The notes under the pieces: generated by a model
Database searches by the model: none
What the model saw: the letters and a program-made list of their open reading frames with translations, nothing else
Told to the model about the DNA's origin: nothing
In this document: positions 1 through 64,000 of the stretch, one piece after another
How the letters are laid out: each line of letters starts with the position of its first letter
Numbering within the stretch: the first letter of the stretch is position 1
Position numbers and translations under genes: made by a program
From: Thermofilaceae archaeon
Lineage (GTDB): Archaea > Thermoproteota > Thermoprotei > Thermofilales > Thermofilaceae
DNA length: 64,000 bases
Assembly (NCBI GenBank): GCA_038731975.1
Contig: JAVYQJ010000003.1
Coordinates: 1 to 64,000 of the forward strand
Direction of reading: 5' to 3'

Positions 1-18
1 TTTGAAGGATGTCTACGG

Positions 19-115
19 GGGCCCGTAGCTCAGCCTGGAAGAGCGACGGGCTTTTAACCCGTAGAGCGGGATAGCCGCGCGGACGACCCGGGTTCGAGTC
101 CCGGCGGGCCCGCCA
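19..115 (+). tRNA. tRNA-Lys(TTT) with a variable-loop intron
   Basis: A full cloverleaf can be drawn. The acceptor stem is GGGCCCG (19-25) with CGGGCCC (105-111), followed by discriminator G and an encoded CCA (113-115). The anticodon stem acggg/cccgt (46-50, 58-62) closes the 7-nt loop cttttaa, giving anticodon TTT (53-55). The T stem ccggg/cccgg (88-92, 100-104) closes ttcgagt. The anticodon arm is uninterrupted, but 25 nt lie between it and the T stem instead of about 5. This implies an intron of about 20 nt inside the variable loop (roughly 65-84), a non-canonical position. The exact splice sites are inferred. Confidence 0.93.
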
Positions 116-147
116 CCCGGCTGGTGGCGCTGCTCAAAACTTATCTC

Positions 148-1035
148 ATGAAACCTTGCAGGGGATGCGTGCGCATCTGGCCGCAGTGCATCCCCTGCAT
201 CTACGTGGCGAGGTCGAGAGAGCTTCTAAATTCTCAGTTAAGCGACTATGAGAAGGTTTTCGCGCTAACGAGGCTTGCGGGAATGTTGGCCGCTGCTACC
301 CCCTTTTCATCCACGATTAGATTGGCTACTGATACTTACCGGTTCGTAAAGCTGGCAGCCAGAAACGCTGATCCTTACAGTGGCTACAAAGCCGAGAGTA
401 ACAGCTGGGTGAAGGAGCACGTGATACCACGCATACAGGAGCGCGTAAGAGGGCTGAGTGGCTGCGAGCTTTTGCGAGAGCTGTTAGTAGCCTCGATCGC
501 GCTGAACGCATTGGACCCGGGAGTACCGGGCTACGGCGCGTTCACTATGAATTTTACAGTCGGGTTGGGCCGCGATGAGAGCGCGATGGTGTGCCGGCTC
601 TTGTCGGCTGCTCGAAGGGTCGCCTACATCCTCGACAACGCCGGAGAGGCTCTGCTGGACCTGGAGGTGGTGAAGGTCCTGGAGAGCATGGGGCTTGAGG
701 TCTACGTTGTGGCGAAGAGCGGTGCCTACCAAAACGACGTCACTGAGGAGGAGGCTAGAGCTCTCGGCTTCGGCGACTACGCGCGAGTCGTAGGCACAGG
801 GAGCGATAGTGCCGGGCCCCTCCCGGGGGAGCTATCGAAGGAAGTTTTGGAATTATTATCTTCAGTGGATGTCATACTGGCAAAAGGGATGGCGAACTTC
901 GAGGCTTTCGAAGAGTGGTGCCCACCGAAGCCCGTGATCCACGTGCTCCTTGCGAAGTGCGTGCCAGTTGCTTCGGCTGCCGGCGTTGCTGTGGGAGAAG
1001 GGGTTATTGCGGTTAGATTCTCGGATTGCCACTAG
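148..1035 (+). CDS. DUF89 / ARMT1-like damage-control phosphatase family protein
   Basis: About 295 residues. The N-terminus carries CRGC and CIPC cysteine motifs. Later come the DUF89 hallmarks: a DNAGE motif near the middle, then KGMANFEAFEE toward the end, and a late Lys-Cys (LLAKC). In this family the conserved Asp, Asn and Lys residues bind a divalent metal, and the proteins hydrolyse damaged or harmful phosphometabolites; the natural substrate here is unknown. I chose the ATG at 148. A GTG at 124, only 9 nt after the tRNA, would add eight residues that do not look like the family. There is no Shine-Dalgarno sequence, consistent with leaderless expression. Confidence 0.8.
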   Translation: MKPCRGCVRIWPQCIPCIYVARSRELLNSQLSDYEKVFALTRLAGMLAAATPFSSTIRLATDTYRFVKLAARNADPYSGYKAESNSWVKEHVIPRIQERVRGLSGCELLRELLVASIALNALDPGVPGYGAFTMNFTVGLGRDESAMVCRLLSAARRVAYILDNAGEALLDLEVVKVLESMGLEVYVVAKSGAYQNDVTEEEARALGFGDYARVVGTGSDSAGPLPGELSKEVLELLSSVDVILAKGMANFEAFEEWCPPKPVIHVLLAKCVPVASAAGVAVGEGVIAVRFSDCH

Positions 1036-1085
1036 CTCCTGTTATTAAGCGTTGATTGTTTATTCTCCGGCAGTACTCCAAGGCC

Positions 1086-1604
1086 ATGCTTTCGGGCGCT
1101 GAAATCAGGAGGTTGATTGAAAGGGGTCTGCTTCTAGTGGACCCTCTGTCCGGTGAGTGCATAAGGGAAAACGGGATAGACCTGCGGATCGGAGATGAGA
1201 TAGCTGTGCTGCTCAATAATCCCGTGCCACTCGATCCAGATAAATTGAGGGAGGTGAACTTGAACGAGTACTACAAGGTAATGAAGCTAGACTCCGGCTT
1301 TGTCCTCCAGCCGTACATGAAGGTGCTGGTCTCAACGCTCGAGTACGTTAAAATGCCGGACGATGTGGCGGGCCTCATTGAGCTGAGGAGCACGTTCGCG
1401 CGCCTAGGACTTAGCATCCCGCCGACCGTGATAGACGCAGGGTTCGAGGGGCAGATCACGCTGGAGGTGCACGGCGGAGCGTTCCCCGTGGTTCTAAGAA
1501 AGGGTATGCGCTTCGCCCACGTCGTATTCTACAGGGTTGAGGGCGAGCCTATCCCCTATCGAGGTAGGTACCAGGGACAAAGAGGAGTTACTTTACCGCG
1601 TTAG
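1086..1604 (+). CDS. dcd: dCTP deaminase
   Basis: 172 residues. Deaminates dCTP to dUTP, feeding dTMP synthesis. The family signature runs RSTFARLGL, then IDAGFEGQITLEVHG, where the Arg-Ser and the catalytic Glu of the trimeric dUTPase-like fold are expected. The start is the ATG at 1086 (MLSGAEI), the usual N-terminus of this family; a longer in-frame start at 1056 would add ten unrelated residues. A T-rich stretch around 1056-1063 could be the promoter. The 3' end overlaps the convergent amrS gene by 17 bp. A related dUTPase-type paralogue lies at 24039-24545, so the window carries both halves of the pathway. Confidence 0.9.
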   Translation: MLSGAEIRRLIERGLLLVDPLSGECIRENGIDLRIGDEIAVLLNNPVPLDPDKLREVNLNEYYKVMKLDSGFVLQPYMKVLVSTLEYVKMPDDVAGLIELRSTFARLGLSIPPTVIDAGFEGQITLEVHGGAFPVVLRKGMRFAHVVFYRVEGEPIPYRGRYQGQRGVTLPR

Positions 1605-2667
1605 CATACTCCGCTGTAGAGCCTGCTCGCCACCGTGTCCCCCTTATGTGCACCTGCGCTCCGCAGAACCTGCAGCGATTATCCAGCGTGAGGTTCCACT
1701 CGAAGATCTCAAAGCCGAAGCGCTTAATCACGGGTTTCCCGCATTGAGGGCAGTACGTGTACTCACCACTGTGTCCGGGCACATTGCCCACGTAAACGTA
1801 GTGCAACCCCTCATTTCTTGCTAGCTCCCAGAACCTCACTAGGGTCTCTACAGGCGTGGGCGGCCTATCTATGAACTTGTAGTGCGGGAAAAAGCGCGAG
1901 ATGTGAAGGGGGACCTCTGAGCCCAGCTCGTCTAAATGCCATCGTAGCATCTTGCGGAACTCCTCCTCAGAGTCGTTAACTCCGGGAACGACTAGGTAAG
2001 TGGTCTCAACGTGCACGCCTTTCTCCTTGAGCAGTTTGACATTTTCGAGCACGGCTTCCAACTTGCCGCCGATCACCCGCAGGTAGGTCAAGGGATCGAA
2101 GGCTTTAACATCAACGTTGGCGGCGTCGATGTATCCCGCCAGCTCCTCCAGCGGCTCCCGGCAGGCAAAGCCGTTGGTGACCAGCACGTTAAACCCCCCC
2201 TCCTGCTTTACCAGCTTAGCGACTTCCTCAACGTACTCGTACCATATGAGGGGCTCGTTGTACGTAAACGCCAGGAAGGGAACACCGTACCGCTTCATGA
2301 GCCTCACAACATCCTGTGGCTCCACGTACTCCAGCCACGCCTTAGTGGGGCTGGCGCGCGAGATGGTCCAATTCTGGCACCAGGGGCACCTAAAGTTGCA
2401 CCCCACCGTGCTGATGCTAAAAATGGGCGCCCCCGGGTAGAAATGATAGAGCGGCTTCTTCTCGATGGGATCGATCGCCATGGATGAAACCATACCGTAA
2501 ACAAGCGTGTAAAGCTCGCCACCCCTGTTCATCCTGACGCCGCAAAGCCCCACGCGCTCGGGCTCCAGGACGCACCTCCACGGGCACAGCAAGCACCTGA
2601 CCCTACCACCATCCAGCTTCGCAAACCAGCGCGCCGGTCTAACCCCTTTAACCCCTTCCACACCCAC
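1588..2667 (-). CDS. amrS: AmmeMemoRadiSam system radical SAM enzyme
   Basis: 359 residues. The radical SAM cluster motif CNFRCPWC (CxxxCxxC) sits near residue 90. It is preceded by an N-terminal cysteine pair (CLLCPWRC) and the family-typical stretch DPIEKKPLYHFYPG. The C-terminus adds a CPQCG...CRFCG zinc-ribbon-like tail. The family resembles pyruvate formate-lyase activating enzymes, but its reaction is unknown. Its usual partners AMMECR1 and Memo are not in this window. The start is a GTG at 2667, with a TATA-like ATTTAAGG about 25 bp upstream (near 2690), suggesting a leaderless transcript. Convergent with dcd. Confidence 0.88.
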   Translation of the reverse strand: MGVEGVKGVRPARWFAKLDGGRVRCLLCPWRCVLEPERVGLCGVRMNRGGELYTLVYGMVSSMAIDPIEKKPLYHFYPGAPIFSISTVGCNFRCPWCQNWTISRASPTKAWLEYVEPQDVVRLMKRYGVPFLAFTYNEPLIWYEYVEEVAKLVKQEGGFNVLVTNGFACREPLEELAGYIDAANVDVKAFDPLTYLRVIGGKLEAVLENVKLLKEKGVHVETTYLVVPGVNDSEEEFRKMLRWHLDELGSEVPLHISRFFPHYKFIDRPPTPVETLVRFWELARNEGLHYVYVGNVPGHSGEYTYCPQCGKPVIKRFGFEIFEWNLTLDNRCRFCGAQVHIRGTRWRAGSTAEYANAVK

Positions 2668-2808
2668 ACTTTAAGGATCGCAACCCCTCCTTAAATTCAG
2701 TGCCCGAGCCTTTGGAAGCTAAGTTGATCGCTCGCAGCATGGCTGATCCGAACCTTTGACTCACTTATCGTGAGTGCCCGAAGCTGCAGCTTTACCAACG
2801 GGGAAGCT

Positions 2809-2909
2809 TGGTAGCCCGGCGGGGATTCGAACCCCGGCCTCGGGGGCATGCTCGCCGAGCTCAAAGCTCGGCTCAAAGCCCCGCATGCTTGCCGCTACAC
2901 CACCGGGCT
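2809..2909 (-). tRNA. tRNA-Gln(TTG) with intron at 37/38
   Basis: On the minus strand the acceptor AGCCCGG pairs with CCGGGCT, followed by discriminator A and an encoded CCA (2811-2809). The anticodon stem CGGGG/CCCCG holds the loop CTTTGA+C with anticodon TTG. A 26-nt intron follows position 37 and folds as a GCCGAGC/GCTCGGC hairpin; this is the canonical archaeal site. The T arm is CGGGG-TTCGAAT-CCCCG. Splice sites are inferred from the cloverleaf, not tested. Confidence 0.92.
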
Positions 2910-2934
2910 GTGAAAGTGATTCTGAGAGTCCCTT

Positions 2935-4467
2935 TTAACTTTTCGCGCTATTGAAGGCTTGCTCCAGGCAACGGTAAGTCTTCAAGTACCTCGGGTAGAG
3001 CTCGGCATAGATCCTCTGCATCTCCGGGTCTGGGTCTACCGCGCGCTCTATGTGTACCATCGACGCGATCGCGCGTCGCACGTCCCCGTAGTGCCCGCAG
3101 CCGACGGCGGCTAGAATCGCAGCGCCGAGACCTGCCGCATCGCTAACGTGCGGTAAGAGTAGGCTTACACCCACTACGGACGCTTTGATCCTGTTCCAAA
3201 GCTCCCCCCTCGCTTCACCACCCGTCATCGTCAGACGCTTGACATGAACGCCCAGCTCTTCGAGCAGATCGAGCACGCCCTTGTACTGGAAGGCTACACC
3301 CTCGAGTATAGCACGCACAAAGTAGCCGCGCGTGTGAGCGTGAGTGAAGCCTATGAAGACGCCCTTCGCGCGAGGATTAAAGAAGGGGGCTTTCGCCCCC
3401 CACAAGTAGGGGTAGTAGAAGAGACCCTCGCTCCCCGGCGGCACTTTCCCAGCCTCCTCTAGGAGAACATCGTACGCCGAGACCTGGCGCCGCCGCGCCT
3501 CCTCAACCTCGAGGCCGCCAAACTGGTCCCTAAACCACCTCAGCGACTCCCCAGTCGCGTTAACCACGATTTCGTACTCCCACCTGTTTGGAACCACATG
3601 CACGCAAGTATCGATGCGCATCTTCTTGTCTGGCCTCGGCTCGACGAGGGGGGCCTCGAAGCACGTGCCAGTGCCTGTACCAATGTTCACCTCGCCCTCA
3701 TCGACAACCCCGGCCCCGAGCGCCTCGCACGGTCTATCACCTCCGCCGCTGACGATGGGAGTCCCCCGTTTAAGTCCAGTAACTTCAGCGGCTTCCGAAG
3801 TCACCTCGCCGACCACCTCCCACGAGCCCTTAAGAGGCGGGAGGATTTCCGCCGGGATCCCCAGCTCCTCGCAGAGCTCAAGGGACCACTTCAACTTGCG
3901 GATGTCCAGCAGCATCGTCCGCGAAGCCATGCTGAAGTCAGTGCAGGCTTCACCCGTCAACTTGTAGGCAATGAAGTCCTTAGCGAAGAGAATCCTGTCG
4001 ATCCTGCGGAACAACTGCTCCGCCTCCTCCTTCAACCATAGGAGCTTAACAGCGGAGAACATCTGATCCACGGGTAGCCCTGTGATCTCAAGAACCCGCT
4101 GGCTTCCAACTCGCTCGCGAACCCACTCCTCCTGCTTGCTCGCGCGAGAATCAAGCCAGATTATCGCGTTGTAGAGAACCCTCCCCTCCTTATCCAGCGG
4201 AGCGAAAGCCTCCCTCTGCGACGAGAGACCAACAGCTTCGATGCTCTCCGAACCCACGATCCTAGTCACCTCCCTCAATGCCTCTAACGCAGCCCTCCAC
4301 CAGTCGTTCGGGTCCTGCTCAGCCCAACCCACGCGGGGGTGGTAGACGCCGTACTCCCTGAAAGCGGACGCAACCTGCCTACCGGCGAGGTCGAAAACTA
4401 CAACCTTACAGCCGCCAGTTCCAATATCAATCCCGGCCACCAGCGGGGTATCTGCCACGCAGGACAC
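2935..4467 (-). CDS. FGGY-family carbohydrate kinase (xylulokinase-like)
   Basis: 510 residues, normal for the family. The N-terminal ATPase half starts with a GIDIGTGGCK phosphate-binding loop. The catalytic-Asp motif GGGDRPCEALGAG lies mid-protein, with a second ATPase half after it (GTGTGTCFE; LTMTGGEARG; DAAGLGAA). These enzymes phosphorylate sugars or polyols in the cytoplasm. The overall look is xylulokinase/gluconokinase-like, but the substrate cannot be set from sequence, and no pentose pathway genes are adjacent. The GTG start at 4467 has a TATA-like ttatttac about 20 bp upstream. It lies 25 bp from the tRNA-Gln 5' end on the same strand and is divergent from the PAC2 gene. Confidence 0.85.
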   Translation of the reverse strand: MSCVADTPLVAGIDIGTGGCKVVVFDLAGRQVASAFREYGVYHPRVGWAEQDPNDWWRAALEALREVTRIVGSESIEAVGLSSQREAFAPLDKEGRVLYNAIIWLDSRASKQEEWVRERVGSQRVLEITGLPVDQMFSAVKLLWLKEEAEQLFRRIDRILFAKDFIAYKLTGEACTDFSMASRTMLLDIRKLKWSLELCEELGIPAEILPPLKGSWEVVGEVTSEAAEVTGLKRGTPIVSGGGDRPCEALGAGVVDEGEVNIGTGTGTCFEAPLVEPRPDKKMRIDTCVHVVPNRWEYEIVVNATGESLRWFRDQFGGLEVEEARRRQVSAYDVLLEEAGKVPPGSEGLFYYPYLWGAKAPFFNPRAKGVFIGFTHAHTRGYFVRAILEGVAFQYKGVLDLLEELGVHVKRLTMTGGEARGELWNRIKASVVGVSLLLPHVSDAAGLGAAILAAVGCGHYGDVRRAIASMVHIERAVDPDPEMQRIYAELYPRYLKTYRCLEQAFNSAKS

Positions 4468-4543
4468 TGCTCGGAAGAGGTAAATAACGCTTTCACAGCT
4501 TGAGAGAACGATTTAATAATGGCGTTTAACCTCGACCCAGGCT

Positions 4544-5284
4544 ATGATCAAGTTTAAGGAGCTAAAGAGGTTAAGGCTAAGAGATGGGGTTCTTGTGCAG
4601 GGACTGCCGGGGATAGGCCTGGCTGGGAAGCTGGCGGTCGATTACATCGTGAGAGAGCTTAAACTAACGAAGGTCGCCGAGCTGCTCACCGATGGACTCC
4701 TCCTCCAATCGAACGTCGCCGTCTTTGTCGATGATGAGGCCATCATCAGGCTCCCCGCCTACGAGTTCTTCCTGTACGAGGGAGCGAGAGACGCGCTCTT
4801 CGTTACGGCTCCCTCTCAGCCGGTTGTCTGGCAGCAGTACGAGGTTAGCGAGTACATCCTTGACTACTTCCAATCAATCGGCGGCCACGAAGTCATAGCC
4901 GTGTGCGGAACAACTATGGGGGACTCCGAAGGAGTTTACTTCGCTGCTGCAAGCCCAGAAGTCAAGGAGGAGCTGGCCAAGCTCGGCTTCAAACCCTCAC
5001 CAGGGGGCGTTATCACGGGTGCTTGCGGGCTTCTACCTGCGCTGGCTGCGTTGCGGGGCTTGAAAGCGTATGTACTGATGGGGTATGTCACGCAGCCCGA
5101 GCTGGATCCCATCGCTGCGAAACACGTTGTACAGGCCCTCAGCAGGCTTCTTGGATTCGATATTAGCACGAGCAACCTCGATCTTCTGATGGAGGAGTTA
5201 AAAAAGAAGGAGATGGAGAGAATTGAAGCTCTCAAAGAAGCCGTAAAAACGAGGAGGATCGAAGGTCCACCCTTCTACTTGTAA
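4544..5284 (+). CDS. PAC2 (proteasome assembly chaperone) family protein
   Basis: 246 residues. It starts with the typical LVQGLPGIGLAGKLA stretch and contains a central GGHEVIAVCGTTMG strand-loop and a GGVITGACGLLPALA motif, as in archaeal COG2047 proteins. Homologues in eukaryotes chaperone proteasome assembly; archaeal members form oligomers of unclear role. The last 30 residues are a charged helix. ATG at 4544 with a TATA-like gatttaataat 30 bp upstream (4508-4518). Stands alone, divergent from the FGGY kinase and convergent with a small ribbon-helix-helix gene. Confidence 0.85.
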   Translation: MIKFKELKRLRLRDGVLVQGLPGIGLAGKLAVDYIVRELKLTKVAELLTDGLLLQSNVAVFVDDEAIIRLPAYEFFLYEGARDALFVTAPSQPVVWQQYEVSEYILDYFQSIGGHEVIAVCGTTMGDSEGVYFAAASPEVKEELAKLGFKPSPGGVITGACGLLPALAALRGLKAYVLMGYVTQPELDPIAAKHVVQALSRLLGFDISTSNLDLLMEELKKKEMERIEALKEAVKTRRIEGPPFYL

Positions 5285-5345
5285 GTAAAAAGTACATTGA
5301 TTAACAGCTCCGATGATTGTATGATGATTAATAGTAATGATTACT

Positions 5346-5507
5346 TTATCTTAAGATAATGTTACCATAATCTTTCAGAAGCTTTACGATAGCTTCGCGG
5401 AGGGCATCGGACATCGAAGGGTAGATTCCTTCCTCGACTAGAAGCTTGAGTAGTCGGTATTGCTCAGCAGTCAACCTGATCGACACTCGCTCCACATCCA
5501 TTCTCAT
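5346..5507 (-). CDS. Small ribbon-helix-helix (CopG/MetJ-type) DNA-binding protein
   Basis: A 53-residue ORF: an N-terminal basic beta strand (VERVSIRLTAEQ), then helix (YRLLKLLVEEG), a short turn (IYPSMSD) and a second helix (ALREAIVKLLKDYG). This is the standard ribbon-helix-helix pattern of a dimeric DNA-binding regulator. ATG-AGA-ATG at the start leaves two possible initiators (5507 or 5501). It follows the metallo-beta-lactamase-fold gene by 61 bp on the same strand and has no clear TATA box of its own, so cotranscription is likely. It could be an autoregulator or a toxin-free antitoxin-like protein; no toxin gene is adjacent. Confidence 0.8.
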   Translation of the reverse strand: MRMDVERVSIRLTAEQYRLLKLLVEEGIYPSMSDALREAIVKLLKDYGNIILR

Positions 5508-5568
5508 CACGCTTCAGAGCTCCAGACCCTCGTCAGCACGTCAGCGCGAGTGAGGCGGTAACCCTCCC

Positions 5569-6213
5569 CTATATTATTGCTACCTCGCAAACGCCCTCGA
5601 GAAGCCTCTTAAATGATTCAGCATCCCTCCTGTCACCCACTATAGCCCCGTAGTGCATCGGAATTGCCAGTGCTGGCTGTATCCTGCGTACGGCTTCTAC
5701 AGCCTCGCTAGCAGTCATCACGTACACGCCGCTCACTGGAACGAGAGCGACATCCACGTGTCCTCTGAGGCTCTCCATCTCGGGTATGAGGTCGGTATCG
5801 CCGGCGTGGTATATCCTCACACCACCCAGCTCTACGATCACGCCGATGCCGCCGTACTCGCGCGGGTGGTATGGTTTGCCGACGTTGTACGCAGGTACTG
5901 CACGCACCTTAACCCTCTTCACCTCAACCTCGTCCCCTGGTTTCAGAAGCTTCAGCTCCCGTACTAGTCCCCTCAACTTTCGCTCGCAGTTAGAGGCCGC
6001 TACGATGACGGCATCCCTCTTGAGGGCCTTCCTCAAGTCTTCGGGGCTGCAGTGGTCGTAGTGATCATGGGTGCAAATGCCCACGTCCCCGTCGCCGGGA
6101 GAAGAGGGCAGGGAGAAAGGGTCTATGTAGACGACCGAGCCGCCCCCTTCCAGCCTGAATCCCGCGTGTGGGAGGTGCTGAATCTTAACCCCCCTGAAGT
6201 GTAGCTCGCCCAC
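5569..6213 (-). CDS. Metallo-beta-lactamase superfamily hydrolase (UPF0173-like)
   Basis: 214 residues. Key metal ligands are visible: HxHxDH (THDHYDH, near residue 50), a downstream HAGDTD Asp, and a late PMHYG His. The compact size and the motif order match the UPF0173/YtkL-like branch rather than RNase Z or glyoxalase II. It binds two metal ions and hydrolyses an unknown substrate. GTG start at 6213. The ATATAT at 6237-6242 lies about 25 bp upstream and probably also serves the divergent glycerate kinase gene. Followed by the small RHH gene. Confidence 0.82.
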   Translation of the reverse strand: MGELHFRGVKIQHLPHAGFRLEGGGSVVYIDPFSLPSSPGDGDVGICTHDHYDHCSPEDLRKALKRDAVIVAASNCERKLRGLVRELKLLKPGDEVEVKRVKVRAVPAYNVGKPYHPREYGGIGVIVELGGVRIYHAGDTDLIPEMESLRGHVDVALVPVSGVYVMTASEAVEAVRRIQPALAIPMHYGAIVGDRRDAESFKRLLEGVCEVAII

Positions 6214-6258
6214 GAGTAAGCATTAACAAAGCCGCAATATATCCTTACTGGGGTCGAC

Positions 6259-7602
6259 ATGGAACTGTGCGATTACGCGCGCAAGCTGGCACTTGTGCTG
6301 GTTCTCGAGGGTTTAAGAGCTGTAGATCCCGCGAACCTGCTCATGGAGCGAGTTTCGCTCGCTCAAGGCAAGCTTCGAGTTGACGGCTTGGAGGTGAACG
6401 TGAGCAGCGGTGTGTACCTCGTGGCGCTCGGGAAGGCTGGTGGGTACATGGCTGAAGCGCTCGAAAAGATCCTCGGCGACGCTGTAAGGGGGGGCGTTGC
6501 CACGATGTTAAAGGGGGCGTCGAGCCCAGCTCTAAGGAGAGTTTCGTTAGTGGTCGCGGGTCATCCCTACCCAGATGAGGGCAGCATAGAGGCTGGAAAG
6601 CTGGCCTTGAAAACCGCGGAGAGGGCGAAGGCGGAGGGCGTCCCTCTCGTTGTTCTGCTCTCTGGTGGCGGGTCGGCGATGGCCGAGGTACCTGCTCCCG
6701 GCGTAAAGCTTGAGGATCTGCGAAGGTTAACAGAGCAGTTGCTAAAGTGTGGCGCAACGATCGATGAGGTCAACACTGTGCGAAAGCATCTTTCGCTGCT
6801 GAAGGGTGGAAGGCTGGCTGCTGCAGCTTCACCCTCACCCGTTGTAACTCTCGCCATATCCGATGTCATCGGCGATAGATTGGACGTAATTGCATCGGGA
6901 CCCACCGTACCGGACCCCACAACGTACGACGACGCGCTGAACGTACTGAAGCGGTACAACTTGATGTCACAGGTACCCCCTAGCATTGTTGAAGCTCTGA
7001 TGAAAGGTCATAAGGGAGAGATCCCTGAGACCCCAAAGCCGGGCGAGCTACCAAACAGCGTCGCTCTCGTGGTGGGCAGCAATATGACTGCTCTCAAGGC
7101 TATGAAGAGGCACGCTGAGAGCATGGGTCTTAACGCTTTGATCCTGACCAGTATGCTGCAGGGCGAGGCCAGGGAGGCAGCTAAGGCCTTAACCGCTGTA
7201 GTGCTCGAGGTAAAGCGGTCTGGCTTACCGGTTAAACCACCTGCAGCTGTGATCTGCGGTGGCGAAACCACAGTCACTGTACGAGGGAGCGGTAAGGGGG
7301 GAAGGAACCAAGAGTTCGCCCTCTCAGCCGCTCTACGTATCGCGGGCGAAGAAGGCGTAGCAGTAGCAGCGGTAGGCAGTGACGGTATTGACGGTCCCAC
7401 AGATGTAGCGGGAGCAGTAGTCGATGGCCGCACGATCAAGAGGGCAAGGGAACTGGGGCTGGATCCGATCCACTACTTGGAGAACAATGATAGCTACACT
7501 TTCTTCAAGCTAGTAGGTGGGCACGTAGTAACGGGTCCTACACGTACAAACGTGAACGACTTTTACATTGGCGTGGTGGCGACCGAGGACGTTGCCTGGT
7601 AA
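6259..7602 (+). CDS. gck: Glycerate 2-kinase (MOFRL family)
   Basis: 447 residues, typical for class II D-glycerate 2-kinases. It has an N-terminal domain with LSGGGSAM, then TVRKHLSLLKGG, IASGPTVPDPTT, and a C-terminal MOFRL domain with GGETTVT, GRNQEFAL and GSDGIDGPTDVAGA. It phosphorylates glycerate to 2-phosphoglycerate, the entry of the semi- or non-phosphorylative Entner-Doudoroff branch into lower glycolysis, which fits a thermophilic crenarchaeon. ATG at 6259; an AT-rich atatatcc lies about 20 bp upstream, overlapping the divergent promoter. Single gene, convergent with the SSB gene. Confidence 0.92.
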   Translation: MELCDYARKLALVLVLEGLRAVDPANLLMERVSLAQGKLRVDGLEVNVSSGVYLVALGKAGGYMAEALEKILGDAVRGGVATMLKGASSPALRRVSLVVAGHPYPDEGSIEAGKLALKTAERAKAEGVPLVVLLSGGGSAMAEVPAPGVKLEDLRRLTEQLLKCGATIDEVNTVRKHLSLLKGGRLAAAASPSPVVTLAISDVIGDRLDVIASGPTVPDPTTYDDALNVLKRYNLMSQVPPSIVEALMKGHKGEIPETPKPGELPNSVALVVGSNMTALKAMKRHAESMGLNALILTSMLQGEAREAAKALTAVVLEVKRSGLPVKPPAAVICGGETTVTVRGSGKGGRNQEFALSAALRIAGEEGVAVAAVGSDGIDGPTDVAGAVVDGRTIKRARELGLDPIHYLENNDSYTFFKLVGGHVVTGPTRTNVNDFYIGVVATEDVAW

Positions 7603-7632
7603 ATAAAATAAAGATTGTTAAAAATAATAACG

Positions 7633-8013
7633 TTATCTTAATTGTATTCTCTCCGAGATGTTAAACTTCTCGTTAACTTCAGTGATTTCATTTTCACTTC
7701 TCTCGAGCTTGCTAAACCTGCTCAGAGTCAATCGTAAACTACCTCTGTAGAGCGTTGTGAACCCATTACTGATCCGGACCGTTGAGCCGATAATCTCCCT
7801 GATTCTATCGATATCATCGTCCCAGACCGACATTATCACTGTACCGGTTTCGTCGCCCACTATTGCGTCAGCCACTCTGTGCTGCGCCCCATCCTTCCTT
7901 GAAAAGACAGTCTTCTCATCATTTAACTTCAGAATCTTCACGGTGATTGTAAACCATTTCGAGTACGGCTTAAGATCCTTAACTTTCAGCACTTCTAAAT
8001 TCCTCTTACTCAC
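7633..8013 (-). CDS. ssb: Single OB-fold ssDNA-binding protein (Sulfolobus SSB-like)
   Basis: 126 residues with one OB fold. The segment DLKPYSKWFTITVKIL, the AIVGDETGTVIMSVW strands and VRISNGFTTLYRGSLRLTL match the crenarchaeal SSB layout, in which the corresponding aromatic residues stack on DNA bases. The usual glycine/arginine-rich acidic tail of Sulfolobus SSB is absent; the protein ends soon after the OB fold. GTG start at 8013, with acattttaagg (about 8057-8068) as a likely TATA element and a short GC-rich leader. A larger RPA-like protein is encoded at 26460-27947, so this may be one of two ssDNA binders. Confidence 0.8.
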   Translation of the reverse strand: MSKRNLEVLKVKDLKPYSKWFTITVKILKLNDEKTVFSRKDGAQHRVADAIVGDETGTVIMSVWDDDIDRIREIIGSTVRISNGFTTLYRGSLRLTLSRFSKLERSENEITEVNEKFNISERIQLR

Positions 8014-8157
8014 CGCATCCTCTCGCGCTCCCGCGCGCCTGCGCGGCCCGTGAGCCGCCTTAAAATGTTTTCGCCCCCCCGATCCACGCAGGTGTTCATT
8101 CCTTTTTCGAAGGCCTCAGGTCTGCTCTCCTGGAGCGGGGAAAGTCGCGTTCTAACG

Positions 8158-8889
8158 CTACGATAGAAGCCTAAGCAAGTTTTCTCGAGATACCTCTATA
8201 AGCTCATTAGCGGCTAGGCCGCGTTCTTCTGCTATGAGGGTAATAACCTCTGGGATCATTGAGGGGGTTAGATGCAGCCCCCTGTACTCGTAGGGGCCAT
8301 CGCTTTCAAACGTTATTGAATTGAGCGGGGTTCTTTTCGCGATGCTTCTGTGCTTATCGCTGATTTTCACGGTGGGGTTAATCGATATCAGGTAGCCCCG
8401 TGCCACGATCTCTGAAAGGACGTCTAGGGGGCCGGTGAACCAGTGGAAAAGCGCACGTTTTATCCCGAAGCGTACGACTTCCTCAAGAACCTGCCTCCAG
8501 GCTTTAGCAGTGTGCAGGTTAACGGGAAGATCGTGATCCTTGGCGATCTGCAGAACGCACCTGAAGACAGCCAACTGCTGCTCATACGTGTCTGGTACGA
8601 ACGCCAAATCTAGGCCTACTTCTCCAATGCATCGTACTTCACCACTAGCCGCGAGCTTTTCCAGCCCCTTCAATTGCTCTTCCAAGTTCACCTCCCTGAG
8701 CGACCAGGGATGAAGGCCAGCGCATGGTACAATGTACCTGAACTTCTTAGCGAGTTCGAGAGTCCTCAAGGAAGATTCCACATCGTCCGCTACCCCAACG
8801 ATCATTTCGAAGCTATCCCCAAACGACTCCAGTTCAGCCTCGCCAAATTCATGGATGTGGCAGTGCGAGTCGGTATACCTATGCGTCAT
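8158..8889 (-). CDS. TatD-family metal-dependent hydrolase
   Basis: 243 residues. The N-terminal DSHCHIHEF motif provides the first metal-binding His pair. The catalytic Glu is in IGEVGLDL, with later His ligands in NLHTAKA and FHWFTG, and the final Asp in FESDGPYEYRG. This is the amidohydrolase-fold TatD set. Relatives are DNases acting on single strands or deoxyribonucleotide ends, but substrate evidence is lacking here. ATG at 8889 with ctttaataac about 35 bp upstream. Same strand as egsA, whose stop lies 86 bp further upstream. Confidence 0.83.
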   Translation of the reverse strand: MTHRYTDSHCHIHEFGEAELESFGDSFEMIVGVADDVESSLRTLELAKKFRYIVPCAGLHPWSLREVNLEEQLKGLEKLAASGEVRCIGEVGLDLAFVPDTYEQQLAVFRCVLQIAKDHDLPVNLHTAKAWRQVLEEVVRFGIKRALFHWFTGPLDVLSEIVARGYLISINPTVKISDKHRSIAKRTPLNSITFESDGPYEYRGLHLTPSMIPEVITLIAEERGLAANELIEVSRENLLRLLS

Positions 8890-8975
8890 TGCGCAGTCGT
8901 TTGTCCTAGGCGGAGCTGGTTATTAAAGCCGTTTGAAGCCGCTGATCCGGGAAAGGCGGAGTTCGAGGCGGGAGT

Positions 8976-10040
8976 CTACGGTATGACTCCGGTGGTCTTG
9001 GCGAGCTTCCAAGCGGCAGATTCGCTGAGCCCGCCTTCGCCGAGTATGGTGTACCTATCCCTCACCTTGTGTGCTAGTTTCAACGCCTCGATGATTGCTT
9101 TTGGGGGTACGCCGAGCTCCTCGCAATTCGTTGGAGCCCCCACCACTCGCAATAGCCTCCTGATCCGTCTCCAGTCAATTCCGTGAAGATAAGCCATCAT
9201 AATGGTTCCGACACCGACCTGTTCGCCGTGAAGACTCTGTTTCTCGGGGTAGACGATGTCGAGAGCGTGGCTGAAGGCGTGTTCGCTGCCCGAGCAGGGC
9301 CTAGAACTGCCCGCTATCGCCATCGCTACGCCACAGCTTATCGCAGCTTCGACGAGTATGCTAATGCCTTCAGGCTCCTGCCTGGCTATCGCCTCCGCGT
9401 TCTTGGCTACCATGGAAGCGCTCATCCTAGCGAGCGCCAAGCTGTAATCGCCCACATACTCACCCTTAATCTTCCTGGCCAGTATCGCATCTCTTACGCT
9501 GGTGAACTTACCTATGATGTCTCCAAAACCGCTGGCGAGAAGTCTACGCGGGGCCTGAGCTATAACGTCGATATCCGCTACAATAGCTATCGGTGGCTTA
9601 ACGAATTTGCTAATAGGGTAGCCGTTCACATCCTTTAACGAGACGGCTGGGCTGGCAATACCGTCGTGAGAGACCGAGGTGGGCACGCTTACGAAGGGGA
9701 TATTAAAGATGTAAGCCACGTACTTAGTAACGTCGATCACCCTCCCTCCACCTACTGCTATCGCAACGTCGGGTCTGATCGATTGGACCAGCCCCCTGGC
9801 TTTCTCAAGGCCCTCCCTATCACTCCCCTCAATAACGCCCGTATGAACCTCGAACTCCTCTCTTAAGAGCAACTCGGCTACGCTGAACCCGACACGGGGA
9901 CCCACGTGAGGCCCTGTGAACACCACAACCTTCTCATAAGCGAACGACCCGAGCAGCGGGGGTAATTGCTTAAGCGCTCCACTACCCACGATAACTTTCG
10001 CGGGGAGCTCTATCTCGTGTATCGGCTTCCCCTCCACCAC
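8976..10040 (-). CDS. egsA: sn-Glycerol-1-phosphate dehydrogenase [NAD(P)+]
   Basis: 354 residues. Reduces dihydroxyacetone phosphate to sn-glycerol 1-phosphate, the backbone of archaeal ether lipids. The NAD-binding region includes AIAVGGGRVIDVTKY and the SVPTSVSHDGIASP motif. Zinc ligands fit the Asp in SGFGDIIGK and the His residues in GSEHAFSHALD and SLHGEQVG. GTG start at 10040; a T-rich ggttttttagcc (10063-10075) about 27 bp upstream is the likely promoter. Divergent from metG. The next two pathway enzymes are encoded at 28219-28992 and 32272-33123. Confidence 0.95.
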   Translation of the reverse strand: MVEGKPIHEIELPAKVIVGSGALKQLPPLLGSFAYEKVVVFTGPHVGPRVGFSVAELLLREEFEVHTGVIEGSDREGLEKARGLVQSIRPDVAIAVGGGRVIDVTKYVAYIFNIPFVSVPTSVSHDGIASPAVSLKDVNGYPISKFVKPPIAIVADIDVIAQAPRRLLASGFGDIIGKFTSVRDAILARKIKGEYVGDYSLALARMSASMVAKNAEAIARQEPEGISILVEAAISCGVAMAIAGSSRPCSGSEHAFSHALDIVYPEKQSLHGEQVGVGTIMMAYLHGIDWRRIRRLLRVVGAPTNCEELGVPPKAIIEALKLAHKVRDRYTILGEGGLSESAAWKLAKTTGVIP

Positions 10041-10132
10041 TCCCCCATTGTGGGAGAAGGCTAAAAAACCGACTGAGTCCAGCTGTTAAGCGGCGAACAA
10101 AGTTTAAGAGCCAATAGGGGGTTATCGCCGGG

Positions 10133-11842
10133 GTGGTGGAGCTAAAAAAGGAAAGGTGGTTGGTATTCTCAGCCTGGCCGTACGTTAACGCGATCCCCCA
10201 CCTAGGTAACCTGATAGGGTCGATCCTCTCCGCTGACATAGCGGCGCGCTTCCTCAGGATGAAAGGGGCTGAAGTAGTATTCGCCAGCGGATCAGATCAG
10301 CATGGAACGCCAATCGAGGTGGAAGCCATTAAGCGCGGTCTAGATCCAGAGAAGATGGCCGACGAGATGCACGAAAGGATCAGCGAGCTCTTCAAGAAGT
10401 GGGGTATCTCATTCGATATTTACACGAAGACCCATAATCCAACTCACATAAACTTCGTTCGAGAGTTCTACTCTCGGGTTTATGAGAACGGGTATATCTT
10501 CAGTGATACGGTCCAGGTACTCTTCTGTCCTGTAGATAATATATTCCTGCCCGATAGGTTCGTTGAGGGTACATGCCCCTACTGTAATTACCCGAGGGCT
10601 AGGGGGGATCAATGCGACAACTGCGGTAGGCTCCTCGATCCCCTCCAGCTCATTGAACCCCGTTGCGTAATATGCCTATCTAAACCGGTGGTCAAGGAGA
10701 GTAAACACTGGTTCTTTGATTTACCTAAACTTGCTAATAAACTAAGTGAATATATTGAAAGCAATCCAAACCTTCCAGATAATGCCCGCAATATGAGCGT
10801 CCAAATGCTGAACGAGGGTTTGCGGCCCAGGTCAGTTACTCGAGACAATAAGTGGGGCATTCCAGCACCTTTCCCGGGAGCTGAAGGTAAGACCATTTAC
10901 GTGTGGATGGAGGCCGTCCTTGGATACGTTTCCGCCGTGCGAGAATACTTTGAGCGGCGAGGCGAACCCGAGAAGTGGAAGGAGTTCTGGTTAAACAGCG
11001 AGACTAAGAGCGTTTACTTCGTCGGGAAGGACAACATACCCTTCCACACAATCATTTTCCCAGCCCTGCTTCTAGCATCGGGGGAGGGCTATGTTCTACC
11101 GTGGACAGTGGCTTCCACCGAGTACCTGTTATTCGAAGGTGAAAAGTTCTCTAAGAGTAGGGGGATCGGAATATGGATTGATGAGGCAATCGAGCTCCTG
11201 CCCGTCGACTACTGGCGCTTCGCGCTAGTTTGGATGAGGCCAGAGGTTCGAGATACTAGCTTTACGTGGAAAGGGCTGCAGGAGGTTGTGAACGCTATAC
11301 TCAACGACACCATCGGCAACTTCGTTCACCGAACTCTGACGCTTGTTAAGCGCAGGTTTGATTACGTGATACCTGATCCTGGTGAATTGAGGCCCGATGA
11401 TCAAAGGGTACTAGATGACGCTTGGAGTAGGATTGATGAAGCTGAGAAGGAGATGATGGCTTTCCGATTTAAACGGGCTCTCCTACGCATAGTGGAGGTT
11501 GCATCCATAGGTAACGCTTACCTGAACGAGAAAAAACCCTGGGAGGAGCCTCTTCAAGAAGCTGCAAAAACCCTCTTTACGGCTTGCAGTCTTGTAAAGA
11601 CTCTAGCCGTAACGCTGGCGCCCGTGATTCCTGGAAAGGCTCAGGAGATGTGGGAGGCTCTTGGCTACCCAGGGAGAGTTGAGGAAGTTTGGTGGCACGA
11701 GGCGAAACAACCGGTCAAGCCGGGCCTTAGGATAATGGAGCCTCAACCCCTGTTTAGAAAGATCAGCGATGAAGAGTTGGCTGCTATGCAGGAAAGGTTG
11801 GCAAAGATCCGGAAAGGGGGTCTCTCCTCGAGTCAGAGTTAA
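10133..11842 (+). CDS. metG: Methionyl-tRNA synthetase
   Basis: 569 residues. A class I synthetase with the HIGH-type motif HLGN near residue 23 and a KMSKS-type motif KFSKS near residue 340. The connective-peptide zinc knuckles are present as CPVDN...CPYC and CDNCG...CVIC. It ends after the anticodon-binding helical domain, with no C-terminal EMAP/Trbp111-like tRNA-binding domain. GTG start at 10133 (a second GTG follows at once), with agtttaagag 27 bp upstream. Its stop codon shares the palindrome TTAA with the stop of the convergent methylthiotransferase gene. Confidence 0.94.
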   Translation: MVELKKERWLVFSAWPYVNAIPHLGNLIGSILSADIAARFLRMKGAEVVFASGSDQHGTPIEVEAIKRGLDPEKMADEMHERISELFKKWGISFDIYTKTHNPTHINFVREFYSRVYENGYIFSDTVQVLFCPVDNIFLPDRFVEGTCPYCNYPRARGDQCDNCGRLLDPLQLIEPRCVICLSKPVVKESKHWFFDLPKLANKLSEYIESNPNLPDNARNMSVQMLNEGLRPRSVTRDNKWGIPAPFPGAEGKTIYVWMEAVLGYVSAVREYFERRGEPEKWKEFWLNSETKSVYFVGKDNIPFHTIIFPALLLASGEGYVLPWTVASTEYLLFEGEKFSKSRGIGIWIDEAIELLPVDYWRFALVWMRPEVRDTSFTWKGLQEVVNAILNDTIGNFVHRTLTLVKRRFDYVIPDPGELRPDDQRVLDDAWSRIDEAEKEMMAFRFKRALLRIVEVASIGNAYLNEKKPWEEPLQEAAKTLFTACSLVKTLAVTLAPVIPGKAQEMWEALGYPGRVEEVWWHEAKQPVKPGLRIMEPQPLFRKISDEELAAMQERLAKIRKGGLSSSQS

Positions 11843-13101
11843 TCTACAACCTCGCCTACTAGATGCAAGGGGGTGTAACCCTTTATCCTCACTCTAACTC
11901 GCTCCCCCACTTTGACTGTGTTCGGCAAGATGACTGGTTTGTACGTGTCGGTCCTGGCTATCACGGTTCCCTCTTTCTTGCCATTCTCGCAGACTAGAAC
12001 TTCAAGCTCCCTGCCTAAGTAAGTCGAGTTTATAGAGGCCGCCACCCTTAGTGCTACATCGGTGAGAATTCGCGATCTCCTCTTTTTCTCTGGTTCAGCG
12101 ACGGTGTCTCTAGCTATGTAAGCTGGGGTAAAGGGTCTGAAGGTGTAGCGAGCCACGTGAACCTTGTCGAACTTCAACTCCTGCACTAATTTAACACTCC
12201 TGAGAAAGGCTTCCCAGTCTTCACCGGGGTATCCCACGATAATGTCCGTCGCTACTGACAGTTCACCTACCCTACGGCGAAATAGTTGAACTAGGTTCTT
12301 GTACTCTTCCACAGTGTACCTTCTTCGCATCAGCCTTAGTACAGTGTCGTCACCCGACTGCAATGGTAGGTGCACGTACTTGTATACCCTCTCGTCCTTG
12401 ATGAGTTCGGAGAGCTCATCCGCGATGCTTTTGGCCATCCAAGGCTCCATCATTCCGATCCTAATCCTGTAGTCGCCGTCAACCTCAGACAGGATGCGTC
12501 TAATGAGGTCGGTTAGCCTGAGACCCAGATCGAGGCCATACGCCGCAACATCCTGCCCAGTGAGGTAGACTTCCTTTGCGCCTCTTCTCACGGCATCTGC
12601 AATAAGCCGCAACGCCAACTCTGGGTCTAAACTTGTTACCCCCCTCCTAACCAGAGGCTCGGCGCAGAAGCCGCACGCCCCTGTGCACCCCACCTCAATC
12701 GGAATCACATACCTCACACCCCCCGTGTATTCGCCAGCGAATATCGCCCTCCGGTACTCGCGGACCAGCCATAGCTCCTCACCTTGCACGAAGCGTGGTA
12801 GTTCACTGAGGCATGATGGCTCCACGAGTGAGGCTTTTGGAGCAGCTTCAAGTATCGAGTAGGGTCGAACGTTAACGAGGCATCCAGTTACGGCGATCCT
12901 CTTACCCGTCGAAGCGAACTCTCTCAACCTCCTGAGAATCTTGCGCTCCGTATCTCCTCTAACGGCGCACGTATTGATGATAACTGCGTCAGCTAGCTCG
13001 GCATTCTCAACGATCTCAGCGTACCGTGATACTACCTGCTTCACGTACTCACTGAGGGCCTTGTTAAGCCAGCAGCCGTAGTTTTCGACGTAGACCCTCA
13101 T
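11839..13101 (-). CDS. tRNA N6-threonylcarbamoyladenosine methylthiotransferase (CDKAL1/MtaB-like)
   Basis: 420 residues. Three domains are visible: an N-terminal UPF0004 domain with cysteines in ENYGCW, INTCAVRG and VTGCLVN; a radical SAM core with the cluster motif CTGACGFC and SGDDTVLRLMRRRY; and a C-terminal TRAM domain (about 360-420). This set inserts sulfur and a methyl group into t6A37 of tRNAs reading ANN codons. Archaeal and eukaryotic members (e-MtaB) carry this architecture. ATG at 13101, with gatttaagc about 27 bp upstream. Convergent with metG, sharing TTAA at the stops. Confidence 0.88.
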   Translation of the reverse strand: MRVYVENYGCWLNKALSEYVKQVVSRYAEIVENAELADAVIINTCAVRGDTERKILRRLREFASTGKRIAVTGCLVNVRPYSILEAAPKASLVEPSCLSELPRFVQGEELWLVREYRRAIFAGEYTGGVRYVIPIEVGCTGACGFCAEPLVRRGVTSLDPELALRLIADAVRRGAKEVYLTGQDVAAYGLDLGLRLTDLIRRILSEVDGDYRIRIGMMEPWMAKSIADELSELIKDERVYKYVHLPLQSGDDTVLRLMRRRYTVEEYKNLVQLFRRRVGELSVATDIIVGYPGEDWEAFLRSVKLVQELKFDKVHVARYTFRPFTPAYIARDTVAEPEKKRRSRILTDVALRVAASINSTYLGRELEVLVCENGKKEGTVIARTDTYKPVILPNTVKVGERVRVRIKGYTPLHLVGEVVD

Positions 13102-13215
13102 CCACTCGTACCGCAGTAGGACAGCTTAAATCCTTCAAGCGCGTTACAGAGTCAGCAGTCCAACGCACTGTTTGTTGAGGAAGAAGTTAAAAAGTGCACT
13201 TACCGCAGATAGCGC

Positions 13216-14775
13216 GTGCGGAGAATAGCGTGGACGCTGATCATGCTGCTTACACTAGTCCCCCTCAGCGCTACGGCAGCCCCCTCAGTCGAGGCGAAGG
13301 CTAGGGTTGAGCCGCCCTACGTGATACTCACTCTCTCTGTTCAAGATCTTCCAACATCAACTTTCACTCTCGATATTGGGAACTTCTCTCACTTTCTCGA
13401 ATACGCCTTCGCGGTGACCAATGGTGCAGTCGCGTACGGTTCTCTCGAAGGATCAAAACTGATATTTCAAACGAAAATGGTAGGAAATACTACAATTTAC
13501 ATGGTTTTAAGAACGTTTAAATACGAATATCACAGCATTGTCTTCAGCTTACCAGCCCCCCTAGCTCCAATTGAAATTCTACCGTGCAATTTCTCGCTCA
13601 CTATCTATGGTCTACCGTCAATGCCGAGCGTAATTCAATCGCCTTTCAATGTTACAACCGGTTACAACGAGAGCCTACGATACTACATCAAGGGTGCCAC
13701 GGTAGCAGAAGAGCCATGGGGCAATTTAACTTTCAGCATTGGCACTACTCGCCTACCCCCTACAATTAAGAGGGTTGAGAGGACGTTGATGATCGATGCT
13801 CAAAGAGTTATAATAGTAGACAACATTACGCTGCAGGGCATCACCGACTACAACACCGAGAGCATCAACCTCACATACCCGTTAAGCCTCGATGTGGAGG
13901 AGGTGGGAGGCCTCGTAGGCCCCTATCCGCGAGCTCTCTACACGGTTACTCGCACCGGTAACAGCACGCAGGTCGGTATATCGCTGCTCGCGCCCCCTGC
14001 ACGCGAGGGCGATCTGGCCTTCGTATGGGTGAAGCTTTCGAGCCCACTGCTCTCCAAGGATAATCGCTACCTGATCCCGGCTTACGCCGGTATTGGGCAC
14101 TACGTGCCAAGCTTTACGGTTACTCTCAAAGTGCGCGGCAGTCTAGCAGGTTTGAGCGAAGCAGCGGTGGAAGGGGACTATCGCGTTTACAAACTTCCAG
14201 AGCGTAAACTACTGGGAGTGGAAGTAGACCCTTACATAATGCTTGAAGGGTCTCTACTGCCCCCACCGCAGCCGAACTACCTGCTCATATCCATGATTTT
14301 TGCCGTAATTGCGGCGTTGAGTTACTTCATGTCATCAAGAGTGGGGCGTGCGGCTCCGACAGAGACGAGAGTCGAGGTTAAATTGACTGGCGAGCTGATT
14401 GCTGTTCTGAAGGAAAGGAGCGACAACCTTGCTGCTTTTCTCGATTCGTGGAGCAAGTACGATAAAGGCAAGCTCAGCAGGCAAGCTTACAGGCAAGCGG
14501 TACTTAGGTACAGACGACGGGAAACCGAACTGAGGAGGAGGGCTAGAGAAGTCGCTCTAAAAAGTGAGGAGAGTTTAAAACTTTTAGATAAGGTTGATAA
14601 TATATTTTTTGAGGTTGAAAAACTTTTGAATAGGCTTGACGAGCTAAAAACTAGTATGGAAAAAGGACTCATGCCACAAACAGAGGGAAGAAGAAGGATA
14701 ACCGAACTTAATGAGAGGCTGGAACAACTAAGGAATGAATTAGAGGAGCTAATAGTAAAATATTCTGAATCTTGA
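13216..14775 (+). CDS. Secreted-domain, single-pass membrane protein with cytoplasmic coiled coil
   Basis: 519 residues; family not recognised. Residues 1-22 form a signal peptide (MRRIAWTLIMLL..., ending near ATAA). About 330 extracytoplasmic residues follow, mostly beta-prone, with roughly ten N-x-S/T sequons. A single transmembrane segment lies near 352-372 (YLLISMIFAVIAALSYFM), then a highly charged, coiled-coil-like tail of about 140 residues. This order (glycosylated lumenal domain, one TM, charged tail) recalls ribophorin I of the eukaryotic oligosaccharyltransferase, but I see no sequence proof. GTG start at 13216, with gttaaaaagtg 28 bp upstream. Monocistronic. Confidence 0.75.
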   Translation: MRRIAWTLIMLLTLVPLSATAAPSVEAKARVEPPYVILTLSVQDLPTSTFTLDIGNFSHFLEYAFAVTNGAVAYGSLEGSKLIFQTKMVGNTTIYMVLRTFKYEYHSIVFSLPAPLAPIEILPCNFSLTIYGLPSMPSVIQSPFNVTTGYNESLRYYIKGATVAEEPWGNLTFSIGTTRLPPTIKRVERTLMIDAQRVIIVDNITLQGITDYNTESINLTYPLSLDVEEVGGLVGPYPRALYTVTRTGNSTQVGISLLAPPAREGDLAFVWVKLSSPLLSKDNRYLIPAYAGIGHYVPSFTVTLKVRGSLAGLSEAAVEGDYRVYKLPERKLLGVEVDPYIMLEGSLLPPPQPNYLLISMIFAVIAALSYFMSSRVGRAAPTETRVEVKLTGELIAVLKERSDNLAAFLDSWSKYDKGKLSRQAYRQAVLRYRRRETELRRRAREVALKSEESLKLLDKVDNIFFEVEKLLNRLDELKTSMEKGLMPQTEGRRRITELNERLEQLRNELEELIVKYSES

Positions 14776-14995
14776 TCAAAACGTAAAAAGTATTTACGTC
14801 AACATCTTTACTGTTTGAAGCTTAGCCTCCGTACTGGTTAAATTCGGTGAATAGGCAAAGAGATAGCCCATGCGATTATTGAACCCTCCTTACGCTGAGC
14901 TAAAAGAGAGACAAGCTTTCGCTTTTTAGCCTGCCCACCAGAGCTATAGGACCGGTATGAGCCTTTGAAGCGCTTATTCTGCATCATAGAGGGGA
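14776..14995. other. Intergenic region without recognised gene
   Basis: 220 bp between the membrane protein gene and tRNA-Leu. I find no convincing ORF, C/D box set or tRNA. T-rich runs after 14775 may end transcription of the upstream gene. The tRNA-Leu gene is transcribed toward this region. Confidence 0.4.
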
Positions 14996-15101
14996 TGGTG
15001 CGGGGGCCGGGATTCGAACCCGGGCAGGCCTACGCCAGCGGAGCCTCAGTTTAGGCCTAGGGTGTAGTCCGCCCCCTTTGACCTAGCTCGGGCACCCCCG
15101 C
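14996..15101 (-). tRNA. tRNA-Leu(GAG) with intron 5' of the anticodon
   Basis: On the minus strand GCGGGGG pairs with CCCCCGC, with discriminator A and an encoded CCA (14998-14996). The long variable arm marks a type II tRNA. The anticodon stem GCGGA (15072-15068) pairs with TCCGC (15042-15038). The mature loop must be CTGAGGC with anticodon GAG. Eighteen extra nucleotides sit between the 5' stem and GAG, inside 15048-15067, so the intron interrupts the loop before the anticodon (about 31/32 to 33/34; a 2-nt ambiguity) instead of the canonical 37/38. Confidence 0.9.
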
Positions 15102-15112
15102 ACGGGTGACGT

Positions 15113-16606
15113 CTAAGTCTGGGTTATAAAGCTCGCGGCCGATGAGCTAGCGGGCAGTGTAAAGCTCAGCGGGTCGGCGATGTAGCTTCTACTGAGCTCT
15201 ACGAACACTTCCAAGACACTATCGGCGGTTGTGGCCTCAAACTCGCGGAGCTTTCCAGCAACTTCGGCAGCTATTTTCTCGTAGTAGCTGATGCACTCGT
15301 CAGTGAGATAGGCACGGTAGCTCCTCAATTCCTCCAGGTCGATCACTCTCACCTTACGCTCCTCGGTGTACGTAACATCAACGCAGAGGTCTATGTACCA
15401 GAGGGCGTTTGGCGGGCGCGGTTCGATCGGCGTGTTTATGTTTACGTAAACCCCCTTGAGAAGCCCATTACCGCTAAAGTACGCGTGTGGCAAGACGCAA
15501 GATCCGAGCGTAGCGACGCTTAAGATAACATCCCCCTCCTCCTTTGGTATCTCGAGGCCATCATAGGTGCCTGGCGCACGAGCTTTCCTAACCAGCTTTA
15601 ACGTGAGCGGCCATCTTGCGAGTACCTCGCACTCTCCCTCTATTACCGCTACCCTGCCATCGATCTTCTCGTGGAGAAGCCGGAGCCTGCCCGCCGTATA
15701 CTCCTTTGCCACTTCCTCCATCAAGGCTTTGGATAGGTGCTCGGGCTTGCAGTACTTCAGAAACACGTTCTCGGCCTCATCGACTAGATTGGAGTACCTG
15801 CTTCCGCAGGCCTTAAAGAGGTGGTGCAACGGGATCGTGGGGACTTGCTTCGCGCGAAGGTTATCGAAGCGTGCTTTGTCTTCAAGCGATAGCGGTACGA
15901 GTGCTAATAGCTCGCCATCTGTTAGTTTGACAGGTTGCGTGGCTTCACGTGCTTTCTCCTTCACGCGTAATGCCTTTTCCTTCAACGACTGCAGCTCGCC
16001 CAATAGTTCGCTCATTTCCGCCCAGCGGGCCGAGCTTCTCCACTTGACCCCCCAACCCTCTAAACCGGCCCTCATGGCCATCGATAGGAGCAGGCTCCGC
16101 TGCACCCCCCGAATGTGCTCGCTGACCTCGTGGAGCCGCCCCTCTATCAATCGAGCATATTCGCCTACGAGCGCTACCCCCCGCCTCAGTATGGGCATTC
16201 CTTCATGGAAAGTCACTACGTGTGCAGTCACGAGTTCACCGACTTTCGCACTGTCTTCGAGTACTCCTTTACGCTCTCCCGGCAGCTCCACAGTGTTTGG
16301 TCCCACAACTCTACAAACGTATGTAGCGTAAAGCTCCTCCTCCATCGTCACTATGGGAGACCTTGCTGCCACGCTGCGTAAGATCCTCAGTACGCTCTCC
16401 GCTAACGGCCTTTGGCCGATGACGACGAGCCCAGCGTGGTCGTCTCGATCCTTAATCGTGACTAGCGCTACTCCTTTCTCCTCTACCTCGCTACCGAATC
16501 GCTCCTTAAGCTGGGGGCTGGCATCGACGATTTTAATGCCGTTGTCGATCATGAGACGAGCAAGGGCCGTGGAGAAAATCCCCCGCACTCTAACCCCTCT
16601 CTCCAT
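15113..16606 (-). CDS. FAU-1-like RNA-binding protein / RNase E/G-related with DUF402 domain
   Basis: 497 residues. The N-terminus (VRVRGIFSTALARLMIDNG) and the following S1-like part match archaeal FAU-1, a protein that binds AU-rich RNA and shares the RNase E/G fold. The C-terminal 150 residues fit DUF402 (WYIDLCVDV; RVIDLEELRSYRAYL). A role in rRNA or mRNA processing is plausible. I placed the start at ATG 16606, where family similarity begins. Longer in-frame options reach back to 16696 and beyond, but would run across the TATA box shared with the divergent UPF0147 gene. Confidence 0.75.
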   Translation of the reverse strand: MERGVRVRGIFSTALARLMIDNGIKIVDASPQLKERFGSEVEEKGVALVTIKDRDDHAGLVVIGQRPLAESVLRILRSVAARSPIVTMEEELYATYVCRVVGPNTVELPGERKGVLEDSAKVGELVTAHVVTFHEGMPILRRGVALVGEYARLIEGRLHEVSEHIRGVQRSLLLSMAMRAGLEGWGVKWRSSARWAEMSELLGELQSLKEKALRVKEKAREATQPVKLTDGELLALVPLSLEDKARFDNLRAKQVPTIPLHHLFKACGSRYSNLVDEAENVFLKYCKPEHLSKALMEEVAKEYTAGRLRLLHEKIDGRVAVIEGECEVLARWPLTLKLVRKARAPGTYDGLEIPKEEGDVILSVATLGSCVLPHAYFSGNGLLKGVYVNINTPIEPRPPNALWYIDLCVDVTYTEERKVRVIDLEELRSYRAYLTDECISYYEKIAAEVAGKLREFEATTADSVLEVFVELSRSYIADPLSFTLPASSSAASFITQT

Positions 16607-16686
16607 TGGCACCGAGGAGCTGCCGTGAACCGGAAGAAGAGCCTTGCGCTTGGGATCAAGTTGTGCGCGAGTGGTTCGCAAGAAAC

Positions 16687-16697
16687 TTTTATACATC
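16687..16697 (+). promoter_or_regulatory. TATA box of the UPF0147-acetyltransferase-radical SAM operon
   Basis: The sequence cttttatacat lies about 25-28 bp upstream of the ATG at 16716, a typical crenarchaeal leaderless promoter. Being nearly palindromic, it may also serve the divergent FAU-1-like gene. Confidence 0.6.
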
Positions 16698-16715
16698 CGC
16701 CCTTTCTGCAGCGTG

Positions 16716-16979
16716 ATGAGTATGAGTGAAGCTGTCCAACTGAGGCAGGCGGTAGATCTACTTCGGAAGCTAGTGGAAGATCGAGGGGTTCCTCGAAACA
16801 TCAGGCGGCTTGCTGCCGAATCCATAGAGATTCTAAACGACGCCAAGCTTTCGCTGGGTCTGAGGGCGGCGAATGCGATTTCGAAGCTTGACGAAGCCTC
16901 CCTAGACCCTAATGCTCCTTTGTATGCGAGGACGTTGATATGGCAAGTAATAGCGCTGCTGGAGCAACTGAAAGATTAG
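16716..16979 (+). CDS. UPF0147 family protein
   Basis: 87 residues, all helical. The stretch LRKLVEDRGVPRNIRRLAAESI followed by the LDPNAPLYARTLIWQVIALLEQL ending is diagnostic of UPF0147 (COG1698), a short archaeal family of unknown function. The start is ATG 16716 (a second ATG lies two codons later). It opens a three-gene operon; the acetyltransferase gene starts 40 bp before its stop. Confidence 0.85.
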   Translation: MSMSEAVQLRQAVDLLRKLVEDRGVPRNIRRLAAESIEILNDAKLSLGLRAANAISKLDEASLDPNAPLYARTLIWQVIALLEQLKD

Positions 16980-17425
16980 TGATCAGGGAAGCGAGGAAAG
17001 AGGACTTAACGGATGTTTATGACATAGAAACGTTAAGCTTTGGAAGCGAAGCTTACGAACCCTTTCTCCTACAGTTGTACTTCAATTTAGCTCGCGAAAC
17101 TTTCCTTGTAGCTGAAGTTGAAGGTCGCGTGATAGGCTATGCGATCGGCGTGCTCACTAGGTGGGGTGGGGGGCACGTGATCTCCATTGCAGTCCACCCG
17201 TCGTTCAGGCGGATGGGAGTTGCCGAAAAACTTCTGAGAGAACTTTTGAAGAGAATGCGACAGAGGGGGGCTAAAGCTGTTAGGCTGGAAGTCAAGGTGA
17301 GCAATGAGCCGGCTATAAATCTTTACAAGAAGCTAGGCTTTAGAGCTGTAGGCGTCATAAGCAACTACTACCCTAACGGCGAAGATGCCTACGTAATGAT
17401 GGTAGATTTCGATGAAAACGGTTAA
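16940..17425 (+). CDS. rimI: GNAT N-terminal acetyltransferase (archaeal RimI/Ard1-like)
   Basis: 161 residues. A GNAT fold with acetyl-CoA loop RRMGVAEKLL, the preceding strand HVISIAVHPSFR and the closing motif EPAINLYKKLGF. It closely resembles archaeal Ard1/NatA-like enzymes that acetylate protein N-termini of mixed specificity; the bacterial RimI name is by homology. It overlaps the UPF0147 gene by 40 bp and the radical SAM gene by 14 bp, so translation is likely coupled. ATG at 16940; a later start near VIREARK cannot be excluded. Confidence 0.87.
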   Translation: MASNSAAGATERLVIREARKEDLTDVYDIETLSFGSEAYEPFLLQLYFNLARETFLVAEVEGRVIGYAIGVLTRWGGGHVISIAVHPSFRRMGVAEKLLRELLKRMRQRGAKAVRLEVKVSNEPAINLYKKLGFRAVGVISNYYPNGEDAYVMMVDFDENG

Positions 17426-18422
17426 ACTGTACTCCGGCAACGTGGTTTACGGTCGTCTGCCGTACGGTTGCCAACTATGCCTGCTCGGGTTGAAAAGCGT
17501 AATCTTCGTCACAGGCATCTGTCCGCGCTCGTGCTACTACTGCCCACTCAGCCTGGAGAAGAGGATGCGTGATGTATTCTACGTTAACGAGCGTCCCGTT
17601 AAAGGGCTCAATGAAGTGATCGCAGAGGTAGCGACCTCAGGGAGCAGGGGGGCTGGATTCACTGGAGGGGATCCGCTATCGAGGTTTGAGAGAACATTAA
17701 CTGTGTTACAAACCTTGAAGAGCACTTTCGGCGAGCGCTTTCACGTGCACCTATACACGACGGGAGTAACCTTGGATGCCGACATAATCGGCAAGTTAGA
17801 GAGGGCAGGGCTGGACGAGCTGCGTCTTCACCCCGACCCTTGCCATGTAGAAAAACTTCTGAGTTTATTAAGAGAGAAAAGACCATCGTTCGTCGTTGGG
17901 TTGGAAATACCAGCGATCCCGGGTGGTTTCAACGAGGCCTTAAATCTAATAGAGAGGGCAGCAACTTCCGAGGTGATAGACTTTGTAAATTTGAACGAGC
18001 TCGAATTCTCGGAGAGCAACAGTAGTGAGCTTAGGAAGAGGGGATTAAGCATCTCCGATGATGGAAGGAGCGCTGAGGGTAGTCGGGAAACAGCGCTCAG
18101 ATTAATCGAGGTCGCGAAGGCAAGAGGGTACGCCATAAGTTTGCACTTCTGCCCTGCGAAAAGCAAGGATGCCTACCAGACGCGATTGAGGCTCTATAGA
18201 AGGGGGGTTATTTCAGCAAAACCCCACGAGATAGTAAGCAACGATGGAACTATACTCAAAGCTGTAGTACCGGAGAGTTGCAGCAGCGTACCTGAGATCC
18301 TCCTATTTCGGGGGCGTCAAGGCTCTGAGACATCGTTGTTAGTTGCTGAGCTTACCGGCGCCCAACACAGCTTAGTTGAAGAGCTACCCGACTTCAATCG
18401 CACGCTCCTCAACATCATTTAG
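17412..18422 (+). CDS. Radical SAM protein (COG2108-like)
   Basis: 336 residues. The 4Fe-4S motif CPRSCYYC sits near residue 37, preceded by a CQLC pair. GFTGGDPLSRFE is the GGE-like SAM-binding motif. The rest fits a pyruvate formate-lyase-activase-like TIM barrel, with another Cys in SLHFCPAKSKD. The reaction is unknown. It is the last gene of the operon with the UPF0147 protein and the acetyltransferase, which hints at protein or tRNA modification, but this is inference only. Confidence 0.8.
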   Translation: MKTVKLYSGNVVYGRLPYGCQLCLLGLKSVIFVTGICPRSCYYCPLSLEKRMRDVFYVNERPVKGLNEVIAEVATSGSRGAGFTGGDPLSRFERTLTVLQTLKSTFGERFHVHLYTTGVTLDADIIGKLERAGLDELRLHPDPCHVEKLLSLLREKRPSFVVGLEIPAIPGGFNEALNLIERAATSEVIDFVNLNELEFSESNSSELRKRGLSISDDGRSAEGSRETALRLIEVAKARGYAISLHFCPAKSKDAYQTRLRLYRRGVISAKPHEIVSNDGTILKAVVPESCSSVPEILLFRGRQGSETSLLVAELTGAQHSLVEELPDFNRTLLNII

Positions 18423-18644
18423 CTGCTCTATTTTGTGGAAAATCTCGATAACTCGGTGTAAATCACAGAAATTATAAGAATAATGATTCATATTTTTCCT
18501 TAGATCACGTGCAGCAGGGCAGCACTACAGTATTAGTTTTGCACTTTAGCAATCGTTAAGTATCAAAGCAGTATACAACGTTCAAGATTCAGGATTGCAC
18601 TGCACATAAATAAGGGAGCGTTAACAAGTGTACCGGGAGAAAAC
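18423..18644. other. AT-rich intergenic region
   Basis: 222 bp, AT-rich, without a recognised ORF or RNA. The element cacataaataagg (about 18602-18615) lies 30-40 bp before the next ATG and is its probable TATA box. Confidence 0.5.
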
Positions 18645-18824
18645 ATGGCGGAGTGGTACGCATTCGATGTAAAAGCCAGGAAGAAAGTGCGCATCAAGAA
18701 CCCACAGTTCGTGCAGCTGAAGAACGGTCGATGGGCTGTAACCGGTCAGAGCGAAGAAACAGGAATAAAGGTCTTCAGATTCCTTAGCAAAGAGGAAGTA
18801 GAGAAATACGTAACTAAAAAGTAG
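18645..18824 (+). CDS. DUF5679-like small protein lacking zinc cysteines
   Basis: 59 residues. The centre (VRIKNPQFVQLKNGRWAVTG...KVFRF) follows the DUF5679 pattern of small zinc-ribbon proteins, KNP..V.LKNGRPA..G.CP.CG.K.FRI. The four ligand positions are changed: the expected YCxxC reads Y5-A6-F7-D8-V9, and the expected CxxC reads S36-E37-E38-T39. The chain contains no cysteine at all, so it cannot bind zinc in the family's way. A short charged tail (KEEVEKYVTKK) is added. ATG 18645, probably leaderless. The family match is from memory. Confidence 0.75.
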   Translation: MAEWYAFDVKARKKVRIKNPQFVQLKNGRWAVTGQSEETGIKVFRFLSKEEVEKYVTKK

Positions 18825-18917
18825 ATAAGATAGAACTCTACAAATAAAATAAATACATCTTTTTCTTTTCGCGCTGAGAAACGTTTATCTAGCGTGGCAT
18901 TCTGAGGGACCGGGTTT

Positions 18918-19283
18918 ATGTCGGAGGAGGACATTCTATTGCGTAAGATGATGCTCGACATGAAGCGTAAGTTGATGACAAGGCAGTCCCCTCAGAAGGT
19001 GGAGAAAGTAGACTACGTGAAGTTGCTCTATGATAACTTAAGCGAAGACGGAAAGGAGATGTTTAACAGGGCTTTAGCGCAGTATCCATCTGTGGCGCAG
19101 AAGGTTGCGGAGATGCTGGGGCAATTGATAGTGCAGGGCAGAGTGAGTGGTCCATTAGATGCTGAAACCATCTATGGGATTTTTAGCGAGTTAGGGTACC
19201 CCATACGGCTGGAGACGAAAATAGTTTATAAAAAGAAAGGAAAAGTAAAAACTATCAGCGAACTGTTAAAGGAGGAAGAATAG
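18918..19283 (+). CDS. PDCD5-like DNA-binding protein
   Basis: 121 residues. The layout resembles archaeal PDCD5 (COG2118): a charged N-terminal helix (EEDILLRKMMLDMKRKLM), a helical core (YDNLSEDGKEMFNRALAQYP), a GQLIVQGRV turn and a basic end (IRLETKIVYKKKGKVKT). PDCD5 homologues bind double-stranded DNA or prefoldin. The core is divergent from the usual LTPEARERL motif, so the assignment is tentative. ATG at 18918, with cgtttatctag about 30 bp upstream. Confidence 0.6.
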   Translation: MSEEDILLRKMMLDMKRKLMTRQSPQKVEKVDYVKLLYDNLSEDGKEMFNRALAQYPSVAQKVAEMLGQLIVQGRVSGPLDAETIYGIFSELGYPIRLETKIVYKKKGKVKTISELLKEEE

Positions 19284-19319
19284 AGAAAAGCGTATATAAT
19301 GGTCAGCCGACTGATCCTT

Positions 19320-19637
19320 ATGCAGGGTGGTTCCAAAAAGCTGGTGCTTGTGACCACGGATTGGGCACCCTTTTCCGACAAGGTAGCTAAAATATGCGAA
19401 GAAGAGGCTGCTAAGGCTGGGGTTCAGTTCGAAGTAAGGAAAGATGATTGGGTCTACTTGACCAGGTATGGGGAAGTGGATGAACTGGGGGGTGCGGATG
19501 TGCCTCAAGTATTCATCGAAAGTGAGGGGCAAATTGTGCATGTACTCACACGAGTGCCTCTCGATGAAAATGGAAAACCAGACTTTGAGGGGGCGCGGCG
19601 CAGAATAGCTGACGCGTTGAGCAGTAGCCTGGCTTAG
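19320..19637 (+). CDS. Thioredoxin-fold protein without redox cysteines
   Basis: 105 residues. Strand LVLVTTDW, then APFS at the position of the CxxC motif, helix, strand VQFEVRKDD, and a DVPQVFIE cis-proline strand. This order is that of thioredoxin and glutaredoxin folds, but the redox cysteines are replaced; the only Cys is in the first helix (KICEEEA). A non-redox or binding role is likely. The TATA box gtatataatgg (19291-19301) sits 25 bp before ATG 19320, so I prefer this start over the in-frame ATG at 19299, which overlaps the TATA box. Confidence 0.65.
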   Translation: MQGGSKKLVLVTTDWAPFSDKVAKICEEEAAKAGVQFEVRKDDWVYLTRYGEVDELGGADVPQVFIESEGQIVHVLTRVPLDENGKPDFEGARRRIADALSSSLA

Positions 19638-22120
19638 AGCAATTGTGTTCCTGTTATGATTTCATCGAATGACGTTCCTAAAGCCTCTAGAACTTGCTCC
19701 AAAGCCGTCCTCAGGTGCTCTATGTATTTGTCTGGATCGATCTCGTCTATTCTTGCCAGCTGAACTGCTTTGACCCCTTCACTCCCCCTAACCTTGACGA
19801 AGAAAATGATGTCTCCCACTTCTACCTTCATACCTACCCTTTGCAACTGCCTGGCCGCTTTAACGTGTTGAGGAGTGGTTTTCACGTAGCTTGCCAGCGG
19901 CTTCGTTAAAGCTACTTTGAATACAAGGTCGTTAAGAGCTACTTCCTTCCTTTTCAGCTTCATGTAATACTCGTATGTGAATTTCTTTAACTCTTCAATA
20001 GCGTTATCCAGTTGTTGAAGATCGTTAGCTGTACCCAGAAGATCTATGACCTGCATCACGAAACTCTTGATCAGTTCTGGAGTGTTTCGTTTCTTACCGA
20101 CAATCCCTTTGGCGTCAACTAGCCCATTGTCGAGAATCCCTACGTAGTTTTTCTTGCGGCCGCTGAACGCGACCCACACATACCTTTTGTCGACGTCCAG
20201 GTCAACCTGCAGTTCTCTCACCCAGTTGATTAACTCTTCTAGCTTACTCGACTGGGGGTTCCAGAGGAAGAGGGAGTCTGTGTCACCATATAGGACTGGT
20301 AAACCCAGTTCCAGTGCTTTCCTCAAAGTTTGAACCATCAGGTAACGCCCCAGCGCTGTCGTTGCTTCTGCTACCGGTGGACAGTACAAGGGGAAGGTTT
20401 CGGCCCCGAAGACACCGTAGCTCGCGTTGATGAAGACCTTAAGCGCGCTTTGTACGACGTCGTAATGCCTCTTCCTCACGGGATCTTCTTCCGTTTTGGC
20501 GAGTCTCTTATAGATGTGAACTCTGAAATCCCTGAGGAAGCCAACGATCTCCGACATTATGCCCTTTCGCTTCGTGCACACCCAGTGGCTCAACCCGGGT
20601 ATCGTGTTGCTCTTACAGTCTTCGTGTGGACACCTTACCGTTTCGTAAGAAAGATTCCACCTTTTGATTACTGACGGATATAGCGATGCGAAGTCGACGA
20701 CCGTCACGTTGAAGAAAATACCCTTTGGTGGGTCGATTACGACCGCTCCAAGATACTTTTTCCCCTTTATGACGGCGCGAGTGTCTGTGTAACCCTTGTA
20801 CTTGCGGATATCCTCCTCGTTGGGTATCAGGTACCCCCGCCTTCTATGTTCATAGTGGAGGAGGCTGCGAATCCATGTAGATATGTTGTGCCTTGTTAGA
20901 TCCTCCACGCCGAGCTTAGAGATTCTTATCATGAGCACCATGAGCTTTAGTACCAAGTCGTCGTTGAAGGACGTCAAAGCGTAAGTTAACTCAGCGTCCC
21001 TTAAGCTGTATTTCGCTAGCTCCGTGTAGCTTAACGAGGGGATCGGCTTATCCGGTTTGACCTTTCCCACCCCTAGAAGTGCCTCGGAAATTTCGTCCAA
21101 GGAACGTCCTTCTCTGTACTTCCCCCCGAAAGCGTAGGTCTTCATCGACTTATTAGTGAAGAACTTGTAGAGATCTATGTGAAGCGAGCCTTTTAGCCTC
21201 GCGCGATCAGCACCACGCTCCCACTTTACTGGGATTTCCTCCTCGCTAAAGCCGAGCTTGAGGGCTCGGACCCTAAGGTAAGGCAGGTCGAATGCGTCGC
21301 CATTGAACGTGAGTACTACGGGGTATTTTCTCAGGATTTCAAATGTTCTCCGCAATAACTCGCGCTCACTGTTGAAGTACTCGACGTTCTCAAGCGGAAT
21401 GGGGTCGCCCAGGTCCGGGCGCACCAATAGCAGAGTGCGCTTATACCCGTCCGATGCACAGAGAGAAACCGCTATCACTGGGTAGGGAGCCTCGTTGGGC
21501 CTAGGGACTCTGTTGGGCTCCGGCGAATAGACCTCTATGTCGAGCGAGACACGCTTGATGTGTGGAACAGGCGCCTGGAAGAGCTTCGCCCACTCTAAAG
21601 CTCTACGAAGTTGCTCTTCATCATTACCGTAGAGTTTCCTCAATTCGGCGACAATGCTTTCAGGGATTTCTACTTCAACAGCCTTCACCCCTTCGCCGGA
21701 CAGCACGTAGGGCATCCCAGGAATTAGCCCCATATCGTATGCGTAGCAGTGGTGATACCTGATTCTAGCCTCCCAAGCGTGATCCTTAAGCAACTCCCTC
21801 AGCGCTCCGCGAGTTCCACCAATAGACAGCGGGTCTCTTGCTACAACTTTAGTCATTAATACGGTTCTATCCTGGAGGGGATCGTACTTCTCAACCACTT
21901 CTAAGTGATCAAACCCCCTGTGCTTCAGTACGTCAGGGTACTTTTGCACCAGCTCTTCAGGCGGGAGATCCGTGAGGAGGTAAGGCTTATGTCCGTTGGC
22001 ATCTGGCAGCTCGACTATTCTGCCCTCTTCTTCGTCGTAGAATTTCATGACAGCCTTACCAAGCTTGCCGTCATACTCCACGTCAAGCAAGTACAGTGCC
22101 TTTGCCCTCTGCGAGCTCAC
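19634..22120 (-). CDS. polB1: Family B DNA polymerase (PolB1 type)
   Basis: 828 residues. The exonuclease domain has LDIEVYSP (Exo I) and FNGDAFDLPYL (Exo II). The polymerase domain has DFASLYPSVIKRWNLS (motif A), the YGVFGAE motif B region and YGDTDSLF (motif C). All catalytic acids are present, so both activities should be intact. The order and sequence match crenarchaeal PolB1, the main replicative polymerase. A CPHEDC...HWVC cysteine set after motif A may bind zinc. GTG start at 22120, with a TATA-like agtcttatc about 27 bp upstream. The 3' end overlaps the convergent thioredoxin-fold gene by 4 bp. Confidence 0.93.
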   Translation of the reverse strand: MSSQRAKALYLLDVEYDGKLGKAVMKFYDEEEGRIVELPDANGHKPYLLTDLPPEELVQKYPDVLKHRGFDHLEVVEKYDPLQDRTVLMTKVVARDPLSIGGTRGALRELLKDHAWEARIRYHHCYAYDMGLIPGMPYVLSGEGVKAVEVEIPESIVAELRKLYGNDEEQLRRALEWAKLFQAPVPHIKRVSLDIEVYSPEPNRVPRPNEAPYPVIAVSLCASDGYKRTLLLVRPDLGDPIPLENVEYFNSERELLRRTFEILRKYPVVLTFNGDAFDLPYLRVRALKLGFSEEEIPVKWERGADRARLKGSLHIDLYKFFTNKSMKTYAFGGKYREGRSLDEISEALLGVGKVKPDKPIPSLSYTELAKYSLRDAELTYALTSFNDDLVLKLMVLMIRISKLGVEDLTRHNISTWIRSLLHYEHRRRGYLIPNEEDIRKYKGYTDTRAVIKGKKYLGAVVIDPPKGIFFNVTVVDFASLYPSVIKRWNLSYETVRCPHEDCKSNTIPGLSHWVCTKRKGIMSEIVGFLRDFRVHIYKRLAKTEEDPVRKRHYDVVQSALKVFINASYGVFGAETFPLYCPPVAEATTALGRYLMVQTLRKALELGLPVLYGDTDSLFLWNPQSSKLEELINWVRELQVDLDVDKRYVWVAFSGRKKNYVGILDNGLVDAKGIVGKKRNTPELIKSFVMQVIDLLGTANDLQQLDNAIEELKKFTYEYYMKLKRKEVALNDLVFKVALTKPLASYVKTTPQHVKAARQLQRVGMKVEVGDIIFFVKVRGSEGVKAVQLARIDEIDPDKYIEHLRTALEQVLEALGTSFDEIITGTQLL

Positions 22121-22732
22121 AGGGGGATTAAGTCTCGACCGGGAGATAAGACTGTCGTTACCTGCTCCGCACCACCTGCTCCCCCCTTCCCTTCATAGGC
22201 TTTCGTCTCTAAGGTCGCCCTCGCTCTCCCTGGTTTTGGCTGTGGAGCGAGTGTCGTGGGGTCGACTGCCTTGAGAGCGGCTTGCTCGCCCGCTTTACGG
22301 CGCTCCGGCGATGGGGCGCTGATCGATGGGGTCGCACCTTAATCGCACGGGTGGCTTCCTAGCTCTGCTGGAAAGCTGCGAAAAGGAGCTTTAAGTGAAC
22401 GTGCAGCTAAGCGCACTGGTTGAGGCGTTGAGGGCTTTCAAAATGGTCAGCCTGAGGTCAGGCGGCGTGGCCTTCGCGCTGATTGGAGAGGGGCAACGTG
22501 GTGGTAGTCCGGCTGAGAGCGGGTCGTATGAAGGCCCACATAACTGTAGTCGTTGAGCGACTGAGAATTAAGTGTTTTTTCCCTTTTCCCTCCCCTTCTC
22601 CACCCGCGCAGACTCTGCAGCGGGCTTTTCCTCTCCATCCCCACACTGATCTCCAGAGCGTCCGAGCCCACGATCGAAAGATAGTAGGGAAATAGATGAA
22701 TTTATGAACGAGATGATCGCTGGGGAAGGATC
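22121..22732. other. 612-bp gap between polB1 and aspS
   Basis: The largest non-coding stretch in the window. It holds no tRNA, no recognisable 7S RNA or RNase P RNA motifs and no C/D box set that I can see. The repeated cgatgggg (22311 and 22328 area) and pyrimidine-rich tracts (22565-22650) stand out. A broken reading frame with protein-like character occupies 22395-22695 (separate entry). Confidence 0.5.
22395..22695 (+). pseudogene. Possible frameshifted small gene
   Basis: A GTG at 22395 preceded by aaggag opens a frame reading VNVQLSALVEALRAFKMVSL, then SGGVAFAL. It then stops making sense. Removing one nucleotide near 22478-22483 continues it as LERGNVVVVRLRAG, then MKAHITVVVERLRIK, ending at a TAG at 22695. 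The joined product has alternating helix and strand of plausible composition, but the last 35 residues are pyrimidine-tract-like and doubtful. I recognise no family. It may be a decayed gene, a sequencing error or chance. Confidence 0.25.
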
Positions 22733-23998
22733 GTGCAGGAAGGGCGGGTTCAAATCAACGGTTGGGTTAATTCTGTAAGAACTCTGGGTGGAATAGCTTT
22801 CTTAGAGGTGATTGATGGAGTCGACCTGCAGCTTTACACCGTTGTCGTTAAGCGTGATGAAAACCCGGAAGCTTGGAAAGCAGTAGCGAAGATTAAAGTC
22901 GGTACAGCTATTAGTGTGATAGGTGACGTACCAGCGGCGCAAATCAGCAAGAGAGGCATCGAAGTGCGGGCTCACGAGCTCAGGATCGTCGCTGAGCCGC
23001 AAGACCTTCTCCCACTCGATCCAACCGGTAAAACACCTGCTCTGCTCGATACTCTCATTGAGCACCGCTACGTAGCGCTGCGGATTCCCCGGCAGCGCGC
23101 GCTTTTCAGGGTTAGGGCTATGGTAATTAGGGCTGTACGCGAGTTTCTGGAAGGTCTAGGGTTCCTCGAGGTGCATACCCCCAAGATTTGCGGAGCGGGT
23201 GCAGAGGGCGGAGCTACTCTATTCAGGATTGACTACTTCGGTGGAACTGCGTACCTGGCTCAAAGCCCCCAGCTATACAAGCAGATGCTCATGTGCGGGT
23301 GCTCCCGAGTGTTCGAGATAACGCCCTACTTCAGAGCCGAACCTTTTAGCACTAGTAGGCATCTTAACGAGAGCTGGGGGATCGACGTCGAAATGGCGTT
23401 CATAAGGGGGCCTGAAGACGTCATGACACTTTTGGAGAAGCTCGTCATCCACGTTTTTGAATACCTTCAAACGAATGCCACTCGAGAGCTTCGAGAACTG
23501 GGCGTAGAACTGAGGGCTCCTCGTTCACCCTTCAAGCGATTAACGTACGATGAAGCACTTGAGATTCTGAAGGCTAGAGGGTTCCATGTAGAGTGGGGGC
23601 AGGACTTTGGAAGCGACGAAGAGAGAGTGATCGGCCAAGCAATGGTTGAGGAGGGGTATGACGCATACTTCATCGTGGAGTATCCTTGGCAGGCCAAGCC
23701 CTTCTATATAATGCGTAGGGGGGATGTAAGCGCCTCATTTGATCTCGATTACAGAGGGTTGGAATTAGCTTCTGGTGGACAGAGGGAGCACGACTATGAT
23801 AAACTTGTTCAGAACATGTTGGAAAAGGGATTGAATCCAAGCGATTTTGACTTCTACCTTAAGGCATTTAAGTATGGGATGCCCCCTCACGGCGGTTTCG
23901 GAATGGGTCTAGATAGACTAGTCATGGTTATAACCGGCTCTCAGAACATTAGAGAAGTGGTGCTTTTCCCGCGTGACCGGCACAGACTCGTACCTTAA
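22733..23998 (+). CDS. aspS: Aspartyl-tRNA synthetase (archaeal type, possibly non-discriminating)
   Basis: 421 residues. An N-terminal OB-fold anticodon-binding domain (about 1-95) with INGWVNSVRTLGG, then a class II core. Motif 2 region is FRAEPFSTSRHLNE, and motif 3 is GFGMGLDRLVM. The insert HTPKICGAGAEGGATLF and the GIDVEMAFI stretch match archaeal AspRS rather than AsnRS. Whether it also charges tRNA-Asn is not decided by what I can see. GTG at 22733, with atttatga (22699-22706) as the likely TATA box. Confidence 0.9.
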   Translation: MQEGRVQINGWVNSVRTLGGIAFLEVIDGVDLQLYTVVVKRDENPEAWKAVAKIKVGTAISVIGDVPAAQISKRGIEVRAHELRIVAEPQDLLPLDPTGKTPALLDTLIEHRYVALRIPRQRALFRVRAMVIRAVREFLEGLGFLEVHTPKICGAGAEGGATLFRIDYFGGTAYLAQSPQLYKQMLMCGCSRVFEITPYFRAEPFSTSRHLNESWGIDVEMAFIRGPEDVMTLLEKLVIHVFEYLQTNATRELRELGVELRAPRSPFKRLTYDEALEILKARGFHVEWGQDFGSDEERVIGQAMVEEGYDAYFIVEYPWQAKPFYIMRRGDVSASFDLDYRGLELASGGQREHDYDKLVQNMLEKGLNPSDFDFYLKAFKYGMPPHGGFGMGLDRLVMVITGSQNIREVVLFPRDRHRLVP

Positions 23999-24038
23999 CG
24001 TTAGCTTAAACTGGGATCACTTTCATACGGCTAACGGG

Positions 24039-24545
24039 ATGATACTAGGTAGAGATGAGCTGCTGAAGTTGATACTGGAATCACAGCCCCCACTTATCGA
24101 AGGTTGGGTGGATCTGAACGTTCAGCTTCAACCGGCAGGTTTTGACCTAACTTTAAAGGAAGTGCGAAGGTTTAAGGGCGTGGGTCATATAGATTTTGAC
24201 AACAGAGGAAGGGTTCTTCCCGACACTGAACCTATACCCTTCGAACCTGATGGTCGCGTTCACCTGAGCAAGGGTGCATATGTTCTGGTGTTTAATGAAA
24301 TTGTGAATTTACCGTTGGGTATCGCTGCGATAGCTAAACCCCGATCCAGCTTGATCAGATGTGGTGCTAGCGTTGAAACTGCGGTTTGGGATCCCGGTTA
24401 TAGGGGGCGTAGTCGCGCGTTGCTCGTTGTCTATAATGACTCAGGCATAGTGCTGGAGCGCAACGCTAGAGTAGTCCAACTAATGTTTATACGTGTCCAA
24501 GGAGCATCTGTTGGTTACGGAGGGGCATATCAGGGCGAAAGCTGA
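24039..24545 (+). CDS. dut: dUTP diphosphatase, archaeal dCTP-deaminase-like type
   Basis: 168 residues. The fold is that of the dCTP deaminase/dUTPase superfamily, with AKPRSSLIRCGAS and ETAVWDPGYRGRSRALLVVYN. The RCGASVETAVWD variant is typical of the archaeal dUTPase branch, which hydrolyses dUTP to dUMP and PPi. This separates it from the true deaminase gene at 1086. The start is ATG 24039 (MILGRDELL), the family N-terminus; upstream frame sequence is part of the aspS 3' overlap. Its TGA overlaps the ATG of the next gene by one base. Confidence 0.82.
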   Translation: MILGRDELLKLILESQPPLIEGWVDLNVQLQPAGFDLTLKEVRRFKGVGHIDFDNRGRVLPDTEPIPFEPDGRVHLSKGAYVLVFNEIVNLPLGIAAIAKPRSSLIRCGASVETAVWDPGYRGRSRALLVVYNDSGIVLERNARVVQLMFIRVQGASVGYGGAYQGES

Positions 24546-24850
24546 TGGAAAGAGCCGCTCAAAAGCTCCTCAGTGAAAGGCGTCTGCTTAGGGTGCGCAT
24601 TGAAGAACTCGGAGTAACTTTACACCTCGCTTACGGAACAAAGTTAGATAGATTATACTTGTTGCTGCCTCCCATTTTTTGCAGCTGCTCTAGCTTCTTC
24701 TTTAACGTGTTTACCAGGAGATTGAGCGAGCGTTGCGTACACCTTGCAGCTTATGAAATTGCCGGTTCCTCAGTTCCCGAAGTACACGTAAGCTTCGAGC
24801 ACTTTAAAAACAGTTATTACCCTCTCATAATTAAAGGCTTGCTATCCTAA
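24545..24850 (+). CDS. SWIM zinc-finger-like small protein
   Basis: 101 residues. The only recognisable feature is a CxCx(n)CxH set, CSCSSFFF...CVHLAA (near residues 46-68), the SWIM zinc-finger pattern thought to bind DNA or protein. The rest is short strands and helices (LRVRIEELGVTLHLAYG). It starts with an ATG that overlaps the dut stop (TGATG), so translation is coupled. It ends overlapping the convergent ABC ATPase gene by 4 bp. A second, clearer SWIM protein is at 51256-51552. Confidence 0.65.
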   Translation: MERAAQKLLSERRLLRVRIEELGVTLHLAYGTKLDRLYLLLPPIFCSCSSFFFNVFTRRLSERCVHLAAYEIAGSSVPEVHVSFEHFKNSYYPLIIKGLLS

Positions 24851-25575
24851 GCCTCTTCCGCCTCTACGGCTATCTCTGCTCTCGTTTCGATCCTTTCAAC
24901 CCTACCGTCCCTGAGGTAAACGATCCTGTCACTGACATCGATCATCTTGAGGTCGTGGGTGGCCGTTACGATCGTAACCCCTCTCTCCTTATTCAACTGT
25001 CTCAACAGATTTATGATTTCCAGGCCGGTCTGCAGGTCGAGGTTGCCGGTGGGCTCGTCGGCGAGGATGATTGCGGGGTCGTTGGCGAGGGCTCTAGCGA
25101 TTGCAACCCTCTGCTGCTGACCACCACTCAACTCCGTCGGCCGGTGGTAAAGCCGATCCCCAAGCCCAACGCGCTCAAGCAGCTCTCTAGCCTTCCGGAT
25201 CCTCTCCTCTCTCCTAACTCCGGCGAAGATCATGGGCAGCATCACGTTCTCCATCGCGGTTAAAACCGGGATAAGGTTGAAAGTCTGGAAGATGTAACCG
25301 ATTTTTCTCGCCCTGAGCCAGGCGAGCTCGTACGCGTCGAGCTTGCTGATGTCCACCTCATCTATGTAAACCCTCCCTCGTGTAGGTCGATCAAGCCCCC
25401 CTATCATGTTGAAAAGGGTGGTTTTACCGGCTCCCGAGGGGCCCATGATGGACACATACTCTCCTCTCCTTATTTTTAAGTTAACACCGTCCAAGGCTTT
25501 GACAATGTAAGGTCCCATTTTGTAGTACTTTGCTAGATCTTCAGTCTCAACCGTGTACTCGTACCTGAGCGCCAT
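24847..25575 (-). CDS. ABC transporter ATP-binding protein (LolD/MacB type)
   Basis: 242 residues with all ABC motifs: Walker A GPSGAGKTT, Q-loop YIFQTFNLIPVLTAMENV, signature LSGGQQQRVAIARAL, Walker B AIILADEPTGNLD and H-loop TATHD. The TFNLIP and GNLD variants are typical of LolD/MacB/FtsE-like ATPases. It pairs with the FtsX-type permease whose stop lies 44 bp upstream on the same strand. The substrate is unknown; such systems often act mechanically on the membrane or export lipids or peptides. Confidence 0.9.
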   Translation of the reverse strand: MALRYEYTVETEDLAKYYKMGPYIVKALDGVNLKIRRGEYVSIMGPSGAGKTTLFNMIGGLDRPTRGRVYIDEVDISKLDAYELAWLRARKIGYIFQTFNLIPVLTAMENVMLPMIFAGVRREERIRKARELLERVGLGDRLYHRPTELSGGQQQRVAIARALANDPAIILADEPTGNLDLQTGLEIINLLRQLNKERGVTIVTATHDLKMIDVSDRIVYLRDGRVERIETRAEIAVEAEEA

Positions 25576-25619
25576 CCCTCTTCACCCCGATACATGATAC
25601 GGGGGGTATATTACGTTTT

Positions 25620-26255
25620 CTAGATCTCGTAGCGTAGGGCTTCAGCGGGGCTGAGCCGCGCAGCATAGTACGCCGGGTAAAGGGTAGCAATTAAGCTGAG
25701 GAGCATAGCGATACCGACCCCGAGTACAAGCATTGCTACGGCGACCGGCAGCACGTTAGCAAGCGGTATAGTGGGATTCGTGTGCACCATAGCACTGACC
25801 GCGTTTGAAATACCTACTGCTGGGTTAACGGCCGCGTACACTAGAGCTGCTATAAGCCCGACCGCGTAGCCGGCTAATCCTCCAATTCCGCCCACCAGTA
25901 AAGCCTCCAGAAGGAATAGCTCGAGGATGTGACGATCCAAAGCCCCGAGGCACTTGTACGTGCCTATCTCCTTGTACCTTTCTGCCACCGCTATCAGCAT
26001 GCTGTTAGTTATGCCTACGCCGCATACGAGGAGAGAGATGAAGAGGAGCCAGTACATGTATGGTTGAATGCCAGCTCCGCCGGCCAGCGCTTGGAACGAA
26101 GCCATCATCATGAGGGAGACAAAGAAGGCTATACCTAATGTTACGGAGGCAGTCGTTATCGCAACTCTGGTAAAGCGCCGCCGTACGTTCTCCAGGGAGA
26201 TGCGGAACGCCTCTGAAACCGGCAGCTTAATTTCCCCGATTACGACCGTTGACAT
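25620..26255 (-). CDS. FtsX-like ABC permease, minimal four-helix form
   Basis: 211 residues. A TM near 32-50, then a short segment, then the FtsX domain: TM near 67-90, a conserved RYKEIGTYKCLGALDRHI cytoplasmic loop, TM near 108-140, TM near 170-195, and the end PAYYAARLSPAEALRYE. The large extracytoplasmic MacB-PCD domain normally between TM1 and TM2 is absent. ATG at 26255 with ctttataga (26281-26290, reverse strand) as TATA, leaderless. It precedes the ATPase gene in an operon. Confidence 0.85.
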   Translation of the reverse strand: MSTVVIGEIKLPVSEAFRISLENVRRRFTRVAITTASVTLGIAFFVSLMMMASFQALAGGAGIQPYMYWLLFISLLVCGVGITNSMLIAVAERYKEIGTYKCLGALDRHILELFLLEALLVGGIGGLAGYAVGLIAALVYAAVNPAVGISNAVSAMVHTNPTIPLANVLPVAVAMLVLGVGIAMLLSLIATLYPAYYAARLSPAEALRYEI

Positions 26256-26459
26256 TTCTCTCGCCTCTCCAGGCCGATGATCTATAAAGGTTTTGCGCCA
26301 TTACAATTTTTGTCCTTGCCCTCTCATCGAGTGCGTAGTTCTCCGCTTTAAATCCGGTCGTGCGCGGGGCTCACCCTACTCAATGCCAGTTAAAACGTGT
26401 ACGCAAGGGAGCAGATGCTTTAAATGCCTCGGACTTGATTTCTACCGAGCAGCAGAGTC
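26256..26459. other. Divergent promoter region of the FtsX and RPA-like genes
   Basis: Two TATA-like elements face outward: cctttatag near 26281-26290 (minus strand, for the permease) and gctttaaat near 26415-26423 (plus strand, for the RPA-like gene, with a leader of about 14 nt). A further ctttaaat near 26343-26350 may be a second promoter. No convincing gene lies between. Confidence 0.5.
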
Positions 26460-27947
26460 ATGCAGGACAACTACGGAAACGACGTTCTAGATGCGCGGCA
26501 AGCGGTCTCCAGGATCATAGATCATATTCTGTCGCATAAGCCTGAACTGACAAAGCTACATGTTCTCAAAATGATCGAGGAGAGGATAAAGGAGCTGGAG
26601 GGGTTGATCGATGAGGATGCCGCAGCGTTGCTAGTAGCGCGGGAGCTGGGTGTACCACTCCCCCAATCGCCCCTACCAAGCAAAGCGAGGCTCCCCCTAA
26701 GAGATCTGATACCGGGCTTGCAGAATGTTCGAGTAATGGCGCGCGTACTGAAGGTGTTTGACTGGAGGTTCCCTGACGGTAGGATGATGGTAAAAATCAC
26801 TGTAGCCGATGAAACCGCCTGCGTAGACTGTGTGGCGTGGGGCGAGACCGCGGAACGAATAGCCAGAGAGGTGAAGCCCGGGGATTGTATCCTGATAAAT
26901 CGGGCAGCTGTCGTTAAGTACAAAGGACGTGTGGAAGTGAAGATCGGGGAAGGCAGCACTGTCGAAAGAATCGAGGATCCTACAATCCCCTCTTTTGACG
27001 AGCTAGTCGGGGCTCACAACATCGACATCCTCAAACTGCTAGTCCATGAAGTAGTAGTCGGCAAAAACGGCTTAGCGGTGTACGGGGTCAGTAACGGAGC
27101 CCCCGTCTGCGTACTAATCCCCTCTCCTTCAGCCCCACAGATCCAGCGTGGCGACACGGTGCTGATTCAAGAGCCTAGGAAGCTAACGGGGGGTCTTGCG
27201 AGATATAAACTAACGCGTACATCAAGGGTTTTTGTTACTGGAAACACGAATGTCGACACAATAGGCTTCAAACAGGTGGATTTGGATATTGATGAAGAGC
27301 TGCCCGTTAATGTTTTCGCCGTAAGAGGTCGTTACGCAGCAGTAATTCCTTCATCGTATAATAAGCTCACCCTAATTCTGTGTGGTCAACATCACAGTAC
27401 AAGCATTCTAACGTACGATGAAAACCTTGTGAACGAACTAAGACACGTTAAGCCAGCTACCCTGCTGGAGCTTAAAGGCGTTTATTACACTCCGCGGGGC
27501 CTAAGGTTAAATCCCTTCTACCACCTACGCATATTGGAGCAACAGCACTCTCCCAAAGCGCTCGTGGACAACCTATCGTCCACCGGCTGCTACGTAAGGA
27601 CCGAAGCCACCGTTCTGTCCGTCTCTTTCAAGCACAAGATTCTGAAGGACGGGAGCCTAGTGATAGGGGCAGTCATCAACGTTGATGACGGTACAGGATA
27701 TGCGCGCGCGGTGGTTAGCGACATGGATCATGTGGAGGAGCTGCTAGGAGCTGGCTGGGATGACATCAGGGAGCAGGCTATCCTGGGCGTGCTACCGAAG
27801 CTGCTAGCCTACATTCAAGAGGAGATAAGAGGATCCGATGTGGAGCTAGAGGGCTACTTGAGTGGTGACCGCATACTCGCGGTCACCGATCTTAGGCTGA
27901 AGGCTGGCGGGCCATCACAGGAGCCATGGGGAAGGCAAACATTTTAA
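26460..27947 (+). CDS. RPA-like multi-OB-fold ssDNA-binding protein
   Basis: 495 residues. The N-terminal 70 residues (KPELTKLHVLKMIEERIKEL...DEDAAALLVARELGV) form the helical domain seen in archaeal RPA1 subunits. OB folds follow at about 85-175 (VRVMARVLKVFDWRF...VADETACVDCVAWG), 190-265, 275-350 and 385-480 (INVDDGTGYARAVV). There is no zinc ribbon. It likely coats ssDNA in replication and repair. ATG 26460. The Elf1 gene starts 25 bp after its stop, possibly in the same transcript. Confidence 0.8.
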   Translation: MQDNYGNDVLDARQAVSRIIDHILSHKPELTKLHVLKMIEERIKELEGLIDEDAAALLVARELGVPLPQSPLPSKARLPLRDLIPGLQNVRVMARVLKVFDWRFPDGRMMVKITVADETACVDCVAWGETAERIAREVKPGDCILINRAAVVKYKGRVEVKIGEGSTVERIEDPTIPSFDELVGAHNIDILKLLVHEVVVGKNGLAVYGVSNGAPVCVLIPSPSAPQIQRGDTVLIQEPRKLTGGLARYKLTRTSRVFVTGNTNVDTIGFKQVDLDIDEELPVNVFAVRGRYAAVIPSSYNKLTLILCGQHHSTSILTYDENLVNELRHVKPATLLELKGVYYTPRGLRLNPFYHLRILEQQHSPKALVDNLSSTGCYVRTEATVLSVSFKHKILKDGSLVIGAVINVDDGTGYARAVVSDMDHVEELLGAGWDDIREQAILGVLPKLLAYIQEEIRGSDVELEGYLSGDRILAVTDLRLKAGGPSQEPWGRQTF

Positions 27948-27971
27948 GACGGAGCAGTGCATCGCTGTGCG

Positions 27972-28226
27972 ATGGGTAGGAGGAAGAGCAGAAAAAGGAT
28001 CAAGCTACGACCCCGTCGCACGTTACCGAAAGTGTTTCAATGCCCCCGTTGCGGCTCGGTAAGCGTGAGTGTGGTTACAGACAAGAGCGGTGGACTAGTG
28101 CAAGTTAGATGCGTCACTTGCGGGCTTTCAGCTGACTTCGAGTATCGCGAGTTCTACCAGCCGGTAGACTACTACGCGAAATTCCTCGATGCGTATGAAA
28201 GTTCTCTGGTGAGCGAGCATGGGTAA
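27972..28226 (+). CDS. Elf1-like transcription elongation factor
   Basis: 84 residues. A very basic N-terminus (MGRRKSRKRIKLRPRR) is followed by a zinc ribbon with CPRCGS and, 24 residues later, CVTCGL. The C-terminal helix ends in PVDYYAKFLDAYE. This is the Elf1 plan; eukaryotic Elf1 binds RNA polymerase II and nucleosomes, and archaeal members probably bind RNAP. I start at ATG 27972; a GTG-type extension to 27957 is possible but the basic tail is the usual N-terminus. Overlaps the GGGPS gene by 8 bp. Confidence 0.85.
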   Translation: MGRRKSRKRIKLRPRRTLPKVFQCPRCGSVSVSVVTDKSGGLVQVRCVTCGLSADFEYREFYQPVDYYAKFLDAYESSLVSEHG

Positions 28227-28992
28227 GGTTGAGAAGTACATCCTTGATGCAATTAACGAGCGTGGAGCAATCCACATGGTCCTGATAGATCCCGCACGGA
28301 TGGGAGGTGAGCAAGCCAAGGAGGTAGCGAAGGCTGCAGCGAGCGCGGGCTCTGCAGCAGTAATGGTGGGTGGGAGCGTCGGGGTGTCTGAGCACATGGT
28401 TGACGAGGTCGTCCTTTCCGTCAAAGAAGTATGCGATCTCCCAGTAATACTCTTCCCCGGCTCGCCCACCAACCTAAGTAGGTTCGCTGACGCAGTGTGG
28501 TTCATTTCCGTTCTCAACTCCATGAACCCGTACTTCATCGTGCTTGGCCAAATGCAGGGGGCACCCATCGTCAAACGGTACGGCTTAGAGGCGCTTCCCC
28601 TAGCATACCTGGTGATGGGCGTCGGCGGCACTGTGGGTTACGTTAGTCAAGCTAGGCTGATACCGTACGATAGACCCGAAATAGCCGTAGCATTCGCTCT
28701 CGCAGCGCAATACATGGGCTTCAGGTTCCTGTACCTCGAGGGAGGGTCTGGTGGTGAACCCGTACCCCCAGCGTTGATTGAGGCAATCGACAAAAACGTT
28801 GAAATCCCGCTGATAACAGGTGGAGGCATACGAACTCCAGAGTTGGCAAGAGCTGCTGTAGCGGCTGGAGCGGACATCATAGTGACGGGAACGATAGTCG
28901 AGGAAGAGGGGGATCTGTACTCCAAGCTGACCTCTATTGTAAGGGCTATAGAAGACGCGGGGAGGACCCGTCGTTACACCATTTCTCGGTAA
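28219..28992 (+). CDS. Geranylgeranylglyceryl phosphate synthase
   Basis: 257 residues, a TIM barrel. It couples sn-glycerol 1-phosphate to geranylgeranyl diphosphate, the first ether bond of archaeal lipids. The diagnostic stretches are HMVLIDPARMG, FPGSPTNLSRFADA, the LYLEGGSGGEPVP loop and ITGGGIRTPELARAA with GADIIVTGT at the phosphate site. Translationally coupled to the Elf1 gene. The 3' end overlaps the convergent KaiC-like gene by 19 bp. Confidence 0.94.
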   Translation: MGKVEKYILDAINERGAIHMVLIDPARMGGEQAKEVAKAAASAGSAAVMVGGSVGVSEHMVDEVVLSVKEVCDLPVILFPGSPTNLSRFADAVWFISVLNSMNPYFIVLGQMQGAPIVKRYGLEALPLAYLVMGVGGTVGYVSQARLIPYDRPEIAVAFALAAQYMGFRFLYLEGGSGGEPVPPALIEAIDKNVEIPLITGGGIRTPELARAAVAAGADIIVTGTIVEEEGDLYSKLTSIVRAIEDAGRTRRYTISR

Positions 28993-30074
28993 AGCCCTCT
29001 GATTACGATACCCGTTGCGGGGACTATATCGAAGATGAACTTTGTAGGCTTAGCTGGAGCCCACCGCGCCTTCCTCAAGTACATGACTCGCACGATATCG
29101 CCTTTTAACTCCTCTAATCCCAGCACGATTATGCCCGATGCCAGGAACTCCTCAACTCCAAATCGGCTCAGCTGCTTGCTCCCAGTGGGAATTTCGCTTG
29201 TCATCACGGTGGTTAACGTCCCTAGGCTCTCTATCGCAAACACCATTTCGCGGAGGAACTCCCTCACGTAAAGCACGTCTTCTTGCGAACCGCCATAAAT
29301 TAACGGTGCGATTGGGTCTATGACTAGACGTTTCGCCTTGATTTTCTTCGCCGCGTTGAGTATCGACTCTATGATAAACTTGGGCTCGATTTTTCTCCTC
29401 TCCTCACGTAGGTATATCTTGCTAAAGTGCGTCCTCATGTCTAGGAACACTAGTTTCTTTCTTCTTATGAGCTCGCTGACATCCCACCCGAAGCGCTTCA
29501 GCCCTTTTAACAGCTGCTCTGCGGGTTCATCTATAGCTATGTAGACGCCCGGCTCATCGTACAAAAGAACGCCCGTTAGAAGAAACTGTATCGAGAAGAT
29601 AGTTTTGCCACAGCCAGTCTCACCCGCAACAAGGTAGGTCTTCCCCCTTATGAAGCCGCCTCCCAGGGCTTCGTCAAGCTCTCGAATACCCGTGCTAGCG
29701 TAATCGAAGCCCGTTAACGTCGTGGGAACAACTTCAAACTGGTCCTCAAAACTCCTGTAAGCCTCAGCAGGAACCATAACCTGCTGTGCGACGGGTTGAG
29801 GTTGCACCTGCCGTAACTGCGTATCGACGGCTACCGGTGAAGGATTTGGAGGAGACGTTACCGTAGGAACAGGCCCGAAATTCGTGGAGACGCTGCTTGC
29901 AGCGCTGGGAGCGGTACTCACCTCAGCGATCCCGCGACTGTTGCTCCCCCCTTCTTCAGCCTCGCAAGGCGGATTCTTCGGGTCCTTAACCTTAACCGCC
30001 AGCAATGCACAATAATTCGCCCTGCGCAAATAGTAAGTGCACGTATCGCATGATCGATTCGGCATTCCCTGCAC
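28974..30074 (-). CDS. KaiC-like RecA-family ATPase with N-terminal cysteine cluster
   Basis: 366 residues. Residues 9-37 hold four cysteines, CDTC...C...C (C-x2-C-x9-C-x14-C), a likely zinc site. A Ser/Thr/Pro/Gln-rich linker runs to about 105. A single KaiC domain follows: Walker A GETGCGKT, a catalytic-Glu region VYIAIDEPAEQ, Walker B RLVIDPIAPL and late TSEIPTGS. Single-domain archaeal KaiC ATPases act in signalling or motility (for example FlaH) or have unknown roles; there are no archaellum genes here. An AT-rich TATA (30108-30120, minus strand) precedes the start. A second ATG lies at 30065. Confidence 0.85.
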   Translation of the reverse strand: MQGMPNRSCDTCTYYLRRANYCALLAVKVKDPKNPPCEAEEGGSNSRGIAEVSTAPSAASSVSTNFGPVPTVTSPPNPSPVAVDTQLRQVQPQPVAQQVMVPAEAYRSFEDQFEVVPTTLTGFDYASTGIRELDEALGGGFIRGKTYLVAGETGCGKTIFSIQFLLTGVLLYDEPGVYIAIDEPAEQLLKGLKRFGWDVSELIRRKKLVFLDMRTHFSKIYLREERRKIEPKFIIESILNAAKKIKAKRLVIDPIAPLIYGGSQEDVLYVREFLREMVFAIESLGTLTTVMTSEIPTGSKQLSRFGVEEFLASGIIVLGLEELKGDIVRVMYLRKARWAPAKPTKFIFDIVPATGIVIRGLYREMV

Positions 30075-30162
30075 CTGGACTCAGCTTCTAAAAAGTAGAA
30101 GTCTGCCCTATTTAAAAAAGTACCGTAAGGCAGTAGACCAATAAGATTTTAGCGCTAGTCGG

Positions 30163-30291
30163 GGCGCCGTAGCCAGCACCGCGCTTTCCCGGGGCCGCAG
30201 ACCCCAGTACTCGCGGCGGCGGGCGACTGCTTAGCTTCCGGGATCTGACGAGACCGGGCGTTTCCAGTCGCCCTATGGCCGGCTCGGCGCC
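30163..30291 (-). rRNA. 5S ribosomal RNA
   Basis: On the minus strand GGCGCC opens the gene (30291) and pairs with a terminal GGCGCC at 30168-30163. The conserved core GGTCTCGTCAGATCCCGGAA and the following AGCTAAGC box are present. Length is about 129 nt. A TATA box (TTTAAATA, 30313-30320 reverse strand) lies 25 bp upstream. The gene is not linked to 16S/23S, as is usual in Crenarchaeota. Exact ends are approximate. Confidence 0.93.
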
Positions 30292-30312
30292 AATAGGCGT
30301 GTAACACCCACA

Positions 30313-30320
30313 TATTTAAA
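30313..30320 (-). promoter_or_regulatory. TATA box of the 5S rRNA gene
   Basis: TTTAAATA on the minus strand, centred about 25 bp upstream of the predicted 5S 5' end. It stands in an AT-rich spacer between tRNA-Asn and 5S. Confidence 0.6.
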
Positions 30321-30460
30321 TTTTGCACGCGATGACTCCCCAACCACGCGACTAAAACTTATCATCAATGTAAACATATTCGATTGTAAATTTATACTAA
30401 CAATTATAAACAAGTTTGAAACAAGTAACCTTACCTTATAGACTGATGAGATTAGATCCG

Positions 30461-30565
30461 TGGCGCCGGGGCCGGGATTCGAACCCGGGACCTCCCGGTT
30501 TCTATCCATTCCTTAACATAATTCGGCTAACAGCCGGGCGCTCCACCGGGCTGAGCTACCCCGGC
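30461..30565 (-). tRNA. tRNA-Asn(GTT) with intron at 37/38
   Basis: On the minus strand GCCGGGG pairs with CCCCGGC, with discriminator G and an encoded CCA (30463-30461). The D arm GCTC...GAGC and the T arm CCGGG-TTCGAAT-CCCGG are regular. The anticodon stem CCCGG/CCGGG holds CTGTTA+A with anticodon GTT. An intron of about 28 nt follows position 37, the canonical site. Confidence 0.93.
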
Positions 30566-30652
30566 GCACTGTCTCGTCTAGCTGAAGCTATTTTAAGCTT
30601 TTGTCACTTGAGCAGGCAACCTAGTGTTTGATTAAGTTATTATTAAAATTGG

Positions 30653-31231
30653 CTAGTTGGAAACGTGTCTATGGAAAGAAGCGTGACTACGCGATGTGCC
30701 TGCATCACGTGCAAGTGCGATCTTGAGCGCGTCCAGCTCGTGGCTTGATAGCTTACCCAGTTGTGTAAAGTCACCAAGTATTACGCTTTCCTTTACCTGT
30801 TCGTTTCCTAAAAGCTCGACCTGAGCACCTACTGCTTCGAGTTTCTTATAAAGTTCTTTGGCCAAAGCAGCGAGATGGCTAGAATACCCTATACGAACGT
30901 GTACTTCTGCTCCGAGGCCTACAAGGGCTGATATCACGTGAACAAGCCTCTTGGGATTTCGTGCAACGCTCGAGAAAGCCAGTACTCCTCCAATCACGAC
31001 GGCAAGCCCCAGGTGCCTGGAGCCCAAATCGACTCCGAGGGCTACTCTTTTTGTCGCTGTGAGGGTCATCGCAAGCCAGCAAGCGAAAACTGCCGGGTCC
31101 CCTGAACTTAGGACGGCGTCCGGTACTTCGATTCCAGTCGTGCTTACCTCAACTAATGATTCAAGTCCCAACTCGCGCAACCATGAGTACACTTTTTGGA
31201 CGGCTCGAGGGTCTTTAACGGTAATCTCCAA
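30653..31231 (-). CDS. RuvC/YqgF-like RNase H-fold protein
   Basis: 192 residues. After a 60-residue N-terminal part comes the RNase H-fold strand VALGVDLGSRHLGLAVV with Asp68. A final helix HELDALKIALA carries Glu165 and Asp167, the pattern of YqgF and RuvC nucleases. The middle acid expected in RuvC is not obvious (VHVRIGYSSH is more YqgF-like). I start at a TTG (31231) with GGAGG just before it, 12 nt after the previous stop; a TTG at 31267 would add 12 residues and overlap the upstream gene. It is the last gene of a three-gene cassette. The target is unknown. Confidence 0.65.
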   Translation of the reverse strand: MEITVKDPRAVQKVYSWLRELGLESLVEVSTTGIEVPDAVLSSGDPAVFACWLAMTLTATKRVALGVDLGSRHLGLAVVIGGVLAFSSVARNPKRLVHVISALVGLGAEVHVRIGYSSHLAALAKELYKKLEAVGAQVELLGNEQVKESVILGDFTQLGKLSSHELDALKIALARDAGTSRSHASFHRHVSN

Positions 31232-31242
31232 GCTCCTCCGCG

Positions 31243-31857
31243 TTAGTTCTGACGTAAGGCTTCGCAAGCTTCCTCTACCTCTCTAACGCTTATCTCAAAC
31301 CGTCCTAGGGCTATGAGCGGGTCGGCTAGGTCGCGCTCTTCAAGGGTTAAAACTTCATTCTCGACTATAGTTCGCACAAGCCTAGGCTTAAGCCTCCGCA
31401 GTATTTTGATGGTTAAGGGTCCGCCCGTTCTGTAATCCTCAGCACATACGAGTAAGACCTTGCATCCCGCCTCCACAGCCAAGCTGAGAACGCTTACCTC
31501 CGTTAACGCCATCCGATACACGTAACTTTCACTCAACGAAGCCCTGTACGGCACTAGGTTGGCCATGAACTCGTCTATTGCCACCAGCTTTACTTTCTTC
31601 TGCTTGCAGAACCCTATGCACTCTATTGCGGTTAACAGTTCATCGTAAAACGATGTTGCAGCTCGAACCTCAACATCGCGAAGGGTCACCTTTAAACGAG
31701 CATGTCGGCCGGCACCTATGTAAACGGATGGTGCTAACTGCTCGCCTAGGAGGAGGGTTAACCGAGTTCTAAACGTACCAGGTCCACCGTAAAGAACCAA
31801 AACCCCCCTATCCAACCTTTTTGTTAGAAATGTTAAAAGCCTATCTAATGCAGGCAT
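31243..31857 (-). CDS. RecA-like P-loop protein with degenerate Walker A
   Basis: 204 residues. The layout resembles RadB or other small RecA paralogues: an early loop GGPGTFRTRL where Walker A would be, and a Walker B-like VKLVAIDEF (Asp95). In the loop the invariant Gly-Lys is replaced by Phe29-Arg30, so ATP binding or hydrolysis should be weak or lost. The C-terminal third (GGPLTIKILRRLKPRLV) is basic. The start is ATG 31857, four bases after the preceding membrane protein stop; an upstream in-frame start at 31902 lies inside that gene. It probably works with the RNase H-fold protein encoded next. Confidence 0.65.
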   Translation of the reverse strand: MPALDRLLTFLTKRLDRGVLVLYGGPGTFRTRLTLLLGEQLAPSVYIGAGRHARLKVTLRDVEVRAATSFYDELLTAIECIGFCKQKKVKLVAIDEFMANLVPYRASLSESYVYRMALTEVSVLSLAVEAGCKVLLVCAEDYRTGGPLTIKILRRLKPRLVRTIVENEVLTLEERDLADPLIALGRFEISVREVEEACEALRQN

Positions 31858-31861
31858 CCGC

Positions 31862-32227
31862 TTAACGTTTCGCGTAGTACATAACAGCGATGAGCAGCGC
31901 ACCGATGATTATCAAAGTAAGGCTGATCGCGATTCCTCGAGTAAAGTCCCTCCTGATACGCCGGTACAGATCGTAAAGATTGTAAAAGCCGTAAATCATC
32001 ATTGCGTAACCCATGAAGCTTAGGATGAATTCAGTTGTGTTCTGCAAACTCGTACCTGGCACGGGTCCAATTCTCGAGTGGACGGCTGCGCACTGATCTA
32101 AATCGTGAAGGCATGTATAGAGAACGTTGAAAATGCCGGATACGAGAAGGAGCGCTGACATTACGGCGAGCGGCGCGAGCGTAGCTGGCTCCAGCAACTT
32201 CTTCAGGGGGTTTAACGGTCGGACCAC
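31862..32227 (-). CDS. Small three-helix membrane protein
   Basis: 121 residues; family not recognised. TM segments lie near 17-38 (LAPLAVMSALLLVSGIFNVLY), 66-87 (FILSFMGYAMMIYGFYNLY) and 98-118 (GIAISLTLIIIGALLIAVMYY). Two Cys flank the loop CLHDLDQC (residues 39-46). A basic patch RRIRRDF precedes TM3. GTG start with TATA atttataca (32246-32254, minus strand) 25 bp upstream. It is the first gene of the cassette with the RecA-like and RNase H-fold genes, spaced by 4 bp and 11 bp. Confidence 0.7.
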   Translation of the reverse strand: MVRPLNPLKKLLEPATLAPLAVMSALLLVSGIFNVLYTCLHDLDQCAAVHSRIGPVPGTSLQNTTEFILSFMGYAMMIYGFYNLYDLYRRIRRDFTRGIAISLTLIIIGALLIAVMYYAKR

Positions 32228-32271
32228 GGAAAACCGCGCTACCGGGCATGTATAAATGTTGCTACGTAGCC

Positions 32272-33123
32272 TCAGGCCGTCGTTGCGAATGCTAGTATCC
32301 CGGTGAGCATGGCTAGAAGTGTCAACTTTCTGCTGCGTGCGGCTACAGCACTCTTTTGAAGGAGCAGCGAGAAAGAAACGTAGGTGAAGAGTGCATCGGT
32401 CAAAGCCACTGTGGAGGCATAAAGGAGGAGTTTCTCCTCTGGGAGGAGGGGGATTGCTAGCAGGCTAGCCGCGACGGCTGCTAGCATCAGGAGGCTGGCC
32501 ACTCTTGCTGCGAATGCTGGGCCTTTGACTACAGCCAATGTCTTAACCCCGACTCTGCGATCGCCCTCCATGTCTAGTATGCCCTTCAGAATTTCCCTAC
32601 CTAGAGTAGCAAGAAAGGCAACTGAGGTGAGGAGGATGGCTAACCGGGGTATTTTGAAGCCGCTAGGGATGGAAGCTCCGAAGAGGAACGGTAAAGCAGT
32701 GTCAAAGGCCACGATGATGTTTCCTGGCAATCCAGCTCTTTTTAGTTTCGCGTTGTAAGCCATCCCTGAAGCCACGGCTACTATTACAAGTAGAGCGGGC
32801 ATAACCCCTAAGCTTAACGAAAGAGCGGTTCCCAGTACCAGTGATGCTAAGCCGATAATCCAGGCTTCTTTAACGCCGATGTCGCCTCGAACCAGCGGCC
32901 TCCACGGCGCGTTGATTCTATCTTCCTCGAGGTTATAAATATCGTTAAAGACGAAAAGCCCTATTTCAACGGACAGGGTTGTTGCGACTGCTATGCAAGC
33001 TGGAAGAAGCTGCATGTTTGACCAACCCTGCGCACCAAGAGCGTATCCCACGAGCGTTGCGATCGCCGCCATTACTCCGTGATCGATTCGCGCTAATCTC
33101 AGCATAGCGCCTAGCTTGCCCAT
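32272..33123 (-). CDS. UbiA-family digeranylgeranylglyceryl phosphate synthase
   Basis: 283 residues, about eight TM segments. The first prenyl-diphosphate motif is NDIYNLEEDRINAPWRP, and the second is GILDMEGDRRVG. It attaches the second geranylgeranyl chain to GGGP in the membrane, after the two soluble enzymes encoded at 8976-10040 and 28219-28992. I start at ATG 33123 (MGKLGAMLRLARIDHG) because a TATA-like cattatttaag lies about 27 bp upstream; a longer in-frame start at 33219 would add 32 basic residues across that promoter. Alternative UbiA substrates such as menaquinone are less likely. Confidence 0.85.
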   Translation of the reverse strand: MGKLGAMLRLARIDHGVMAAIATLVGYALGAQGWSNMQLLPACIAVATTLSVEIGLFVFNDIYNLEEDRINAPWRPLVRGDIGVKEAWIIGLASLVLGTALSLSLGVMPALLVIVAVASGMAYNAKLKRAGLPGNIIVAFDTALPFLFGASIPSGFKIPRLAILLTSVAFLATLGREILKGILDMEGDRRVGVKTLAVVKGPAFAARVASLLMLAAVAASLLAIPLLPEEKLLLYASTVALTDALFTYVSFSLLLQKSAVAARSRKLTLLAMLTGILAFATTA

Positions 33124-33242
33124 GAGCACTCGAGCCGTTCTGCTCTTAAATAATGATTTCTTGACTCGCTTTGCTTTGGGCTTGAAGGAGAAAGAGGTAA
33201 AGTAGGCTAAATTTAGCACAAAGACCGCAATACAGTATATGA

Positions 33243-33337
33243 TGGGCCCGCCGGGATTCGAACCCGGGACCTCCCGGTCTCTATCCCGAGCTCACGGGTT
33301 ATCAGCCGGGCGCGCCACCAGGCTACGCCACGGGCCC
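33243..33337 (-). tRNA. tRNA-Ile(GAT) with intron at 37/38
   Basis: On the minus strand GGGCCCG pairs with CGGGCCC and discriminator A (33243). CCA is not encoded. The anticodon stem CCCGG/CCGGG holds CTGATA+A with anticodon GAT. An intron of about 21 nt follows position 37. The T arm is CCGGG-TTCGAAT-CCCGG. A likely promoter gcttaaac sits near 33362-33370 on the minus strand. Confidence 0.92.
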
Positions 33338-33407
33338 CCTTGCGTGCTCCCTTAGCAGGGGTTTAAGCTTTTTGCGCTAGACGTGCTCTTAAAGGAAGCG
33401 AAACCTT

Positions 33408-34085
33408 ATGCGGTTAACTGTGGAAGAGCGCTTTCACGCCCTCGCCTTACTGCTCCTGCGTAAACAGCGTCTAAAGTTGGATGAGCTTCAGGCAGAGCTA
33501 AAAGTTACAGAGGAGACACTGCGCATTTTTCTGGCGGGACTTCCGGTTCTGCTGAGTGGGGGCGAAGTAGTGGTGGTAGACACCGTCGACTTACTCCTAG
33601 AACTTTGGAAGAGGAGGTTTGATCCAGTTGAGTTAGCATTAAGAACAGGATGGAAAGAATTTGAAAAGCTATGTTCTAGAATTCTAGAACAATGCGGTTT
33701 CGAAACATTTTTGAATGTACGGTTAAAGGTTCTTAGAAAAGTACGCGAACTAGACGTTGTAGCACTGCGCGAACCATGGGTGCTGGCTGTGGATTGTAAA
33801 CGTTGGGCTCGCCGGCGTGAAAGCCATTTAAGATTAGCAGCTCGCGCGCACAAGGCTCGCTGCGAGCTGCTCGCACGCGAGCTGCCTGGAGTAGTTGAGG
33901 TAGCAGCTAGGGTGGCAAAATGGAGGGAGGCTAGAGTGGTTCCAGTCATAGTAGATGTTCATGAAACCGTCATGAAGATGTTTGAGGGGGTTCCCATAGT
34001 CCCGCTACGTAAACTCCCTGCCTTCCTGGACGAATTCGAAGCGTTCGCAGACGAGCTGTACGTGGTGAAAGTTGCTCTAAAGTAG
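33408..34085 (+). CDS. PD-(D/E)XK nuclease-like protein with N-terminal helix-turn-helix
   Basis: 225 residues. The first 60 residues look like a winged helix (HALALLLLRKQRLKLDELQAEL). From about residue 80, WKEFEKLCSRILEQCGFE, then RELDVVALREPWVLAVDCKRW shows the nuclease fold: Asp in ELDVV, then the D-C-K doublet with the acidic position changed to Asp, and Lys. This is like archaeal Mrr-type or COG1787 proteins. It may be a restriction or repair nuclease. No methyltransferase is adjacent. ATG 33408, convergent with rpl14; it lies 70 bp from tRNA-Ile, but no integration scar is seen. Confidence 0.7.
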   Translation: MRLTVEERFHALALLLLRKQRLKLDELQAELKVTEETLRIFLAGLPVLLSGGEVVVVDTVDLLLELWKRRFDPVELALRTGWKEFEKLCSRILEQCGFETFLNVRLKVLRKVRELDVVALREPWVLAVDCKRWARRRESHLRLAARAHKARCELLARELPGVVEVAARVAKWREARVVPVIVDVHETVMKMFEGVPIVPLRKLPAFLDEFEAFADELYVVKVALK

Positions 34086-34105
34086 GCCGAGTCGAGTGGA
34101 TGCTC

Positions 34106-34531
34106 TCAAACTACCATCGTGACCATAGTTGCGAGTCGTGGGTGTCTCTCTACGGCTTCCTTGGCCACAGGCCCGTGGATTTCGCTCCCCTTTGGATCCC
34201 CCTCCGGAGTTATCAGCACGATGGCGTTGTCCTCAAAGGCGATCCACGTTCCATCGGGCCGCCTGAACGGTCTGCGCTGCCTCACTACGATTCCGTGCAG
34301 GATCTGCTTCCTCAACTCCGGCTTTCCCTCGCGGATCGAGACCACGACAACATCTCCTACAGCTGCTCCCGGTATCCTCCTCCAGACGGTCTTAGCGCCT
34401 CGGACGCCGATCACTCGGGCTAACCTAGCTCCCGAGTTATCCGTCACTTTGACTAGACTTTCTACAAATACGCCAGGTGTTTTATGGAACCTGTACGATA
34501 CCCCGGTGACTTTAGGTCCACGTTTCGCCAC
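34106..34531 (-). CDS. rpl14: Ribosomal protein L14 (uL14)
   Basis: 141 residues. Conserved stretches [49 protein letters not shown] and [27 protein letters not shown] identify uL14 of the large subunit, which contacts L19e/L24e and h14 of 16S rRNA. It ends a minus-strand ribosomal cluster (L22, S3, L29, Rpp29, S17, L14). The usual next genes (L24, S4e, L5) are not here; a nuclease-like gene converges instead. Confidence 0.96.
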
Positions 34532-34554
34532 GCCTGATCACCGTAGTTCGACCC

Positions 34555-34941
34555 TTATAAGTTTGAAGCTGCCTCTATCGAGGGTGTTCGTGAAGCAGTC
34601 TGGTTCCCAACCTTAGCCAGGACAACGAAGGCCACCGACTTCGCCAAGGGTCTGCACTCTCCAATGATTACCCTATCTCCTGGTTTAACTTCGATGCAGG
34701 GAGGAACCCTCACGTGCTTTTTCTTTCGTCGTTTTTCATACCTCATGTACTTTGGCACATAGTGGAGGTACTCATGGATGACAACGGCCGTCTTATTCAT
34801 CTTTACCTTGTCTACCGTGACCTCCATTATCACCCCCCTCACGGGCAGCGTCCCGTGCCATGGGCAGAGAGGATCATCGCATACCTTCTCAGGTGGTTTT
34901 AACCCCGGAATACCGACGTTTCGGAACCTTGTACTACTCAT
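34555..34941 (-). CDS. rps17: Ribosomal protein S17 (uS17)
   Basis: 128 residues. An N-terminal extension with CDDPLCPWHG precedes the OB-fold core (LPVRGVIMEVTVDKVKMNKTAVVIHEYLHYVPKYMRYEKR), which is archaeal/eukaryotic S17/S11. The C-terminus ends GDRVIIGECRPLAKSVAFVV. ATG 34941 (MSSTRFRN) is the normal start; an in-frame extension to 34965 lacks homology. Lies between Rpp29 (52 bp upstream) and L14. Confidence 0.94.
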   Translation of the reverse strand: MSSTRFRNVGIPGLKPPEKVCDDPLCPWHGTLPVRGVIMEVTVDKVKMNKTAVVIHEYLHYVPKYMRYEKRRKKKHVRVPPCIEVKPGDRVIIGECRPLAKSVAFVVLAKVGNQTASRTPSIEAASNL

Positions 34942-34993
34942 ACGATTCCTGCGGCCACAGAGCACCCGTTTATAAACAGCACGCCCGTCCTGA

Positions 34994-35275
34994 TCACCAG
35001 TTGCGCAGCTTCTTCTTTATCCGATCCTCGGGTCTACCCAGTAGTTCTTTACCATCGACCAGTACGAGAGAGCCGTCTGGTAGCTTTAAGAGCAGCTTTA
35101 CATCACTCTTGAAAACCCTCTTCCGACCTTTCGGCGTTTCGAGGAGGATGGTTTTCATAGTTTCATCAATTATCCTACCCTTGATTCCCACCTGACACCT
35201 ATTCTTGCTTTCGGCAACTTCCGCCTCCAATCCTATTAGCTCATGCAGTAATACGTTCGATGGGGAGATGCCCAC
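34994..35275 (-). CDS. rnp1: RNase P protein component 1 (Rpp29/Pop4)
   Basis: About 93 residues. ISPSNVLLHELIGLEAEV and GIKGRIIDETMKTILLET are the Rpp29 Sm-like barrel signature; the protein binds the specificity part of RNase P RNA. Two starts are possible. A GTG at 35275 lies four bases after the L29 stop and begins close to the usual N-terminus. The ATG at 35311 adds 12 basic residues but overlaps L29 by 32 bp. I prefer the GTG. A SUI1 gene often found between L29 and rnp1 in archaea is absent. Confidence 0.88.
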   Translation of the reverse strand: MGISPSNVLLHELIGLEAEVAESKNRCQVGIKGRIIDETMKTILLETPKGRKRVFKSDVKLLLKLPDGSLVLVDGKELLGRPEDRIKKKLRNW

Positions 35276-35279
35276 CCCT

Positions 35280-35492
35280 TTACTGAGAACCTTTCTTGCG
35301 CGCCTCTTCATTCTCTATTGTAAGTATTCTAGCGATGGCCTTTCGTATCTCCCGTATCCTTGCAGGGTTATCGATGGTGCCCCGGCTGCTCTGCGTCCGC
35401 AACCTAATTAGCTCAGCTCTCAGCTCCTCTAACCGCTTCAGCCTTTCTTCCCGGCTCATCTTCCTGATTTCATCCGCTTTGAGCACGGGCAT
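35280..35492 (-). CDS. rpl29: Ribosomal protein L29 (uL29)
   Basis: 70 residues, two helices. MPVLKADEIRKMSREERLKRLEELRAELIRLRTQ and NPARIREIRKAIARILT match uL29 at the exit tunnel near the SRP/trigger-factor docking site. ATG 35492 lies 10 bp after the S3 stop (35503), so the genes are closely coupled. A longer start at 35537 would overlap S3. Confidence 0.94.
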   Translation of the reverse strand: MPVLKADEIRKMSREERLKRLEELRAELIRLRTQSSRGTIDNPARIREIRKAIARILTIENEEARKKGSQ

Positions 35493-35502
35493 ATCAATGC
35501 AC

Positions 35503-36093
35503 CTATGGAGATGTCTTGATAAGGCCAGGTATTTCAATTGGCGGCATTATCCTAACCCTCACTCCGTAAATGCCAGGTTTTAGTAGCACTTGAACGACAG
35601 CTTCGTCAACATACTCACTGGGCTTCCCCGACTTATAGGTAACACCTGCCGTGTACTTCTCGAACCTAGATCGCTCCGATGAGAGCTTGCCGCTAATCAC
35701 AACTTCTACTCCTTTTGCACCCGCCTCCATAACCCTTCTGATTGCCACGAATGCTGCTCTCCTGAATCTAACTCCTCTAACCATAGCTCGCGCGATACCG
35801 TAAGCGACAATTTTAGCGTTGAGGTCCGGGTTGGCGACTTCAACAACATCTATCTGTGGCCTATCCACGCCGAACTTGCTCTCTAGCACTTCCTGTAGCT
35901 CTTTGATGTTCGATCCGCGGCGGCCAATCACCATTGCAGGCCTTTCCGCGAGGATCACCACTCTGGTTCCGATAGGCGTGCGGAATAGCTGGACATCCAC
36001 GTAGCCCGCGTGTGCTAGTTTCCTCGCTAGGTAAGCGTTCAACTCCATATACTGCATCCCTCTCTCCAGGAACGTCTGTACGAGCGTGGGCAT
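35503..36093 (-). CDS. rps3: Ribosomal protein S3 (uS3)
   Basis: 196 residues. KH domain with ERPAMVIGRRGSNIKELQEVLE (GxxG loop), followed by the S3 C-terminal domain AGAKGVEVVISGKLSSERSRFEKYTAGVTYKSG. It forms part of the mRNA entry site. ATG 36093 is used. A TATA-like gcttaaaaagg (36134-36144, minus strand) in the 58-bp gap after L22 suggests an internal promoter. Confidence 0.95.
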   Translation of the reverse strand: MPTLVQTFLERGMQYMELNAYLARKLAHAGYVDVQLFRTPIGTRVVILAERPAMVIGRRGSNIKELQEVLESKFGVDRPQIDVVEVANPDLNAKIVAYGIARAMVRGVRFRRAAFVAIRRVMEAGAKGVEVVISGKLSSERSRFEKYTAGVTYKSGKPSEYVDEAVVQVLLKPGIYGVRVRIMPPIEIPGLIKTSP

Positions 36094-36151
36094 GCAACCA
36101 CCGTGTTTTTCTCAGCCTGCGCGCAGTGTCATAACGCCTTTTTAAGCGTTT

Positions 36152-36604
36152 TCAGGATCGCTCTTCGAGACCGATCTCTATGTGAACCAGCTGCTCGAAC
36201 CACGGTGTTGCTCTACCAAATGCTCTAGGCATGTACGCCCGAATCTTCGTGCCCTTGTGAGCGGCGGCGTGTACAACCCATAGCTTCTCGGTATCCAAGC
36301 CCTTGTAAGCCGCGTTTGCTTCAGCATCCTTGAGGACTCGTAGAATGGCTCGAGCGGCTTTCACTGGGTATCTGCCAGCCGCCATACCGGTTTTATGGCC
36401 CACCTTTTTCTTGAACCTCCTGTAGGGTACAGGCCTGCGCATGTTAATTACGTCCTCTAAGAAGCGTTTAGCTCTCTCCAAGCTCAAGCCTCTTATTGCG
36501 TCAAGGACTTCGACCGCATCCTTATAGGATATCCTGAGGTCGCGTCCGGCAGCTATCGCCGTCCGAACTGGATCCAACTGTACAGAGAAGCTCCACCTAG
36601 GCAC
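36152..36604 (-). CDS. rpl22: Ribosomal protein L22 (uL22)
   Basis: 150 residues. VPRWSFSVQLDPVRTAIAAGRDLRIS, AIRGLSLERAKRFLEDVI and the tunnel loop region HAAAHKGTKIRAYMPRAFGRATPW are uL22. I set the start at the GTG 36604, at the family N-terminus, with a TATA-like gttttaaaag (36626-36640) just upstream. The frame continues back over the tRNA-Thr gene but this is not coding. L22 leads the cluster; S19, its usual upstream partner, is not present here. Confidence 0.92.
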   Translation of the reverse strand: MPRWSFSVQLDPVRTAIAAGRDLRISYKDAVEVLDAIRGLSLERAKRFLEDVINMRRPVPYRRFKKKVGHKTGMAAGRYPVKAARAILRVLKDAEANAAYKGLDTEKLWVVHAAAHKGTKIRAYMPRAFGRATPWFEQLVHIEIGLEERS

Positions 36605-36688
36605 AAGCCACGCTGCAGGAGAGGCCCTTTTAAAACCTGGTGGTCGGCCCAAGAACACATATATAGGCGCTAAGAAGGAGAGCCTGGA

Positions 36689-36787
36689 GCCCCGGTAGCT
36701 CAGCCGGGCCAGAGCGCCGGCCTTGTATTCCGCTCGAATCGACGAGAGAGCCGGAGGACCCGGGTTCGAATCCCGGCCGGGGCTCCA
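36689..36787 (+). tRNA. tRNA-Thr(TGT) with intron at 37/38
   Basis: GCCCCGG (36689-36695) pairs with CCGGGGC (36777-36783), with discriminator T and an encoded CCA. U73 is typical of archaeal tRNA-Thr. The anticodon stem ccggc/gccgg (36717-36721, 36750-36754) holds cttgta+a with anticodon TGT (36724-36726). A 21-nt intron occupies 36728-36748. TATA-like atatatag (36659-36667) lies about 25 bp upstream. Confidence 0.93.
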
Positions 36788-36804
36788 CAATAGAGGCAGA
36801 AGAG

Positions 36805-36810
36805 CTTTAA
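36805..36810 (+). promoter_or_regulatory. TATA-like box upstream of the C/D sRNA
   Basis: ctttaa lies about 25-28 bp before the C box of the sRNA candidate, a typical archaeal promoter distance. It would allow independent transcription, separate from tRNA-Thr. Confidence 0.45.
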
Positions 36811-36825
36811 GGGGCGCCAGCTCAA

Positions 36826-36887
36826 GTTGATCGATGATGAGTGATCTGCCGGACGATTTGTGAAGAGAGGATTGACTCTGATCCGAC
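36826..36887 (+). ncRNA. Candidate C/D box sRNA (2'-O-methylation guide)
   Basis: The box order and spacing fit an archaeal C/D sRNA: C box atgatga (36834-36840), a 12-nt guide (36841-36852), a weak D' acga (36853-36856), a 3-nt spacer, C' gtgaaga (36860-36866, one mismatch to RTGATGA), an 11-nt guide (36867-36877) and D box ctga (36878-36881). Both guide lengths are near the canonical 12 nt. D' is degenerate. The methylation target is the base pairing the fifth nucleotide upstream of D or D'; I could not match targets by eye. Ends are approximate. Confidence 0.6.
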
Positions 36888-37000
36888 TGTCGCGCGGAGG
36901 ACCGCCAAGTAACCTATGAAGCTCTATATACCACCTTATACAGCTGAATTTGTAAAGTACATCATCAAGAAAAGGTGATCATTAAAGGGCCTTCATTAGA

Positions 37001-38071
37001 ATGAGAGGAGCTAGCATCGCAGTGAAAGATCTCACGAAGTCCTACGGTCCAATTAGGGCACTTGATGGTATCACTTTTGAAGTTGAGCAGGGTGAATACT
37101 TCGTTGTTCTCGGGCCAATCGGCTCAGGTAGAAGTACGCTGCTCAAGTGTATCGCAGGTCTTGAGCAGCCGGATAGTGGGGACATCCTTTTTGACGGTTC
37201 AAGCGTGGTTGGATTGCCACCCGACAAGAGGCTTGCAGGCTATATGCCTCCCGGCTACGCGCTCTTCCCCCATATGACGGTGTGGGAGAATGTTGCCTAT
37301 GGCCTGTGGATCAAGGGGTACCCAAAGCACGAGATCGAAAGGCGCGTTGAAGAAGCGTTGAAACTAGTCGGCTTGTTGCACCGAGCTGATAGTTACCCGC
37401 ACCAGTTGTCAGGTGGGCAGCGTCAACGAGTAGCTTTAGCTAGGGCTTTAGCCTCCGGCGCTAGGCTTCTGCTGTTGGACGAGCCGCTAACAGCCCTCGA
37501 TGCGGTCTTGACGCTTGAGGTTCGGAGGGAGGTGCGTAGGGTTGCGAAGAGTTTGGGTTTGACTGTGATTCATGTTACGCATAATCAGGAGGAGGCGATG
37601 GCTGTTGCTGACAGAATTGCCGTAATGAGGAGGGGGAGGATTGAGCAGATCGGTGAGCCGGAGGATGTATACTTCCACCCTCGGTCCCCCTTTTGCGCTA
37701 AATTCGTGTCAGGGGCTAACCTACTGCGAGGGCAGTTAATCGAGTCGTACGGCGTGGTGGGCCTAGCGAAAGTCGAAGGATTGGGCGTGGTTAAAGTCGA
37801 GCATCGCGGCCTAAGACGAGGATCCACCGTTTTGGTCGCAGTTAGACCAGAAAGCATAGAATTGGGTGAAGGAAGGTTTCGTGGGAGGATAGTCGACGTA
37901 TCCCTGGTTGGTGGTATAGCGAGGGTATGGCTTCAGATAGGAAACTTACGGCTGGAGGCCGACGTCGAGCCGAGATTAAGCTTGAGAGCCGGTGCGGACA
38001 TAAACTTCGACGTATCTGAACCCCTGCTCGCGTATGAATTCAGAGGACTCGAGGAGGAGGTGGAGCTATGA
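37001..38071 (+). CDS. ABC importer ATPase 1, degenerate Walker A and Q-loop
   Basis: 356 residues. A nucleotide-binding domain (1-235) plus a C-terminal TOBE-like regulatory domain, as in importers of Fe3+, sulfate, spermidine or maltose. Walker A reads GPIGSGRST, with Arg44 in place of the essential Lys. The Q-loop reads GYMPPGYALFPHM, with Pro84 in place of Gln. The signature LSGGQ, Walker B LLLLDEPL and H-loop HVTHNQ are intact. It likely pairs with the next gene to form a heterodimer with one degenerate ATP site. ATG 37001; overlaps the next gene by 4 bp. Confidence 0.9.
   Translation: MRGASIAVKDLTKSYGPIRALDGITFEVEQGEYFVVLGPIGSGRSTLLKCIAGLEQPDSGDILFDGSSVVGLPPDKRLAGYMPPGYALFPHMTVWENVAYGLWIKGYPKHEIERRVEEALKLVGLLHRADSYPHQLSGGQRQRVALARALASGARLLLLDEPLTALDAVLTLEVRREVRRVAKSLGLTVIHVTHNQEEAMAVADRIAVMRRGRIEQIGEPEDVYFHPRSPFCAKFVSGANLLRGQLIESYGVVGLAKVEGLGVVKVEHRGLRRGSTVLVAVRPESIELGEGRFRGRIVDVSLVGGIARVWLQIGNLRLEADVEPRLSLRAGADINFDVSEPLLAYEFRGLEEEVEL
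37529..37654 (+). repeat. 126-bp tract identical to 38590-38715 (copy 1)
   Basis: Every base from gaggtgcgtagg to gcagatcggt is the same in the two ATPase genes, covering the region through the H-loop. The flanks diverge at once. A separate 29-bp identical block (gctagggctttagcctccgg...) lies 5' of it, near the signature motif. The pattern suggests gene conversion. Confidence 0.9.
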
Positions 38072-39138
38072 GCGGTGTGGCCCTCCACGTTTTAAACTTG
38101 TCAAAGCGCTTTGGCAACATCGTAGCTCTAGACAAAGTCTCCTTCGAGGTGAGAGAGGGAGAGTACTTCGCTATAATTGGGCCGAGCGGCTCGGGAAAGA
38201 GCACGCTGCTTAAGTGTATTGCAGGCCTCGAGCGCCCTGACAACGGGAAAGTATACATTTTCGGGAGATTAGTAAATGATCTTCCTCCAGAAAAGAGGGA
38301 AATAGGATTGATATTTCAGGAAATATACCTTTTCCCCCACATGACTGTCAAGAGTAACGTACTGTACCCGGCTGTAGTTAAAGGGGTGAAGAGCGCGGAG
38401 GATACCGCACGTGAAATACTGTCCTCAATGGGCATCGAATTGAGGGCGGCTAGCCTACCCAGCGAGCTTAGCCTGGGAGATCAACAGAAGGTGGCTCTGG
38501 CTAGGGCTTTAGCCTCCGGCGCTAGGCTATTGCTGCTGGACGAGCCGTTCGGCTCAATGGATCCCCGAACAGCTGAGAGACTCCGATACGAGGTGCGTAG
38601 GGTTGCGAAGAGTTTGGGTTTGACTGTGATTCATGTTACGCATAATCAGGAGGAGGCGATGGCTGTTGCTGACAGAATTGCCGTAATGAGGAGGGGGAGG
38701 ATTGAGCAGATCGGTAGTCCTCTCGAGCTGTACCTCAGGCCTAGATCACTTTTTGTGGCAAGGTTCATCGGCGGAGAGAATAACTTCCTAGTAGGTAAAG
38801 TAGTGGAAGCGAGTGGGGATTTCGCTGTGCTTGATATCGGGTCAGCAGTCCTGAAGGGTCGGGGTTCAGTGACGAGCGGGCTCGCAGTACTAACCATTAG
38901 ACCCGAAAAGTTGAGGTTCGCGAACGATGGGCGGATCGAAGGAGTCGTCGATATGCGCGAGTTTCTGGGCAAAACCTACAAGTACGTGATTCGGTTAAAT
39001 GGAGGGGTTTCGTTGATCGTGAGATCGCGTGAGAAAATCGAGGTGGGGGCCAGCGTACGACTGACTTTTAACCCGGAGGATGCTCTGGTCTTTCCGTACC
39101 CGAAGGAGGGGCTTGAGGAGGCGGTAAGGTATGAGTAG
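38068..39138 (+). CDS. ABC importer ATPase 2, degenerate signature motif
   Basis: 356 residues, same length and layout as ATPase 1. Walker A GPSGSGKST with Lys44, Q-loop IFQEIYLFPHM, Walker B LLLLDEPF and H-loop HVTHNQ are intact. The signature is ELSLGDQQK instead of ELSGGQQQR, changing the second Gly-side position to Leu and Gln to Asp. In a heterodimer the intact Walker A here faces the intact signature of ATPase 1, giving one working site, while the other composite site is degenerate on both sides. ATG 38068; overlaps the DUF47 gene by 8 bp. Confidence 0.9.
   Translation: MSGVALHVLNLSKRFGNIVALDKVSFEVREGEYFAIIGPSGSGKSTLLKCIAGLERPDNGKVYIFGRLVNDLPPEKREIGLIFQEIYLFPHMTVKSNVLYPAVVKGVKSAEDTAREILSSMGIELRAASLPSELSLGDQQKVALARALASGARLLLLDEPFGSMDPRTAERLRYEVRRVAKSLGLTVIHVTHNQEEAMAVADRIAVMRRGRIEQIGSPLELYLRPRSLFVARFIGGENNFLVGKVVEASGDFAVLDIGSAVLKGRGSVTSGLAVLTIRPEKLRFANDGRIEGVVDMREFLGKTYKYVIRLNGGVSLIVRSREKIEVGASVRLTFNPEDALVFPYPKEGLEEAVRYE
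38590..38715 (+). repeat. 126-bp tract identical to 37529-37654 (copy 2)
   Basis: The second copy of the perfectly conserved tract, in the same reading position of the paralogous ATPase gene. Outside it the genes are much less similar, including the upstream D-loop codons and the downstream TOBE-domain codons. Confidence 0.9.
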
Positions 39139-39805
39139 TGAAGGCATTTTAGCCTGGTTTAGCGATAAGAGGCGGGAGAAGGTTCTCCAGTCTTTGGAGG
39201 CCCACGTGCGTGAAGTTATGAACTGCGTCAAGGCCCTCCAAGAGCTAATCGTTTCCTGGAGAACTGGCACGATCGATCTTACTGCCCGCTACAACGCCGT
39301 GAAGGCCTTCGAAAAGGCGGCTGATAATTTGAGAAACTCAACTGCCAGGTTGCTGGCTGGTGGAAGTGCAGGCGACGCTGTTGAAAGAACATTCTTGTTG
39401 AGGTTGATGGGCCGTGTCGACAGGATTGCCGATTGGTCGCTGGAAGCTGCCCGCGTGATAACAATTCTGAGCTCGTACGAGGTTCCGAGCCAAGTACGTG
39501 ACGTGTACGTGGCAATGTCTTCCAAGTTGGGAGCTATAGTTGAAGCTACGTATGGCGCTGTCAAATACCTTAAGGAAGAACCTTTAGCTGCGTTAAACGC
39601 TGCTGATACGGTAGAGAAATTAGAGGAGGACATCGATTCTGTTTACGCTGAATGCCGAACCCTCCTTATAGATGCGGCATCAAACCTGTCGGCCCCCATC
39701 GTGGTGATGCTTTTCAGCGCTTTAGATGCGCTCGAGCATGTAGCTGATGCTTGCGAAGACGCTTGCGATATAGTTCGAGAGGTTGTGGTGAGATTAACGT
39801 GGTGA
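39131..39805 (+). CDS. DUF47 / PhoU-like helical protein
   Basis: 224 residues, all helical. The pattern of three-helix repeats (VLQSLEAHVREVMNCVKALQEL; RTFLLRLMGRVDRIADWSLEAARVI; DALEHVADACEDACDIVREVVVR) matches DUF47 (TIGR00153-like) proteins related to PhoU. They usually sit beside phosphate permeases and may bind metals. Here it lies inside an ABC importer operon, which suggests an accessory or regulatory role in anion uptake. It overlaps ATPase 2 by 8 bp and the binding-protein gene by 4 bp (GTGA). Confidence 0.78.
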   Translation: MSSEGILAWFSDKRREKVLQSLEAHVREVMNCVKALQELIVSWRTGTIDLTARYNAVKAFEKAADNLRNSTARLLAGGSAGDAVERTFLLRLMGRVDRIADWSLEAARVITILSSYEVPSQVRDVYVAMSSKLGAIVEATYGAVKYLKEEPLAALNAADTVEKLEEDIDSVYAECRTLLIDAASNLSAPIVVMLFSALDALEHVADACEDACDIVREVVVRLTW

Positions 39806-40914
39806 AGAGGGGTTACTTGCTACTCCTGACAGGGCTTCTGATAGGCTTACTCTGTGGCGTCCTGATGTCTAGAGTTTACGGCTACAGAGTAGCTCTCTCC
39901 ACATCAGGAGCACCTGAGAGGATCGAGCTGGTCTTCCTTTTCACGAGTGAGAAGGAGGCTTGGATTAACGCTATTAAACCGCTTTTCGAGAAACATTTCC
40001 GGGAAAAGTACGGCATAGAGCTGGAGTTAAAGCTGTACGTGACAGGCTCGCACGAGACCGTCAACCTAATACTGAGCGGTAGCGTAAAACCGGATGTCTG
40101 GAGCCCCGCTTCGAGCATATGGATACCGTACCTTGAAGAGAAGTGGAAGAAAATGCATGGCAACGATATCGTAGGCGAATGGTACCCGATAGCGCTAAGC
40201 CCCCTTGTCTTAGCTGGGTGGGGCGATCTTGTCGCTCGGTACGGTGTCAGGGGGTTTGCCGACCTCTACATGCTCGCTAAGGCAGGCGTCGACTTCAAGT
40301 ATGGCCATACAGACCCTATGCTTTCAAATAGCGGCCTTATGGCGCTGCTCTTGCAATTCTGTGAGGCTGTGAATAAGACCCCCGATCAGCTGACAATCGA
40401 CGATATCAGAAACCCTAAAACGCTTGAAATCGTTAAGACGATAGAGTCGAAGGCGGTGTTCTACGGTAAATCTACGGGGTTCTTCGGCGAGTGGGCGGTC
40501 GAGAACGGGCCTCAAGCCATCTCCTTCTTCGCTGTATACGAGAACGTGGTGATAAGCACCGCAGCTAAAGCGCGCGCTAAATGGGGAACGGGCTTAGTAG
40601 CGGTCTATCCAAGGATTGGGGTTCTCTACAGCGATCACCCGCTCGTCATGATAGATGCTGAGTGGGTGGACCCGTGGAAGAAGCTCGCAGCCCGCGAGCT
40701 CCTTCTTTTCCTGCTTCAGCCTGAAGTGCAGGAGCTTGCTCAGCGTTTCGGTTTTCGCCCGGTGAACCCCCTGGTTCACCTTAACGAGTCAATATTTAAT
40801 GAAGACAATGGTGTCCTTGGCGAGATAAAGGCGAGGGCTCTTAAACCTCCAAGAGGAGATGTGCTTGAGGCGATTCTGGAGGTTTGGGTTGAAGTACGAA
40901 ACCCCGGGGTGTAG
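39802..40914 (+). CDS. Extracellular solute-binding protein of the ABC importer
   Basis: 370 residues. An N-terminal hydrophobic segment (MKRGYLLLLTGLLIGLLCGVLMS) is a signal or membrane anchor. The mature part has the type II binding-protein look: IELVFLFTSEKEAW, KLYVTGSHETVNLILSGSVKPDVWSPASS and HTDPMLSNSGLMALLL. It resembles SBP_bac_11-like sulfate or molybdate binders, but the ligand cannot be decided. The GTG at 39802 overlaps the DUF47 stop as GTGA; a GTG one codon earlier is possible. Followed by the permease 3 bp downstream. Confidence 0.85.
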   Translation: MKRGYLLLLTGLLIGLLCGVLMSRVYGYRVALSTSGAPERIELVFLFTSEKEAWINAIKPLFEKHFREKYGIELELKLYVTGSHETVNLILSGSVKPDVWSPASSIWIPYLEEKWKKMHGNDIVGEWYPIALSPLVLAGWGDLVARYGVRGFADLYMLAKAGVDFKYGHTDPMLSNSGLMALLLQFCEAVNKTPDQLTIDDIRNPKTLEIVKTIESKAVFYGKSTGFFGEWAVENGPQAISFFAVYENVVISTAAKARAKWGTGLVAVYPRIGVLYSDHPLVMIDAEWVDPWKKLAARELLLFLLQPEVQELAQRFGFRPVNPLVHLNESIFNEDNGVLGEIKARALKPPRGDVLEAILEVWVEVRNPGV

Positions 40915-40917
40915 TGA

Positions 40918-42603
40918 GTGAGGTTCGTTAAGTACGTTAAGTCCGCCTACACTATAGCGGTTCTGGCTATTTCATCTTTCCTCGTGCTTGCCCCCTCTTT
41001 ATACGTTGTAGTCTACGTAGTAATGCATGCCGGGAAGGTTGTAGAGGAGGCTTTTAACCACTACATAGTGGGAAGCGGTTACTGGCAGTTGATAGTAAAG
41101 GCTCTCTCCCTCTCCCTCAGGCTCTCTCTATCGACGCTTGCGTTAAATTTGGCCATCGGAGTACCCCTTGCTTACATTATATCGCGTCGCCGCATCAGGG
41201 GGTACGAGCTTCTTGAGAACGTAGCTACCCTCGCTTTAGTGCTACCGACTTCAGCATTCGGTTTCTCCGTGTTAATAACATGGAGCAGTCCACTCGGCCT
41301 AGCGTCATTCTTCAACCTTGGTAGGGGAATCATCTCGCAGGAATTCGTGATACCCGTGATCAATGTGCCCGCACTCCTATTGATAACGCACGTGGCCCTT
41401 TCTCTCCCGTACCTTGTCAGGCCGCTAACGGCGGCGTTGGAGACTCTAGGGGAAGCCTACGAGCTCGTTTCTAGATCCTTAGGGGCATCCACTCTCACCA
41501 CGTTCCGCCGCGTGGTTCTCCCCCTCATGCTACCGAGCTTAGTTTCAGGTTCTGTGCTTGCGCTCACCCGCTCGCTCGGGGAGACAGGGGCCAGCGTTAT
41601 CGTTGCCGGAGTAAACGTACCTGCAAGCGTCGCTATAGTGAGGCTTGTCGGGGCACTACGCTTCGGGCTAGCCAGTTTTCTCGCCAGTCTCATGGTTGCA
41701 TCAACTATGGCCCTCGTACTGCCGATCGAGCTCTTATCTAAGAGAATAGGACTGGGTAGGGAAGTTAAAGATACAAGAGTAGAACGAATGCTAGTAAAAA
41801 TTGAGTCTAAGCTTTCACATGGGCGTTTTCTGACAAGCTCATTCAAAGCTTTCATTGTAGCTGTACTCTTCCTGGTAGTCCTTCTTCCCGTGCTTTTTGT
41901 GATGAAGAGTACGATCGAGTACTGGAGCCGTGAACCATATACCGGGAGAGTTGAGGGAGGCATCCTTTACCAAGTGTTTGGGCCTGTTGGTTACTGGCCT
42001 CTCATCATAAGGGCCGCCTTAAATTCACTTGTCGTCGCAGGCCTTTCCACACTCGTTGCCACCTACCTCTCGATCCTGCTTTTCACAGCTATCAGGGGGA
42101 CAAAGTTGGTACCAGTTATCAGGGCGCTCTTTAGGATCCCGCTGGTCGTTCCAACGAGCGCGACAGGCCTTTCGGCCCTTTTACTATACGGTGAAAACGG
42201 TCTTCGGCTGGCGCATCCCAGCATCTGGCTCACGATAATGGTGCATATAGCCTTCACGACGCCAGTCGTGTTCGAAACTCTCATGTCAGCTAGCGAGAGC
42301 ATAAAGCCCGAGACGTTCGAGGAGGTCGCACGAACGCTCGGTGCATCGCCCTACGATGCTCTGGAGACAATAACGCTTCCCATGCTCAAGCGCGGCATAG
42401 TGGCTGGGGCCGTTCTTGCTCTTCTAAGCTCGCTCGGTGAAACAGGCGCAACGATGATGGTGATGGGCAGCGACATAACACTCACTGTACTCGTAGTGAA
42501 CATGGCTGAAGCAATGGCAATCCCAGCGGCTCTTTTCACTTCGACCCTCCTTTTGGCCTACGCTCTTGTAGCCTTGACACTTCTTCGCAGGGTCGTGCGC
42601 TGA
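40918..42603 (+). CDS. ABC importer permease, two fused membrane domains
   Basis: 561 residues. Two BPD-transporter inner membrane domains in one chain, each with about six TM segments and an EAA loop: EAYELVSRSLGASTLTTFRRVVLPL (about 180-205) and ETFEEVARTLGASPYDALETITLPM (about 465-490). The loops couple to the ATPases. The fused asymmetric permease fits a heterodimer of two different ATPases. It is last of the five-gene operon. GTG start at 40918, immediately after the binding-protein stop. Confidence 0.9.
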   Translation: MRFVKYVKSAYTIAVLAISSFLVLAPSLYVVVYVVMHAGKVVEEAFNHYIVGSGYWQLIVKALSLSLRLSLSTLALNLAIGVPLAYIISRRRIRGYELLENVATLALVLPTSAFGFSVLITWSSPLGLASFFNLGRGIISQEFVIPVINVPALLLITHVALSLPYLVRPLTAALETLGEAYELVSRSLGASTLTTFRRVVLPLMLPSLVSGSVLALTRSLGETGASVIVAGVNVPASVAIVRLVGALRFGLASFLASLMVASTMALVLPIELLSKRIGLGREVKDTRVERMLVKIESKLSHGRFLTSSFKAFIVAVLFLVVLLPVLFVMKSTIEYWSREPYTGRVEGGILYQVFGPVGYWPLIIRAALNSLVVAGLSTLVATYLSILLFTAIRGTKLVPVIRALFRIPLVVPTSATGLSALLLYGENGLRLAHPSIWLTIMVHIAFTTPVVFETLMSASESIKPETFEEVARTLGASPYDALETITLPMLKRGIVAGAVLALLSSLGETGATMMVMGSDITLTVLVVNMAEAMAIPAALFTSTLLLAYALVALTLLRRVVR

Positions 42604-42676
42604 AACACTGGCGGCAACATTGTGCTTGAGTTAGCCGATATGCACTAAAACCACCCCCTCTGTAGCTTCTAGCGTT

Positions 42677-42841
42677 ATGTACTACGTGGTTTGCAGCTGG
42701 TGCTCTTACGTGCTTCACGCTGGCGAAAAACCGGTAGATGTACTAAAGATATTGTCCAGGTATGGGGATAAGTGCCCCAGGTGTCTCCGGAAGCTTTCTC
42801 TGGAGCCTAAGAAAATAGTGGTTAGGGTTCGGAAAAAGTAG
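42677..42841 (+). CDS. Small zinc-ribbon-like protein
   Basis: 54 residues. C6-x2-C9 (CSWC) and C33-x2-C36 (CPRC) form a likely single zinc site, with a basic C-terminus (PKKIVVRVRKK). Such short zinc proteins are common in Thermoproteota but unnamed. It lies between the importer operon and aglB, with gatatgcactaaaac 30 bp upstream as a weak promoter. ATG at 42677. Confidence 0.7.
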   Translation: MYYVVCSWCSYVLHAGEKPVDVLKILSRYGDKCPRCLRKLSLEPKKIVVRVRKK

Positions 42842-42898
42842 CGCACGCCAAGAGGGGTCTCGCACAAATTTTTAAGCCCCGTCGACAGTATCTAGGCG

Positions 42899-45070
42899 AT
42901 GAGGAACGAGGGCTGGAAGTCGCTACTGGCTAAACTTGCGCGAGGGCTTACTGCGTGCATAAGCTTCTTTGCGAAACCGAGCTTCATTGCCGCATTAGTT
43001 GTTACCCTCAGCGTCGTTATAGCTCTTCTTCTGAGATTGGCTCCCCTCAGATGGGGGGTGTACCTAAACGAGTTCGACCCCTTCTACGAGTACTACCTGG
43101 CTGAGAAACTGCTTGAGAAGGGTAATGGCAGCCTACTAAGAGGGCTTGCGTGGTGGTTCAGCTGGTGGTTTGATAGGGGGGAGAGAGACACGTTGTTCTG
43201 GGCGCCCTTTGGGAGGGATTTAAGGGCAAGTAGTCAACTCGGAGCACCTCTCTTTTCAGCTTCAGTTTATAAGCTTCTGAAGGATCTTGGATTTGAAGTG
43301 GATTTGTACACGGTGCACGCCTTTATTCCGGCTGTGTGGGCTGCGACAGCTAGCATCTTCGCCTACCTTCTGGCCAAGGAGGTCTGGGATTCGAGCGCGG
43401 GGGTTCTCGCAGCAGTATTCATGGCTTGTAGCTGGCCTTTCATCTTCAGGACGAACTTAGGAGCGAAGCACGAGGGTGTAGCTATACCGTTCATGCTGCT
43501 AACGCTCTACCTGTTGATCAGCGGGGCAAGGAGAGGGTCGGTGCTGAGGGGCCTCCTCGCCGGTTTAGCGATGGGCATAGTCATCCTAGCTTGGGGTGGC
43601 TTCCTATACGCTTGGAACCTCGTCTCCCTCACTGTACTAGTCTGGCTGCTCTTCAACCCGGAAGACGTCAACGTAGCGAAGGCCTTCCTACCCCTCATTG
43701 TAATCGCCGATATCTTAATAGCGGTTATGCCGCGCTTCGGGCCAATCTATGCTTTCGCCTCGTATGCTGCGTTGCTGCCGTGGTCGGCTAAACTGTTATC
43801 CGTGCTCGTTATGCTGCACCGCGTTCCTAGGATGGGTTTGCGCTTGGATAGGAAGACTGCCTCGATCGTTGCGGGTGGTCTGGCGGTTGTAGCTCTGATC
43901 CTGTGGTACATGGGGCTCCTGACGGCGCTCCCGGGCAGAATCATGGCCATTCTGCTTCCCGTGCTTCGCGAGGTCGGAGTAACTACGGTAGCTGAGCATG
44001 CGGTACCCACGTGGGCCTCCATCTACGGTAGCTACGGTATGCTCCTCCCTCTTTCGGGTTTCGGAGCCCTACTATGCGGCTACAAGTATAGGAGGAGGAT
44101 CGAAGATACTCTCATGCTGCTGTTCTGGGTCAGCGCAGCCTACGCTGCCGCATCTATGGCCAGGCTTACCTTAATTATGGCGCCGGCCGTAGCGTTGCTA
44201 GCCGGGTATGCAATAAGCGAGCTCATGGAGGGGGCCATGCGATTGTGGCGGCAGAAGTCGAGTGCCAAAAGGGGGCTTCAACCGGGCTTTGAGCTGGCTC
44301 TCCTCCCCCTCGCGATAGTGCTTTTACTGCCTCTCCCCACCGTAGCCGACACGAACTCCATAGCAGCGACGCACCAACCCGCTTTGATACTTTCCTCCTC
44401 GATCCCAGTATTGGACTACAACTACCAGTACTTAGATTGGCTCTCAGCTCTCGAATGGATCAAAGCTAATGTGCCGAAGAACGCTGTCATAGCCACGTGG
44501 TGGGACTACGGCTACTGGATCTCCGTGAACACGGGAAGGAACACCACCTGCGATAATGCTACGATAGACACGAAGCAGATACAAAGGATCGCCACCGCCT
44601 TCCTTTCGAGCGAGGAGGAAGCGTTGAAGATTTTTAGGGAGTTGAATGTAACCTATGTAGTCGTATTCGAGCCTTTCCTCAGGGCTCAACTACAGTACTT
44701 AGGCAACGTTTACTTCTCACCGGCGTACGGAGGCGTTGGAGGAGATCTGGCAAAAAGCTACCAAATGGCTCGCTGGATCGGTGCAGACCCCAATCGGTAC
44801 GTTGGCATAGGGTATGTAGACAATTACCCTGTGCTCGTGCCCGCAGACACTCCGGAAGCGCGCAACGCTACCTTGTACCGCCTCCTCTTCGTCAAAACGT
44901 TGGAGAGGCGACTCTTCATATTCGAGAAGCTGCCGTTCTATGGAACACCAATATCCAACTATCGGGGTCCCAGCCCGGATATACCCCCGCCCACTCACTT
45001 CAAACTAGTCTACGCCTCTAGGCCTAACGAGTGGGTTTTGGTCTTCAAAGTCGAATACCCAAGTGATTAA
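42899..45070 (+). CDS. aglB: Dolichyl-phosphooligosaccharide-protein glycotransferase (AglB/STT3)
   Basis: 723 residues. The N-terminal half has about 11-13 TM segments with the first external loop DPFYEYYLAEKLLEKG, carrying the acidic metal-binding motif. The soluble C-terminal domain starts with the WWDYG signature (W534-G538), required for recognising the sequon acceptor. It transfers the lipid-linked glycan to Asn in N-x-S/T. ATG 42899, with aatttttaag (42867-42876) as TATA box. The protein encoded at 13216-14775, rich in sequons, would be one client candidate. Overlaps the convergent nop10 by 4 bp. Confidence 0.95.
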   Translation: MRNEGWKSLLAKLARGLTACISFFAKPSFIAALVVTLSVVIALLLRLAPLRWGVYLNEFDPFYEYYLAEKLLEKGNGSLLRGLAWWFSWWFDRGERDTLFWAPFGRDLRASSQLGAPLFSASVYKLLKDLGFEVDLYTVHAFIPAVWAATASIFAYLLAKEVWDSSAGVLAAVFMACSWPFIFRTNLGAKHEGVAIPFMLLTLYLLISGARRGSVLRGLLAGLAMGIVILAWGGFLYAWNLVSLTVLVWLLFNPEDVNVAKAFLPLIVIADILIAVMPRFGPIYAFASYAALLPWSAKLLSVLVMLHRVPRMGLRLDRKTASIVAGGLAVVALILWYMGLLTALPGRIMAILLPVLREVGVTTVAEHAVPTWASIYGSYGMLLPLSGFGALLCGYKYRRRIEDTLMLLFWVSAAYAAASMARLTLIMAPAVALLAGYAISELMEGAMRLWRQKSSAKRGLQPGFELALLPLAIVLLLPLPTVADTNSIAATHQPALILSSSIPVLDYNYQYLDWLSALEWIKANVPKNAVIATWWDYGYWISVNTGRNTTCDNATIDTKQIQRIATAFLSSEEEALKIFRELNVTYVVVFEPFLRAQLQYLGNVYFSPAYGGVGGDLAKSYQMARWIGADPNRYVGIGYVDNYPVLVPADTPEARNATLYRLLFVKTLERRLFIFEKLPFYGTPISNYRGPSPDIPPPTHFKLVYASRPNEWVLVFKVEYPSD

Positions 45071-45255
45071 ACGGAACCCTGATTGCGAGCAGATTGCATT
45101 TTAAGCATCCTCCTGTACTTGCTATACTTATCTTCCGGAGAGAACCTGGGGGGATGAGGTATACGCACGGGGCCGCCGCACTTGGGGCAACCTTCCCTAT
45201 TGAGAGTGTAAGTGCCGCACCTTGTACACTTCCTCAATAACCATCTCGAAACCAT
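45067..45255 (-). CDS. nop10: Ribosome biogenesis protein Nop10
   Basis: 62 residues. Zinc ribbon CTRCG...CPKCGG, followed by the conserved extended part PVRIPHPPRFSPEDKYSKYRR. It is a core subunit of the H/ACA pseudouridylation RNP with Cbf5, Gar1 and L7Ae. It lies 7 bp after aIF2-alpha on the same strand, the classic archaeal block nop10-aIF2a-S27e-L44e. GTG or ATG codons: the first codon reads as ATG at 45255. Confidence 0.96.
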   Translation of the reverse strand: MVSRWLLRKCTRCGTYTLNREGCPKCGGPVRIPHPPRFSPEDKYSKYRRMLKMQSARNQGSV

Positions 45256-45262
45256 AGCTCCA

Positions 45263-46060
45263 CTACTCCAATTTCAACCTCTCAAAGGATGCCTGGCAAC
45301 CTTTTTCGCTTGCTCTAGAAAGAATCGCCTTACTAACTTCATTGATGAACGCTTCAATTCGTTTTGGATCATAAGCCTCTATGTCCATCCTATACCTAGG
45401 CGGTCCAACGACGTAGAACCGGGCCGTTAGATCGGGAAAGGACTTGATCACCTCGCTCCAGGCCCCGAGAATACTACGCAGTCTTTCTACACCGTCGCCG
45501 TGGGTACAGCTTACTGAGAACATTAAACTCGCTTTAACTTTTGGTATTCTTACGTAACTTTTAGCCAGCTCATAAAGTACCGAGAGCCAAGGCTCCTTGA
45601 CTCCCGCTCGCTGAAGAGCCTCAGGGCCCTCCTTTACAGCAGCCTCTAAACCAGCGAGAGTGTCGCCGTAAAAGTTTTCGAGGTTTAGGGCTACTTCAAG
45701 TGCCTCCTCTATGCTTTTATTCAATTTTTCAGCCGATAATTCTAACAATTTCATCGATCTCTGAAAACGTTTCCATTCTTGCATTTTCTTCCTTCTTTCG
45801 CTATCGGTAACTCTTTTCAGAGAGACGTCAACTAGACCGCGTCGCGGGTCGACACGGATAACCTTGAACACCCTCTTCTGGCCCACTTTCAGAACCTCCC
45901 TTATGCTCTTAAACCACGAGTGCGACACTTCGTTTAAGGGAACGTAAGCTTCAAGGTTAAGGTACTCATCCAATGTCACGAATGCTCCATGCTCTTCGAT
46001 CCTCTTTACGGTTCCGATCACAAGTTCGTGAAGCTTTGGGAGCCGTTTAACGGTGGTCAC
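45263..46060 (-). CDS. eif2a: Translation initiation factor aIF2 subunit alpha
   Basis: 265 residues. An S1 domain (about 10-85: LVIGTVKRIEEHGAFVTLDEY...GLVDVSLKRV), a helical domain (90-175) and an alpha-beta domain (VKASLMFSVSCTHGDGVERL...). It helps the aIF2 heterotrimer bind Met-tRNAi. It starts 9 bp after S27e. Beta is encoded at 50803-51222; gamma is not in the window. Confidence 0.95.
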   Translation of the reverse strand: MTTVKRLPKLHELVIGTVKRIEEHGAFVTLDEYLNLEAYVPLNEVSHSWFKSIREVLKVGQKRVFKVIRVDPRRGLVDVSLKRVTDSERRKKMQEWKRFQRSMKLLELSAEKLNKSIEEALEVALNLENFYGDTLAGLEAAVKEGPEALQRAGVKEPWLSVLYELAKSYVRIPKVKASLMFSVSCTHGDGVERLRSILGAWSEVIKSFPDLTARFYVVGPPRYRMDIEAYDPKRIEAFINEVSKAILSRASEKGCQASFERLKLE

Positions 46061-46069
46061 CAGACCCCC

Positions 46070-46285
46070 CTAGAACTTATCTAAGACACGAACAGGTTGC
46101 GCCTCTATGATGGCTTTACCTCCGGTCGGCTTAGCCAGTCCGCGACCGCAGACCCTGCAGAAAACTGGCGTTGATGAATGGCTGAACAATACTTGCTCGT
46201 TGCCGCAGTCAGGGCATCTCACTAGTATGAAGCGGCTTCTGGGAACTGGTTTGAGAATTTTACTGAATTTAGGCATACCTATCAC
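46070..46285 (-). CDS. rps27e: Ribosomal protein S27e (eS27)
   Basis: 71 residues. A zinc ribbon with [24 protein letters not shown] is typical of eS27. The ATG at 46285 overlaps the L44e stop (ATGA); an ATG at 46276 (MPKFSK) is an alternative start. Part of the L44e-S27e-aIF2a-Nop10 operon. Confidence 0.95.
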
Positions 46286-46566
46286 GCTTTTTCAACTATT
46301 TCTAGCTTTTTCATTCTGCCCAAGCTTCTGTGTTGTATGTAGCCGCAAACAGAGCATTTTATCTTAATCACCTGCTTTTCGGTGACCTTAGCAAACTCCT
46401 TCTGCTCGGGCTTCCTCTTTGATCCATAGCCTTTCTGCTTCCTTAGGTAGCGTCGCTGCCCCTCCGCCAATGTCCGTCTCTTTCCGGGCTTGTAGAGTGT
46501 TACGCTATGATTGGTATGAGTCTTGCAGCGCGGACAATACGTTCTGATCGCCCTTGGAAACTTCAT
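46282..46566 (-). CDS. rpl44e: Ribosomal protein L44e (eL42)
   Basis: 94 residues. [22 protein letters not shown], a central basic stretch with [19 protein letters not shown] and [20 protein letters not shown]. It forms a four-Cys zinc site near the ribosomal E site. ATG 46566, with gtttttaagc (46597-46608, minus strand) as a likely TATA box. Confidence 0.96.
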
Positions 46567-46769
46567 CTCAACTCACCCTTGCCGTTTTCCCGAGCTTAAA
46601 AACGTTTAGCTAGGTCTGCACAGCCGGTCATCGACGTCTTTCAGGTTGAACCGTCCGGAAGAAAGGTGGCGTACACAAACCAGACTCTGCGGGAGCATAT
46701 AACCTCGCCAAGCTTTGTTTTATCCCCTCCTTTAAGAGACTTGTAATTGGACTGAGAAGCCTTCGCGGA
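46567..46769. other. Intergenic region between L44e and GINS genes
   Basis: 203 bp. It contains the L44e promoter near 46600. A CTGA box and a gatga stretch on the minus strand (about 46630-46650) do not form a complete C/D box set. I see no ORF. Confidence 0.4.
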
Positions 46770-47339
46770 TCAAACGGTAAAACTCATGATTATTTCAACA
46801 GTTTCGTCGCGAGCCAGCATGTCAGCGTCGCTTAACGGTAAGACAGCTATGTCGCCGATCGAGAAGGGACCTAGAAGCTTTCCGTTCGATAGCACCAGCT
46901 TAGTGTACGGTTTCTTAAAAGAAACTAGCGCCATCATGTTAAATCCTCGTACGGGTAGAGCAGTAGATCTATCTTCTCTCTCGGGCACTTCCTCTTGCTC
47001 CTTAGCCTCTTCACATGTTATTCTACTGAGGATGCTAAGAATGCTCTTCAGCAAAGCGGCTTCCTGCTTGGGTAATCGTTTCTCGGGTATGACACCGTGT
47101 GTCCAGAGGTAGTTAAGCTCCTTGGTCAACCTCAATATAAGCAGCTTCTTAACAGTCGCTTTCGCGCGCTCTGCAAGCTCATCGGGCAGTTCAGTTGTGT
47201 TTCTGCCCGTCTCAGTGCTTAGCGATTTTAACCAATTCTGAACGTTGTCATAAAAGTCTTCTTCAAGGTCGAGTAACTCCCCTGTTTCAAGTTCCCTTCG
47301 CAAAGCGCTCTGAAGCTCTGTCAGCAGCTTCATTCCCAA
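46770..47339 (-). CDS. gins15: GINS complex subunit (Gins15/Gins51-like)
   Basis: 189 residues. An N-terminal helical A domain (LLDLEEDFYDNVQNWLKSL...KLLILRLTKELNYLW) and a C-terminal small beta B domain (TKLVLSNGKLLGPFSIGDIAVLPLSDADML). It is part of the replicative CMG-like helicase with MCM and Cdc45/RecJ. Its position next to priS is as in Sulfolobus gins15. The sequence is weakly conserved, so the subunit type rests on layout and neighbours. It follows priS by 40 bp. Confidence 0.78.
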   Translation of the reverse strand: MGMKLLTELQSALRRELETGELLDLEEDFYDNVQNWLKSLSTETGRNTTELPDELAERAKATVKKLLILRLTKELNYLWTHGVIPEKRLPKQEAALLKSILSILSRITCEEAKEQEEVPEREDRSTALPVRGFNMMALVSFKKPYTKLVLSNGKLLGPFSIGDIAVLPLSDADMLARDETVEIIMSFTV

Positions 47340-47379
47340 GAGAAGTTTATGGTGAGAGCTTTAAGATAGTTGCTCACGT

Positions 47380-48501
47380 TTAAAGCAGGACAAACTTGGA
47401 GAAGCTGACTCCGTTGAGCAGCATGTACACAGCCGCGTAGAGGGGCAGTGTTCTCGAAGATGCGGTCGAACTGATGTCTAAGACAGTTTTTGGGGGTTCG
47501 TTCTCGAATTTCACGGCTACTTCACCATCCCTGAAAACTTTGGCTCTCTCGAGAAGATCCTCGCTCTCCAAATCCTGTACGGTGAGTGGAGTAACGCGCA
47601 ACCCAGTCTTGCCGTGCAAGCTATTCGGTAATCTTATTAAACGCTTAGTATCCACGGTAACTCTCTCGTCTATGGCAACGGCCTCCTTCGCTATACACTC
47701 GCTGAGCAGCTTTCTCCATTCCTCTAAGCTTAAGACAGGGTTTTCTTCCCCCGTCGTCAGTACTGCCCAACGGGCTATCCGTCCATACCAACCAGAGACT
47801 GGCATTCCGTAGCGTAGCTTGTAACCGCCTGCCGTCTTGATTACCATCTGTTTGATGTCCAAACCTAAACCCTTTATGTGGTCAACTATCTCGCGCCTGC
47901 CGTCCTGGCTTACCCACCTAACTTCCTCGCTTTCTACGCGCACGTGGAAACCCCTGTGCCCAGAGAACGTGATGAAGAGGTCGTGGGAAGTGAAGCCGAA
48001 ATCTCGCTCTAAGAAATCCACGAGTTTCAGGATCTCGTCGCGCGCGACGCTGATGCAAACGTTGCAGACCCAGGTATGCTTCTCGAGGTTCTCGCTACCG
48101 CAACTGGGGCACCGGGAAGGTGCACCCCAACCGGTTGAACCGCATGTTCTGCAGAACCACTTGTCATGCTGCTCCTTGCATGGCGTGTCTATGTGATCCA
48201 CGTCAATGTCGAAGATGAGATCAGCCCCCTCCCAACCCTTATCATCCATCGTCTTCGCAGCGGGGTCACGGTAGTAGGCCGCCGAGTGGTAAGCGTGACG
48301 CGGTACAGCTTCCGCTAGGTATCTCACCAGCTCTGAGCTACTACCGAAGGCGATATGCCTCCGCATACCCCCTTCGGTGAAGTAGGTAAATGCAAACTCT
48401 CTTTTCTGGAGATCGTTCACGTAGATATCCTCCTCCCTTAATCGCTTGTAATAGCTTCTAAAGAGCTGAACCACTAACTTGGTGGCATCAGGAGCCTTCA
48501 T
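47380..48501 (-). CDS. priS: DNA primase small (catalytic) subunit PriS
   Basis: 373 residues. Catalytic acids in ADLIFDIDVDH, the zinc knob (CRTCG...CPSCG region with CNVC), and the SGHRGFHVRV motif followed by the late His region. It synthesises RNA/DNA primers with PriL. ATG 48501 (MKAPDATK) overlaps priL by 14 bp; an ATG at 48519 would add six residues. Confidence 0.95.
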   Translation of the reverse strand: MKAPDATKLVVQLFRSYYKRLREEDIYVNDLQKREFAFTYFTEGGMRRHIAFGSSSELVRYLAEAVPRHAYHSAAYYRDPAAKTMDDKGWEGADLIFDIDVDHIDTPCKEQHDKWFCRTCGSTGWGAPSRCPSCGSENLEKHTWVCNVCISVARDEILKLVDFLERDFGFTSHDLFITFSGHRGFHVRVESEEVRWVSQDGRREIVDHIKGLGLDIKQMVIKTAGGYKLRYGMPVSGWYGRIARWAVLTTGEENPVLSLEEWRKLLSECIAKEAVAIDERVTVDTKRLIRLPNSLHGKTGLRVTPLTVQDLESEDLLERAKVFRDGEVAVKFENEPPKTVLDISSTASSRTLPLYAAVYMLLNGVSFSKFVLL

Positions 48502-49546
48502 GCCGCACAACCCTTCCACGGCGCCTTAACCAGAAGTACTGCAGCGGGTGTCGTACCTTGCACTCGGCCACGCAGAGCCCTAGAGTTCTCATGTTATCGC
48601 ACTTGTACGGGGAATACTTCTTCTTAGAGCCCCTCATGCCAGCAATATGCTCGACCTGGTATCGGGCGATCCTTTCGTTGAAGTCTGGGGCAGCCTTGAA
48701 AACATCAAGAACCTCCTCAACGCTCAAACCTATGTTAAGAAGGAACGAGGCGAGCGCGAATCTAGCGCTGTGAGGTATGTTCCTGCCAGCTCGCAGGTTT
48801 TCCAGTATAGCTGCCATGCAGGGGGGTAGAGCCTGCTCAAAGCCTGTTGCATCGGTGGGAATCCATGCCTCCTTAATCTCCTTCAGTTTTTGGCTCCACT
48901 CCCTGCTTATCTCCTCAACGAGTGAGAACACCTCATTGGGGAGTCCTAAACCGTCCAGCTGAAGGTTTTCAACCCGCTGTTCTACAAACCGTTTGAGAGC
49001 TTCCTCACCCAGCCTGATAACTTCAAACTTGTTAACGGAAACCCATCCGTGATCAACCAGCCTATGGGCAAGCTTCCATGGTCCTTTACTTTCTGGAATA
49101 TTCTCGATATAATCTAGAACGTTTACCATTATGTTGAAACCAGAGAAATCCTCATCAAGAATTTTCACTTTTATACCAATTTTATTTAAAATATAGATTA
49201 TTTTAATTAAATCCTCGCTTGCTATAAACTGTGAAAATCTTTTAGAAAATAGTACACCAAAACGCCTGATGAGCATTCTATCGAAGACCATGCGGAGTAG
49301 GATCAGTGTAGTCATGTACGATAGTATCTCTACATCGCAATCGTCTGCGGGTGGGGGAAGCGCTTTAGAGTCGATTGCGGCTCTAACATAGGTCCCAGCC
49401 CGCTCGAGAACCTCTCTCAAAGCTGGAATCGCCAAGTCGTTAAGGGTGATGCCCAGTCGTTTTGCCCGCTCTACCGCCTCAGGGAGGAAGGGGTATTTAC
49501 GGAAGTCTTCTGGCGAAAGCGCTACTTCGATCTTGGGTGCTACCAT
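48488..49546 (-). CDS. priL: DNA primase large subunit PriL
   Basis: 352 residues. An N-terminal helical part, then the C-terminal iron-sulfur domain. Its four cysteines fit PPCMAAIL, CDNMRTLGLC and CKVRHPLQYFW. It supports primer initiation and length control. Its ATG at 49546 follows the PCNA stop by one base, and its 3' end overlaps priS, so pcn-priL-priS are one transcript. Confidence 0.92.
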   Translation of the reverse strand: MVAPKIEVALSPEDFRKYPFLPEAVERAKRLGITLNDLAIPALREVLERAGTYVRAAIDSKALPPPADDCDVEILSYMTTLILLRMVFDRMLIRRFGVLFSKRFSQFIASEDLIKIIYILNKIGIKVKILDEDFSGFNIMVNVLDYIENIPESKGPWKLAHRLVDHGWVSVNKFEVIRLGEEALKRFVEQRVENLQLDGLGLPNEVFSLVEEISREWSQKLKEIKEAWIPTDATGFEQALPPCMAAILENLRAGRNIPHSARFALASFLLNIGLSVEEVLDVFKAAPDFNERIARYQVEHIAGMRGSKKKYSPYKCDNMRTLGLCVAECKVRHPLQYFWLRRRGRVVRHEGS

Positions 49547-49547
49547 T

Positions 49548-50297
49548 CTACTCCATCCGCGGTGCTAAGAAGAACCTGAGTATGCCTCCGGCCGCTATGT
49601 CGAAGGTTAAGCACAATGGTTTGTTTGTTGAAAACTCGATTGTAACAAGGTCGCTTATCCTGTACGCCTTACCCACAATATCATTTAGGTATTCCAGACT
49701 GTAGGACGAGTACGAAGGCTGTCTTACTTCGTACTCTATTAAAGATCCCTTTTCCATAGAGAAGATCGCTTCCCACTCACCCTTATCGCTGCGCGCCGCA
49801 AGTTTCAACTCTCTCTGTTCGCCAGCGAATCTAATCGTATCGCTTATAAGCTCAGCTTCTTTCAACGAGTCTCTAAATGTATCGGAAACCATCTTAGCTG
49901 TAACATCAAACGTTACCTTAGGTACAGGGAGCTCTCCACCCTCAGTGCTAATGATGGGGAGCGAGAACGTTCTCTCGGCTTTACCCGATAGGGTTACTTT
50001 CAGTCTACCACCCTCTACGCGGCAAATTATCTTATCATCGGCTTTGGCGCGCTTCAGAATTTTATTAAACTCGTCGAAGTTCACGCCAATCCTAGTAGGC
50101 ACCTCGTCGATCTCGTACGTGCTGAAGCTCTCTCTCGGTAAGTACAGGTCAACCATAGCTATGCGTGAGCTATCGAGAGCTCTAAGGCGGAGAGCCTCGT
50201 TATCGGCTATGAAGCTCGCCTCTTCGATTACAGTCTCTAAGCTTTCTATGAGGTACCTCCAATCCCGCGCGTCCGGGAACTCAAATAGTAACGGCAT
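49548..50297 (-). CDS. pcn: DNA sliding clamp PCNA
   Basis: 249 residues. Two clamp half-domains with ALDSSRIAMVDLYLPR, the interdomain linker region LPVPKVTFDV and the end LTFDIAAGGILRFFLAPRME. It tethers PolB1, FEN1, ligase and other partners. ATG 50297 with TATA gtataaata (50325-50335, minus strand). It heads the pcn-priL-priS-gins15 operon. Crenarchaea often have several PCNAs; only one is here. Confidence 0.95.
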   Translation of the reverse strand: MPLLFEFPDARDWRYLIESLETVIEEASFIADNEALRLRALDSSRIAMVDLYLPRESFSTYEIDEVPTRIGVNFDEFNKILKRAKADDKIICRVEGGRLKVTLSGKAERTFSLPIISTEGGELPVPKVTFDVTAKMVSDTFRDSLKEAELISDTIRFAGEQRELKLAARSDKGEWEAIFSMEKGSLIEYEVRQPSYSSYSLEYLNDIVGKAYRISDLVTIEFSTNKPLCLTFDIAAGGILRFFLAPRME

Positions 50298-50350
50298 ATC
50301 AATCGTGTAATGGCTCGAATGAAGGTATTTATACTACTCGCTCGAAGCGG

Positions 50351-50686
50351 CTACTGGTATTCGCGCCACGTATAGCCGCATTTTACGCATCTGAAGAAGC
50401 GTGTCGCAGGTTCGTCGCCAGCCCTCGTTTGAGCCTCCCAGTAGTATGCCTCTAAGTGCCCACAGCGTGGGCACTCAACCTTGGCTTTAGGCAGCGTCTC
50501 AACGCTTACCTCACGGTCAATCACCAGAATGGTATCCTCAGGACCATGGCGTGCCTGTCGTACAACTCTGTAAGCAGAGGGATTGCTTACAGTTTTCTCG
50601 TAGCCACACCTTCGGCACACTAGCACTACTTGACCATCCTTCCTTCTCGGGAGGAGCAAGTTACCACAGCTGGGGCAGTACTCCAT
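50351..50686 (-). CDS. tfs: Transcription factor S (TFIIS-like cleavage factor)
   Basis: 111 residues. The N-terminal ribbon is YCPSCGNLL...CRRCGYEK. The C-terminal ribbon is VECPRCGHLEAYYWEAQTRAGDEPATRFFRCVKCGYTW, with the acidic Asp-Glu pair needed to stimulate transcript cleavage. It rescues backtracked RNA polymerase. TATA gtataaatac (50716-50726, minus strand). Divergent from aIF2-beta. Confidence 0.96.
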   Translation of the reverse strand: MEYCPSCGNLLLPRRKDGQVVLVCRRCGYEKTVSNPSAYRVVRQARHGPEDTILVIDREVSVETLPKAKVECPRCGHLEAYYWEAQTRAGDEPATRFFRCVKCGYTWREYQ

Positions 50687-50802
50687 CTCAAGCGGCTTGA
50701 GTGCCCGCAGAGCACGTATTTATACTTTCTCAAGCCATAACGCGTGGCGTTTAGTCTGACGCAGCGGCGACACGCATTTATCTCCTAGTGAACCCAGATT
50801 GT

Positions 50803-51222
50803 GTGGTGGAACATCTCGATTACGAGACGCTGCTCGAGAGAGCGTATAAGCTGCTGCCTGAAAAGACCACGAGAAGGGAGAGGCTTGAAGTTGAGCCACC
50901 TGACGTTGTAGTATCTGGGAAAAGAACGTTCATAATGAATTTTAAGAGAATTTGCGATATCATCAACCGTGAGCCACGCCTTGTATTGAGGTTTCTACTT
51001 AAGGAGCTGGGAGCTTCGGGGAACATTGAGGGCGACGTTGCAGTGATATACGGCGTAACAACTCCAAAGATGGTTGCCAGTCTTCTCAGCGTCTTCATGA
51101 AGGGATACGTTTACTGTCCGGTCTGCGGCAGTCCTGATACCATTCTCAAGAGGGAGGAGAGAAGGATAATGCAGCTCAGATGCCTGGCTTGTGGAGCCAT
51201 TAGTCCCGTGAAGCCTTTCTAA
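50803..51222 (+). CDS. eif2b: Translation initiation factor aIF2 subunit beta
   Basis: About 139 residues. A helical N-terminus (LDYETLLERAYKLLP), the alpha-beta domain (GKRTFIMNFKRICDIINREPRLVLRFLLKELGASGNIEG) and a zinc ribbon CPVCG...CLACG. I prefer GTG 50803 because gcatttatct (50774-50783) sits 25 bp upstream; a GTG at 50788 would begin only 5 bp from the TATA-like box. The SWIM gene follows 33 bp later. Confidence 0.93.
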   Translation: MVEHLDYETLLERAYKLLPEKTTRRERLEVEPPDVVVSGKRTFIMNFKRICDIINREPRLVLRFLLKELGASGNIEGDVAVIYGVTTPKMVASLLSVFMKGYVYCPVCGSPDTILKREERRIMQLRCLACGAISPVKPF

Positions 51223-51255
51223 CGTATTTGCACGTGATGCGCTGGGGAATGAACC

Positions 51256-51552
51256 ATGAGTGATGAGAGAGCTAGCATGGTTTCGAAGGCCGCTTGGCTG
51301 ATTAAAGAGGGAAGGGTGGTTAGAATAAGCGACTTGATGTACTACGTAATGGGAAGGAAGAACCGGCACATAGTTCGTGTCATTGGAGGCGCTCTCTCCT
51401 GCACTTGCCCCGGCTTTAGGGAGCGGGGTATCTGCTCCCACGTGATCGCGGTGTCCACGATAATGAAACTTGGGAGTAAAAACGAGTTTCTCGATGAGGT
51501 TCTTCGAGCACGAGTAGAGAAAGAACTAAAACTTTTAAGACGAAAACTATAA
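51256..51552 (+). CDS. SWIM zinc-finger protein
   Basis: 98 residues. A clear SWIM motif, CTCPGFRERGICSHVIAV (CxCx(n)CxH), is preceded by a strand pair (GRVVRISDLMYYVMGRKNRHIVRVIGGAL) and followed by a basic helix. Such archaeal proteins are thought to bind DNA or nucleoprotein, with roles in recombination suggested for SWIM proteins elsewhere. It is cotranscribed with aIF2-beta, next to the replication block. ATG 51256. Confidence 0.85.
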   Translation: MSDERASMVSKAAWLIKEGRVVRISDLMYYVMGRKNRHIVRVIGGALSCTCPGFRERGICSHVIAVSTIMKLGSKNEFLDEVLRARVEKELKLLRRKL

Positions 51553-51761
51553 TGATATGTAATTTTCAATAAGCTAATATTCTAGAGTGATATGTAAAAG
51601 TCTGAAAAATAGCTAGATATTCATGTAGAATAAGGCCTGAGATTTGCCTCAACCCCTGGCGAGGGTCCGTTAGTTCATTGCAATTTGCACCGCACTTTGC
51701 TCGCGTTTTGCTCGGTAAGGAAAGCTCTTAAGGCGTGATTACAACACCCCCTGGGAACAGG

Positions 51762-54242
51762 ATGAAGGATAAGGCTACGGAAATCATACTGTGGTTTGAG
51801 GAGTTAACGAAGGATGACGTTCCACTAGTCGGTGGCAAGAACGCAAACCTGGGTGAGATGATCCGCGCGGGTATTCCTGTGCCACCCGGCTTCGCAGTTA
51901 CGGCCTACGCCTACAGGAGGTTCATAGAAGAGACGGGGATCAAGGATGAGATACAGAGGATCTTAAGAGAAAGGGTGAAGCCAGGTGCCTCAGCGCCCGA
52001 GGATTACATCGAAGCTAGCCGTGAGATCAGGGAATTGATTGAAAAGACCCCCATGCCAAAGGATATCGAGGAGGCTATTCGTAAAGCCTACAGGGAGTTA
52101 TGTAAGCGTTTGGGCAAAGCTGAGGAGTTCGTAGCAGTACGCAGCAGCGCGACTGCGGAGGATCTTCCGGATGCGAGTTTCGCAGGGCAACAGGAGACTT
52201 ACCTTAACGTGAAGGGTGAGGACGAGGTCGTGGAGAAGGTTAAGAAGTGCTGGTCGAGCCTCTTTACTCCACGAGCCATCTTCTACAGAGAGAGCAAGGG
52301 TTTTGCGCACGAGAAAGTCCTGATTAGCGTTGCCGTCCAGAAGATGGTGAACTCTAGATCAGCTGGAGTGATGTTCACGATACACCCGGTCACTGGCGAG
52401 AAGGATAAGATCGTTATCGAGGGAGCCTGGGGTTTAGGAGAGTCTGTCGTAGCCGGTAAGGTGACTCCTGACGAATGGGTGGTTGACAAGAACACGCTTC
52501 AAATTGTAGAGAGAAGGGTTTCAGAGAAGGTGAGAGAGCTAGTTAGGGATCCTGTTACAGGCCGGAACATCGAACGGGAAGTAGAGCCTGAGAGGAGGAA
52601 CGCGCCCGCTTTAACTGACGACGAGGTTCGCCTGCTCGCTGAGCTCGCGAACAAGATCGAGAAGCACTACGGTAGGCCGATGGATATCGAATGGGCTGTC
52701 GATAGGGATCTCAAGTTCCCTGAGAGCGTGTTTATAGTTCAGGCAAGGCCTGAGACTGTGTGGAGCGTGAAGGCCGCCGAAGCTAAACCAGCCGAGGCGA
52801 AGGCTGTTAGGTTGGCGGAGGCGAAGCCTGTAGTGAAGGGTTTACCCGCAAGCCCCGGTGTGGTATTTGGCGTCGCTAAAGTCTGTCTCACTCTAGAGGA
52901 CGCGAAGAAGCTGATGCAGAAGGGCGACATCCTCGTGACGAAAATGACGGATCCGGATTGGGTACCTTACATGAGGCTCGCCGCTGCGATTGTGACTGAC
53001 GAGGGCGGAATGACCGCCCACGCTGCGATTGTCAGCAGGGAGCTTGGCATTCCCTGCATCGTGGGTACGCGTGAGGCAACTAAGGTCATGAGGACGGGTG
53101 AGGGATACACCGTTGATGCGAGAGCGGGTGTCGTGTACGAGGGTTACGTTGAGGAACTGTTGGGCAAGAAGGAGGAGAAGCCCGCCGCGGCTTTAGCAGC
53201 GCCGATCGAGATTGTCCTGAAGCCCGTAACTGCCACGAAGATCTACATGAACCTAGGAGTACCCGACAAGATACACGAGTACAAGGACTTACCGTTCGAC
53301 GGTATCGGTCTGATGAGAGTTGAGTTTATCATGGCCAGCTGGGTCAAGGAGCACCCGCTCTACCTGCTTGAGACGGGGAGGGGTGACGTTCTCGTCGATA
53401 GGATGGCTGAGGGTATAGCGATGGTTGCGAGGGAAATCTATCCGAGGCCGGTCGTAGTCAGGTTCAGCGACTTCAAGACGAACGAGTACAGGCAGCTAAC
53501 TGGTGGCGAAAAGTACGAGCCTCACGAGGATAACCCGATGATAGGTTGGCGTGGTGTTAGCAGGTACATTAGCCCGCAGTACGAGAAGGCTTTCCGCCTC
53601 GAGGTTCGGGCGATCAAGAAGGTAAGGGACGAGATGGGACTCACTAACGTCTGGGTAATGGCGCCATTCGTAAGAACCTTATGGGAAGCTGAGAAGTTCA
53701 TTAAAATCCTGGCAGAGGAGGGTCTTGAGAGCAGCAGGGACTTCAAAATCTGGGCGATGGCCGAGGTTCCGAGCATAATCTTCCTGGCGGAGGAGTTCTC
53801 AAGGTACTTCGACGGCTTCAGCATAGGGAGCAACGACTTAACCCAGTTAACGCTCGGAACCGACAGAGACAGTGCTATTCTACCGAAGATTGATCCGAGG
53901 TACTTCGACGAGAGGGACCCGGCTGTCAAGACTGCCATAGCTATGCTGATTGAGAAGGCCCACAACTCACCGTACGGTTACAGGACGGTCAGTATCTGTG
54001 GCCAAGCCCCCTCCGTATACCCCGAGTTCACGGAGTTCCTAGTGAGGCACGGCATCGATAGCGTGAGCGTTAACCCGGATGTTATCGTTCGAACTAGGGA
54101 GCTCGTCGCAGCTATAGAAAGGAGAATACTCATTGAAAAATCACTAGGCATTGAGCGATACGACGAGGAACTCGGCTGGCCAATGCGCAGAAGAAGGAAA
54201 GGCCTACCAGACGTGTGGGCTAGGCGCGTAGACGAAATCTAG
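51762..54242 (+). CDS. ppsA: Phosphoenolpyruvate synthase
   Basis: 826 residues. N-terminal ATP-grasp domain ([42 protein letters not shown]), a phosphohistidine swivel with [18 protein letters not shown], and a C-terminal TIM barrel ([19 protein letters not shown]). It makes PEP from pyruvate and ATP for gluconeogenesis. An alanine-lysine-rich linker (about 345-365) precedes the His domain. I start at ATG 51762; a GTG at 51735 lies almost on the TATA-like tcttaagg, so it is less likely. Confidence 0.95.
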
Positions 54243-54305
54243 ACCTGCCTGTTCGCAGCTACGTTACAGCATTTCTTTTCCCTTTCTACGTCTTACTAGC
54301 TTAAA

Positions 54306-54315
54306 CTTTATATAG
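54306..54315 (+). promoter_or_regulatory. Strong TATA box of the rpoH-B-A'-A'' operon
   Basis: ctttatatag lies 25-34 bp before the rpoH ATG (54340), with no room for a long leader. It is the only obvious promoter for the RNA polymerase operon until the L30e region. Confidence 0.65.
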
Positions 54316-54339
54316 AGCGTCTCCCTCGGGCCCAAAGCT

Positions 54340-54585
54340 ATGGGTACACGGAGAGTAAACATTCTCGAGCACGAGCTCGTACCACAGCATATACTGCTGA
54401 GCAAAGAGGAGGCTTCTAGGATTCTCAAGAGAATGGGTATCACTAGGCGTCAACTCCCCTGGCTGCTTGCTTCCGATCCTGTCGCAAAAGCTATTGGAGC
54501 TAAGCCTGGTGATGTGGTTATGATAGTGAGGAAGAGCCCAACCGCGGGGGTATCTGTTGCCTTCAGAGTGGTAGTGAGGGGATAG
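54340..54585 (+). CDS. rpoH: RNA polymerase subunit H (Rpb5 C-terminal type)
   Basis: 81 residues. [28 protein letters not shown] and [32 protein letters not shown] are typical of archaeal subunit H, the assembly-domain half of eukaryotic Rpb5. It lies in the jaw of RNAP. It ends 3 bp before rpoB. Confidence 0.96.
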
Positions 54586-54588
54586 CTT

Positions 54589-57500
54589 ATGGATGAAGAA
54601 TGGAGGTATAGCAAAGAAGATGCGTGGGTCCTCATAGAAGCATTCATCCGTGAGCATGGTCTTGTACGCCAGCATTTAGATTCCTACAACAAGTTTGTGG
54701 AAAAAACCCTTCAAGAAATAATTAATGAAGTAGGATCTGTTGAATCCGGGATTCCAGGTTTAAAGGTAGTTTTTGGGAAAATTACTGTTGGTAATCCCAG
54801 GGTAAAGGAAGCTGATGGTTCTGAGAGTTCTATATTACCGATGGAGGCAAGACTCAGGAACCTATCTTATGCAGCACCCCTCTTCTTAGAAATGATACTC
54901 GTAGAAGAAGGAGAAGAGAAGGATAGGGCAACTGTCTATATCGGGGATCTTCCCATTATGGTCAAATCGGTTAAATGTCCTCTTTCAAGGATGAGTAGAG
55001 AGGAGCAGGTGAAAGTGGGCGAGGATCCTAAGGATCCTGGGGGGTACTTCATCGTTAACGGCTCGGAGAGAGTGCTTATAGTCCAGGAGGACCTGGCCGT
55101 TAATAGGATCCTCGTAGATTATGGGCCGAGCGGGGGTTCGGTAACTCACGTTGCTAAGGTTTTCTCCTCGACTGCCGCCTATAGGATACCAGTAACCGTG
55201 GAAAGGACGAAGGACGGGCAGCTCTATGTTAGCTTCCCCTCGATTCCTTCACGCATACCGCTAGTCGTGATGATGCGGGCGCTGGGGCTTGAAAGCGACC
55301 GTGAGATTGTTAATGCTGTTACGAGCGATCCAGAGATATTAAATGAACTTTATCCCTCTCTCCTCGAGCAAAGCCGAATCGCGATGACCGTCGATGATGC
55401 TCTTGACTACATAGGTGCTCGAGTGGCCGTAGGGCAGCCGAAGAATATCAGGCTAGAGCGCGCCCAACAGGTCATTGATCAATACTTCCTCCCTCACTTG
55501 GGTACTAAACCGGAAAACAGGCTGGATAAGGCCTACTTCCTGGGTCAAATGGTTGAAAGGTTGATCGAGCTGGTCCTAGGCCGACGACCACCGGACGATA
55601 AGGACCATCTCGCTAACAAACGCTTCAAGCTCGCCGGGGATTTAATGGCAAGCGTGTTTCGGCAGGCGTTTAAACAGTTCGTAAAGGATCTGGGCTACCA
55701 GCTGGAGAAGAGCAGGGGCAAGAGTAGGGAGATCAATCTCCTCACCCTAGCAAGAGCCGATGTCATCACGGATAAGCTGAGGAGTGCGCTTGCAACCGGG
55801 AACTGGCCAGGTGGCCGCACCGGTGTAAGCCAGATACTCGACCGTACGAACTACCTGTCGACGATTAGCCACTTGAGGAGGGTTGTCTCACCCCTTAGCC
55901 GGACCCAACCGCATTTCGAAGCGCGTGAACTCCACGCAACCCACTGGGGAATGTTATGCCCTGTTGAAAGCCCCGAAGGCCAGAACTGTGGTCTTGTGAA
56001 AAACCTGGCCCTTCTCGCGACGATCTCAATAGGCATAGATGAGGAAGAGATCCGCGACCTGCTGATAAACAAGCTCGGGGTTGTGCCGATACGAGAGGCG
56101 CGGGAGAAAGGCATCACTGGAACAAAAGTCTACATTAACATGAAGCTGGTCGGTGTGCACGAGAATGGTGATGCGCTAGCGAAGATTATCAGGGAGCTGA
56201 GGAGACGGGGTAAAATCCATCATGAGGTTAACGTCGTTCATTATAAAACAGAAAAAATCGATGAGGTTTACATAAACTGTGACAGCGGTAGAATTCGAAG
56301 ACCTCTGCTAGTTATTGAAAATGGAAGGTTAAAGTTAAGAAAGCAGGATATTGAGAAATTAAAGGAAGGAAAGTGGAGTTGGAGTGACTTAGTGAGACAA
56401 GGGATCGTAGAGTACTTGGATCCCGAAGAAGAGGAGAACGCGCTCATCGCCACTTCGATCGATGAAGTGAACGAGGAAACCACGCACCTTGAGATTTCAC
56501 CGGCTGCTATATTGGGCGTTGTGGCATCCGTGATACCATACCCAGAGCATAACCAGTCTCCACGTAACAGCTACGAGGCCGCGATGGCTAAGCAGGCTCT
56601 TGGCTTCTCGATGGCTAACTTTCTCCACAGAATGGACCCGAGGATGCACTTCCTCCACTACCCTCAAAAAGCGCTAGTTCGCACTAGGGTATTCGATCTG
56701 GTGGAGCTTGACGAGAGGCCCTTCGGCCAAAACGTGATCGTAGCTGTTTTAACCGGAGCGGGCTACAACATCCAGGATGCTATCGTAATTAGCAAAGCGG
56801 CCATTGAAAGAGGGCTAGCACGATCAACGTTCTTTAGAACCTATGAAACTGTGGAGATGAAGTACCCTGGAGGGCAGGAGGATAGAATCGAGGTGCCTTC
56901 TGATGACGTAATGGGTTATCGATCAAAAGAAGCATACGTAAAGCTTGATCCGAGAGACGGCATAGTCTTCCCCGAGTCGGATGTTAAAGGCGGTGAAGTG
57001 ATAATAGGTAAAACGAGCCCGCCCCGCTTTATCAGCAGCTTCTTCGAGCCTAGAGCAACGACGAGAAGGAGGGACACCTCGATTAGCATCAGACCTAGCG
57101 AATCGGGGATTGCGGACCGCGTCGTAATCGCTGAAGATGCCGACGGGAATAGGCTAGTGAAAGTTAGAGTGAGAGACCAGCGGATCCCTGAGCTCGGCGA
57201 CAAGTTTGCTTCGCGCCACGGCCAGAAAGGAGTGATCGGACTGATCTTACCAGCCGAGGACATGCCCTTCACGGAAGACGGTATAACTCCTGATATCCTA
57301 ATCAACCCTCATGCTATTCCTTCAAGAATGACCGTGGGGCAACTTCTTGAGTCGCTAGCTGGTAAAGTTGCCTCACTTACGGGTCGCACAATCGACGCTA
57401 CGGCATTCGAGGGCACGCCAGAAGAGCAGCTTAGACAACTTCTTCATATGTTAGGTTTCAGAAGTGATGGGAAAGAGGTTCTATATAACGGTGTCACTGG

Positions 57501-57942
57501 CGAAAGATTGGAAGCGGAAATCTTCATTGGTGTGGTTTACTACCAGAAGCTTCACCACATGGTGGCAGACAAGATTCACGCAAGAGCTCGTGGCCGGGTG
57601 CAGATTCTGACGAGACAGCCTACAGAAGGCAGAGCACGGGAGGGCGGCCTGAGATTCGGTGAGATGGAGAAGGACTGCTTGGTGGGTCATGGTGCGTCCA
57701 TACTGCTCAGGGAGAGGTTGTTCGAATCATCCGACAAGACTGTGATATTTGTTTGCAACAACTGCGGTTTCCTAGGGTGGTATGACGCGAGGAAAAACGA
57801 ACCAACATGTCCCGTATGCAGGGACAAAGGCGAGCTCCACCCGATATACGTCTCGTACGCTTTTAAGCTCCTACTGCAAGAGCTTATGAGCCTAGGAATT
57901 GCACCTAGGCTAATTCTGAAAGACAAAGTAGAGGTGGTGTGA
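54589..57942 (+). CDS. rpoB: RNA polymerase subunit B (Rpb2)
   Basis: 1117 residues in one chain, not split into B' and B''. The catalytic-region stretches [49 protein letters not shown] and the late [24 protein letters not shown] are all present. A zinc ribbon (CNNCGFLGW...CPVC) sits near 1065-1090. ATG 54589. Its TGA lies 5 bp before the rpoA1 start. Confidence 0.97.
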
Positions 57943-57947
57943 TTTTT

Positions 57948-60602
57948 ATGCAGTTTGAAGAGACTAAGACGATCGGCGGGATAAAGTTCGGCCTTTTATC
58001 CCCAGATCTCATAAGAGCGCTCTCCGTCACTCAAATCGTAATCCCAGAGACGTACGATGAGGAAGGGATACCGATTCGAGGCGGCCCGATGGATCGCCGA
58101 TTGGGGACTGTTGAGCCCGGAGTTCGCTGCGAAACCTGCGGGAACTACATAGCCTACTGCCCAGGTCACTTCGGGCACATTGAGCTGGCTAGGCCGGTAG
58201 TGCACCCTCTCTTTGCCAAACATATCTTCCTGCTCCTCAAAGCTACATGCAGGGTCTGTGGCCGGTTACTGTTGCCTCAGGACGAGATAGAGAAGGCGAG
58301 GAGGAGGGCGAAGCAGTTAGAGGCGCGATGGCCGCTTCTTAAGTACAAGTATGGAGAGAATGTGGCCAAAAAAGCCTCAAAGTACACAACGTGTCCCCAT
58401 TGTCAAGCTCAACAGTACAAGATTCGCTTTGAGAAACCCTACACCTTTTACGAAGAGAGAGAGGGTGGTTCAATAATCCTGAGGCCCTCCGAAATCCGTG
58501 AGAGGCTTGAGAGGATACCCAACGAGGATCTTGAGGCATTGGGTATGGATCCTCAGAGTGCTAGGCCCGAATGGATGGTCCTCACAGTCCTTCCCGTCCC
58601 TCCCATAACGGTGAGGCCGACCATCACTCTTGAGTCCGGCATGAGATCGGAGGATGACATAACGCATAAGCTCGTAGATTTGTTAAGGATAAACCAGAGG
58701 CTAAAGGAGAGCATTGAGGAAGGTGCACCTCAACTGGTAATCGATGATCTCTGGAGCCTACTCCAGTACCACGTCGCAACGCTTTTCGACAATGAACTTC
58801 CTGGAATCCCGCCAGCTAGGCATAAATCGGGGAGACCGCTCAGGACGCTGGCGCAGCGTCTCAGGGGCAAGGAAGGGCGCTTCAGAGGCAGTTTGGCTGG
58901 TAAACGCGTCGACTTTTCAGCCAGGACTGTAATATCCCCAGATCCAAAGCTAAGCATCAACGAGGTTGGAGTACCAATCGAGATTGCGAAGGTTCTAGTG
59001 GTACCTGAACGGGTTACCCCGTGGAACCTTGAGAGGTTAAGAGAACTTGTCAGGAGAGGGCCTCACGAGTACCCAGGGGCAAATTACATCGTTCGACCGG
59101 ATGGCGGTAGAATTGACCTGCGCTTTGTCAGAGATAGAGCTGCCTTAGCTGAAGCTCTTAAACCTGGCTATGTGGTGGAAAGACACCTCCAGGATGGTGA
59201 CATTGTGCTCTTCAACAGGCAGCCCTCGCTGCACCGCATGTCGATAATGGCACACAAGGTAAGAGTACTACCGTACAAGACATTCCGATTGAATCTTCTG
59301 GTCTGCCCGCCGTACAACGCTGACTTCGATGGGGACGAAATGAACCTTCACGTGCCGCAGAACGAGGAAGCCAGAGCTGAAGCGTTGACGCTCATGCTGG
59401 TGCAAGAGCAAATCCTATCGCCCCGCTACGGCGCTCCGATAATAGGTGGTCTCCACGATTACATAACTGGCGCATATTTACTGACGAGGAAAGATACCAT
59501 TTTGAGTAAGAAGAAAATATCCCTCCTATTAATGGAGGGCGGCTACGAAGGACCTCTGCCAGAGCCGGCGATTCTGAAACCCGGACCCTATTGGACTGGG
59601 AAACAACTGGTTAGCCTATTCATAGATAAAAACTTTAACTTTGAATGTAAAGCTTCGGTATGCCGTAAGTGTAACGTATGTGTTAAAGAATTCTGCCAGT
59701 ATGATTCCTATGTTGTCATTGAAAGGGGAGAGCTATTAATCGGTGTTTTCGATAAGAACACTGTGGCCTCTCAGGTACCACGAACATTTCTACATGATTA
59801 TCTAAGAAAGATGGGTAATGATAAAGGTAGAGAACTACTTGATAGTTTATTTAAGGTTTTCATAATGTACCTGGACATGTATGGGTTCACACTGGGCATG
59901 GACAGCCTCGATATTCCGCAAGAGGCTTTGAAGGGCATCAAGTCTGTAATGAACGACGCTGAAAGAGACGTAGCAAAGTACATAGAACTATTCGAAAAGG
60001 GCTTGCTCGAACCTCTTCCAGGGAGGAGCGTGGAGGATACCCTTGAGCAACGAATCCTGGAGGTTTTATCAAGGGCGAGAGACAGGGCGGGTGAACTTGC
60101 AAGCCGATACGTAGGTATGCTGAAAGAGGCGGTGATAATGGCGAGAACAGGAGCTAGAGCCAACATGTTAAACATCACACAGATGGTCGCGATGCTGGGT
60201 CAGCAATCCCTACGGGGCGAACGTATAAAGAGAGGGTTCTCGAACAGGGTATTGCCGCACTTTAAGCCTGGTGATGTTGGACCTCGCGCTAGAGGGTATG
60301 TGTACTCCTCATTTAAAGAGGGTTTGAAGCCCACGGAGTTCTTCTTCCACGCGATGGCCGGTAGAGAAGGTTTGGTGGACACGGCTGTTAGAACTGCGCA
60401 GAGCGGTTACATGTACAGGAGATTGGCAAACGCGCTTCAGGACTTCTACGTCGCTTACGATGGAAGTGTGCGGACGTCTGAAGGCTTCGTGATACAATTT
60501 AGGTACGGCGAAGATGGTGTCAACCCCGCGAGGAGTGATCACGGAGAGCCCGTAAATGTGAGCAAGATCATTCGTGAGGTACTAGCTGAAAGAGGTGGTT
60601 GA
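57948..60602 (+). CDS. rpoA1: RNA polymerase subunit A' (Rpb1 N-terminal)
   Basis: 884 residues. Zinc site [20 protein letters not shown], a second zinc motif CRVCGR...CPHC, and the active-site motif [16 protein letters not shown] whose three Asp bind the catalytic Mg2+. A Cys-rich insert ([12 protein letters not shown]) lies near residue 565, in a typical crenarchaeal position. The trigger-loop part is in A''. I use ATG 57948 (MQFEETK). Confidence 0.97.
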
Positions 60603-61833
60603 TGTGGCAAAGGGGGTGCGTGTAAGCGAGCAGGAAGTTAGATCACTGTTAGAGCCTTATGCTCACGTACTTCCCCAGAGCCTGGTAGAAGAGGTTGTAA
60701 AGGAAGTTGTAGCTGCAGGCTTGACGGAGGACGAGGCGAGGAAAGTGGTTGAGCGAGTGGTTCACGAGTACACTAAGAGTCTCGCTGAGCCTGGAGAAGC
60801 TGTGGGGATGGTCGCGGCGCAGTCCATCGGCGAACCTAGCACGCAAATGACCTTGAGAACATTTCACTTCGCTGGAGTCAGGGAGCTCAACGTAACATTG
60901 GGTTTACCCCGCCTGATAGAAATCGTCGATGCGAGGAAGACGGTCTCAACGCCTATAATGGAAGTATACCTCGAAGGCGATTACGCAAAAAGTAGGGAGA
61001 AGGCTCTAAAGATCGCTAGTGAGCTTGAACTGACAACAATTGAGAACGTAGCCAAAGCGATAACGATCGATTACATCGACTATTCGATAGTCATCGAGCT
61101 AGACCCGGAGGTGTTGGAGAACCGAGGGATAGAACCTCGCGATGTCGTGAAAGCTCTAAACAGAATCAAGGGGAAGAAGGGAAGTGTGGAACAGGAAGGA
61201 TATACGATATTTTTCAGGACCGGCTTGGATGATGTAACAAAACTGAGAAAATTGTACGATAAAGTAAGGACGCAGAGGGTGAAGGGTGTAAAGGGTATTA
61301 AGAGAGCGGTTGTGCGCTACGACGAGAAGCTGGGAGAGTACAAGATTATAACTGAAGGATCGAATTTGGTCGCTGCACTCAGTATAGAGGGCGTTGACTA
61401 CAGACGGACAATAAGCAATAACATCCACGAGATTGCCGAAGTGCTGGGGATAGAAGCTGCAAGGACGATGATAATCAAAGAGATGAAGAAGGTCCTCGAC
61501 GAGCAGGGGCTCGACGTTGATATACGCCACATCATGCTTGTTGCTGACGCAATGACGTTCAATGGTCGGGTGAGACAGGTAGGTCGGCATGGTGTTGCGG
61601 GCGAGAAGCCAGGTGTGCTAGCCAGAGCGGCTTTCGAGGTGACCGTAAAGCACCTTATAGACTCGGCAGCTAGGGGCGAGCTCGATGAGTTGAGGGGTGT
61701 TATCGAAAATGTAATAGTAGGATCGCGCGTCGTGCCGCTGGGCACAGGTCTCGTTAAACTGCTAATGCGGTACCCGCTATCCGGTAGAGAGAGCAGTGTT
61801 GGTGAAGCAGGAGAGCAAACGCTCTCACGCTAA
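60595..61833 (+). CDS. rpoA2: RNA polymerase subunit A'' (Rpb1 C-terminal)
   Basis: 412 residues. The trigger-loop motif [25 protein letters not shown] and the following [14 protein letters not shown] are present. The C-terminus [26 protein letters not shown] completes the jaw and clamp. Overlaps rpoA1 by 8 bp with a GTG at 60595; a GTG at 60604 is another possible start. The split point is the usual archaeal one. Confidence 0.96.
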
Positions 61834-61867
61834 CTTTATAGGCCGAGTCCGGGTAGCCCCCAAGGAG

Positions 61868-61921
61868 ATGCTAAGAATTGGTTACCAACGCTCTACGATG
61901 GTGATGCTATGGATATTGTAA
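61868..61921 (+). other. Possible 17-codon upstream ORF over the rpl30e start
   Basis: After aaggag an ATG at 61868 opens 17 codons (MLRIGYQ...) and stops at 61919-61921, overlapping the rpl30e ATG (61909) in another frame. The TATA-like aactttatag (61831-61840) would place transcription start just before it. It may be translated and tune L30e expression, or be chance. Confidence 0.3.
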
Positions 61922-62208
61922 GAGAGATACAGACGGCGTTGAGAACTGGGAAGGTGGTGATTGGATCAAAGGAGACGCTCTCAGCCATTACTAGCGGAAG
62001 AGCAAAGCTAGTTATAGTGGCTTCCAATATTCCAGGGCAGATCAGGAGGGATGTGGAGAAATACTGTAAACTGAGTGGAACGCCTCTTTACGAATTCCCA
62101 GGCACCTCATGGGACTTAGGCGCAGTCTGCAACAAGCCTTTCGTAGTTGCCGCCATGGCTATCTTGGATCCTGGTGAGAGCAACATACTTGATGTCGTGA
62201 AAGGTTGA
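61909..62208 (+). CDS. rpl30e: Ribosomal protein L30e (eL30)
   Basis: 99 residues. The L7Ae/L30e fold is clear: GKVVIGSKETLSAITSGRAKLVIVASNIP and YEFPGTSWDLGAVCNKPFVVAAMAILDPG. It binds kink-turn RNA in the large subunit. It follows rpoA2 by 75 bp, containing its own TATA-like box, and precedes nusA by 14 bp. Confidence 0.95.
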   Translation: MDIVREIQTALRTGKVVIGSKETLSAITSGRAKLVIVASNIPGQIRRDVEKYCKLSGTPLYEFPGTSWDLGAVCNKPFVVAAMAILDPGESNILDVVKG

Positions 62209-62222
62209 GTGGGGTGTAGACT

Positions 62223-62654
62223 ATGGCGAACATCAAGCTGACTGAAAAAGAGATGCAATACATCTCCCTTTTTGAAGCGCTTACGCAGGTGGAAGTTCTA
62301 GACTGCATTAACGACGAGGAAAACAATCGCCTGATCTTTATCGTCAGGCGGGGTATGGCCGGTAAAGCGATAGGTGCAGGAGGAGCGAATGCCAAGCTAA
62401 TGAAGAAACTGATAGGGAAAGACGTGGAGGTGGTAGAACAAGGACTGACTCTAGATGACCTGATACGAGCTGCCCTATTCCCAGCAAAGGTTCTATCTAT
62501 CGAGATGAGAGAGAACAGTAACGGGAGTAAAGTAGCTATCGTAGAAGTTCCAGCAGAGCAGAAAGGGTTGGCTATCGGGAAGGGGGGGAGGAACGTTAAA
62601 CGAGCGAAGTTGCTTGCACGAAGATACTTCGGGGTTGATGTCGCGTTAAAGTAA
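62223..62654 (+). CDS. nusA: NusA-like KH-domain transcription factor
   Basis: 143 residues with two KH domains: [20 protein letters not shown] and [23 protein letters not shown], each with a GxxG loop. The bacterial NusA N-terminal and S1 domains are absent, as is normal in archaea. Its place between L30e and S12 in the rpo operon is conserved. ATG 62223. Confidence 0.94.
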
Positions 62655-62688
62655 AAGCTTAAAAACTAGAAGGGGGTGCGCACTTAGC

Positions 62689-63132
62689 ATGCCTGGTTCA
62701 AAGTCTCCGAAAGGACTGTACGCTGCTAGGAAGCTGATCAAAAAGCGCAAGAAGTTTAGGTGGAGCGATGCGGAGTATAAGAGCAGGATGCTACGTCTTA
62801 AGGAAGAGTACGATCCCCTCGAGGGAGCGCCGATGGCCAGAGGTATCGTGCTCGAAAAAGTCGGTGTAGAAAGCCGGCAGCCCAACAGCGCTGTGCGCAA
62901 ATGCGTAAGAGTTCAGCTTATTAAAAACGGGAAAGTGGTAACAGCCTTTGTACCAGGCGATGGCGGGCTACTGTTCATAAACGAGCACGATGAGGTTGTG
63001 ATAGAGCGTATAGGAGGGCCTGAAGGTAAAGCCTACGGCGACCTGCCGGGCGTTCGTTTCAAAGTGATCAAGGTTAACGGTGTTGCTCTCAAGGAGCTCT
63101 TAAGGGGTAGGAAACAGAAGCCGACAAGGTAG
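62689..63132 (+). CDS. rps12: Ribosomal protein S12 (uS12)
   Basis: 147 residues. [36 protein letters not shown] and [28 protein letters not shown] contain the decoding-centre loops, including the PNS and the GDGG stretch. ATG 62689, with cttaaaaactag (62659-62670) as a TATA box, so S12 can be transcribed separately from the rpo operon. The next expected gene, S7, is replaced here by rpoD. Confidence 0.96.
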
Positions 63133-63141
63133 GGGTTCACC

Positions 63142-63993
63142 TTGCCAAGCGAGGGCCCCCGCATAACTATAAAGAAAATCGAGGAGAACTACTGTGAGTT
63201 CGTTCTAGAGAACGTTACCCCAGCCGTGGCGAACACTCTAAGGAGAGTATTGATGGCCGATGTTCCCATATTAGCCATTGATGAAGTAGTGATTATCGAG
63301 AATAATTCCGTGCTCTTCGATGAAATCCTAGCTCATCGTTTAGCGCTAATACCGTTGAAAGTAGATGCAGATACCTACGAAACCCTACTGCAATGCTACG
63401 AAGAGGGCAAGAGGGATAGCTGTGTAGCCACTTTTACACTAGAAGTTGAAGCTGAAAAGCCGATGGTTGTCTACTCAGGGCACATGAAGTTTGGCGGTTT
63501 CATAGGCGAAATGGCATCGCTTGTCGGTGCGGAAGTGAAGCCGGTTTCAGACTTGATACCAATCGTAAAGCTAACCTCGGGTCAGAAGGTCGTACTCGAA
63601 GCTTACGCGAAGATGGGTACGGGAAAAGAGCATGCTAAGTGGCAGGCTGCATTAGCGGCCTACAAGTACTACCCGAGATTAACTATACTGGAAGAAGAAT
63701 GTGGAGCAAAGTGTGAAAAATGCATAGAAGCTTGTCCCAAAGGGATCTTAAGTATAGACGGTGGGAAGATAAAGGTTATCGACAGCAAAATTGAGGAATG
63801 CACAATGTGTAGGGCTTGCGAAGAAGCTTGTCCAGGAGTGATAAAGGTCTCGTGGGATGACACGAAGTTCATATTTAAAGTGGAAAATCATGGGATTCTT
63901 CCGATTTCTAAGATCGTAGATGTGGCGATGAGAAGGATTATCTGGAAAATAGATAATTTTATAAATGAAATTCAAAAATTATTATTTCTATAG
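63142..63993 (+). CDS. rpoD: RNA polymerase subunit D (Rpb3) with ferredoxin-like insert
   Basis: 283 residues. The alpha-like dimerisation domain includes AVANTLRRVLMADVPILAIDEV and NNSVLFDEILAHRLALIPL. An insert (about 185-235) carries two cysteine sets, CGAKCEKCIEACP and CTMCRACEEACP, the pattern of two [4Fe-4S] sites. Some archaeal D subunits keep one or both clusters, which stabilise the D-L heterodimer. TTG start at 63142, 9 bp after S12. The C-terminus ends at the last bases of the window (stop at 63991-63993). Confidence 0.93.
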   Translation: MPSEGPRITIKKIEENYCEFVLENVTPAVANTLRRVLMADVPILAIDEVVIIENNSVLFDEILAHRLALIPLKVDADTYETLLQCYEEGKRDSCVATFTLEVEAEKPMVVYSGHMKFGGFIGEMASLVGAEVKPVSDLIPIVKLTSGQKVVLEAYAKMGTGKEHAKWQAALAAYKYYPRLTILEEECGAKCEKCIEACPKGILSIDGGKIKVIDSKIEECTMCRACEEACPGVIKVSWDDTKFIFKVENHGILPISKIVDVAMRRIIWKIDNFINEIQKLLFL

Positions 63994-64000
63994 CACGAAG

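Follow-up and report, generated by a model that had tools for sequence, protein, structure and literature searches.

A three-gene locus of a Thermofilaceae archaeon as a probable compact form of an old gene cluster of Thermoproteota

We analyzed a window of 64,000 nucleotides from the 1.85 Mb genome of a Thermofilaceae archaeon, in which three genes without prior annotation are closely packed on the minus strand. Gene 1 (31862-32227; 121 aa) starts with a GTG codon at 32227 and has its stop at 31862. Gene 2 (31243-31857; 204 aa) starts with ATG at 31857, 4 bp past gene 1, and ends at 31243. Gene 3 (30653-31231; 192 aa) starts with TTG at 31231, 11 bp past gene 2, and ends at 30653. The open reading frames are located as an earlier note on this DNA had claimed, on a single strand and with these two short gaps. 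Reading the sequence, we find a TTTATA box (32252-32257, minus strand) 25 nt 5′ of the start codon of gene 1, consistent with a candidate leaderless promoter. A UbiA-family prenyltransferase gene, absent from the earlier note, follows upstream on the same strand (32272-33219; PF01040, 1.6e-37); its 3′ end lies 44 bp upstream of gene 1, and it is kept beside gene 1 in relatives as part of the conserved neighbourhood. The gene of the catalytic oligosaccharyltransferase AglB/STT3 is assigned on the plus strand at 42899-45070 by PF02516 (5.2e-21) and synteny. Two RNA genes on the minus strand (30168-30286 and 30464-30565) follow the trio closely downstream: one encodes 5S rRNA and the other a long tRNA that probably contains an intron and was missed by ARAGORN. 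Elsewhere in the window, 33408-34085 encodes a protein that weakly matches the Mrr-type restriction endonuclease domain (PF04471, 1.5e-4) and is kept beside ribosomal protein genes in relatives.

The order of the three genes is kept in the same genus and family, where the wider arrangement reads UbiA, gene 1, gene 2, gene 3, AglB, aIF2-alpha and L44e. AglB lies directly downstream of gene 3 in these relatives and is displaced in the window, its start being about 12 kb off at 42899. Compared with a related locus (L036 of genome G003), the window segment 30653-42700, which runs from gene 3 across the genes of ribosomal proteins, seems to be inverted with respect to AglB and aIF2-alpha, with one breakpoint near the tRNA and 5S genes. 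We ascribe the distance of AglB to this inversion. In another relative (L043 of genome G011), the trio is flipped between UbiA and AglB and is still together.

Gene 1 is, as predicted from its relatives, a three-helix non-catalytic oligosaccharyltransferase (OST) subunit of the OST3/OST6-OSTC (DC2) family, made up of the transmembrane part alone. The PF04756 (OST3_OST6) profile gave no match to the window's own gene 1 sequence alone, and its sole match in a direct search of the window genome is at another place; we therefore assigned the identity of gene 1 via its relatives. A profile of 17 family members (A1) finds human OSTC (6ftg; E 1.3e-5) and MagT1 (0.024), and PF04756 is matched by 13 of the 17 family homologues (best 7.3e-12). 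Using phylum-wide homologues (profile A6), the scores reach 1.1e-12 for OSTC and 2.8e-8 for MagT1; here PF04756 is matched by 11 of 17 homologues, one of which is shown above the gathering score (33.1 versus 27 bits). The two profiles represent the same family (hhalign, 4.6e-29), and 153 of 300 Thermoproteota genomes contain OST3-like homologues of gene 1. The likeness to OSTC/DC2, OST3/OST6 (MagT1/TUSC3) and PF04756 is a near-full-length profile match with conserved G, Q-x-x-x-E and G positions. It extends to the AglB/STT3 neighbourhood, as relatives have AglB close to gene 1 or gene 3.

OSTC (DC2) is a three-helix relative of OST3/6 that does without the thioredoxin domain. Unlike OST3/OST6, gene 1 has no N-terminal thioredoxin domain, and 121 aa leave no room for one, so it is predicted to be OSTC-like and not OST3/6 proper. 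It further differs from the OST3/OST6-OSTC proteins in its strong divergence within the window's genus and in carrying two 3-residue insertions. Three transmembrane helices had been proposed earlier: by a simple hydropathy window, the first and last are strong in the window copy, while the middle one is derived from the homologues. The CLHDLDQC loop pointed out at the same time does exist in gene 1. Both of its cysteines are present in only 2 of 17 homologues, so the loop is no family motif, and we ruled out a cysteine-based redox role for it. Among published accounts, one found no archaeal OST3/6 (PMC4973528), one named OST3/6 for Asgard only (PMC10307638), and one mentions it for TACK and Asgard in a single sentence (PMC11417166).

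Gene 2 is predicted to encode a strongly derived RadB-type protein of the RecA family. Its RecA fold is confident (AlphaFold pLDDT 94.4), and the model is closest to RAD51 paralogues and RadA (Foldseek, E about 1e-8); these matches and the profile evidence uphold the earlier description of the protein as RecA-like. The reading of Phe29-Arg30 at the Walker A position was also correct. The motif is YGGPGTFRT, with the G and K replaced; the Walker B Asp95 is retained, and no acid follows the strand after Walker A. The Walker A Gly is missing in all 14 family members and the Lys too in 5 of them, as against an intact GKT in 12 of the 13 aligned counterparts from the phylum. The motif can be arranged as a series, from GKT (phylum) through FKT, LKT or CKT (SFKT; most of the family) to FRT or LRT (the window's genus and genome G006). 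This degeneration suggests that ATP hydrolysis has been lost in the window's protein.

Gene 2 sits on a long branch and is connected to RadB by profile and position, without a direct significant match; a contig scan with the gene 2 sequence alone found nothing. By hhalign, gene 2 aligns with the Thermoproteota RadB set at 98.3% and 2.4e-14. The counterparts outside the window's order, which hold the same position beside gene 1 or gene 3 homologues, match the RadB model TIGR02237 in 13 of 13 cases (best 1.9e-48), the sole score shown for this set (146.4 bits) being under the curated cut-off of 172.4. The same set matches RadB (2cvf) over the full length at 2.2e-53, versus 4.7e-32 for RadA. In a quick RecA-family tree with a distant root, where the RadB-like rows are not one clade, the window's group forms one clade (support 100) that falls within the RadB-like set defined by synteny (support 86) and is separated from RadA and the RadA paralogues. 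Gene 2 and its counterparts resemble RadB, the euryarchaeal RadA paralogue, in having a single RecA core without an N-terminal domain, and no family matches the phylum set better than TIGR02237. They differ from euryarchaeal RadB in their Thermoproteota hosts, in their neighbourhood and, in the window's order, in the degenerate Walker A. RadB has been stated to be restricted to Euryarchaeota (PMC5480776), and Ral paralogues have been described from Sulfolobus (PMC7407445). The tree also places RadB-sized RecA-family proteins from another family (f17, loci L235-L237) on the RadA side (support 98), outside the syntenic RadB-like set. In addition, genome G028 contains five RadA-like copies that are similar and lie at separate places (C1:7777, C2:237190, C3:323, C5:175424 and C7:10009; E about 1e-28 to 1e-29), which suggests a mobile or amplified recombinase.

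Gene 3 is a predicted nuclease-like protein of RNase H fold with a YqgF/Tex-type active-site arrangement. The fold is modelled with a pLDDT of 88.7 (AlphaFold), and Foldseek retrieves an IS110-family RuvC-like protein (1.3e-4), Tth RuvC (2.1e-4) and Mtb RuvX (3.9e-4), the TM-scores against RuvC and RuvX being only about 0.4. Thus the RNase H fold of the earlier note holds, on Foldseek and profile evidence, and RuvX and RuvC are fold matches. Its proposed carboxylates hold in part: Asp68 and Asp167 are conserved, but Glu165 is not conserved outside the genus. We find instead Glu144, missed previously, to be better conserved. The sites are D68 on strand 1, E144 following strand 5 and D167 within the C-terminal helix; strand 4 has G115 and lacks an acid. 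Relocation of the acid from strand 4 to strand 5 is a hallmark of YqgF and Tex (PMC3985635), and the same three positions are the likeness of gene 3 to YqgF/RuvX, Tex and DUF460 (COG2433). In contrast to these proteins, gene 3 has its own N-terminal segment and no gathering-level Pfam match, and is genomically paired with RadB and Clp1. The gathering score of PF03652 was not reached, the best value being 0.0032, in two members. Gene 3 aligns with its phylum family (A5) at 99.0% and 2.7e-18 by hhalign, and at E ≤ 0.001 relatives turn up in 218 of 300 Thermoproteota genomes, although the weakest matches may be due to chance. A congener (G001) has Ala at the position of Asp167, which argues against catalysis there.

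Across Thermoproteota, the usual order is an OST3-like gene (+), CarS (CDP-archaeol synthase) (-), a RadB-like gene (-), a gene 3-like gene (+) and a Clp1-type kinase (+), often with XPD or RadA near the cluster. Gene 1-like and gene 3-like genes lie at most 3.2 kb apart in 47 of the 84 genomes where both were listed; from the size of the genomes, we estimate the chance expectation for such proximity at well under one per cent. This count is less biased than the adjacency counts (gap ≤ 300 bp) from 29 loci with gene 3, half of which were chosen for containing gene 1. In these loci RadB adjoins gene 3 in 18 cases, always divergently (head-to-head), and Clp1 adjoins it in 17. Five loci (L164-L167 and L169) retain CarS, RadB and gene 3, mostly with Clp1, and gene 1 was not found beside RadB and gene 3 there. 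The earlier note had asked for co-occurrence in other genomes, and we see that the order recurs in the family and, in rearranged form, across the phylum, so that the grouping exceeds chance. The co-directional trio of the window lacks CarS and is a rearranged remnant. Euryarchaeal RadB loci have no CarS, OST3 or gene 3 neighbours, and so the cluster is not traceable to an archaeal ancestor. In Thermococcus and relatives (L180-L191), the upstream neighbour of RadB is a protein of ~211 aa related to the window ORF 5569-6213 (about 32% identity).

Taken together, we consider it likely that the trio is a compact, Thermofilales-type version of this old Thermoproteota cluster and not a dedicated three-part device, with gene 1 belonging to oligosaccharyltransferase, gene 2 being a derived RadB and gene 3 being of YqgF/Tex type. 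Given its homology and neighbourhood, the gene 1 product probably lies against AglB in the way that, in eukaryotes, OSTC/DC2 and the OST3/OST6 membrane part lie against STT3. Because the gene 2 protein has no canonical ATP-binding loop, its RecA fold, lineage and eroded motif would most likely make it a scaffold that does not hydrolyse nucleotides or binds them weakly, such as a mediator contacting RadA or junction DNA. For gene 3, the fold, motif and pairing are observed, and its product most likely acts on branched DNA together with RadB or, alternatively, on RNA ends together with Clp1, the polynucleotide kinase encoded nearby. Genes 2 and 3 would then most likely be an uncharacterised nucleic-acid pair, with which gene 1 shares the neighbourhood only.

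The mixed functions of the cluster (OST3, CarS, AglB and UbiA versus RadB, Clp1 and XPD) raise the question of whether there is any functional link at all. The three could be unrelated housekeeping genes, for glycosylation, recombination and a nuclease-like activity, kept side by side because the chromosomal region is stable and they are transcribed jointly. We regard this as rather doubtful, since the pair of RadB and gene 3 persists between families despite changed flanking genes and changed relative orientation; genes 2 and 3 stay a unit through the rearrangements.

Genes 2 and 3 might otherwise be RNA-processing factors, gene 3 trimming pre-rRNA or other RNAs like bacterial YqgF, with the 5′ polynucleotide kinase Clp1 as the true partner and the RadB-like protein in a regulatory role. 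The Clp1 neighbours counted above would fit this explanation, as would the presence of Clp1 near gene 3 in family f17, whose gene 3 has no RadB next to it, and the YqgF/Tex-type arrangement of the carboxylates. RadB is nevertheless the immediate divergent neighbour in its 18 loci, XPD and RadA cluster there too, and in Thermofilales AglB takes the place of Clp1 after gene 3, while gene 2 still adjoins gene 3. We judge the RNA-processing explanation unlikely. For genes 2 and 3 we lean towards recombination, since no partner is closer than RadB and the loss of Clp1 does not break up the pair.

It is highly improbable that all three proteins form a membrane-anchored device for recombination, repair, uptake or defence, as the earlier note had proposed from the tight co-directional packing that does hold in the window's family. 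By profile, gene 1 is an OST subunit and would have a different, housekeeping role in the membrane. In most of the phylum, CarS separates gene 1 from RadB, and gene 3 and RadB point away from each other. No gene 1 was found beside the pair in the five loci named above, and no defence model matched above noise. The earlier note had itself named assignment to unrelated housekeeping families as evidence against its proposal, and for gene 1 the profile searches point to just such a family. What remains plausible of the joint role is recombination or nucleic-acid pairing for genes 2 and 3 only. Among the PADLOC defence models, the sole match was DpdK at 0.035 for gene 3, and single-sequence Pfam, NCBIfam, PHROGs and PADLOC scans of the trio returned nothing usable. 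We dismissed weak matches to DUF308, MIP, TusA, DpdK and DUF973 as compositional or isolated.

Under the preferred reading, that of a compact version of the Thermoproteota cluster, the identity of gene 1 suggests that archaea outside Asgard have an oligosaccharyltransferase of several subunits and bears on the origin of the eukaryotic OST. The RadB-like set challenges the published absence of RadB from Crenarchaeota. We advance only tentatively the possibility that a Thermoproteota RadB lineage, head-to-head with an undescribed YqgF-type RNase H protein, forms a new recombination-mediator or nucleic-acid-processing complex, with an ATP-independent RadB in Thermofilales. The analysis brings to light a phylum-wide pairing of RadB, YqgF-like and Clp1 genes, with a candidate role in recombination or RNA processing.
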